A DNA stretch of 32,996 nt from an uncultured Cetobacterium sp. (GTDB lineage: Bacteria; Fusobacteriota; Fusobacteriia; Fusobacteriales; Fusobacteriaceae): positions 1-32,996 of the forward strand of contig NZ_CAMQXC010000014.1 in assembly GCF_947038635.1 (NCBI RefSeq). The letters are read 5' to 3'. This document shows, one piece after another, positions 1 to 32,996 of the stretch (its first letter is position 1; each line of letters opens with the position of its first letter). The position numbers were made by a program, and so were the translations under genes. A model generated the notes under the pieces. The model saw nothing but the letters and a program-made list of their open reading frames with translations. It was not told the DNA's origin and did no database searches.

Positions 1-1292
1 TGAACTATATCTTTTAATTCTTTTATTATGCTTTCTACAATAGCTCTACTGCCTTTTATCTTCCCTGTTCCTTTGCACAGTGGACATTCATCTTGAAAAT
101 AATAACTCAAAGGTTTTCCCAATCTTTTTCTAGTCATCTCTACTAGCCCTAAATCTGTAAAATGAATTATATTCGTTTTAACTCTATCTTTTGCCAAACT
201 CTCTTCTAAGACTTTCAACACTTTTTGTTTATCCTCTTCAACCTTCATATCAATAAAATCAATAATAATAATTCCACTTAAATTTCTTATTCTGAGTTGT
301 CTAGCTATCTCCACTGCTGCCTCTATATTAGTTTTAACTACTGTTTCTTCTAGATTCATACTTCCTATATTTTTCCCAGTATTAACATCTATACTAACTA
401 AAGCTTCTGTTTTTTCAATTACAATAGAGCCACCACATTCTAACATTGTTGTCACTTCTAATGATTTTTCTATCTCTTTTTGAATACCATATTTATAAAA
501 AATCTCCTCTTTTTCTGTATAAAGTTTTATTTTCATTTTTGGTATTCCTTCACTAAAAGCTCTTATATAATCTATAATTTCCCAATAAACATCTTCATTA
601 TCTACTACTATTTCATCAATATCATTACCTATAATATCACGTAATACTTTGCTGACAATACCATTATCTTTATATAGTAGCTCACCTGTTTTAGCCTTCT
701 TTATTCTAACCTCTATCTCTTCCCATTTCTTTATTAAATATTGTAACTCTTTTTCGAAATGATAGATACTCTTTCCTTCAGCTGCTGTTCTTATTATAAC
801 ACCCATACCTTCTGGAACTATTTCTGAAAATAGCTTTTCTAGTCTTTCTCTTTCTATTTCATCTTTTATTTTTTTTGATATAGCTATATGACTATTATTT
901 GGCATTAAAACTAAAAATTTCCCAGGTATAGTATAATGCGTTGTTACTCTTGCACCTTTACTACCTCTAGGATCACTTAAAACTTGAACTACTACTTCAT
1001 CTCCTACATTTAATAGTTCTTCTATTGGTTTTCCACTATTTACTATTCCAGTTAAATATTTCTCTTCAAAATCTCTCAAATCCTTAACATATAAAAATCC
1101 ATTTTTTTCAAGTCCAATATTGACAAAAGCTGATTCCATACCTGGAAGAACATTAGCAACTTTACCTTTATATATGTTACCATTTAATGTCCCTTCACCC
1201 TCTCTTTCAATATGAACTTCCATAACTTTTCCATTTTCTAAAACTGCTGCCCTTGTTTTAAATCTATTGGTATTTATTATCACTTGGTTCAT
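1..1292 (-). CDS. rng: Ribonuclease G/E family protein (partial, 3' end beyond window)
   Basis: Endoribonuclease of the RNase E/G family, expected to process rRNA and mRNA in the cytoplasm. I translated 430 residues from the ATG at 1292; the reading frame is still open at base 1, so the C-terminal end is missing. The N-terminus (MNQVIINTNRFKTRAAV) leads into an S1-like domain at roughly residues 35-120. The catalytic region shows the metal-binding aspartate motifs SIDVNTGKN and IIDFIDM. Near the visible end is CPLCKGTGK, the CPxCxGxG zinc-link of the family. The length before truncation fits RNase G (about 490 residues) better than the long RNase E. The start overlaps the end of the radical SAM gene by 29 bases, so it is translated from the rnc-radical SAM transcript. 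Confidence 0.93.
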   Translation of the reverse strand, partial: MNQVIINTNRFKTRAAVLENGKVMEVHIEREGEGTLNGNIYKGKVANVLPGMESAFVNIGLEKNGFLYVKDLRDFEEKYLTGIVNSGKPIEELLNVGDEVVVQVLSDPRGSKGARVTTHYTIPGKFLVLMPNNSHIAISKKIKDEIERERLEKLFSEIVPEGMGVIIRTAAEGKSIYHFEKELQYLIKKWEEIEVRIKKAKTGELLYKDNGIVSKVLRDIIGNDIDEIVVDNEDVYWEIIDYIRAFSEGIPKMKIKLYTEKEEIFYKYGIQKEIEKSLEVTTMLECGGSIVIEKTEALVSIDVNTGKNIGSMNLEETVVKTNIEAAVEIARQLRIRNLSGIIIIDFIDMKVEEDKQKVLKVLEESLAKDRVKTNIIHFTDLGLVEMTRKRLGKPLSYYFQDECPLCKGTGKIKGSRAIVESIIKELKDIV

Positions 1293-2313
1293 TTATCTCT
1301 CCCCTAAGAACCTGTTTCCATGAGTAAATCTTTTCATTTATTTTGATTCTATCTATCTCTAACATATTATTCATTTTTATTACTAAATCTTTTCCTAATT
1401 TCTCTCTATTAATTTTATTTATACCTACAATTTTGGAAACATTCTTTTCATTAATTTCTACTTCTAATTTTTTTTCTCTATCATATATCTCTTTTAAAAA
1501 ATCATAATATATCTCTCCAACCACTAGCTCTCTAAAAGCTGGATGGAAAGGTCCCCCTAAAACATTTTCATTATCATTTAATTCCTCTGTTGGTTGTAGT
1601 CCAACTCTAACAATGTTTATATTATTATAATCTAAAAGTGAGTATATTTTTTTACATCTTTTAACAGCCTCTTCTAAAGTTAATGGAATATATCTTCCAT
1701 TTTTAAACATATCTGCCATTTCAGTTTCTTTTATAACTAGAGTTGGGTAAATTCTTGCAATATCTGGTTTTAACTCAACTGTTTTAACAGCACTAGCAAA
1801 ATCACTTTCATCAGTGGATCCAGGCAATCCTAGCATAAGTTGTATTCCTAATTCAATTCCAGCTTCTTTTATTAACTTTGAAGCTTCATATACTTTTTCC
1901 ATTGGATAAAATCTATGTGTTTTTATTAACACCTTTTCATCTAAAGATTGAACTCCTAACTCTACAGTTGTAACTCCGTATCTTTTTAGCATATCTACTA
2001 TTTTTTTATCAATATAATCAGGTCTTGTTGATAGTCTTATTCCATCAATCAAACCATTTTTTATATATTCAAAAACTACAGATAGATACTCTTCTTGTAA
2101 TTTTATAGAAATTCCTGTAAAAGTTCCACCAAAAAAAGCCACCTCTTTCTTGGATTTTTTTGGAAGAGTTTTTAAGTATGTTTCAATTATATTTTTTATA
2201 TCCTCTGTGGTTACGTCTGTCTCTCTACCATTTATCTTTTTTTGATTACAAAATACACAATCATTGGGACATCCAAAATGACTTATAAAAATTGGAATAT
2301 TATAGTGTTTCAT
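1264..2313 (-). CDS. Elp3-like radical SAM protein
   Basis: A 349-residue radical SAM protein. Cys15, Cys19 and Cys22 in GCPNDCVFCNQ form the 4Fe-4S cluster/AdoMet motif, followed by FFGGTFTG, the GGE-like SAM-binding segment. The strand pattern with STRPDYI and VELGVQSLDE resembles the Elp3/HemN-type core. No C-terminal acetyltransferase domain is present, unlike true Elp3. In many Clostridia and Fusobacteria a protein of this kind sits next to rnc and is often labelled coproporphyrinogen oxidase or Elp3. The substrate is not established, and tRNA modification is only a guess. It overlaps rnc by 14 bases upstream and the RNase G gene by 29 bases downstream, which implies translational coupling with two RNA-processing enzymes. 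Confidence 0.88.
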   Translation of the reverse strand: MKHYNIPIFISHFGCPNDCVFCNQKKINGRETDVTTEDIKNIIETYLKTLPKKSKKEVAFFGGTFTGISIKLQEEYLSVVFEYIKNGLIDGIRLSTRPDYIDKKIVDMLKRYGVTTVELGVQSLDEKVLIKTHRFYPMEKVYEASKLIKEAGIELGIQLMLGLPGSTDESDFASAVKTVELKPDIARIYPTLVIKETEMADMFKNGRYIPLTLEEAVKRCKKIYSLLDYNNINIVRVGLQPTEELNDNENVLGGPFHPAFRELVVGEIYYDFLKEIYDREKKLEVEINEKNVSKIVGINKINREKLGKDLVIKMNNMLEIDRIKINEKIYSWKQVLRGEINEPSDNKYQ

Positions 2314-3010
2314 AAAGCTTTACTCCTAACTTTTTACAAATATCTTTCGCTGCCGATTGTTCTGCACTTTTTTTATTTTTACCTTTTCCATAACCTTTTA
2401 AGTCATCTTTTATAACTGCAACAACCTCAAAAACTTTTAGATGATCTGGTCCAGCTTCACTAACTACTTGATAAGTTGGAATTATTTTGTATTCTTTTTG
2501 GCTATATTCTTGTAGTATTGTTTTAAAATCTAAAATATCCTCGTTCTCATTTATATGCTCAATTGGGTACTTTAAAAATTTCATAGCTATATCTTTTGCC
2601 ACTATAAAATCTGAATCCAGATATATAGCACCTAATATTGCTTCAAAAACATCACCTAAAATTGAATTTCTTTCTCTTCCACCAGTTAACTCTTCACCTT
2701 TGCTTAGCATTAAATATTGTCCAAAATCTAAACTTTTTGAAATTCTTGCCAATACAGGCTCACTTACTACCATAGCTTTTAGTTTCGCTAAGTCTCCCTC
2801 TAAAGCATTTGGGTAACTTTTATATAGATATTCTGTTACAATAAGATCTAGAACTGCGTCTCCTAGCAGTTCTAGTCTCTCATTGTTTAGCTTTCTATAT
2901 TTAGCGTGTTCATTTCCAAAAGATCTATGGATAAGTGCATTTTTTAATAACTCCTTATTTTTAAAGGCATAACCTATTTTATCCTCTAATTCTAAGTATG
3001 ATCTTTTCAC
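2300..3010 (-). CDS. rnc: Ribonuclease III
   Basis: Double-strand-specific endoribonuclease that matures rRNA and processes structured transcripts. The 236 residues match the usual length. The signature NERLELLGDAVLDL (about residues 43-56) carries the catalytic acidic residues, and a second acidic patch is seen in GDVFEAILGAIYLD. A C-terminal double-stranded RNA-binding domain runs from about 158 to 232 (TILQEYSQKEY to KKSAEQSAAKDICKKL). It starts 16 bases after fabF with a purine-rich ribosome site and is cotranscribed with it, the fabF-rnc linkage common in Firmicutes and related groups. Confidence 0.97.
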   Translation of the reverse strand: MKRSYLELEDKIGYAFKNKELLKNALIHRSFGNEHAKYRKLNNERLELLGDAVLDLIVTEYLYKSYPNALEGDLAKLKAMVVSEPVLARISKSLDFGQYLMLSKGEELTGGRERNSILGDVFEAILGAIYLDSDFIVAKDIAMKFLKYPIEHINENEDILDFKTILQEYSQKEYKIIPTYQVVSEAGPDHLKVFEVVAVIKDDLKGYGKGKNKKSAEQSAAKDICKKLGVKLYETL

Positions 3011-3026
3011 TTATCTCTCTCCCTTT

Positions 3027-4265
3027 TTACTTATATTTTCTCATAGCGATTACAGCGTTATGTCCACCAAATCCTAATGAACTTGACATTCCAACTTCAA
3101 TCTCTCTTTTTATCATTTCATTTGGAGTATAATTTAAATCTAATGCTGGATCAGGATTATCTAAATTTATTGTTGGAGGTACTACACCCTCTGCTATTGA
3201 TAGCGCTAAAATTACTCCTTCAATTCCTCCTGCTGCTCCTAGTCCATGTCCTGTAGCTCCTTTTGTTGAAGAAACATTCATAGTGTATGCTGAATCTCCA
3301 AAAGCATCTTTTATAGCTGCAGTTTCATTTCTATCATTAGCAGGTGTTGATGTTCCATGAGCATTAATATATCCCACTTCTTCTGGTTTTATATTCCCTT
3401 CTTCCATAGCCATAATAAACGCTCTTGTGGCACCTTCTCCACCTTCTGCTGGTGATGTTATATGATACGCATCACAAGTTTCTCCATATCCTACTACTTC
3501 TGCGTATATCTTTGCTCCTCTAGCCTTTGCTGATTCTAACTCTTCTAAAATTAGAATTCCAGCACCTTCACCCATTACAAATCCATCTCTATCTGCCGTA
3601 AATGGTCTTGAAGCTTTTTCAGGGGCATCATTTCTTGTTGATAAAGCTTTCATATTTGCAAATGCATTTATCGCAAATTTTGTAATACAAGCTTCTGTTC
3701 CACCTGTAATCATAGCGTCTGTTCTTCCTGATTTTATCATTTCATAAGAATCACCTATTGAGTGAGTTCCAGCAGCACATGCTGTTACAACAGCTTTATT
3801 TGGTCCTTTTGCTCCAAAATAAATTCCAACATTTCCAGATGCCATATTATTTATCATTGCTGGTATTGTAAATGGAGATATTCTTCTTGTCCCTTTTTCT
3901 AGCATTGTTCCATACTGCTCTTCAAAAACTTCTATTCCACCAATTCCTGATGATACTATTGTCCCAACTTTAGTTGCATTTTTATCATCTATAACAAGTC
4001 CTGAGTCCTCTAATGCCATTTTTGCAGCGGCAATTGCAAATTGTGTATTTCTAGCTAATTTTTTTACTTCTTTTTTTTCTATTCCAAACTCAGTCGGATC
4101 AAAATCAGTAACTTCTCCTGCTATTTTAACGGCACTTTCTGTTGTATCAAAAGATTTAATCTCTTTTATTCCACATTTTCCAGCCTTAATAGCTTCCCAA
4201 GATTTTTCCGTCCCAGTACCTAGTGAAGTTATTAAACCAACTCCTGTTACAACTACTCTTCTCAT
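3027..4265 (-). CDS. fabF: 3-oxoacyl-[ACP] synthase II
   Basis: Condensing enzyme that elongates acyl-ACP with malonyl-ACP in type II fatty-acid synthesis. The 412-residue protein has the full Cys-His-His triad: Cys163 in VVTACAAGTHS, His in NAHGTSTPAND and His in TKGATGHGLGAAGG. The C-terminal SLGFGGHNA glycine-rich segment closes the thiolase fold. It lies downstream of acpP, separated from it by a hairpin that may reduce read-through, and directly upstream of rnc. Confidence 0.97.
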   Translation of the reverse strand: MRRVVVTGVGLITSLGTGTEKSWEAIKAGKCGIKEIKSFDTTESAVKIAGEVTDFDPTEFGIEKKEVKKLARNTQFAIAAAKMALEDSGLVIDDKNATKVGTIVSSGIGGIEVFEEQYGTMLEKGTRRISPFTIPAMINNMASGNVGIYFGAKGPNKAVVTACAAGTHSIGDSYEMIKSGRTDAMITGGTEACITKFAINAFANMKALSTRNDAPEKASRPFTADRDGFVMGEGAGILILEELESAKARGAKIYAEVVGYGETCDAYHITSPAEGGEGATRAFIMAMEEGNIKPEEVGYINAHGTSTPANDRNETAAIKDAFGDSAYTMNVSSTKGATGHGLGAAGGIEGVILALSIAEGVVPPTINLDNPDPALDLNYTPNEMIKREIEVGMSSSLGFGGHNAVIAMRKYK

Positions 4266-4306
4266 TATTTATCCACCTCTTCGTTATTTTTCCAAAAAAT
4301 ATAACT

Positions 4307-4330
4307 AAAGGGGTACTTTCATACCCCTTT
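4307..4330 (-). terminator. Hairpin between acpP and fabF (attenuating terminator)
   Basis: A perfect 9-bp stem (AAAGGGGTA paired with TACCCCTTT) with a 6-base loop lies between the acpP stop and the fabF start. On the minus strand it is followed by only a broken T-rich run. It is therefore likely to be a partial terminator or RNA-stabilising 3' hairpin that lets acpP be expressed above fabF. Confidence 0.6.
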
Positions 4331-4339
4331 AAATTTATC

Positions 4340-4564
4340 TTACTTATTTGACTCAATGTAGTTTACAACATCTTGAACAGTTTTAATTTTTTCTGCTTCT
4401 GTATCAGGAATCTCTACGTCGAACTCCTCTTCGAAAGCCATTATTAATTCAACTGTATCTAATGAATCTGCTCCTAAATCCTCTACGAAGTTTGCCTCTA
4501 AAGTTACTTGATCAGCGTCTACTCCTAATTGCTCTACAACTATTTCTCTTATTTTATCTAACAT
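4340..4564 (-). CDS. acpP: Acyl carrier protein
   Basis: Small acidic carrier of fatty-acid intermediates. The 74 residues contain the phosphopantetheine attachment site Ser34 in [14 protein letters not shown], with the usual acidic helix II after it. Length and charge are typical of bacterial ACP. A strong ribosome-binding site (AGGAGG) precedes the ATG. It has its own consensus promoter upstream and a hairpin downstream, which fits the need for many more ACP molecules than the enzymes around it. Confidence 0.98.
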
Positions 4565-4601
4565 GTGTTTTCCTCCTAATTTTTAAATTATTTATATTAA
4601 T

Positions 4602-4630
4602 ATATTAGCAAATTTAATATATTTTTTCAA
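4602..4630 (-). promoter_or_regulatory. Promoter of acpP
   Basis: Sigma-70-type elements on the minus strand: -35 TTGAAA at 4625-4630, a 17-base spacer, and -10 TAATAT at 4602-4607. It lies in the intergenic gap between fabD and acpP with no competing reading frame. Confidence 0.72.
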
Positions 4631-4650
4631 GTTTTATAATCTTTAGTATT

Positions 4651-5556
4651 TTATACTAAATCTGAAAGTTTTTCAATATTGATAACTTCAATCTCTTTAT
4701 CAATCTTTTTTATTAAGCCATTTAATACTTTTCCTGGTCCAATTTCATATACAGTAGTTACTCCTGCTTCTTTTAAAGCTAATATTGTATCTACCCATTT
4801 CACAGGTCCAAAGCTTTGTCTATATAATTCATCTTTTAATTCATCAATTTTTGTAATCTCTTTTGCTGTTGTATTAGCAATTAAAACTACTGAAGAATCT
4901 TCAAATTTAAACTCTTCTAAAGCTTCTTTTAATATTTCACCAGCCGGCTGCATTAAGCTTGAGTGGAATGGTCCAGAAACTGATAATTCCATAGCTCTTC
5001 TTGCTCCTGCTTCTTTTAAAGCTATACAAGCTTTTCCTATTGCTTCTTTTTCTCCTGCTATTACAGTTTGCTTAGGTTCATTGAAATTTACAGCTTCTGC
5101 TATTCCATCTACTGATTTTAAAGTTTCAACTATTTTGTCAGCATCAAGTCCAATTATTGCTGCCATTGTTCCTGCAACTTCTCCTGATACCTTACTCATT
5201 GCTTTTCCTCTTAACGAAGTTAGCTTTACAGCATCTTCCATAGATAAAAATCCTGCTGATCCAACCGCTGCATACTCTCCTACAGAGTGTCCTGCTACAT
5301 AACTTGGCTTAATTCCTTTTTCTCTTAACAGTTTTTCTAAAACTAAACTCATTGCTACTATAGCAGGTTGAGTATTTTTAGTATCTTTTAATTCCTCTTC
5401 ACTACCTTCAAACATAACTGATTTTAAATCAAAATCTAAATTAGAGAAGATTTTATCAAACTCTTTTTTAGCTAATTCATTATTTTCATAAAGTTCTTTT
5501 CCCATGCCAACATACTGCGTTCCTTGACCTGGAAAAACAAAAGCTATTTTGCTCAT
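4651..5556 (-). CDS. fabD: Malonyl-CoA:ACP transacylase
   Basis: Transfers malonyl from CoA to ACP to supply the elongation substrate. The 301-residue protein begins with FVFPGQGTQYVGMG. The nucleophile Ser91 sits in GHSVGEYAA, and the catalytic His is in GPFHSSLMQPA. The C-terminal YEIGPGKVLNGLIKKI is typical of FabD. The gene is preceded by AAGGAG and a consensus promoter, so it can be transcribed separately from plsX-fabH. In many bacteria fabG lies between fabD and acpP; it is absent here. Confidence 0.97.
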   Translation of the reverse strand: MSKIAFVFPGQGTQYVGMGKELYENNELAKKEFDKIFSNLDFDLKSVMFEGSEEELKDTKNTQPAIVAMSLVLEKLLREKGIKPSYVAGHSVGEYAAVGSAGFLSMEDAVKLTSLRGKAMSKVSGEVAGTMAAIIGLDADKIVETLKSVDGIAEAVNFNEPKQTVIAGEKEAIGKACIALKEAGARRAMELSVSGPFHSSLMQPAGEILKEALEEFKFEDSSVVLIANTTAKEITKIDELKDELYRQSFGPVKWVDTILALKEAGVTTVYEIGPGKVLNGLIKKIDKEIEVINIEKLSDLV

Positions 5557-5591
5557 ATTAACTCCTTTTTTATAAATAACATGTGTTTTTT

Positions 5592-5620
5592 AATATACCA
5601 TATTATTATTACTCTGTCAA
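5592..5620 (-). promoter_or_regulatory. Promoter of fabD
   Basis: Minus-strand -35 TTGACA at 5615-5620 (perfect consensus), a 17-base spacer, then -10 TATATT at 5592-5597 with an upstream TGG giving an extended -10. It sits between fabH and fabD. Confidence 0.78.
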
Positions 5621-5628
5621 TTTTAAAT

Positions 5629-6621
5629 TTAGTAAGACCACTTAATTATCATTGAAGCATATGTTAACCCTGCTCCAAATCCTGTTAATGCTATTGTATC
5701 TCCTTTTTTTACAAGACCTTTATCTAAAGCTTCACCTAAAGCTAAACCAATAGAAGCTGATGATGTATTACCTAATTTATTTAAATTTAAATAAAATTTA
5801 TCCATCGGAATTTCTAATCTTTTTGAAGCTGCCTCTATTATTCTAACATTCGCTTGGTGTGGGAATACCATATCTATATTTTCTGCTTTTAAATTAGCTC
5901 CTTCTAATGCTTCTAGAGTTGCTTTTGGAAGAGCTTTTACAGCAAATTTAAATACATCTTGACCTTTCATTTGTAAGAAGTTAGATCTCTCATCTAAAAC
6001 TTCTTGACTTAATGGTTTTCTTGTTCCTCCTGCCGGTGTTCTAAGAGCTCCTTTTACATCAGGTTCTGCTCCTAGGAATTGTGATAACATTCCATATCCT
6101 TCTTCTACTTCAGCTACTACTGCCGCTGCGGCTCCATCTCCAAATAAAACACAAGTATTTCTATCTTGCATATCTACACATTTAGATAGAACTTCTGCTC
6201 CGATTACCAATATTCTTTTATTCATTCCAGAAGCAATTAACCCCTTTGCCATCGTTAAAGCGTAAACAAATCCACTACATGCTGCATTTATATCTACTGC
6301 TGCTGCATTTACAGCTCCTATTAACTCTTGTACAACACATGCTGTACTCTGAATTGGATAATCAGGTGTTGTTGTTGCTAAAATTATCATATCTATATCT
6401 TCTGCAGAAAGCCCTGCTTTTTCTAAAGCTTTTTTTGATGCTTCTGCTCCTAAATCTGATGTAGCTTGATCTGCACTTGCAAATCTTCTCTCCTCTATCC
6501 CAGTTCTTGTTCTAATCCACTCGTCTGATGTATCTATAATTTTTTCAAAATCAAAATTTGTCATTACATTTTCTGGAACATAAGTTCCCAATCCTATTAT
6601 ACCTACATTTTTAAGCTTCAT
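5629..6621 (-). CDS. fabH: 3-oxoacyl-[ACP] synthase III
   Basis: Initiates fatty-acid synthesis by condensing an acyl-CoA primer with malonyl-ACP. The 330-residue protein has the Cys115-His-Asn triad: DINAACSGFVYAL, FPHQANVRIIEAA and LGNTSSASIGLAL. The N-terminal TSDEWIRTRTGI motif is the FabH CoA-binding signature. It overlaps the 3' end of plsX by 11 bases, indicating coupled translation. Confidence 0.97.
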   Translation of the reverse strand: MKLKNVGIIGLGTYVPENVMTNFDFEKIIDTSDEWIRTRTGIEERRFASADQATSDLGAEASKKALEKAGLSAEDIDMIILATTTPDYPIQSTACVVQELIGAVNAAAVDINAACSGFVYALTMAKGLIASGMNKRILVIGAEVLSKCVDMQDRNTCVLFGDGAAAAVVAEVEEGYGMLSQFLGAEPDVKGALRTPAGGTRKPLSQEVLDERSNFLQMKGQDVFKFAVKALPKATLEALEGANLKAENIDMVFPHQANVRIIEAASKRLEIPMDKFYLNLNKLGNTSSASIGLALGEALDKGLVKKGDTIALTGFGAGLTYASMIIKWSY

Positions 6622-7627
6622 CGCTTCCTCCTTGATTCTGTTTCATTACCTCAGTTAATCTATCTATAAATTTGTCTTCTGCAAACTTATTGGCAACTTT
6701 TAAAGCATTTTTGATTCCTCTAGCTGTTGAGTTTCCATGAGCCTTTATAGAAATTCCATTTATTCCTAAGAAAAGAGCCCCTCCGTACTCAGATGAATCT
6801 AGCTTTCCTTTTAATTTTTTTAAAATTGGTTTTAATAAAAGAGCTCCTATTTTTCCTAAAGTACTTTTATTTATCTCTTCTTTTAAAATTGAAAATATAA
6901 ACTTAGCAGTTCCTTCTGCTGTTTTTAAAACCATATTTCCAGTAAAACCATCAGCTACAATAACATCTACTTCTCCATCCATCATCTCTCGACTTTCAAT
7001 GTTTCCTACAAAATTTATTTTATCATTACTTTTCAAAAGATGAAAGGCCTCTCTTGTAATTTCATTACCTTTACCTTCTTCAGTTCCTATATTAAGCAAT
7101 CCAACTTTAGCATTTGAGACACCAAACATCTCTTCATAGTACAAAGTTCCCATTGTTGCAAATTGATTTATAAACTCAGGTCTACAATCAGCATTTGCTC
7201 CAACATCCATTAAAACAATATCTCTTTTTTTACTTGGAAATATAGTTGTTATAGCTGGTCTTAAAACCCCTTTTATTCTTCTAAGTTTAAGTTGACTAGC
7301 ACTTATCAAGGCTCCTGTATTACCTGCAGAAACTGATGCTTCAACCTCTCCAGACTTTACAAGTTCTAACATTCTATTCATAGATGAATCTTTTTTAGTT
7401 CTTACAGCTGACATTGGGTCATCTGTCATCTCAATAATTTCTCTAGCATCATAAATCTCTATTCTATTTTTATCATAAGTATACTTTTCTAATTCTTCTT
7501 GTATTTTTTCTTTTTTTCCAACTAAAACCACAGTTAAATCTTTTAGTTCATCCAAAGCTTGCACAGCACCCTTTACTGTTTCTAAAGGCGCAAAATCTCC
7601 ACCCATGGCATCTAAAGCAATTCTCAT
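6611..7627 (-). CDS. plsX: Phosphate acyltransferase PlsX
   Basis: Converts acyl-ACP to acyl-phosphate for phosphatidic acid synthesis, linking fatty-acid and phospholipid pathways. The 338-residue protein opens with MRIALDAMGGDFAP, the family signature. Further conserved blocks are SAGNTGALI, DVGANADCRPE, VADGFTGNMVLKT and the C-terminal HGNSTARGIKNAL. It begins a short plsX-fabH unit behind an extended -10 promoter and just after the rpmF terminator. No FapR-type repressor gene is next to it, unlike many Bacillota. Confidence 0.96.
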   Translation of the reverse strand: MRIALDAMGGDFAPLETVKGAVQALDELKDLTVVLVGKKEKIQEELEKYTYDKNRIEIYDAREIIEMTDDPMSAVRTKKDSSMNRMLELVKSGEVEASVSAGNTGALISASQLKLRRIKGVLRPAITTIFPSKKRDIVLMDVGANADCRPEFINQFATMGTLYYEEMFGVSNAKVGLLNIGTEEGKGNEITREAFHLLKSNDKINFVGNIESREMMDGEVDVIVADGFTGNMVLKTAEGTAKFIFSILKEEINKSTLGKIGALLLKPILKKLKGKLDSSEYGGALFLGINGISIKAHGNSTARGIKNALKVANKFAEDKFIDRLTEVMKQNQGGSDEA

Positions 7628-7660
7628 ATTTTCTCCTCAATCAATATATAATTATTAACT

Positions 7661-7666
7661 ATTATA
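7661..7666 (-). promoter_or_regulatory. Extended -10 promoter of plsX
   Basis: Minus-strand TATAAT preceded by TGA (TG-N-TATAAT), located between the rpmF terminator and the plsX ribosome site. No good -35 is seen at the usual distance, where the sequence is a T-rich tract. Confidence 0.55.
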
Positions 7667-7676
7667 TCATATTTTT

Positions 7677-7720
7677 GGAAATAAAAAAAAGCAAGATTTA
7701 ACTATCCCGCTTTTTTTTAT
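7677..7720 (-). terminator. Intrinsic terminator after rpmF
   Basis: On the minus strand a stem AAGCGGGAT / ATCTTGCTT (9 pairs, two of them G-U) with a 6-base loop is followed by eight T residues. It ends the yceD-rpmF transcript. Confidence 0.75.
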
Positions 7721-7726
7721 AAGATA

Positions 7727-7909
7727 TTACTCTACTTCTGTAGCTAATACTTGCTTTCCGTTGTAATCTCCACATGCAAGACAAACTCTGTGCGGTCTTC
7801 TTGGTGCTCCACATTTGTCACAAGTTGCTAAAGTAGAACCTTTTAATGCATCGTGAGATCTTCTCATGTTTTTCTTAGCTTTCGAAGTTTTCTTCTTAGG
7901 TACTGCCAT
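7727..7909 (-). CDS. rpmF: 50S ribosomal protein L32
   Basis: Large-subunit ribosomal protein of 60 residues. It starts [20 protein letters not shown] and has the zinc-binding form: [18 protein letters not shown] gives two CxxC pairs. The position between yceD and plsX is the conserved bacterial arrangement tying ribosome and lipid synthesis. Confidence 0.98.
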
Positions 7910-7945
7910 CTTAGTTTCCCTCCTAATACGTTCATATTTAAAAAT

Positions 7946-8428
7946 TTAAAATTTTATGTCTAATAATTGCTGCCATCTTGGGTCAACATCTTCTTTAGAG
8001 TATTTTTCCACTTCAGAAGTATCTGAACACTCTGGAAGACATGCCTCATATTGTGACAAATCAAGTATTATATATTCTCTAACCAGATCAGAGATATCTA
8101 TTTCGCTATTTACAGCTTCTTCAAAATGTTTGTCTCCAAACTCCTCTTCTGGCTTCAGACTAGACATATATTTAGAATATTCTTTCGGATCTAGATATTC
8201 TCCTTTAAATTCTCCTTGAACTAAAGGTTCAATCTCCGCTAGACATCTAACACACTCTAATCTTAGTACTGCTCTATAAGACCCTTCAATAACATAACTA
8301 TTTCCCTCTTTATAGGCTTTTCCTTTTATAGTTACACCTTCTGGAGTGTCCATAGAATCCATAGTCTTTTCAACATAATCAAAGGCTACCTCTGATTCAT
8401 TAATAATTTCACTAAGCTTGATTATCAA
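7946..8428 (-). CDS. yceD: DUF177/YceD family protein
   Basis: A 160-residue member of the YceD/DUF177 family, which is implicated in 23S rRNA accumulation. Visible features are the C-V-R-C-L-A motif at about residues 59-64 within the conserved beta region, an acidic centre (EEFGDKHFEEAV), and a C-terminal CLPEC followed by DPRWQQL, the usual ending of the family. It is the first gene of the yceD-rpmF operon, 36 bases upstream of rpmF. Confidence 0.9.
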   Translation of the reverse strand: MIIKLSEIINESEVAFDYVEKTMDSMDTPEGVTIKGKAYKEGNSYVIEGSYRAVLRLECVRCLAEIEPLVQGEFKGEYLDPKEYSKYMSSLKPEEEFGDKHFEEAVNSEIDISDLVREYIILDLSQYEACLPECSDTSEVEKYSKEDVDPRWQQLLDIKF

Positions 8429-8460
8429 TGTTATCCTCCTTATAATTACAATACCTTAAT

Positions 8461-8489
8461 ATTTTACTAGTTTTTTTAAAGGTTGTCAA
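8461..8489 (-). promoter_or_regulatory. Promoter of yceD-rpmF
   Basis: Minus-strand -35 TTGACA at 8484-8489, a 17-base spacer and -10 TAAAAT at 8461-8466. The -35 hexamer lies inside one arm of a near-perfect inverted repeat at 8481-8508. Confidence 0.78.
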
Positions 8490-8508
8490 GTAATTTTTCT
8501 TAACAACC
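8481..8508. repeat. Inverted repeat overlapping the yceD -35 element
   Basis: GGTTGTCAAG and CTTAACAACC form 10-base arms with one mismatch around an 8-base centre. No T-run follows on the minus strand, so it is a poor terminator for ychF. It may be an operator or an RNA 3'-end hairpin. Confidence 0.5.
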
Positions 8509-8517
8509 CTTTATATT

Positions 8518-9612
8518 TTATACATTAAATAAAAACTCCATTAAGTCTCCATCTTTTACAATGTATTCTTTCCCTTCTAGTCTTAGAACTCCTGCTTCTT
8601 GAGCTCCTTTCCATCCAGAATACTTTATAAAGTCCTCGTATCCAACTACTTTTGCTCTGATAAATCCTCTTTCAAAATCTGTATGAATCTCTCCTGCTGC
8701 TTTTGGAGCCGTATCTCCTATCTTTATAGTCCACGCTCTTACTTCTTTTACTCCTGCTGTAAAATAAGTTTGTAATCCTAATAGTTTAAATCCTGCTCTT
8801 ATTAATCTGTTTAGTCCAGGCTCTTCTACTCCTAAAGCTTCTAAGAATTCTTTTTTATCCTCATCTTCCATCTCTTGAAGTTCTGATTCTACTTTTGCAG
8901 AAACCACTACAACTTCCGCTCCTAAACTTGCTGCATACTCTTTTACTTTTTCCACAAATTCATTTCCTGTAGCTAATTCATCTTCTGATACATTTGCCGC
9001 AAACATCATTGGTTTTTGTGTTAAAAGTTGATATGTTCTCATTAACTCTTGCTCTTCAGGTGTTAGTACTAATGTTCTTAGCATTTTGTATTCATCTAAA
9101 TGTGCTTTACATTTCTCTAAAACTGGCATTAATACTAAAGCCTCTTTATTTTTCGCTTTGAATAACTTCGATTGCTTTTCTATAGCCTTTTCGATAGTTT
9201 CCATATCAGCTAAAATTAATTCTCCGTTTATAATTTCAATATCTCTTATTGGATCTACACTTCCACTTACGTGAATAATATTTTCATCCTCAAAACATCT
9301 AACAACTTGACAAATTGCAGCAGTAGTTCTAATATTTGATAGGAATTTATTTCCTAGTCCTTCACCTTTTGCTGCCCCTTCAACTAAACCTGCAATATCC
9401 ACAAATTCAACTGTTGCATGTTGAACTCTTTGAGGATTTATTATTTTTGATAACTCATCTAATCTTTGATCTGGAACTGTTACCATTCCTACATTTGGTT
9501 CTATTGTACAGAACGGATAGTTTGCTGCTTCTGCCGCTCCAGCTTTTGTTATTGCGTTAAAAAGAGTTGACTTTCCAACATTTGGAAGTCCTACTATTCC
9601 TATACCTATCAT
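8518..9612 (-). CDS. ychF: Redox-regulated ATPase YchF (Obg-like)
   Basis: Universal Obg-family P-loop protein that prefers ATP and associates with ribosomes. The 364-residue protein has the Walker A/G1 segment GLPNVGKST (8-16), the switch region [12 protein letters not shown] and the [21 protein letters not shown]3 region. The C-terminal TGS domain includes the segment from LQTYFTAG to [16 protein letters not shown]. It is a single-gene unit with its own promoter. Confidence 0.97.
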
Positions 9613-9648
9613 TTTAGAGATTCCTCCTGAAATTTTATTTTACTTTAG

Positions 9649-9677
9649 ATTTTACCATATATAAAATCTTTTGTAAA
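9649..9677 (-). promoter_or_regulatory. Promoter of ychF
   Basis: Minus-strand -35 TTTACA at 9672-9677, a 17-base spacer and -10 TAAAAT at 9649-9654, with TGG just before the -10. Confidence 0.68.
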
Positions 9678-9678
9678 T

Positions 9679-9706
9679 AAAAAAACCCTTACTTTATTTA
9701 GTAAGG
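9679..9706 (-). terminator. Intrinsic terminator of the NhaC-family transporter
   Basis: On the minus strand the stem CCTTACT / AGTAAGG with a 6-base loop is followed by a G and then seven T residues, just after the transporter stop codon. Confidence 0.85.
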
Positions 9707-9716
9707 ATTTTAATTT

Positions 9717-11201
9717 TTAGGCTTTTTCACCTACACAATTTTCTACAGTTGCTTTTTTTAGTCTTACTTTTGGTTCACTTGGTAAGCCAAATCTCGGAAT
9801 AAATCTATCTAACCCTGTTAATGTTGCTATTAAAATTGTCGATACTGCTATTATTGCTAAGAAATTAAACTTAATTATATCCATTGCACTAAATTTATAT
9901 AATGGATAAACAGCTTGAGCTATTCCTAGATAAAAACCTATATATACATGCCATGGAATTAATTGTGATCCAAATACTCCTAACGCATCGCTAAATGTTG
10001 CATTTCTAAGTCTTAATGTTTCGATATCCTCTGGAGATCCTTCAACATTTTTTTCAACTATCTCTCTTATAATAGGTCCCATAGTAACTATTTGAGCCAT
10101 CTCATCTGCTAAGCCTGCATTTCCTAATATTGATAGTACTCCATTGCAAAACATTAGTTGTCTTACATTCTTTGATATTGCAACCACTATATTTGATAAA
10201 GGTCTAAACGCATCCATTAACTTCATTATTCCACCAAATGCCGCAACCCACATCATCATTACTATTACCCATGAACCAGCACCTTCAAATCCTGAATATA
10301 ATAGATTTAAGAAAGCTCCTGTACTTTCAACTGTTCCTGCAAACATACCTAATACATATGCTGCAAATATACCTATAAATAAACATAATAATGTTGTCAT
10401 TCCTCTAAAAGCTGCAATTAAAACGAGAACCAATGGTATTATCATATAAGTTGGAACACCTGTTTTAACTTGATTTAGTAGTGTTACTGCTGATTCTCTT
10501 TTTTCAGCTAGCACTGTCCATACTTCTGCAGGTATATGTCCTATTGCTGTTGCTGCATCACCTGTTGTTGTTGGCAATCCTAATATTACTCCAGCGGCAT
10601 AAAAAGCAACTATTCCTAAAATTAAAACTAAACCTGACCAATATCCTTGGTGTCTTATTCTTTTTATTACTTCAACTTTTTGAATTCCAGAACTTACAAT
10701 TGTTGTATCTGATATAAGTCCTATGTTATCTCCAAAACATGCCCCTCCTGCGATAGCCCCTAAAGTTAAATCTATATTTCCTCCCACAATATGATTAAGC
10801 CATAAGAAGATTGGTGCACATGCTGCAAATGTTCCCCAGCTTGTTCCTGTTGCTATTGATAAAACCGATGTAACAACTATTCCTACAACTGCCACAGTTC
10901 TTCCTGTTAATCCTACATTTAAAGCTAAATTTATGATAGATGCTCCCACACCTGTTGACATAAATACTTCCGCCATAGCATATGCTACCATCAGAATAAA
11001 AAATGCAACTTGCATCTCTTTAGCATTATCTATAACTGCTTCTATAATATCATTAACTTTCTTTTTTTCAACAAATCCTGCAACTAAAGCTGCATACACT
11101 GTTGCTACTGGCGCTGCTATTAATGCGTCATATCCCATAAACATTAGCATTGCTAATATCGCAACTGGACTTAATTTTAATAGTTCTGTTATTCTGTTCA
11201 T
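9717..11201 (-). CDS. lysW: NhaC-family Na+/H+ antiporter-like transporter, probable lysine transporter
   Basis: An integral membrane protein of 494 residues with about 11-12 hydrophobic segments. Blocks such as SIATGTSWGTFAACAPIF and GGACFGDNIGLISDTT match the NhaC superfamily. On sequence alone the substrate would be called Na+/H+. The gene, however, is directly under a lysine riboswitch and is the only gene in that unit. Comparative work on lysine riboswitches (Rodionov and colleagues) proposed that such NhaC-superfamily members, named LysW, are lysine transporters, so I infer lysine uptake. The short cytoplasmic tail is basic (RLKKATVENCVGEKA). Confidence 0.85.
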   Translation of the reverse strand: MNRITELLKLSPVAILAMLMFMGYDALIAAPVATVYAALVAGFVEKKKVNDIIEAVIDNAKEMQVAFFILMVAYAMAEVFMSTGVGASIINLALNVGLTGRTVAVVGIVVTSVLSIATGTSWGTFAACAPIFLWLNHIVGGNIDLTLGAIAGGACFGDNIGLISDTTIVSSGIQKVEVIKRIRHQGYWSGLVLILGIVAFYAAGVILGLPTTTGDAATAIGHIPAEVWTVLAEKRESAVTLLNQVKTGVPTYMIIPLVLVLIAAFRGMTTLLCLFIGIFAAYVLGMFAGTVESTGAFLNLLYSGFEGAGSWVIVMMMWVAAFGGIMKLMDAFRPLSNIVVAISKNVRQLMFCNGVLSILGNAGLADEMAQIVTMGPIIREIVEKNVEGSPEDIETLRLRNATFSDALGVFGSQLIPWHVYIGFYLGIAQAVYPLYKFSAMDIIKFNFLAIIAVSTILIATLTGLDRFIPRFGLPSEPKVRLKKATVENCVGEKA

Positions 11202-11252
11202 CCTAAAACCTCCAAGTTTAATTTATATTTTAGTTTCACTGAAATTTTAGGT

Positions 11253-11282
11253 AAAAAAAACTACCGTATGAAAATACGGTAG
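11253..11282 (-). terminator. Riboswitch-controlled terminator
   Basis: Perfect 9-bp stem (CTACCGTAT / ATACGGTAG) with a GAAA-like 4-base loop (plus-strand reading), followed on the minus strand by eight T residues. It lies between the lysine aptamer and the transporter start, so it is the expression platform: lysine bound means transcription ends here. Confidence 0.9.
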
Positions 11283-11306
11283 CTAATCTGCAAAATATAT
11301 CACAAA

Positions 11307-11480
11307 TTTTGGATAGCACAACATCAGATTTTATCTGACGACAGTCATGTGAATATTTTTCACATGCCCAACAAAGATTTTGACATAATCTTCATTTCGG
11401 CGAATTCCCCTTTCACTCAATTTCATCGCTCTGTCCAGCTCTATTGAGTTACTCTTGTTATTCGCAACCTCTACCTAAAA
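11307..11480 (-). ncRNA. Lysine riboswitch (L-box) aptamer
   Basis: The minus strand reads the conserved L-box elements in order: AGGTAGAGGTTGCG, AAGAGTAAC, GTGAAAGGGGAA, TCGCCGAAATGAAG, GTTGGGCATGTG, ACTGTCGTCAGAT and GATGTTGTGCTATCC. The 5' TTTTAGGTAG and 3' CTATCCAAAA ends pair as P1 with one mismatch. The aptamer, its terminator and its promoter fill the 333-base gene-free gap between gpmI and the transporter. Confidence 0.95.
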
Positions 11481-11505
11481 TATTAAATTTTCGAAACTTT
11501 AAGTT

Positions 11506-11534
11506 ATAGTATCATTATTTGTTTTCTCTGTCAA
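11506..11534 (-). promoter_or_regulatory. Promoter of the lysine riboswitch unit
   Basis: Minus-strand -35 TTGACA at 11529-11534, abutting the gpmI stop codon, a 17-base spacer, and -10 TACTAT at 11506-11511. The transcript would start about 20 bases before the aptamer. Confidence 0.75.
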
Positions 11535-13055
11535 TTATTTTTTGATTAAAGAAACTCCATTCATTTCAGCTGGTTTCTCAATATTTAATATCTCTAACAT
11601 TGTTGGAGCCACATCAGCTAACTTTCCGTGGTTTAATTCTCCTTTAAAATTATTAGAAACATAAATAAATGGTACTTCATTAGTTGTATGTGCAGTGAAT
11701 GCTTCATTTGTTACTGGATCTACCATTTTTTCTGCATTTCCGTGATCTGCTGTTATTAGTACTGTTCCATCTAATTCTAAAACTTTATTAACAATCTCTC
11801 CTACACCTTTATCAACAGCTTTTATTGCTTTTACAGCTGCGTCAAATACACCAGTATGTCCAACCATATCTGGATTAGCAAAGTTCATTACAATTACATC
11901 AAACTTATCAGAATCTAACGCTTCTAAAACTTTCTTTGTTAATTCTGGAGCTGACATTTCTGGTTGTAAATCATATGTTGCAACTTTTGGAGATGCAACT
12001 AAAACTCTTTCTTCACCATTGAACTCAGTTTCTTTTCCTCCATTAAAGAAGAAAGTAACGTGTGCATATTTTTCAGTTTCAGCAGTTCTTAATTGAGTTA
12101 AGTTGTGTTTTGATATAACTTCTCCTAAAGTATTAGTTATATCCTTATCAGTATAAATAATCTCTGCATCTATAGTAGAATCATACTGTCTCATACAGTA
12201 ATATTTAGGCTCTAAGTATTCTCTTTGGAACCCTTTAAAGTCTTTATCTGTTAAAGCTCTTGTTATTTGTCTAGCTCTATCTGGTCTGTAATTAAAATTA
12301 ATTACAACGTCACCTTTTTTGATTTCTCCAGATTTTGTTAATAAAACTGGCTTTATGAATTCATCAGTTATTTTTTCAGCATATGAATCCTCTATAATTT
12401 GCTCAGGAGTTTTTTCAGTTACGTCCACTTTTCCAACTATAGCATCATAAGCTTTTTCTGTTCTATCCCAGTTAGTATCTCTATCCATTGCAAAATATCT
12501 TCCAGAAATAGTAGCAATCTCTCCTACTCCTATCTCTTTTATTTTTTCTTCTAATCTTTTCATAAACTCTAATCCTGAAGTAGGAGCAGTGTCTCTTCCA
12601 TCCATAAATGCATGAACATATACTTTTGTTAATCCAGTTCTTTTTGCCATCTCTAATAACCCAAATAAATGATTAATATGAGAATGAACTCCTCCATCTG
12701 ATAAAAGTCCCATGAAATGAATTGCCTTATCATTGTTTTTAGCATAGTTGAATGCTTCTACAACTTTAGCTTTTTCAAAAAACTCTCCATCTCTAATTTC
12801 TTTTGTAATCTCTACTAGAGGTTGATAAATAACTCTTCCAGCACCTAAATTTAAGTGTCCTACTTCAGAGTTACCCATTTGTCCTTCTGGTAATCCTACA
12901 GCTTCTCCAGATGCTTTTATTAATGTATGTGGATAAGTATTAAATAATCTTTCAAAATTTTCTGGTTTTGCTTCTGCAATAGCATTTTTTTCTGTTGCAT
13001 TTGGGTTATATCCCCAACCATCAAGAACCATTAACATTAAAGGTTTTTTAGCCAT
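11535..13055 (-). CDS. gpmI: 2,3-bisphosphoglycerate-independent phosphoglycerate mutase
   Basis: Glycolytic enzyme interconverting 3- and 2-phosphoglycerate with two Mn2+ ions. The 506-residue protein carries Asp12 in MVLDGWGYNP, the phosphoserine Ser63 in GNSEVGHLNLGAGR, FNYRPDRARQITRAL, and the metal motif TADHGNAEKM. The length matches the family. It begins 21 bases downstream of tpiA with an AGGAGG site, so the two glycolytic genes form one unit. Confidence 0.97.
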   Translation of the reverse strand: MAKKPLMLMVLDGWGYNPNATEKNAIAEAKPENFERLFNTYPHTLIKASGEAVGLPEGQMGNSEVGHLNLGAGRVIYQPLVEITKEIRDGEFFEKAKVVEAFNYAKNNDKAIHFMGLLSDGGVHSHINHLFGLLEMAKRTGLTKVYVHAFMDGRDTAPTSGLEFMKRLEEKIKEIGVGEIATISGRYFAMDRDTNWDRTEKAYDAIVGKVDVTEKTPEQIIEDSYAEKITDEFIKPVLLTKSGEIKKGDVVINFNYRPDRARQITRALTDKDFKGFQREYLEPKYYCMRQYDSTIDAEIIYTDKDITNTLGEVISKHNLTQLRTAETEKYAHVTFFFNGGKETEFNGEERVLVASPKVATYDLQPEMSAPELTKKVLEALDSDKFDVIVMNFANPDMVGHTGVFDAAVKAIKAVDKGVGEIVNKVLELDGTVLITADHGNAEKMVDPVTNEAFTAHTTNEVPFIYVSNNFKGELNHGKLADVAPTMLEILNIEKPAEMNGVSLIKK

Positions 13056-13076
13056 TTTTAAGCCTCCTAATTTTTA

Positions 13077-13835
13077 TTATCTTGCTCCTGCTTTTATAAC
13101 TTGAATAAATGTTGGTGCATCTAATGAAGCTCCTCCAACAAGTCCACCGTCTATATTTTCCATTGCTAATAACTCTGCTGCATTTTTAGCATTCATTGAT
13201 CCACCATATTGGATTGTCATTTCTGATGCTGCTTCTGCTCCAAACATAGCTACTAATACATCTCTAATCTCTTTATGAGTCTCTTCTGCCATTTCAGGTG
13301 TAGCTGTTTTTCCAGTTCCTATAGCCCACACTGGTTCGTATGCTACCACAACTTTAACTGCCTCTTCAGGTGTTAATCCTGCTAATCCTTCTCTAATTTG
13401 CTTTTCGTTTACTTCAGATGTTTTTCCTGATTCTCTTTCCTCTAATTTTTCTCCGATACATAATATTGGAATTAAATCGTGAGCTAAAGCAGCCTTTACT
13501 TTTTCGTTAATGAAAGCATTAGACTCATGGAAGTACTCTCTTCTTTCTGAATGTCCTAATATAACATATTTTACTCCAATCTCTTTTAACATAACTGGTG
13601 ATACTTCTCCTGTGTATGCTCCAGAATCTTTTGGATGCATGTTTTGTGCAGCTATTGCAACATTTGATCCCTCAACTGTTTTTACTGCTGACTCTAAAGC
13701 TGTGAATGGAGCTCCAATTACAATTTCTACTCCTTCTACACCATTTGTTAACTCTTTTAACTCTGATAATGTAGCTTTTGTTTCTGCTACTGTTTTATTC
13801 ATTTTCCAGTTTCCTGCGATTATTGTCTTTCTCAT
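13077..13835 (-). CDS. tpiA: Triosephosphate isomerase
   Basis: Interconverts dihydroxyacetone phosphate and glyceraldehyde 3-phosphate. The 252-residue TIM barrel has the catalytic set Lys11 (AGNWKMNKT), His95 (ILGHSERRE) and Glu167 (VAYEPVWAIGTGK), plus the phosphate-binding QYGGSMNAKNA and GLVGGASLD loops. It is followed by gpmI. The 116-base gap upstream lacks a convincing promoter; the best is a weak TGTTAA-17-TATTAT arrangement. Confidence 0.98.
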   Translation of the reverse strand: MRKTIIAGNWKMNKTVAETKATLSELKELTNGVEGVEIVIGAPFTALESAVKTVEGSNVAIAAQNMHPKDSGAYTGEVSPVMLKEIGVKYVILGHSERREYFHESNAFINEKVKAALAHDLIPILCIGEKLEERESGKTSEVNEKQIREGLAGLTPEEAVKVVVAYEPVWAIGTGKTATPEMAEETHKEIRDVLVAMFGAEAASEMTIQYGGSMNAKNAAELLAMENIDGGLVGGASLDAPTFIQVIKAGAR

Positions 13836-13951
13836 TGATTTCTCCCTCCAAAACTTTTTTATTAATTTTAATTTTATAATAACATAATTTCTAGTTTTTT
13901 AACACGCACGACATTGTCTATATTTTCATCCTATTTTGAGTATTTTTTTCT

Positions 13952-14542
13952 CTAATTTAGTAATTTTCTTCTGCCTTCTTCTTTTAAAACCTCTTTTAGG
14001 TAATCTTTTGAGTTCGCTAATAAATCTTCAAGTAACGGTACTATTGCACCTTCTAAAAGCTCGATAATCCCTACAAAGTCCTCTTTTTTAAAGGCTTCGA
14101 AAATCTCTTCTGCATATTTCTTAAACTCCTCTACATACTCATTATAATCAGAGTATATTAAGTCTATCGCTGTTGCTTCTTTTAAAGATAGCACTATTCC
14201 AAACACCCACTCAACAAAACTTACCATCTCTATTATTTTTCCAATATCATTCATCTCTTCTTCTACTTCAGATAAATTTTCAAAAAATCTGTCTGAATAA
14301 GGCTCTAAAAGATATAACGATTCTATTAAAATCTCTCTATGCGAACGTGTTGTTAACTCTAAAATCTTTACTTTTTTATTTAAAGGTAAAGACTTTCCAT
14401 CCACCATCTCACCATCAAGTTTTAACTCAACAATAACTTCACCATTTTGAATTACATTTGCCTCTAATTTTTCCAATACATTCAATAACTTCGTATTTTT
14501 TATTCCTATATTTATCTTTTCACCATTTATAAAAATCTCCAT
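13952..14542 (-). CDS. Hypothetical protein of unknown family
   Basis: I do not recognise this 196-residue protein. Residues 1-66 look like a small beta-rich domain (MEIFINGEKINIGIKNTK to KKVKILELTTRS). Residues 67-196 look all-helical and acidic, with Leu/Ile/Glu-rich segments such as LLEGAIVPLLEDLLANSKD. There is no signal peptide or membrane segment, no cysteine and no obvious catalytic motif, so it is probably cytoplasmic. It is the last gene of the rluD-rnhB-yraN-zinc ribbon-comF run, 21 bases after comF, with a ribosome site just before the ATG. The architecture suggests a structural or regulatory protein. Confidence 0.8.
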   Translation of the reverse strand: MEIFINGEKINIGIKNTKLLNVLEKLEANVIQNGEVIVELKLDGEMVDGKSLPLNKKVKILELTTRSHREILIESLYLLEPYSDRFFENLSEVEEEMNDIGKIIEMVSFVEWVFGIVLSLKEATAIDLIYSDYNEYVEEFKKYAEEIFEAFKKEDFVGIIELLEGAIVPLLEDLLANSKDYLKEVLKEEGRRKLLN

Positions 14543-14563
14543 TTCTACCCATCCTCATTTTAG

Positions 14564-15187
14564 TCATTTAAAATAATCTCGCACTACAGCTATTGTAAAA
14601 AAAATTACATTTTTTGCCTTTTGATTTTCTAAAAATTCTTTTTCTATCTCTTTTATCGTTGCACCTGTTGTTACAATATCATCAACTATTAATATATTTT
14701 TTTGAAAATAATCTTTCGTTACTTTAAATGCTTTTTTTACATTCTCTTTTCTTTTTTCATGCTCTTTTATCTCATACATATGTTTTGTGTTTTTTATTCT
14801 TTCAATATTTTCAAATTTTATATCTGCTGATTTTAATATTTCATCAACTTGATTATATCCTCTTTCTAGAAATCTCTTTTTATTCACAGGAACAGATATC
14901 ACTACATCAATCTTTTCTTTTATTTGAATCTTTTCTATAGATTTTTTTACATACTTACTTAGACTGTTTGTAACACCTTTTCTGTTTTTAAATTTTAAGT
15001 CAAAAATTATTTTTTTTACATCTGTATAATAATATAAATAGTATAAGTTTTTTCTTTGTTTTAAATCACTCATTTTTTCTAGCTTTATAATACATTTAGA
15101 ACACAAATACCCTTTATTTTCGAGATGGCACCCACATAAAGAACAGGTATTATCAAATAATAGTTTTCTAAGGAGTTGCTTTAGCAT
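14564..15187 (-). CDS. comF: ComF family phosphoribosyltransferase-like protein
   Basis: ComF proteins are linked to DNA uptake and recombination in competent bacteria, although many non-competent species carry them. The 207-residue protein has an N-terminal zinc-finger region (CSLCGCH and CSKC at about 15-32) and a type I phosphoribosyltransferase domain. The PRPP loop ILIVDDIVTTGATIKE lies near residue 170, and the ERGYNQVDEIL motif is conserved in the family. It overlaps the zinc-ribbon gene by 20 bases. Confidence 0.9.
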   Translation of the reverse strand: MLKQLLRKLLFDNTCSLCGCHLENKGYLCSKCIIKLEKMSDLKQRKNLYYLYYYTDVKKIIFDLKFKNRKGVTNSLSKYVKKSIEKIQIKEKIDVVISVPVNKKRFLERGYNQVDEILKSADIKFENIERIKNTKHMYEIKEHEKRKENVKKAFKVTKDYFQKNILIVDDIVTTGATIKEIEKEFLENQKAKNVIFFTIAVVRDYFK

Positions 15188-15392
15188 ATCTTTTACCCTT
15201 TTTATTTTTTGCGAACTCTTTATCTACTATTTTCGCTGAATAAAACTCCGTATAACCACATTCTACACAAGTTTTTACATAATACGTTCCAATCTCTATT
15301 TTTAATCCAGGGCTTTTTTCTGGTATCACTGCAGTTTTGACTATATATCTATCACTTCCACACTTTAAACATTTATAATCCAAGTTCATCAC
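15168..15392 (-). CDS. Small zinc-ribbon protein (DUF2082/COG3478-like)
   Basis: A 74-residue protein built almost entirely from a zinc ribbon, with CLKCGSD and CVECGYTEFY as the two CxxC knuckles. The C-terminus is basic (AKNKKGKRYAKATP). This resembles predicted nucleic-acid-binding zinc-ribbon proteins of COG3478. The ATG at 15392 is followed at once by a second ATG, so either could start. It overlaps yraN by 20 bases and comF by 20 bases, giving tightly coupled expression. Confidence 0.75.
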   Translation of the reverse strand: MMNLDYKCLKCGSDRYIVKTAVIPEKSPGLKIEIGTYYVKTCVECGYTEFYSAKIVDKEFAKNKKGKRYAKATP

Positions 15393-15732
15393 CCCAAAAA
15401 ATATTCTTAATCCATTCTATTTTTTCACCTAGAAAAACTATTGCATCAAATCTTATCTTTTCATTTTCCAATCTATTCTTTCTTATGAATTCCTTTGCTG
15501 TTATATATATCTTTTTCATCTTTTTTTTATCTATAGCCTCTTGCGGCATTCCAAAAGATAAGTTTTTTCTATATTTAACTTCAAAAAAAACAAGGGTCAT
15601 TTCATCATATCCGATTATATCTATCTCTCCAAAGGAACCTTGATAATTCATAGTCAACACTTTAACTCCAATGTTTTCTAAGTATTCTTTACCTTTTTCT
15701 TCATAAATCTTACCCTTGCTTCTTTTATTCAT
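15373..15732 (-). CDS. yraN: YraN family (UPF0102) endonuclease-like protein
   Basis: A 119-residue protein of the UPF0102 family with a restriction-endonuclease-like fold. The motif GEIDIIGYDEMTLVFFEVKY supplies the E-D-ExK residues of a PD-(D/E)xK active site. Its molecular role is not settled. It follows rnhB after a 3-base gap, with GGAG in the end of rnhB serving as the ribosome site. The rnhB-yraN pairing is common in bacteria. Confidence 0.9.
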   Translation of the reverse strand: MNKRSKGKIYEEKGKEYLENIGVKVLTMNYQGSFGEIDIIGYDEMTLVFFEVKYRKNLSFGMPQEAIDKKKMKKIYITAKEFIRKNRLENEKIRFDAIVFLGEKIEWIKNIFWGDELGL

Positions 15733-15735
15733 ATT

Positions 15736-16347
15736 TTACTCTCCTAAAATTTTCTTTAAAAAACTTTTTCTATGAACTGTTTCAATAGGTCCTTTTTCTA
15801 ATATCATTTCACGATGAGCTTTTGTTCCATATCCTTTATGCTTTTCAAAAGTATACTCAGGATAAAGTTTTGCTGTTTCAATCATCATTCTATCCCTAGT
15901 GACTTTTGCTATTATTGAAGCTGCTGCTATAGCTAAACTTTTTGAGTCACCCTTTATTACAGGTTCTTGTTCTCCTTTATATTCTCTGATTTTATGATTT
16001 CCATCTACTAAAACTTTTTCAAATGTTGTTTCTTTTTCTATTTTATGTATTGCTCTTCTCATAGCTAAAAAAGTAGCATTTAATATATTTATTTCATCTA
16101 TCTCTTTAACATCAGCAATTCCTATACCTACATAGAAATTCTCCATTATAACATCAAAAAGTTCCTCTCTAACTTTTTCAGTTAATTTCTTAGAATCATT
16201 TATCTTATCTAACTTCTCATCATACTTTTTTAATTTAGCTACTGCTGCAACTACTGGCCCTGCTAACGGTCCTCTTCCAGCCTCGTCTACTCCTATAATA
16301 TCTCCATTTTCTAAATCAAAGAGATACATTATATTTTTTATATCCAT
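15736..16347 (-). CDS. rnhB: Ribonuclease HII
   Basis: Removes ribonucleotides from DNA by cleaving RNA-DNA hybrids. The 203-residue protein has the catalytic DEAGRGPLAGPVVAA motif (starting at residue 21), LVDGNH and the later acidic residues in AAASIIAKVTRDR. The ATG at 16347 has a GGAG site five bases upstream, which favours it over Met7. It forms an operon with yraN, the zinc-ribbon gene and comF. Confidence 0.96.
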   Translation of the reverse strand: MDIKNIMYLFDLENGDIIGVDEAGRGPLAGPVVAAVAKLKKYDEKLDKINDSKKLTEKVREELFDVIMENFYVGIGIADVKEIDEINILNATFLAMRRAIHKIEKETTFEKVLVDGNHKIREYKGEQEPVIKGDSKSLAIAAASIIAKVTRDRMMIETAKLYPEYTFEKHKGYGTKAHREMILEKGPIETVHRKSFLKKILGE

Positions 16348-16399
16348 TTCATCTCCACTATTTATAGGTTGTACCTATATATCTATATTTTTCCTTTTA

Positions 16400-17350
16400 T
16401 TATTTCTGTAATTTCGCTATCTTATTTATATCTAATTTTAGCCTCTTTGCTATATCTTTAAAATCCTCTTTTAACGCTCCTAAAATCACCATTTCTTTTC
16501 CTGTTATAGGGTGATTAAATTTCAAATAATAAGAGTGAAGCATTTGTCTTTTTATTAAATCTGAGCTACTCCCATAAACTTCATCTCCTAAAATAGGATG
16601 ATTTAAACTTTTCATATGCACTCTTATCTGATGAGTTCTACCAGTTTCTATTCCTACATCTACTAAAGAGAATCCCTGTACACTATCTATAACTTCATAA
16701 TTAGTTATCGCTATTTTTCCATTTTCTGTTACAACCGCCATTTTTTTTCTATCTTTAGAATCTCTACCAATTAAAGTTTCTACTCTACCACTTATATTTT
16801 TAAAATTCCCTTTACATATACAAACATATCTTTTCTCAATAGTTTTGTCTTTAAACATATCCGTTAATTTTACATGAGCTATATCATTCTTAGCTATAAC
16901 TATCAATCCACTTGTGTCTTTATCTAATCTATGAACAATTCCAGGTCTAATAACTCCATTTATTGTAGACAAATCCTTTATATGATAAAGAACTGCGTTC
17001 ACCAAAGTTCCTGTGTAATATCCTTGAGCCGGATGAACAATTACTCCTGGATCTTTATTAATTATAACCATATCCTTATCTTCGTACACTATATCTATTG
17101 GAATATTTTCAGGCAATATTTCAAGTACTTCATCTTCAGGAATTTTCACTATTATTATTTCTTTTCCTTTAAGTTTATTTCCACTTTTTGTTTTAGATTT
17201 ATTATCTATTGATACATTCTCATTATCAATTAACTTTTGAATATAACTTCTCGTAGCATCTTCAAAAAATTCACTCAGAAAAGCATCCAATCTTTTTCCT
17301 TTATCTTTTTCCTCAACTTTTATTTCTATAATTTCTTTATATTTTTTCAT
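16400..17350 (-). CDS. rluD: RluA/RluD family 23S rRNA pseudouridine synthase
   Basis: Isomerises specific uridines in RNA to pseudouridine. The 316-residue protein has an N-terminal S4 RNA-binding domain (about 15-75) and the catalytic motif HRLDKDTSGLIVIAKN with the aspartate near residue 143. RTHQIRVHMKSLNHPILGDEVYG follows as the conserved C-terminal signature (16 to 20 residues of it are diagnostic). RluD is the closest label, but the exact rRNA site cannot be told from sequence. It begins a unit of up to six genes behind a strong promoter. Confidence 0.93.
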   Translation of the reverse strand: MKKYKEIIEIKVEEKDKGKRLDAFLSEFFEDATRSYIQKLIDNENVSIDNKSKTKSGNKLKGKEIIIVKIPEDEVLEILPENIPIDIVYEDKDMVIINKDPGVIVHPAQGYYTGTLVNAVLYHIKDLSTINGVIRPGIVHRLDKDTSGLIVIAKNDIAHVKLTDMFKDKTIEKRYVCICKGNFKNISGRVETLIGRDSKDRKKMAVVTENGKIAITNYEVIDSVQGFSLVDVGIETGRTHQIRVHMKSLNHPILGDEVYGSSSDLIKRQMLHSYYLKFNHPITGKEMVILGALKEDFKDIAKRLKLDINKIAKLQK

Positions 17351-17389
17351 CTTTCACTTCCTACCTAAACTCTATACTTTCTAAACAAA

Positions 17390-17418
17390 ATTATATCACA
17401 AGTTATTTTCTATTACAA
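17390..17418 (-). promoter_or_regulatory. Promoter of the rluD-rnhB-yraN-comF unit
   Basis: Minus-strand -35 TTGTAA at 17413-17418, a 17-base spacer and -10 TATAAT at 17390-17395, with TGA before the -10 hexamer. It lies in the divergent gap between rluD and the outer-membrane protein gene. Confidence 0.75.
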
Positions 17419-17537
17419 AATTATTACTCAAAAAAAAAGAAATCTATTTTTTTAGAGTATATATGTTACAGAATGGTAAAATTATTAATTCCATTTTTAA
17501 TTTTAGGAGATTAATTAAAATGAGGAGGTTTATTTTT

Positions 17538-18254
17538 ATGAAAAAATTAACACTTTTAGCATGTTCTTTATTCGCTTTTGCTGCTGTTGCTCAAGCAAAA
17601 GAAGTGGCTGCTCCTGTTACAAGTTCTAAAGAAGTTGTGGCTGAGCCTGTTATTATTGAAGAAGTTGTTGTAGCTCCTGTTGTTGAGAACCCTTGGGGAT
17701 TTATTAACTTAAGAGCTGGATGGGATTTCTGGAGTGAATATGGAGACTATAACGGAAGACACTCTAACAACAATTATCATCCTTATGACCTTTCTAAGAA
17801 AACTAAAGATTTCGGTGGAGAGTTAGCTATTGAAGCTTACAAATCTTGGGATTACTTTGATTTAGGTCTTGGTGTTGCTTATCAACATCATATGAAAAGA
17901 AAAACTAATGATAATGTTTCAGGAGCAGAATATAAATCAGTTCCATTATACGTAGTTGGTAGATATGATATCAATTACTGGGATTGGGCTGCTACTCCTT
18001 ATATCAAAGCTAATGTTGGTTACTCTTTCAACTTTGACTCAAAAAGTTTAAATACTCCTTCTGGAGACTATGGAACTAAAGTTGATGATGGATTATATTG
18101 GGCAGCTGGTGTTGGAGTTCAATATGAGGACTTTAACGTAGATGTTCTATATGGAACTAACTACGCTAAAACTAAAGTTGATGGTGGAGATAAATTCGAT
18201 AATGACTACGAGAGAGTTACTCTTTCTGTAGGTTATAGATTCAATATCTGGTAA
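17538..18254 (+). CDS. Outer-membrane beta-barrel protein
   Basis: A secreted 238-residue protein. The signal peptide MKKLTLLACSLFAFAAVAQA is followed by a V/P/E-rich linker of about 30 residues. A beta-barrel region then runs from NPWGFINLRAGWDF to the C-terminal VGYRFNIW, which ends in the aromatic residue typical of outer-membrane proteins. Alternating aromatic strands and an even length of about 180 residues suggest an 8-stranded barrel of the OmpA/PF13505 kind. The ATG at 17538 is chosen because GAGGAGG lies just upstream; a longer in-frame start at 17463 would bury the signal peptide. Its function (porin or adhesin) is unknown. It is monocistronic. Confidence 0.88.
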   Translation: MKKLTLLACSLFAFAAVAQAKEVAAPVTSSKEVVAEPVIIEEVVVAPVVENPWGFINLRAGWDFWSEYGDYNGRHSNNNYHPYDLSKKTKDFGGELAIEAYKSWDYFDLGLGVAYQHHMKRKTNDNVSGAEYKSVPLYVVGRYDINYWDWAATPYIKANVGYSFNFDSKSLNTPSGDYGTKVDDGLYWAAGVGVQYEDFNVDVLYGTNYAKTKVDGGDKFDNDYERVTLSVGYRFNIW

Positions 18255-18272
18255 AAAGCATTTTAAATATAT

Positions 18273-18303
18273 AAAAGGAGATAACAGTTGGTTATCTCCT
18301 TTT
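18273..18303. terminator. Bidirectional terminator between the outer-membrane protein and encapsulin genes
   Basis: AAAAGGAGATAAC and GTTATCTCCTTTT form a perfect 13-bp stem with a 5-base loop. T-rich or A-rich flanks on both sides let it stop transcription from both convergent genes. Confidence 0.9.
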
Positions 18304-18310
18304 TCTTTTA

Positions 18311-19096
18311 TTATTTATAGCTTACAACTCTTGTATTATCTAATACTCTAAATGTAAATGTTTCTGTTATAAATAATTCTACTTCTTGATTTGTATGCCC
18401 TTGATATCCTAAAGAAAAGTCTTCTCCTAGTACAAGTTCAATATTTTCATTGTCATAAGGAACTAATAACGCTCCAGTTATATTATTTGAAACTATTATT
18501 GGCATCCCCAATATTTTTTCTAATCTTTTTGCTAATGAATCATTTAAATTTACCATATTTAAATATATAAATTTTTCAAGACCTACAACTAATGCATAAG
18601 GACCTTTACTAAACCCTGTATTTCTTAATTTTGAAACTCCATACATTAAATTTTTTATCGTTTCTTGTTCTGTTTTTCCAAAGTCTAAAGCTTGTTTTTC
18701 ATCTTTTAGTAATCCTACTATACAAGCTTCATCTAATCCAAAATATATTGCCTCCTCTTCAAATTTAGCTGCACTTTTTAAAGCTTCATCTAAATTTGTA
18801 TAATCAATATCTCTAGCTCCTCTTTCAAAATTATCCAATTCCCATCTGCTTAATTTAAAAGTTATTCTATTTTCTACAAAAGGTTGTGTTTGATAAACAC
18901 CATAACTTAAATCACCTTTTTTATGTATTGCCAATCTTCCAGTATTTACTCCACCCTTTTCTTTTCCAATAGGCCCTGTTACTTTTACAAATCTTCTAGC
19001 TGATAATTGAGTTGTCAAAACCTCTTTTGCTCTTTCCTCTATATCTTTCCAAACTTTACCACTTATTGGTGCTAACTCTTTTTTTAGAAAATCCAT
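18311..19096 (-). CDS. enc: Family 1 encapsulin nanocompartment shell protein
   Basis: HK97-fold shell protein that self-assembles into a cytoplasmic icosahedral compartment. The 261-residue length matches family 1. The N-terminus MDFLKKELAPISGKVWKDIE, the segment ELDNFERGA near residue 87 and the C-terminal half (FITETFTFRVLDNTRVV) follow the encapsulin pattern. The preceding gene, 13 bases upstream, encodes a ferritin-like cargo with an encapsulin targeting tail, which makes the call firm. The two form one operon. Confidence 0.95.
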   Translation of the reverse strand: MDFLKKELAPISGKVWKDIEERAKEVLTTQLSARRFVKVTGPIGKEKGGVNTGRLAIHKKGDLSYGVYQTQPFVENRITFKLSRWELDNFERGARDIDYTNLDEALKSAAKFEEEAIYFGLDEACIVGLLKDEKQALDFGKTEQETIKNLMYGVSKLRNTGFSKGPYALVVGLEKFIYLNMVNLNDSLAKRLEKILGMPIIVSNNITGALLVPYDNENIELVLGEDFSLGYQGHTNQEVELFITETFTFRVLDNTRVVSYK

Positions 19097-19109
19097 ACTT
19101 TTTTCCTCC

Positions 19110-19475
19110 TTATCCTTTTAATGAACCTATATTTAATGATTTTACATTCGTTACTACTTTATTCTCTTCTGAAGTCTGCTCACTTCCACCATTTCTTCCC
19201 ATTAGCTGAGCCTCTATCCCTACAATTTTTCCCTGTCTGAATATGTAATCTTCCATCTCTTTTCCAAACTCAAACTGATTTCTTCTTAACCATTCAACTA
19301 TCATAACAGCATGTTCCATCTCTTCATTTCTGTTATGAATCATAACTTCTTTAAGTTCAGGATCTACTGCCATTTCTGCTCTTTGGTTATAATCATCTAC
19401 TGCTTGTAGTTCCTCCTTTAAACTTTGTATTGCGTAGTCCAAATCTGTAGCTTTTTTACTAATTCCATCTAACAT
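19110..19475 (-). CDS. Encapsulated ferritin-like protein (EncFtn)
   Basis: A 121-residue cargo ferroxidase that oxidises Fe2+ for storage inside the encapsulin shell. A two-helix ferritin-like core (about 10-80) carries Glu22 in KEELQAVDDY, Glu52 and His55 in NRNEEMEHA, the expected ferroxidase-centre ligands, and Tyr29. It works as an annular decamer in known members. After a flexible linker (about 91-111) the C-terminal SLNIGSLKG is the targeting peptide that docks to the shell interior, with the GSL core typical of family 1 cargo. Relative to the Rhodospirillum protein as I recall it, Glu34 and Trp38 are replaced by Gln24 and Asp28. A GGAGGTG ribosome site precedes the ATG. Confidence 0.95.
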   Translation of the reverse strand: MLDGISKKATDLDYAIQSLKEELQAVDDYNQRAEMAVDPELKEVMIHNRNEEMEHAVMIVEWLRRNQFEFGKEMEDYIFRQGKIVGIEAQLMGRNGGSEQTSEENKVVTNVKSLNIGSLKG

Positions 19476-19740
19476 ATTTCGTGCACCTCCACATAATAAA
19501 ATACTCTTACAATTCTATTATGACTTTTTTCTATTTTTCCTTCTTTAATTTTTTATTTATATATTTTTTAAATTTACAATCCAAATAATAACTAAGTTTT
19601 AGAAAATTTGAAATATAGATAACTATGTTTTTTTTTGGTATTATATTGATATAGTGTTATTTTATGGACTGAAGGTTCTTTTAAATGTTTGGCTTTTTTT
19701 ATTTTTTATTTAATTTCTAGAAAGGTCGGGGGACAAGACT
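19476..19740. other. Divergent intergenic region between EncFtn and the sigma factor gene
   Basis: This 265-base AT-rich gap holds both divergent promoters. A possible extended -10 (TGG-TATTAT, 19639-19644) would serve the sigma gene, giving a leader of about 90 bases. Near EncFtn, CATAATA and TATTATG (19492-19498 and 19516-19522) form 7-base arms around 17 bases. I see no small gene or structured RNA. Confidence 0.4.
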
Positions 19741-20331
19741 ATGATTGAAAAAGAAGATATAATTTTAGCACAAAACGGAGATGAAGAATCAATTGAAAAA
19801 ATTATCAAAGAGTATCAAGGAGCAATCTACAAAAATAATCGCTCATTTTTTCTTAAAGGTGGAGATAGTGACGATTTAATGCAAGAAGGATTTATAGGTC
19901 TTATTAAGGCTATTAAATCTTATGACGAAACTAGGAACGCGTGTTTTAGTACTTTTGCAAATCTTTGTATTAGAAGACAGATGATTACAGCTGTTAAAAA
20001 TCATAACTCTGATAAATACAAAAACCTAAACCTTGCAATGCAAGGTGAAGGTTACTCTACGCAAGAAGAAAGTATTCATTACTCGCGTCCTTCTTTAGGG
20101 TTTTATTCACCTGAAGATATTTTTTTAGGTAAAGAGTTAGTAAATCTTCTAACTGGTTTCCTCGAAGAAAATCTGAGTACTTTAGAGAAAAAAGTTTTCA
20201 CGTATCTATGCAAAGAATATACTTATGTTGAGATTGCTGATTTTTTAAATGAACCTCCAAAAAAAATAGATAATACTATTCAACGAATTAAAAAGAAAAT
20301 TTTAACTTATCTGGGTTCTTACTCAAAATGA
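19741..20331 (+). CDS. sigH: SigH-like RNA polymerase sigma-70 factor
   Basis: A 196-residue alternative sigma factor. Region 2 (about residues 10-90) includes GDSDDLMQEGFIGLIKAIKS and STFANLCIRRQMITAVK, the -10 recognition and core-binding segments. Region 4 (about 140-194) has LSTLEKKVFTYLCKEYTYVE and a helix-turn-helix. There is no region 1 or 3, and the length matches SigH/Spo0H rather than ECF factors, whose region 2 differs. Spo0H also controls competence and stationary-phase genes, so a role outside sporulation is plausible here. The leader has a G-rich site before the ATG. It is monocistronic, convergent with proS. Confidence 0.85.
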   Translation: MIEKEDIILAQNGDEESIEKIIKEYQGAIYKNNRSFFLKGGDSDDLMQEGFIGLIKAIKSYDETRNACFSTFANLCIRRQMITAVKNHNSDKYKNLNLAMQGEGYSTQEESIHYSRPSLGFYSPEDIFLGKELVNLLTGFLEENLSTLEKKVFTYLCKEYTYVEIADFLNEPPKKIDNTIQRIKKKILTYLGSYSK

Positions 20332-20372
20332 AATAAAAAGAAGGAGAGTAACTACTCTCCTTCTTTTTATTT
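20331..20372. terminator. Bidirectional terminator between sigH and proS
   Basis: A 42-base perfect palindrome with 20-bp arms and a 2-base centre; the central AAGAAGGAGAGTA / TACTCTCCTTCTT stem is flanked by A/T-rich ends. It touches the last base of the sigma gene and stops one base short of the proS stop codon. Confidence 0.93.
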
Positions 20373-20373
20373 A

Positions 20374-22083
20374 TTAATACTGCTTCATTAATTCTTTTAC
20401 TTTTGAAACAACTTCATCTTTAGAAATCTCTAAAGTTTCATTAGTTCTTCTAATTTTTAATTCAACAATACCTTCAGCAGCTTTTTTACCAGCTACAACT
20501 TTAAATGGATATCCAATTAAATCTCCATCTTTAAATTTAAATCCAATTCTTTCATCTCTATCATCTAAAGCCACATCTATGCAATTATCTTGGAAATTTT
20601 TATAAATCTCTTCTGCTAATGCTACTTGTTCTTCAGATTTCATATTTGCTGGTATTACTTCAACTACAAACGGAGCTATTGCTGATGGCCAAATAATTCC
20701 ATTTTCATCATTATTTTGCTCTATTGCTGATGCCATAGTTCTAGAAACTCCTATTCCATAACATCCCATCTCCATAATTTGACTCTTTCCATTTTCATCT
20801 AAGAATGATGCATTTAATGCTTTAGAGTACTTATCTCCTAACTTAAATATATGTCCACTTTCGATTCCTCTTGCACTTGCAAGCTGTCCTCCACACTTAG
20901 GACACTTTTCTCCAACTACTACTGTTCTTACATCAGCAACTACTTCTGCCTCATAGTCTCTTCCATAGTTAACATTTACATAGTGTGTATCTAATCTATT
21001 TCCACCTGCTGTATGATTAGATATTCCTACAATACTCTTATCTGCTATAATTTTGATTTTTGTTAAATCAGCACCAACTGGTCCTATAAACCCTTTTACT
21101 AATCCTAAATCTTCAAGTTCTGAATCAGTTAACAACACAACATCTATAGTATCAATTATATTTTTTAACTTAACTTCATTAACTTCAAAATCTCCTCTTA
21201 TAAGAACCATATATACAGCATCTGTTACAACGTCTTTATACATCATAGCTTTTACAGTTTGCTCTACAGGTACATTTAAGTATTCCACAACATCAACAAT
21301 TTTTGATACATTTGGTGTATCTACCAATTTAATCTCTAATGTTTCAGCTTTTGGTAACTCAACTATTGTACTTGTTGCTGTTTCAACATTCGCTGCATAA
21401 TCACATGATGTACAATAAATGATTTCGTCTTCTCCAGATTCTGCTAATACATGAAACTCTTGTGATCCGCTTCCACCAATTGCTCCTGAATCTGCTTCAA
21501 CTGCTCTAAACTTAAGTCCACATCTTTCAAATACTCTTGTGTAAGCAGCCTTCATGTTTTCAAACTCTTCATCTAAAGATTCTTTATTAGCATGGAATGA
21601 GTATGCATCTTTCATCATAAACTCTCTTCCTCTCATAAGTCCAAATCTAGGTCTTCTCTCATCTCTAAATTTAGTCTGAATTTGATATAAATTTAATGGT
21701 AAAGCTTTATAAGATGATATATCATTTCTAATAATATCTGTTATTACTTCTTCATGAGTCGGTCCTAATGCAAATTCTCTTGAATGTCTATCTTGAATTC
21801 TCATCATTTCAGCACCCATTACATCCCATCTTCCACTTTCTTTCCAAAGTTCTGCTGGTTGTAATACTGGCATAAATATCTCTTGAGCTCCTGCTCTATC
21901 CATCTCTTCTCTTACAATGTTTTCAACTTTTTTTAAAGCTTTTAAACCTAAAGGAAGGTATGTATAAACTCCACTTGCTAATCTTTTGATCATTCCTGAT
22001 CTAAGTAATAGTTTATGACTTATTACTTCTGCCTCTTTAGGAGTTTCCTTAAGAGTTTTTACATAATATTTACTTAATCTCAT
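20374..22083 (-). CDS. proS: Prolyl-tRNA synthetase (bacterial type)
   Basis: Charges tRNA-Pro. The 569-residue class II synthetase has motif 1 near YTYLPLGLKALKKVENIVRE, motif 2 in PRFGLMRGREFMMKDAY and motif 3 in GIGVSRTMASAIEQNND. An insertion (editing) domain lies between motifs 2 and 3, which marks the bacterial-type enzyme. The C-terminal anticodon-binding domain ends KVKELMKQY. I place the start at the ATG at 22083, because AGTGGAGG stands six bases upstream and the protein then begins MRLSKYYVKTLKETP as in the family. An in-frame ATG at 22128 lies within the promoter. Confidence 0.96.
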   Translation of the reverse strand: MRLSKYYVKTLKETPKEAEVISHKLLLRSGMIKRLASGVYTYLPLGLKALKKVENIVREEMDRAGAQEIFMPVLQPAELWKESGRWDVMGAEMMRIQDRHSREFALGPTHEEVITDIIRNDISSYKALPLNLYQIQTKFRDERRPRFGLMRGREFMMKDAYSFHANKESLDEEFENMKAAYTRVFERCGLKFRAVEADSGAIGGSGSQEFHVLAESGEDEIIYCTSCDYAANVETATSTIVELPKAETLEIKLVDTPNVSKIVDVVEYLNVPVEQTVKAMMYKDVVTDAVYMVLIRGDFEVNEVKLKNIIDTIDVVLLTDSELEDLGLVKGFIGPVGADLTKIKIIADKSIVGISNHTAGGNRLDTHYVNVNYGRDYEAEVVADVRTVVVGEKCPKCGGQLASARGIESGHIFKLGDKYSKALNASFLDENGKSQIMEMGCYGIGVSRTMASAIEQNNDENGIIWPSAIAPFVVEVIPANMKSEEQVALAEEIYKNFQDNCIDVALDDRDERIGFKFKDGDLIGYPFKVVAGKKAAEGIVELKIRRTNETLEISKDEVVSKVKELMKQY

Positions 22084-22118
22084 CTTATCCTCCACTTTTT
22101 TAATTAATTTTACCTCAT

Positions 22119-22148
22119 ATTCTATCACAACCTCTTTTAAGAGGTCAA
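22119..22148 (-). promoter_or_regulatory. Promoter of proS
   Basis: Minus-strand -35 TTGACC at 22143-22148, an 18-base spacer and -10 TAGAAT at 22119-22124 with TGA before it. The spacer and -35 edge contain the palindrome CCTCTTAAAAGAGG (6-bp arms), which could be an operator. Confidence 0.6.
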
Positions 22149-24197
22149 ACTTTTGTTAAACTTTTCATTAATATCCCATTGTAGAACTGCGTTATTTATT
22201 TTACCTTTATTTTCTTTTAAGTACTCCATACAAATATCTTTAACTAGTTTTATTGTTTTTACGTCATGAACTATATCTATAAATTTCAAATCACTTAATC
22301 CACTTTGCTTTACTCCAAAAATTTCTCCAGCTTTCCTCAACCTTAAATCTTCCTCTGCTATTTTAAACCCATCTTCAGTACTTTCTAAAACCTTAAGTCT
22401 TGCTGCTGAATTATCATTCTCTGTATTTGAAAGTAAGAAACAATAAGATTGATGTTCTCCTCTTCCAACTCTTCCTCTAAGTTGATGTAGTGTTGCAAGT
22501 CCAAAACGTTCAGAATTTGTTATCACCATTATACTCGAGTTAGGAACGTTTACTCCAACCTCAATAACTAAAGTAGAAACTAATATATCTAATTCATTAT
22601 TTTTAAAGAGATGCATAACTTCATCTTTTTCTTTATTTTTCATTCTTCCATGCAAAATCCCAACTCTATATCCTGGTAAATTTTTTAGAACTTCATTGTA
22701 TAACTCCTCTGTAGATTTAACTGAAAGCTTTTCACTTTCATCTATTAAAGAAGCTACAAAGTATGCTTGACGTCCCTCTTTTAATTTTTTATCTATGAAG
22801 TGATACATCTTTTCTTCATCCTCTTTTTCACTAATCCATTTAGTTTTTATAGGTTTTCTTCCAGGAGGTAACTCATCTATTACTGCTACATCTAAATCTC
22901 CATATATACTCAAAGCTAAAGACCTTGGAATAGGAGTTGCACTCATAACAATAAGATTTGCTAAAACACCTTTATCTCTAAGTCTTTTTCTTTGCAAAAC
23001 TCCAAATCTATGTTGCTCATCTATAACTATTAATCCTAATTTTTGAAACTCAACACTATCCTCTATTATCGCATGAGTTCCTACTATAATGTTTGTTTCT
23101 CCTGTTTTTATTCTATCTAATAATTCAATTTTCTTTTTTCCTTTTACACTTCCAGTTAAAAGTTCAACTTTTACTCCTAATAATTCTAAAGTTTCATAAA
23201 TAGATAGATAATGCTGAGTTGCTAAAATTTCTGTTGGAGCCATCAAAACCCCTTGATAACCATTTTCTACCATATATAAAAGAAGTAGTACTGCAACTAT
23301 TGTTTTTCCACTTCCAACATCACCTTGAATTAAATAATTTATTATTTTTCCGGCATTTATACCTTTATATATCTCTGTTATAACTTTTTTTTGAGCAGTT
23401 GTTAATGAAAATGATAATCCTTCTAAAAATTTTGAAACTAACTTTTTATTTCCTTCAACTTCATATAGTCCAGTATTAGTTAAATCTATCTCAAAACGCT
23501 TTTGAAGTATTCCCATTTCCAGTATTAAAAGTTCTTCTATTGCAAACCGTCTTTTTGCTTCCTCTAAATTTCTTGGATTTGTTGGATAATGAATCTCTTT
23601 TAAAGCACTTTTTCTATTCATAAGTTTATATTTTTTTATTATTTCTTCTGGAATATTTTCTTGAAATATATCCAAATAATTTTTTAGTGCCTCTTTTAAA
23701 ACTCTTCTTAGACTGTTTTGATTCAACTCTTTTATAGCACTATAAATAGGTAAAATCTCTCCTGTATTTTCTTGTCCTTTATACAGTTTAAACTCTGGAT
23801 TTACCATTTGAAATGTGTATCCTCTTTTCACATTTCCTATGAAAATATATTCTTCTCCTATTTTTAGGCTATTTCTCAAATAAGGTCTTTGAAACCACAC
23901 AACTTCCAGAACTCCTGTTCCATCATTTACTGTTGCTTTTATCATTTTCATTCCTGTTCTTGTAGGAGGGGCAGATATATTCATTATATTTCCTTTTAAT
24001 ACAACATATTCATCTCCTCGTAATTCGCCTATTTTTTTTATATTGGTTCTATCATCATAAGCTCTCGGAAAATAATATATTAAGTCATAGAGTGTTTCTA
24101 TATTTAATTTTTTTAACTTCGAATATGTCGCACTTGAAACTCCCTTTATATTAAAAAGTTCTATCTCTTTATAAATATCTATATATATCTTAATCAC
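22137..24197 (-). CDS. recG: ATP-dependent DNA helicase RecG
   Basis: Branch-migration helicase acting on stalled forks and recombination intermediates. The protein is about 686 residues from a start near 24197. It has an N-terminal wedge/OB region, Walker A GDVGSGKT (about 293-300), DEQH box IVIDEQHRFG, the motif SATPIPRSLALSIYGD and the motif VI region QLRGRVGRGEHQSY. The start is unsure. The open frame extends to an ATG at 24272, but an extended -10 sits at 24211-24216, so that ATG is not transcribed. Candidate starts are GTG at 24197 or 24200, or non-standard ATT/ATA codons just after an AAGGTGGTGAT Shine-Dalgarno match. The family's N-terminus aligns with this region. Confidence 0.93.
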   Translation of the reverse strand: MIKIYIDIYKEIELFNIKGVSSATYSKLKKLNIETLYDLIYYFPRAYDDRTNIKKIGELRGDEYVVLKGNIMNISAPPTRTGMKMIKATVNDGTGVLEVVWFQRPYLRNSLKIGEEYIFIGNVKRGYTFQMVNPEFKLYKGQENTGEILPIYSAIKELNQNSLRRVLKEALKNYLDIFQENIPEEIIKKYKLMNRKSALKEIHYPTNPRNLEEAKRRFAIEELLILEMGILQKRFEIDLTNTGLYEVEGNKKLVSKFLEGLSFSLTTAQKKVITEIYKGINAGKIINYLIQGDVGSGKTIVAVLLLLYMVENGYQGVLMAPTEILATQHYLSIYETLELLGVKVELLTGSVKGKKKIELLDRIKTGETNIIVGTHAIIEDSVEFQKLGLIVIDEQHRFGVLQRKRLRDKGVLANLIVMSATPIPRSLALSIYGDLDVAVIDELPPGRKPIKTKWISEKEDEEKMYHFIDKKLKEGRQAYFVASLIDESEKLSVKSTEELYNEVLKNLPGYRVGILHGRMKNKEKDEVMHLFKNNELDILVSTLVIEVGVNVPNSSIMVITNSERFGLATLHQLRGRVGRGEHQSYCFLLSNTENDNSAARLKVLESTEDGFKIAEEDLRLRKAGEIFGVKQSGLSDLKFIDIVHDVKTIKLVKDICMEYLKENKGKINNAVLQWDINEKFNKSLTS

Positions 24198-24210
24198 CAC
24201 CTTTTTTCTA

Positions 24211-24216
24211 ATTATA
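24211..24216 (-). promoter_or_regulatory. Extended -10 promoter of recG
   Basis: Minus-strand TATAAT preceded by TGT (TG-N-TATAAT). A -35-like TTGTAC is 20 bases upstream, longer than usual. The start of transcription would fall near 24204, leaving a leader of only a few bases before the ribosome site. Confidence 0.6.
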
Positions 24217-24330
24217 ACATACTTATATAACCTTTTGTACAATTTATAATGCGTTTTGTATTTTTGTAACAAACCCTCTTAAAATAAGGAGTTGTGAAAA
24301 AAATATCTTCATTTTTTATGTAATTTTTGT

Positions 24331-24359
24331 TTGACATTTTTTAGGTTTTAATATATCAT
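24331..24359 (+). promoter_or_regulatory. Promoter of the c-di-GMP riboswitch unit
   Basis: Perfect -35 TTGACA at 24331-24336, a 17-base spacer and -10 TATCAT at 24354-24359. The transcript would start a few bases before the aptamer. Confidence 0.78.
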
Positions 24360-24368
24360 TATTATATA

Positions 24369-24441
24369 ATATGAATCGGCAAAGTAGGGGAAATCCTATG
24401 ACGCAAAACTATAGGGTCTTTAAAATGACAGCCAGTTGCAG
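24369..24441 (+). ncRNA. Cyclic di-GMP-I (GEMM-I) riboswitch aptamer
   Basis: The conserved GEMM-I elements are present in order: CGGCAAAG, a GNRA-type hairpin (GTAGG-GGAAAT-CCTAT), GACGCAAAACTATAGGGTCT, and ATGACAGCCAGTTGCA. The 3' strand GCCAGTTGCA is also the 5' arm of the following terminator. Ligand-stabilised pairing of that strand with TGAATCGGC would compete with termination, which predicts an ON switch; that direction is inferred. Confidence 0.9.
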
Positions 24442-24489
24442 TTACATTTTGGTTAAACCAAAATATAAGTGCAACTGGCTTTTGTATTT
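24430..24489 (+). terminator. Riboswitch-controlled terminator
   Basis: GCCAGTTGCA pairs perfectly with TGCAACTGGC, with an inner ATTTTGGTT / ACCAAAAT stem, and is followed by TTTTGTATTTT. It lies between the c-di-GMP aptamer and the first DUF4402 gene. Confidence 0.88.
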
Positions 24490-24524
24490 TATAAACTTTA
24501 TGAAATTACGGGAGGGAACAAATT

Positions 24525-24962
24525 ATGAAAAAATTATTAATACTTTTATCTTTAACTACAGCTATGACAGCTTTTGGAACAACACTTCAAGGGAGTGAAG
24601 ACTCTGCTACTATGAATATCAATGCAACTGTTATTAAACCACTTACTGTTACTGTTGTTGATCACATGAATTTCGGAACTGTTATTCAAGGAAATGAGGC
24701 TACTGCTACAGGTAAATACTCAATTGAAGGACATCCAGGTGAAACAGTTTTCATCACAACCACTCTGCCTACAACGTTAACCAATAATATTACTAAATCT
24801 GGATTAGGTATTACTTTTGATACAAATATTTCTTTAAATGTTAATAAACTTGATGCAAATGGAAAATTACCTTTTGATATAACTGGTACAATTACTCCAA
24901 CTACTTCTACACCTACAGGTACTTATGAAGGTCAAATTGTAGCTAGAGTTCAATATCAATAA
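24525..24962 (+). CDS. Secreted DUF4402-like protein A
   Basis: A 145-residue exported protein. The signal peptide MKKLLILLSLTTAMTAFG is followed by a beta-rich domain resembling DUF4402: NINATVIKPLTVTVVDHMNFGTVIQGNE contains the family's pltv...FG.v..g core. It ends PTGTYEGQIVARVQYQ, a typical closing strand. DUF4402 proteins are often fimbria-like or usher-linked surface subunits, but no usher or chaperone gene is here. It lies directly downstream of a c-di-GMP riboswitch, so a role in attachment or biofilm formation is likely but inferred. GGAGGG precedes the ATG by eight bases. Confidence 0.83.
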   Translation: MKKLLILLSLTTAMTAFGTTLQGSEDSATMNINATVIKPLTVTVVDHMNFGTVIQGNEATATGKYSIEGHPGETVFITTTLPTTLTNNITKSGLGITFDTNISLNVNKLDANGKLPFDITGTITPTTSTPTGTYEGQIVARVQYQ

Positions 24963-24976
24963 TTTTAAACATTTAG

Positions 24977-25003
24977 CAACTGGGAAATCCCAGTTGTTTT
25001 TAT
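24977..25003 (+). terminator. Hairpin between the two DUF4402 genes
   Basis: CAACTGGGA and TCCCAGTTG form an arm pair, effectively a 7-bp stem with a 6-base loop, followed by TTTTTAT. It looks like a weak intrinsic terminator limiting read-through into the second gene. Its stem heptamer CAACTGG/CCAGTTG is the same as in the riboswitch terminator. Confidence 0.75.
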
Positions 25004-25015
25004 ATGGAGGGGTTT

Positions 25016-25471
25016 ATGTCATTAATATTAACTTTATTTTTATTAACTTTTAGCAATATATTTTCTTCTAATACTTCAGAAGAAAATATGAATATCAACG
25101 CCACTATTATAAAGCCTTTAAAAGTTATCCACAATGGTGATATTAATTACGGTAAAGTTATTCAAGGTTCTACTCATTCAACTAGTGGACATACTTTTAC
25201 AATATACGGAGAACCTGGACAAAAGGTTAAAATTACTCTTGATAGTAAAAATATAAATGGTAATAAAAATTCCATTGTTCTTACTCACGAAAAAAATAGT
25301 TTAAATATTTTAAATGTTTTTTTAAAAAATGAAACAAAAGATAATCCTCAAACTAAATTAAATGAAAAAGGTGAATATAAGTATTCTTTTGACACTGAAC
25401 TTACAGTTCCTAAAAATGCACAAATTGGAAACTATTCTGGAACTTTAACTATGGAAGTTAAATTTAATTAA
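25016..25471 (+). CDS. Secreted DUF4402-like protein B
   Basis: A paralogue of the preceding gene, 151 residues from ATG 25016. This start is chosen because GGAGGGG lies 4-10 bases upstream; the in-frame ATG at 25004 overlaps that ribosome site. The hydrophobic leader MSLILTLFLLTFSNIFS precedes NMNINATIIKPLKVIHNGDI and YGKVIQGS, which parallel protein A (NINAT.IKPL.V and .G.VIQG). It is more basic and Lys/Asn-rich, without the Thr-rich loops of protein A. It ends IGNYSGTLTMEVKFN. The pair probably arose by tandem duplication followed by divergence. Confidence 0.8.
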   Translation: MSLILTLFLLTFSNIFSSNTSEENMNINATIIKPLKVIHNGDINYGKVIQGSTHSTSGHTFTIYGEPGQKVKITLDSKNINGNKNSIVLTHEKNSLNILNVFLKNETKDNPQTKLNEKGEYKYSFDTELTVPKNAQIGNYSGTLTMEVKFN

Positions 25472-25490
25472 TATTCAGTTATAAAAAATA

Positions 25491-25520
25491 AAAACTGAGG
25501 AAATTACTCCTCAGTTTTTT
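25491..25520. terminator. Bidirectional terminator between DUF4402 gene B and the purine permease
   Basis: AAAACTGAGGA and TCCTCAGTTTT form an 11-bp stem around a short loop (AATTAC), with T residues after it on the plus strand and A residues before it. It serves both convergent genes. Confidence 0.85.
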
Positions 25521-26839
25521 TATGCTACAGATACCTCTACTTTTTCATTTTTCTTAGGTAATATCAGGTTCATCACAACTGCTAAAGTTCCAGCTACAAC
25601 AAACCCTGAATCTGTAAATATATATCTTATGCTTTCAGGGAATGCTTCAATCACTCCTGGAACTAATCCTATTCCATACCCTAATCCTAATGAAACTGCC
25701 AGTATAACTGCATTTCTTCCCTCTAATGGTTCTTGATTTATAAGATTTATTCCACTAATTGAAATCATTGAAAAAATCATCACTAAACTTCCACCTATAA
25801 CACTTTGTGGAACCAACGTGAAAGCTGCTGCAACTTTTGGTATAAATGCACTCACTACTAAAAACAGTGCTCCTATTCCTACAACAAATCGACTCATTAC
25901 TCCTGTCATTGCAATTATTCCCGTATTTTGACTAAATGATGTTGTTGGTAGTACTGAAAATATTGTTGCAAAAGCACTTCCTATTCCATCACATATAATT
26001 CCACCCTTTAATTCACTATCTTTCAGTTCTCTCTTAGCACCACCCATTGTAATTCCTGACATATCTCCCATTGTCTCTATAGCAGATACTACAAACATCA
26101 TTACCATAGGAATAATTGCTTCTATGTGAAATGAATATCCAAAAGAAAATGGTCTTGGTATACTAACTACATCTGCTTGTAAAAGTGGTGTTATATCTAT
26201 TTTTCCCATTAAAAAAGCTATTATTGTACCCACTATTGTTCCTATAAAAATTGCTCCTGAACTTGTTACACCCTTTGTAAACTCTTTAAAAAATATTACT
26301 ACTGCTAAAACTATTGTTCCCAAAATTAGATTCTCTTTCGATGCAAAATCAGGTGCTCCGTATCCTCCAGCAAAACTATTTATTCCAACTGGCAAAAGAT
26401 ATAATCCTATAGCTAATATTACCGTTCCTGTAACTATTGGTGGAAAAAATTTTCTTATTCTTTTCATATGAAATCCTAGAAAAGCTTCAAAAATTCCCCC
26501 TATTAATGCTGCTCCCAAAACTCCTTCATATCCAAATTTACTAGCCACTGATATGGCTACTGGTGCAAAAGAAAAATTTGTTCCTACAACTACAGGTAGT
26601 TTAGCTCCCATAGGTCCTAATGTATAAACTTGTACTAAAGTATTTAATCCAGCCACAAGTATTGTTGCTTGTATTAAATTAATTTTTATATCTTGATTAA
26701 AACCAAGTATCCCAGCAACTATTATTATAGGAGTTATATTTCCCATAAACATTGCCATAATATGTTGTAATCCTAATGGAATTGCTGTATTTAAATCTGG
26801 CACTCCATTTAAGTCATAAGGTGATTTGTTTCTCTGCAT
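25520..26839 (-). CDS. NCS2-family nucleobase (xanthine/uracil/guanine) permease
   Basis: An integral membrane symporter of 439 residues with about 12-14 hydrophobic segments. The NAT/NCS2 signature QNTGIIAMTGVMSR is present, as are GTNFSFAPVAI and ETMGDMSG, which fit the family. The guanine-type riboswitch upstream points to purine uptake (guanine, hypoxanthine or xanthine) rather than uracil. I start at ATG 26839; an upstream in-frame ATG at 26857 overlaps the GGAGG ribosome site. It is a single-gene unit. Confidence 0.92.
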   Translation of the reverse strand: MQRNKSPYDLNGVPDLNTAIPLGLQHIMAMFMGNITPIIIVAGILGFNQDIKINLIQATILVAGLNTLVQVYTLGPMGAKLPVVVGTNFSFAPVAISVASKFGYEGVLGAALIGGIFEAFLGFHMKRIRKFFPPIVTGTVILAIGLYLLPVGINSFAGGYGAPDFASKENLILGTIVLAVVIFFKEFTKGVTSSGAIFIGTIVGTIIAFLMGKIDITPLLQADVVSIPRPFSFGYSFHIEAIIPMVMMFVVSAIETMGDMSGITMGGAKRELKDSELKGGIICDGIGSAFATIFSVLPTTSFSQNTGIIAMTGVMSRFVVGIGALFLVVSAFIPKVAAAFTLVPQSVIGGSLVMIFSMISISGINLINQEPLEGRNAVILAVSLGLGYGIGLVPGVIEAFPESIRYIFTDSGFVVAGTLAVVMNLILPKKNEKVEVSVA

Positions 26840-26866
26840 ATTTAAAATTTCCTCCATATTTTAAAT

Positions 26867-26901
26867 AAAAAAGCATAGACTCATGGATAGAATCTATGCT
26901 T
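26867..26901 (-). terminator. Riboswitch-controlled terminator
   Basis: On the minus strand AAGCATAGA and TCTATGCTT form a 9-bp stem with a 13-base loop, then six T residues. It lies between the purine aptamer and the permease start. Guanine bound would favour this hairpin and stop transcription. Confidence 0.88.
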
Positions 26902-26916
26902 AAATGCAGTTAGTTC

Positions 26917-26989
26917 TACCCATAGTGTCTTCATTTACGGTAAAGACGTAGAAACTATTGGACCATATTTCCAAAAATATATGAGTATG
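26917..26989 (-). ncRNA. Guanine-type purine riboswitch aptamer
   Basis: The minus strand has TACTCATATA, GGAAATATGG, AGTTTCTACG, TTACCGTAAATG and GACACTATGGGTA in order, the classic purine aptamer. P1 (TACTCATA / TATGGGTA) is fully paired. The specificity nucleotide equivalent to position 74 is C (ACTATG), which indicates guanine/hypoxanthine rather than adenine. Confidence 0.94.
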
Positions 26990-27010
26990 TTTTTTATTGT
27001 TTTGTATTTT

Positions 27011-27757
27011 TTACAGTTGCTCTAATAACTCATCTGATATATCAAAGTTTGAATAAACGTCATTTACATCATCTAAATCATCTAATCCTTCATATAATGC
27101 CATTACTTTTTTAGCAGTCTCTAAATCAGTAATTTGTACTTTATTATCTGGAATCATTGCAACTTCTGCTTCAGTTACATTATAACCAGCTTTTTTTAAT
27201 TCTTCTGCTACTGTATTGCAATCTGCTGAATCTGTTAAAACAGTAAACTCTCCATCTTCCTCTTTAACATCCTCTGCGCCAGCTTCTAAAGCTGCCATCA
27301 TTAGCTCATCAGTGTCTACACCTTCAGCTGAAACTATAATTTCTCCTTTTCTTTGGAACATCCAAGATACAGCACCATCTGTTCCTAAATTTCCATTTCT
27401 TCTAGAAAAAGTCGCTCTAACTTCTGAAGCTGATCTATTTTTATTATCTGTTACCACTTCAACTATAAAAGCTGTTCCTTCTGGACCATATCCTTCATAT
27501 CTAATCTCCATGTAATCTACACCATCAAGTTCACCAGTACCTTTTTTTATAGCTCTCTCTAGGTTATCTTTTGGCATATTAGCAGCTTTTGCTTTATCTA
27601 TTGCAAGTCTTAATCTAGGATTAAAGTTTGGATCTCCTCCAGCTTCCTTCGCTGCGATTGTTAACTCTTTTCCTAATTTTGTGAATAGCTTTCCTCTTTT
27701 AGCGTCTTGAGCACCTTTTCTATGCTTTATATTAGACCATTTACTATGTCCTGCCAC
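27011..27757 (-). CDS. yebC: YebC/PmpR family protein
   Basis: A 248-residue member of the YebC/PmpR family, known as transcriptional regulators or translation-related factors. MAGHSKWSNIKHRKGAQDAK is the highly conserved N-terminus. YGPEGTAFIVEVVTDNKNR and the acidic C-terminal part (DVYSNFDISDELLEQL) complete the three-domain pattern. It has its own promoter and lies upstream of the purine riboswitch with only a short gap, so some read-through into the riboswitch is possible. Confidence 0.96.
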   Translation of the reverse strand: MAGHSKWSNIKHRKGAQDAKRGKLFTKLGKELTIAAKEAGGDPNFNPRLRLAIDKAKAANMPKDNLERAIKKGTGELDGVDYMEIRYEGYGPEGTAFIVEVVTDNKNRSASEVRATFSRRNGNLGTDGAVSWMFQRKGEIIVSAEGVDTDELMMAALEAGAEDVKEEDGEFTVLTDSADCNTVAEELKKAGYNVTEAEVAMIPDNKVQITDLETAKKVMALYEGLDDLDDVNDVYSNFDISDELLEQL

Positions 27758-27791
27758 AAAAACTCCTCCTCATTTTTAAATATCTTCTTAA

Positions 27792-27820
27792 ATTTTATCA
27801 TAACCACTATTTTTTTTCAA
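27792..27820 (-). promoter_or_regulatory. Promoter of yebC
   Basis: Minus-strand -35 TTGAAA at 27815-27820 inside the end of the glycosyltransferase gene, a 17-base spacer and -10 TAAAAT at 27792-27797 with TGA before it. Confidence 0.72.
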
Positions 27821-28859
27821 TATATTTGGGTACAAGCTCCATTTTTTCCTTTACTTTTTCTAAAATAATATCTGGAGTAATTAATCTATACTTTTCTTCA
27901 TACGATAAATTATCATATGTTTTATCTAAAAGTACATCTCTTGGTTCTATTCCCTCATGTCTTTTATTATCTCTTGAAAGCCAGTCTCTTTTACTTGAAC
28001 CAGGACTAAATATTGAAAAACTTGGAATATCTATAGCTTGAGCTAAATGTCTAGGTCCACCTTCATTTCCCACAAATATATCACAATTAGAAAGTAGTGC
28101 TCCTAACTCTCTTATACTTTTTGTATTTATATCTGATACTATTCTTTTATCCCAATTTAAATCTTCATGGAACTTTTTAGCAAACTCCTTCTCATTTGGT
28201 GAGTAATATAAAATAATTTGACAATCGAATTCATCTAATATTTTTTTAGCTAACTCTTTCATTAAATCTATAGGATAAACCTTACTCTCTCTTCTCGAAT
28301 TTATAGCTAAAGGAATTATTATTTTATTAAAATTCACCCCTGCTTCTTCCATTCTTTTTCTTAAATCATTTTTTTCTTCAGGTAAAAATGTTAAAGAGTA
28401 GTTTTTATTTAACTTTACATCTATCCCATCATCTGAAAGTGGCTTTAACATCTTTAAGAATTTCTCAGCTTTATCAAATTCACTTGAAGGTTCTGGTATG
28501 CTATGTGTATACGTATAACCTCTTTTTGGCTTCCATCTACCTATCTTATACTTTGCTTTTCTCGATAATAACGTAAATACTTCACTTTTAGGTGTGGACA
28601 TTATATCAATAACTATATCATAATCAGCTCTTGTCACATTCCAAACTTTTTTTAAATATTTAAAAGGATTTTTTTGCTCATTCTTTGATATAGATATAAC
28701 TTTATTTAAATATTCCTGGTGTTCAAATAATGGAGCCACATGATTATATAATACATAATCAATTTCTGCCTCTGGATACGTTTCTTTTAAACTTTTACAT
28801 ATTACAGAAGACAATATTGCATCACCAATCTGTTTAAACCTTACTACTAAAATTTTCAT
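27807..28859 (-). CDS. Glycosyltransferase family 9 protein (heptosyltransferase-like)
   Basis: A 350-residue member of glycosyltransferase family 9, probably adding heptose or a related sugar to the lipopolysaccharide core on the inner face of the membrane. The N-terminus MKILVVRFKQIGDAILSS is the family start. The nucleotide-sugar site NEGGPRHLAQAIDIP near residue 262 corresponds to the D-GP-HLA motif, followed by FSPGSS. The acceptor is unknown. It follows the UDG-like gene by one base. Confidence 0.92.
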   Translation of the reverse strand: MKILVVRFKQIGDAILSSVICKSLKETYPEAEIDYVLYNHVAPLFEHQEYLNKVISISKNEQKNPFKYLKKVWNVTRADYDIVIDIMSTPKSEVFTLLSRKAKYKIGRWKPKRGYTYTHSIPEPSSEFDKAEKFLKMLKPLSDDGIDVKLNKNYSLTFLPEEKNDLRKRMEEAGVNFNKIIIPLAINSRRESKVYPIDLMKELAKKILDEFDCQIILYYSPNEKEFAKKFHEDLNWDKRIVSDINTKSIRELGALLSNCDIFVGNEGGPRHLAQAIDIPSFSIFSPGSSKRDWLSRDNKRHEGIEPRDVLLDKTYDNLSYEEKYRLITPDIILEKVKEKMELVPKYIEKK

Positions 28860-28860
28860 A

Positions 28861-29439
28861 TTAAATCCCCTCTATAGTATTTTTTATAGTCTTTAAATCT
28901 CCCCAAAATTCTACTGCTACTTTAGATCTTTTTCCACCATCATCTCTTGATTTTTTAGCAAAATTAGCATCATATGTTGCTAATAATTTTATGTTCCCTC
29001 TCCAATCCAAAATTTTCCCTTTTTCTTGAAGAAACTTAAACTCTCTCTCTAATAATAACTCTGCTACATCTTGTCCTAAAGCTACAATAACTTCCGGATT
29101 CATTAACGATATCTGCATCATTAGGTATTCTTTTAAATCTCTTTTATCTCGCTCTTCTAACTCTCTATAATTTTTCTCAGATTTTGTTAATGTTGTTATA
29201 TAATAATCTTCTGGTACTAATCCGACTATATCACAAAGCTTTATCAAAAATTCTCCACTAGACCCTGGTCTTACTTTTAAATTTTCATCTATATATAAAT
29301 TAGAATCATCTCCTACAAAAAGTACCTTTCCATAGAAATTTCCTGTTCCTAAGACTATTTTTTCATTACTATCTTTTAGTACGTCCGTAGTTCCTATTTC
29401 AAACTTCAACTCTTCTAATAGTTTTTCAATCTCCTCCAT
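28861..29439 (-). CDS. Divergent uracil-DNA glycosylase-like protein
   Basis: A 192-residue protein with the overall pattern of family 4 uracil-DNA glycosylases: VLFVGDDSN...PGSSGEFL (about 40-65), YYITTLTKSEKNYR (79-92), EVIVALGQDVAELLL (106-120) and LLATYDANF (152-160). Key residues are altered. Only one cysteine (Cys69) is present, so the 4Fe-4S cluster of family 4 cannot form. The motif usually ending in CRPPxNR reads SEKNYR, and the catalytic TYHPS region reads TYDAN. It is therefore a non-catalytic or differently acting relative. It lies 8 bases after the MBL gene. Confidence 0.75.
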   Translation of the reverse strand: MEEIEKLLEELKFEIGTTDVLKDSNEKIVLGTGNFYGKVLFVGDDSNLYIDENLKVRPGSSGEFLIKLCDIVGLVPEDYYITTLTKSEKNYRELEERDKRDLKEYLMMQISLMNPEVIVALGQDVAELLLEREFKFLQEKGKILDWRGNIKLLATYDANFAKKSRDDGGKRSKVAVEFWGDLKTIKNTIEGI

Positions 29440-29447
29440 AATTCCTC

Positions 29448-30221
29448 CTAAAATTTAATTAACTTACTACACACATCTTGATGAGCAATTTCTACTGAAA
29501 TTTCAATATTGTGTCTTAATAATTCGTCTAAAACTGCATCAATAGCCAATTTTGGATCATTACTGTCTTTACTCATATGAGCTAAATAAACTTTTTTTAA
29601 TTTTTCATGATATGCTTCTCTAATAAATCTAGCACAATCATTATTTGATAGATGCCCATTTCTACTTTTTACACGTGCTTTTAAATCCCATGGGTATGAG
29701 CAATCCATTAACTTATGATAATCATAATTACACTCTATCACCATAACATCTACTTCTCTAAAAGCTTCTCTAACAGTGTTATCAATATATCCTAAATCTG
29801 TAGCAATCGCAACTTTGCTTCCTGAACTCTCCTCTATTCTAAATCCTATTGTTCTTTCAGCGTCATGCATTACATCAAAAGGATAAACCATACTATCTCC
29901 AACCCAAAAAGCTTCTTCTATAAATCTTAAATTTTCATCCTTGATTTTTCCAATCTTTAACATTCCAGCTTCATAGCTTTCCTTTGTAATATAGATAGGA
30001 ATATCATATTTTCTTGATAGTATTCCAGCTCCTTGAATATGATCACCATGTTCATGAGTTATTAAAATCCCATCTATATTACAAATCTCTATATCTATTT
30101 TCTTTAACTGTTCCTCTATTTTTTTTCCACTAAATCCAGCATCGATTAATAAGTTTATATTATCAGTTTCTACAAAAAGAGCATTCCCTTTACTTCCACT
30201 TCCTAGTACTGCTAATTTCAT
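29448..30221 (-). CDS. walJ: MBL-fold hydrolase, WalJ/YycJ type
   Basis: A 257-residue metallo-beta-lactamase-fold protein, probably a nuclease- or hydrolase-like enzyme. The metal motif THEHGDH is at 55-61, with further ligands in MHDAERTIG, ATDLGYID and the C-terminal YLAHMSKDSND. This length and order match the YycJ/WalJ family, which in Firmicutes sits with the WalRK kinase; that kinase is absent here. It heads a unit with the UDG-like and glycosyltransferase genes. Confidence 0.9.
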   Translation of the reverse strand: MKLAVLGSGSKGNALFVETDNINLLIDAGFSGKKIEEQLKKIDIEICNIDGILITHEHGDHIQGAGILSRKYDIPIYITKESYEAGMLKIGKIKDENLRFIEEAFWVGDSMVYPFDVMHDAERTIGFRIEESSGSKVAIATDLGYIDNTVREAFREVDVMVIECNYDYHKLMDCSYPWDLKARVKSRNGHLSNNDCARFIREAYHEKLKKVYLAHMSKDSNDPKLAIDAVLDELLRHNIEISVEIAHQDVCSKLIKF

Positions 30222-30256
30222 GACACTTCCTTTCTAAATACATATCTCAAGTATAT

Positions 30257-30277
30257 ATTATATCATAAAAAAACCTC
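30257..30277 (-). promoter_or_regulatory. Promoter of the walJ unit
   Basis: Minus-strand -10 TATAAT at 30257-30262 with TGA before it (extended -10). A TTGCTA -35-like element 16 bases upstream lies within the 3' arm of the rubredoxin terminator, so the two signals overlap. Confidence 0.6.
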
Positions 30278-30300
30278 TTAGCAAATACTGCTAAGAGGTT
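30267..30300 (-). terminator. Intrinsic terminator after rubredoxin
   Basis: On the minus strand AACCTCTTAGC / GCTAAGAGGTT form an 11-bp stem with a 7-base loop followed by a run of T residues. It ends the superoxide reductase-rubredoxin transcript. Confidence 0.92.
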
Positions 30301-30314
30301 GGATAATACGTTAA

Positions 30315-30476
30315 TTAAATTTCTTCAAAATGGTCTTTTCCCACATAACATAATGGGCAAACCCAATCTTCTGGTACATCTTCCCATTTTGTTCCTGGAG
30401 CTACTCCATTTTCTTGATCACCTATTGATTCATCATAAACATAATCGCAAATTACACACCTCATATGCTTTCCCAT
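30315..30476 (-). CDS. Rubredoxin
   Basis: A 53-residue iron-sulfur electron carrier, found by direct translation of the minus strand. The four iron ligands are Cys7 and Cys10 (RCVICDYVYDE) and Cys40 and Cys43 (WVCPLCYVGKDHFEE). Aromatic core residues Tyr12, Tyr14 and Trp38 and the PGTKWEDVP loop are typical. The residue after Cys43 is Tyr instead of the near-invariant Gly. A GGGGG ribosome site precedes the ATG at 30476. It follows the superoxide reductase gene by 18 bases and is its likely electron donor. Confidence 0.95.
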   Translation of the reverse strand: MGKHMRCVICDYVYDESIGDQENGVAPGTKWEDVPEDWVCPLCYVGKDHFEEI

Positions 30477-30494
30477 TTTATACCCCCTTATTAA

Positions 30495-30866
30495 TTAATT
30501 ACTCCATAACCCGTGAATGTTACAATACTCTCTTGCGCATACTGATTTCCCTTTTGGAACTTTGAAGTATGCCTCAGGTGCTTCTCCTGGTTTTAAGTAT
30601 TTTCTATATAAGAAGTCATCTACACAAATTTCTATCATTTGAATATAATGCTCCTCTGTCATTGGATGAGCCATCTCTTTACCAACTTTTACTAAATATC
30701 CATCCTCTTTTTCCTCTACAAACGGAACATGTTTTTCTGTTGATGCATCTTGAGTCTTTTCTTTTACTAACTCTAACCCTTCTACAGAAACACCATCTTT
30801 ATCTGCTACAATTACCTCTAATAATACTGGGTTTTCTTTCACTTTAAAAATTTCATAAACTTTCAT
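30495..30866 (-). CDS. sor: Superoxide reductase (neelaredoxin class)
   Basis: Reduces superoxide to hydrogen peroxide without making oxygen, a defence used by anaerobes. The 123-residue protein has the catalytic iron site complete: His46 in EKHVP with Glu44/Lys45, His67 and His73 in AHPMTEEHY, and Cys115/His118 in CAREYCNIHG. The N-terminal desulforedoxin domain is absent, so it is the one-iron class. It neighbours PerR and a rubredoxin. AAAGGAGG precedes the ATG. Confidence 0.94.
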   Translation of the reverse strand: MKVYEIFKVKENPVLLEVIVADKDGVSVEGLELVKEKTQDASTEKHVPFVEEKEDGYLVKVGKEMAHPMTEEHYIQMIEICVDDFLYRKYLKPGEAPEAYFKVPKGKSVCAREYCNIHGLWSN

Positions 30867-30881
30867 GATAACCTCCTTTAA

Positions 30882-30911
30882 TTATTAAACATATTTTTTA
30901 TATTTTGACAA
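30882..30911 (-). promoter_or_regulatory. Candidate promoter and operator of superoxide reductase
   Basis: Minus-strand TTGTCA at 30906-30911, an 18-base spacer and TAATAA at 30882-30887. TTTAAT-T-ATTAAA, a 6-1-6 inverted repeat overlapping the -10, is similar in layout to a PerR box but matches only about five of seven bases per half-site. Confidence 0.45.
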
Positions 30912-31322
30912 TTAATTATTCTGACATTTAGGACAAGTTCCTTTAAAATAAACATGATACTCATCAATTTTAAAATCTTTCATATTTCCTACAATAAGCT
31001 GATCTATCACTACTGGAATATCAAAGACTTTTTTACAATTTACACATTTAAAATGACCGTGCACATGTGTGTCTACATCATATCTAGTTTCATTTTCTTC
31101 TATTGTTATTACTTTAGCAATTCCCTTTTCTATAAAAAGATTTAATGTATTATAAACTGTAGTTTTAGAAAGAGTAGGAATTTCAGGACATAAAGCCTTA
31201 TAAATCTCATCAACTGTTGGATGAGTTTTATTCTCTAACAAATATTCAAATACTTTCATTCTTTGATATGAGGGTTTTATATCATGTATCTTTAAATGTT
31301 CACCTATATTTTCAATATACAT
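30912..31322 (-). CDS. perR: Fur-family peroxide regulator PerR
   Basis: A 136-residue transcriptional repressor. The winged helix covers about 1-80. The regulatory-metal ligands fit PerR with a constant offset of three from Bacillus: His34, Asp82, His88, His90 and Asp101. The structural zinc site has Cys93/Cys96 and Cys130/Cys133. Asp101 instead of Glu distinguishes it from Fur. I start at the ATG at 31322, because AAAGGAGG lies just before it; an upstream in-frame ATG at 31382 is within the promoter. It probably controls the adjacent superoxide reductase-rubredoxin genes and itself. Confidence 0.92.
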   Translation of the reverse strand: MYIENIGEHLKIHDIKPSYQRMKVFEYLLENKTHPTVDEIYKALCPEIPTLSKTTVYNTLNLFIEKGIAKVITIEENETRYDVDTHVHGHFKCVNCKKVFDIPVVIDQLIVGNMKDFKIDEYHVYFKGTCPKCQNN

Positions 31323-31340
31323 GCTTCCTCCTTTTGAAAC

Positions 31341-31358
31341 AATTACAATTTTGTAATT
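31341..31358. promoter_or_regulatory. Candidate operator in the perR leader
   Basis: An 18-base inverted repeat AATTACAA-TT-TTGTAATT with 8-bp arms, between the transcription start and the ribosome site of perR. It is well placed for autoregulation by roadblock. The spacing (8-2-8) is not the standard 7-1-7 PerR box. Confidence 0.5.
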
Positions 31359-31373
31359 ATTCTTTTTTATTTT

Positions 31374-31402
31374 AATATACACCTTTTTAGTATTTTTGTC
31401 AA
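31374..31402 (-). promoter_or_regulatory. Promoter of perR
   Basis: Minus-strand perfect -35 TTGACA at 31397-31402, a 17-base spacer and -10 TATATT at 31374-31379. It lies partly over the end of the GNAT gene. Confidence 0.78.
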
Positions 31403-31406
31403 GTAA

Positions 31407-31859
31407 TCACAATAATTTTTTAATCATTAAATATCTATCAATTCCTGTTCCATACTCATCTTTTTGTAGTTCCTCTATTAAATAACCGGCTTTTTCATAC
31501 ATATTTATAGCTTGAATGTTTTCAGGATCAACTGTTAAGTATATCTTTTCTATTTCTAGCATTTTTAATTTATTATGACACTCTTCTAACAGTATTTTTC
31601 CATATCCTTTTCCTCTTTCCTTTAAAGAAGTTGAAAATCCATATAAAAAAACCTCTTTTTTTCCTAGCACTCCTTGAAATTGAGCAACTGACAACAACTC
31701 ATTATTTTCATCTAATAATACATAAAGTTTCCCATACCTAATAAAGCTCATAATCATCCACATGTCAGCTCCACCCATTACACCAAAACTTTCTACTTCA
31801 TTATTAAATATTTTTTTTATCAATCCTCTATTTTCTGCACCAACTTCTATTACTTTCAT
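31407..31859 (-). CDS. GNAT family N-acetyltransferase
   Basis: A 150-residue acetyl-CoA-dependent transferase. The acetyl-CoA motif RGKGYG (82-87) is preceded by the beta-4 strand EVFLYGFSTS. The later VDPENIQAINMYEKAGY is the usual motif B region. The acceptor is unknown; a role in protein or small-molecule acetylation is possible. It starts 8 bases after truA ends. Confidence 0.9.
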   Translation of the reverse strand: MKVIEVGAENRGLIKKIFNNEVESFGVMGGADMWMIMSFIRYGKLYVLLDENNELLSVAQFQGVLGKKEVFLYGFSTSLKERGKGYGKILLEECHNKLKMLEIEKIYLTVDPENIQAINMYEKAGYLIEELQKDEYGTGIDRYLMIKKLL

Positions 31860-31867
31860 TACTCCTC

Positions 31868-32602
31868 CTAATACCCTATATCGAACAAGTGAAGTCCAAA
31901 AGGTTCTGCTACTATTTTTGCATACTGAATATTTGGATTTTTTAACATTTCTATTAAATAATTCTCTGGTTTCTTTCCAAAGTAAATTGATAAAACTGTA
32001 CCTACAATTATTCTAATCTGTGATTTTAAAAATGCATTACCTTTAACATATAATTTAATTGTCTTTTTATCTACTCTTTCAAATTTTGCTTCATAAATCT
32101 CTCTAATCGTAGTATTACTTCCACAATCTGAAAGTCTAAAATTTGAAAAATCATGTTGACCTACCAAAGGAGAAACTATCTTATTTAATCTCTCCAAATC
32201 TAATTCTTCATCTACAAAAGTAACATATCTAGACTGAAAGGGATTTCTATCCTCTCCAATATAATACTCATACGATCTATATATCGCTGAAAATCTAGAA
32301 TGAAAATCTAAATTCATTTCCTGAACATCCAATATAAATATATCATTAGGAATTAACCCATTTATAATTCTTTTTATTTTTTCTAAAGGAATACTCGAAG
32401 TAGTATAAAAATTTGAAACTTGTTTTTTAGCATGAACACCTCTATCTGTTCTTCCTGCAGAAACTAAATCTATTTTATTTTTAAATACTGTTCCTAAAAC
32501 TTTTTCTAACTCCCCTTGAACAGTTCTAAAACCAGGTTGTCTTTGAAAGCCAAAAAATTCGCTTCCATCATAACTATATGTCAATTTTATATTTCTTTCC
32601 AC
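31868..32602 (-). CDS. truA: tRNA pseudouridine synthase A
   Basis: Makes pseudouridine at positions 38-40 of tRNAs. The 244-residue protein starts at a GTG (32602) behind AAAGGAG. It has the catalytic Asp53 in SAGRTDRGVHA, YDGSEFFGFQRQPG at the N-terminus and FLKSQIRIIVGT near the C-terminus. The reading frame remains open upstream through tRNA-Leu, which is non-coding there. It lies downstream of a tRNA cluster and a terminator. Confidence 0.96.
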   Translation of the reverse strand: MERNIKLTYSYDGSEFFGFQRQPGFRTVQGELEKVLGTVFKNKIDLVSAGRTDRGVHAKKQVSNFYTTSSIPLEKIKRIINGLIPNDIFILDVQEMNLDFHSRFSAIYRSYEYYIGEDRNPFQSRYVTFVDEELDLERLNKIVSPLVGQHDFSNFRLSDCGSNTTIREIYEAKFERVDKKTIKLYVKGNAFLKSQIRIIVGTVLSIYFGKKPENYLIEMLKNPNIQYAKIVAEPFGLHLFDIGY

Positions 32603-32632
32603 TTTTTTCTCCTTTTTCTTTTTTCTATATAT

Positions 32633-32660
32633 AAAAAAAAGTCTTGAATATTCAAGACTT
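32633..32660 (-). terminator. Intrinsic terminator between tRNA-Leu and truA
   Basis: AAGTCTTGAATATTCAAGACTT is a perfect palindrome; on the minus strand it is followed by a run of eight T residues. It ends the tRNA transcript before truA. Confidence 0.88.
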
Positions 32661-32674
32661 TGTATTATCCTATA

Positions 32675-32757
32675 TGGTGCGAGAGGAGGGACTTGAACCC
32701 TCACGTCGAAACGCCAGATCCTAAGTCTGGTGCGTCTGCCAATTCCGCCACCCTCGC
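32675..32757 (-). tRNA. tRNA-Leu (UAG anticodon)
   Basis: 83 bases with encoded CCA. The acceptor GCGAGGG pairs with CCTCTCGC-side bases, the D-loop region is GGCGGAATTGGCAGACGC, the anticodon loop is CTTAGGA giving UAG, and a short class II variable arm (CGTTTCGACG) is present with TTCAAGT in the T loop. Confidence 0.97.
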
Positions 32758-32764
32758 AAAAAGA

Positions 32765-32840
32765 TGGTGCGTCATACTGGGCTCGAACCAGTGACAACAC
32801 GATTAAAAGTCGTGTGCTCTACCATCTGAGCTAATGACGC
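32765..32840 (-). tRNA. tRNA-Lys (UUU anticodon)
   Basis: 76 bases with encoded CCA. Acceptor GCGTCAT pairs with ATGACGC, the anticodon loop CTTTTAA gives UUU, and the T loop is GGTTCGAGCC. Confidence 0.97.
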
Positions 32841-32849
32841 ATCTTTGTA

Positions 32850-32925
32850 TGGAGCGGGAGACGAGGGTCGAACTCGCGACATTCAGCTTGGAAGGCTGAC
32901 GCTCTACCAACTGAGCTACTCCCGC
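32850..32925 (-). tRNA. tRNA-Gly (UCC anticodon)
   Basis: 76 bases with encoded CCA. Acceptor GCGGGAG pairs with CTCCCGC, the anticodon loop CTTCCAA gives UCC, and the T loop is AGTTCGACC. Confidence 0.97.
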
Positions 32926-32941
32926 ATTTTTATAAATTTTA

Positions 32942-32996
32942 TGGGGTGACCGACGGGATTCGAACCCGCGACAACCAGATCCACAAACTGGCGCTC
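32942..32996 (-). tRNA. tRNA-His (GUG anticodon), partial
   Basis: The 3' 55 bases of a tRNA; the 5' part is beyond the window. The anticodon loop TTTGTGGA gives GUG, the T loop is GGTTCGAATCC, and the acceptor 3' strand GGTCACC ends with discriminator C before encoded CCA, as in tRNA-His. Confidence 0.9.

Follow-up and report, generated by a model that had tools for sequence, protein, structure and literature searches.

A probable orphan pilin cassette behind a predicted c-di-GMP riboswitch in Cetobacterium

What do two small secreted proteins do behind a riboswitch when none of the window genes scanned around them encodes a chaperone, an usher or a sortase? The question is raised by a 32,996-nucleotide stretch of an uncultured Cetobacterium sp. 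(the window; all positions below refer to it unless another locus is named). An initial annotation, made from the DNA letters, had proposed a c-di-GMP-I (GEMM-I) riboswitch in front of a pair of DUF4402-like proteins, in a genome it rightly took for one of the Fusobacteriota, and had suggested a new biofilm or host-attachment module. We propose, with a probability of about 0.78, that the locus is an orphan pilin cassette belonging to a Cetobacterium regulon for chaperone-usher pili that c-di-GMP gates.

The features of the locus are collected in Table 1. They include the consensus promoter that had been placed ahead of the aptamer; as a class, promoter-like sites are not above chance in the window (8 found, 13.2 expected). 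The second gene was listed as an open reading frame at 25004-25471. The ATG at 25016 is the likelier start, because the ATG at 25004 overlaps the Shine-Dalgarno sequence and the orthologue in the genome G010 begins MSLIL. The terminator between the two genes, absent from the initial annotation, is probably an attenuator. Convergent on the cassette is an NCS2 xanthine/uracil-type permease gene with a purine riboswitch upstream (26903-27004, minus strand). Elsewhere the window carries a lysine riboswitch (11306-11481, minus strand) upstream of a 494 aa open reading frame at 9717-11201, an encapsulin shell (Linocin_M18) gene (18311-19475, minus strand) with a gene for an EncFtn-like ferritin cargo upstream, and, divergent from these encapsulin genes, a gene for a sigma-70-like factor (19741-20331, plus strand).

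Table 1. Features of the riboswitch and pilin locus, in window positions
Feature	Position	Strand	Basis
Sigma-70-like promoter, TTGACA-17-TATCAT	24331..24359	+	11 of 12 consensus positions
c-di-GMP-I (GEMM-I) riboswitch aptamer	24368..24443	+	RF01051, 57.8 bits, full model 1-87
Intrinsic terminator (predicted expression platform), 5' arm AGCCAGTTGCA overlapping aptamer 3' strand, TTTT after	24430..24483	+	Fold
Probable pilin 1 (DUF4402), 145 aa, signal peptide, putative N-terminal donor strand DSATMNINATVIK	24525..24962	+	Pfam, AF2, Foldseek
Intergenic intrinsic terminator between pilin 1 and pilin 2	24975..24998	+	Terminator scan; equivalent hairpin in G010
Probable pilin 2 (DUF4402), 151 aa from likely start	25016..25471	+	Pfam; G010 orthologue 80% identical
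Terminator closing the cassette, common to the convergent NCS2 permease gene	25490..25519	.	Scan; same hairpin in G005 and G010

Both window proteins have a signal-peptide-like N-terminus, indicating export, and neither contains a cysteine. Against Pfam DUF4402 (PF14352; gathering cutoff 25.2 bits), protein 2 scores 33.8 bits and protein 1 falls just under the cutoff at 22.2 bits, which upholds the description of two secreted DUF4402-like paralogues in tandem. A profile built from 41 relatives and compared with the PDB matched CsuE (E 2.2e-4), CsuA/B and Caf1 (F1 antigen). With the AlphaFold (AF2) model of protein 1 (mean pLDDT 88.5) as query, Foldseek returned an archaic Csu pilus subunit first, followed by a FimD-tip complex and CfaB; the TM-scores against solved pilins, at about 0.4-0.6, are moderate. 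In the model the N-terminal segment MNINATVI is unpaired and its hydrophobic residues alternate, as has been described for the CsuA/B donor strand (PMC4654587). A simple donor-strand motif occurs at the N-terminus of 53 of the 76 family members, and a simple C-terminal motif (a strand ending near an aromatic residue) in 66. Exported and predicted to adopt an incomplete Ig fold like that of solved pilins, the window proteins are very probably chaperone-usher pilins, and the surface-attachment role suggested for them fits these profile and fold matches.

Where, then, is the assembly machinery? The reported absence of chaperone, usher and sortase genes holds for the window genes scanned and fails for the genome, which encodes three ushers and six PapD/CsuC-like chaperones. 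It also contains six GEMM-I aptamers. Two of them, on contigs C26 and C19, each head an operon encoding a chaperone, a pilin, a second chaperone, an usher and then three secreted proteins, two small and one large. Two others head DUF4402 genes, one gene on contig C34 and the pair on C14, the contig of the window. The fifth, on C75, is accompanied by a gene for a secreted protein of 106 aa, and just before lie genes for an EAL-domain protein and a short chaperone; synteny with the genomes G005 and G006 identifies this locus as the end of the C26 operon's continuation. The sixth, on C11, precedes the gene of a MarR-like regulator, an arrangement (L010, 8123-8610, 96 aa regulator) that is conserved in several Cetobacterium genomes and suggests a possible further action of c-di-GMP via a transcription factor. 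The end of C19 carries the third usher operon (L206), whose upstream part lies beyond the contig edge, and a GGDEF protein gene (L007, 4950-6398, minus strand) is divergent from the C26 operon.

Assignment of the usher family relies on fold and on distant members. For the members scanned, neither Pfam nor NCBIfam gave an usher-family match, and the profile of the usher alignment matched nothing in the PDB. A model of medium confidence (pLDDT 69) matched FimD (Foldseek E 5.9e-24), the first 17 matches all being FimD or PapC, and distant members pass the PF00577 cutoff at the same coordinates. In the chaperone family one member scores above the PF00345 (PapD_N) cutoff, and the family profile matched CsuC in the PDB. 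Since the same RNA switch heads these chaperone and usher genes, one signal probably turns on the whole, presumably adhesive, pilus system, and the window pilins would use a chaperone and an usher encoded at other loci. A stand-alone module without assembly genes is rejected on the genome-wide chaperone and usher searches; the same genome has chaperone-usher operons under the same riboswitch class.

The association extends across the phylum. Among 98 genomes of Fusobacteriota, GEMM-I is found in 37, DUF4402 in 28 and the usher family in 40, with an usher match above Pfam's usher cutoff in only three. Every one of the 28 genomes with DUF4402 also has an usher; within the family this co-occurrence has a hypergeometric P of about 3e-8, a value that ignores relatedness and is phylogenetically confounded. 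The riboswitch-gene order of the window recurs: 57 of 90 DUF4402 matches lie 3' of a GEMM-I aptamer on the same strand within 6.5 kb, 31 of them within 700 nt. Of the 90 GEMM-I copies in the Fusobacteriaceae genera g1, g2, g4 and g5, about 66 are followed by chaperone-usher or DUF4402 genes, a count that takes in nine operons opening with an HD-GYP gene (seven with an usher match downstream, two truncated where the contig stops) and four small-gene loci that end operons. One contiguous locus in genus g2 (L207) encodes, behind GEMM-I, a chaperone, five DUF4402 pilins, a 299 aa DUF4402 protein of two domains that is tip-like, and an usher. In genus g4, which includes F. mortiferum, a repeat of GEMM-I, DUF4402 gene and chaperone gene adjoins an usher operon (L077 and L085).

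These loci bear on the possibility that the window proteins stand alone, as exported proteins of the matrix or periplasm that no usher polymerises, with the riboswitch part of our account unchanged. No chaperone or usher gene adjoins them, the Pfam entry for DUF4402 gives no function, and our literature search, made mostly without subscription journals, found no paper on DUF4402 and nothing relevant on c-di-GMP in connection with the chaperone-usher pili of Fusobacteriota or in Cetobacterium. We nevertheless consider this explanation unlikely: it leaves aside the profile and fold matches to chaperone-usher pilins, the DUF4402 pilins encoded inside chaperone-usher operons and in the repeats beside the g4 usher operon, and the finding that no DUF4402 genome of the set is without an usher.

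Many usher operons open with a gene for an HD-GYP protein with an intact HHEKW..GYP motif, and an EAL protein is present in other usher operons; c-di-GMP phosphodiesterases within the operons suggest feedback. One GEMM-I usher operon opens with a fusion of a solute-binding domain to an HD-GYP phosphodiesterase (L075, 969-3122, plus strand), possibly a nutrient-to-c-di-GMP input. Tandem GEMM-I aptamers about 90 nt apart were seen in three genomes (G054, C3:967476-967719; G059, C1:553405-553646; G061, C428:1259-1500); the gene that follows in G054 codes for a secreted-looking protein of 944 aa.

The gene pair of the initial annotation is not fixed; it is one state of a cassette. In six Cetobacterium genomes the interval from recG to the NCS2 permease gene or yebC contains GEMM-I and one to three DUF4402 genes. 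Between the window's genome and G005, the closest pair, the upstream flank is 95%, the promoter-to-leader segment 99% and the downstream flank 95% identical; at the DNA level the signal peptide is 96.5% identical and the mature pilin about 66%. The G005 gene combines the gene 1 leader with a body resembling that of G010 gene 3 (84% DNA identity), which is consistent with its having been shaped by recombination between leaders. High divergence, one to three copies between conserved flanks and this composite gene might all be expected if the cassette were a decaying or silent reservoir that donates to expressed pilins by recombination, an explanation made quite improbable by a window locus whose promoter, aptamer, terminator and ribosome sites are intact and whose frames are open. 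More tentatively, and with the odds somewhat against the full scheme, we suggest a c-di-GMP-gated pilin system in which riboswitch, leader and signal peptide stay constant at one site in the chromosome, mature pilins and copy number turn over from species to species by recombination of the repeated leaders, the orphan pilins are passed to shared ushers that this riboswitch class also controls, and phosphodiesterases of the operons close a negative feedback. If true, this would be a mechanism of second-messenger-timed surface variation in Fusobacteriota.

In which direction does the switch work? The hairpin at 24430-24480 is stable (-29.7 kcal/mol), and nine paired nucleotides of its 5' arm lie inside the aptamer 3' strand, the overlap on which a predicted ON logic had been based. 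Because the aptamer's 3' strand itself serves as the 5' arm of the terminator, the bound aptamer and the terminator should be mutually exclusive. When folding was followed along the growing transcript, an aptamer-compatible fold persisted until the 3' arm was made and then yielded to the terminator, a modelled change as expected for a co-transcriptional switch. The U-tract of this first terminator is imperfect (TTTTGTATTT). At related loci, changes in the aptamer strand are matched in the terminator arm (GCCAGTTGCA/TGCAACTGGC, GCCAGCTGCA/TGCAGCTGGC and GCCAGTTACA/TGTAACTGGC). Where cassette terminators are paired at 9 or 10 of 10 positions, the distal arm matches the aptamer-strand changes (T-A to C-G, G-C to A-T), in a count made without the window locus and two near-identical orthologues, whose arms were read by eye. 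In the window's genome, five GEMM-I copies have a terminator that starts inside the aptamer end; the remaining copy, on C75, has no clear overlapping terminator. Across Cetobacterium, an automated scan, in which a few loci are mislabelled because the hairpins called there include the aptamer itself, found a terminator 5' arm taking in at least 3 nt of the aptamer 3' strand at 36 of 58 loci and a terminator starting at the GC that holds the C92 equivalent at 16 more.

The overlap and the matched arm changes support an ON switch, the direction that we predict in vivo from the architecture of the window leader. The class I c-di-GMP riboswitches of C. difficile, in contrast, are OFF switches (PMC11477304). 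Were the window riboswitch likewise OFF, or more complex, high c-di-GMP would lower expression, and the fully transcribed terminator is indeed far more stable than the aptamer. We regard this as very unlikely given a terminator arm that is itself aptamer strand, co-variation of the two arms and a window leader in which no separate anti-terminator was seen.

The aptamer was recovered by the RF01051 covariance model well above its gathering cutoff of 35 bits (E 5.7e-9 for the window), bearing out the GEMM-I call. Positions equivalent to G20 and C92 (Vc2 numbering), which we take to be ligand contacts, are conserved; the former, presumably the one that separates c-di-GMP from cGAMP variants, is a G within GGCAAA in the window and a G in all 124 related copies in which the motif was found (134 copies in all), never an A. 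The window's genome has nine GGDEF domains, so c-di-GMP is probably made there, and the aptamer is predicted to bind it. GEMM-I variants for 3',3'-cGAMP are known in Geobacter, and that the window aptamer is one of them is highly improbable, the G20 position and a genome with nine GGDEF domains and an EAL protein both disfavouring cGAMP as the ligand.

Under the preferred reading, of a c-di-GMP-gated orphan pilin cassette, the GEMM-I aptamer of the nascent leader would bind its ligand at high c-di-GMP, keep its own 3' strand and block the terminator. RNA polymerase would then read into pilin 1 and, past the second terminator, into pilin 2 at a lower level; at low c-di-GMP the terminator would form and the pilin genes would be silent. 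In the periplasm a PapD/CsuC-like chaperone would capture the incomplete Ig-fold pilins, and an usher would polymerise them via donor-strand exchange; the other GEMM-I-controlled loci, on contigs C19 and C26, would supply both chaperone and usher. Phosphodiesterases of the EAL and HD-GYP types encoded in such operons could lower c-di-GMP again.

The window aptamer is a typical member of the GEMM-I class in its full-length match and conserved ligand-contact positions; the targets here are chaperone-usher pilins and whole chaperone-usher operons. Among pilus systems the nearest likeness is to Csu, the archaic (sigma) pilus of Acinetobacter baumannii: the pilin profile is nearest CsuE and CsuA/B, the chaperone profile nearest CsuC, the predicted fold matches the Csu pilus first, and in a related genus a two-domain, CsuE-like pilin is encoded near the usher (L207). 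The archaic clade label is thus suggested by nearest matches. Unlike Csu, the system here has cysteine-less pilins in the window, an usher mostly below Pfam detection, riboswitch control, two chaperones in some operons and scattered orphan pilin cassettes. In C. difficile a c-di-GMP-II riboswitch switches on the genes of the type IV pilus operon (PMC11477304); there, too, pilus genes are turned on by a riboswitch, although both the aptamer class and the pilus type differ.

For DUF4402, to which Pfam assigns no function, the evidence presented here very probably makes these members chaperone-usher pilins and gives a domain of unknown function a testable one. It also points to a chaperone-usher pilus system that is widespread in the Fusobacteriaceae, mostly without annotation, and that would be under direct RNA-level control by c-di-GMP in Cetobacterium and its Fusobacterium relatives, bacteria to whose ecology attachment to surfaces is important and in which little is known of the targets of c-di-GMP.
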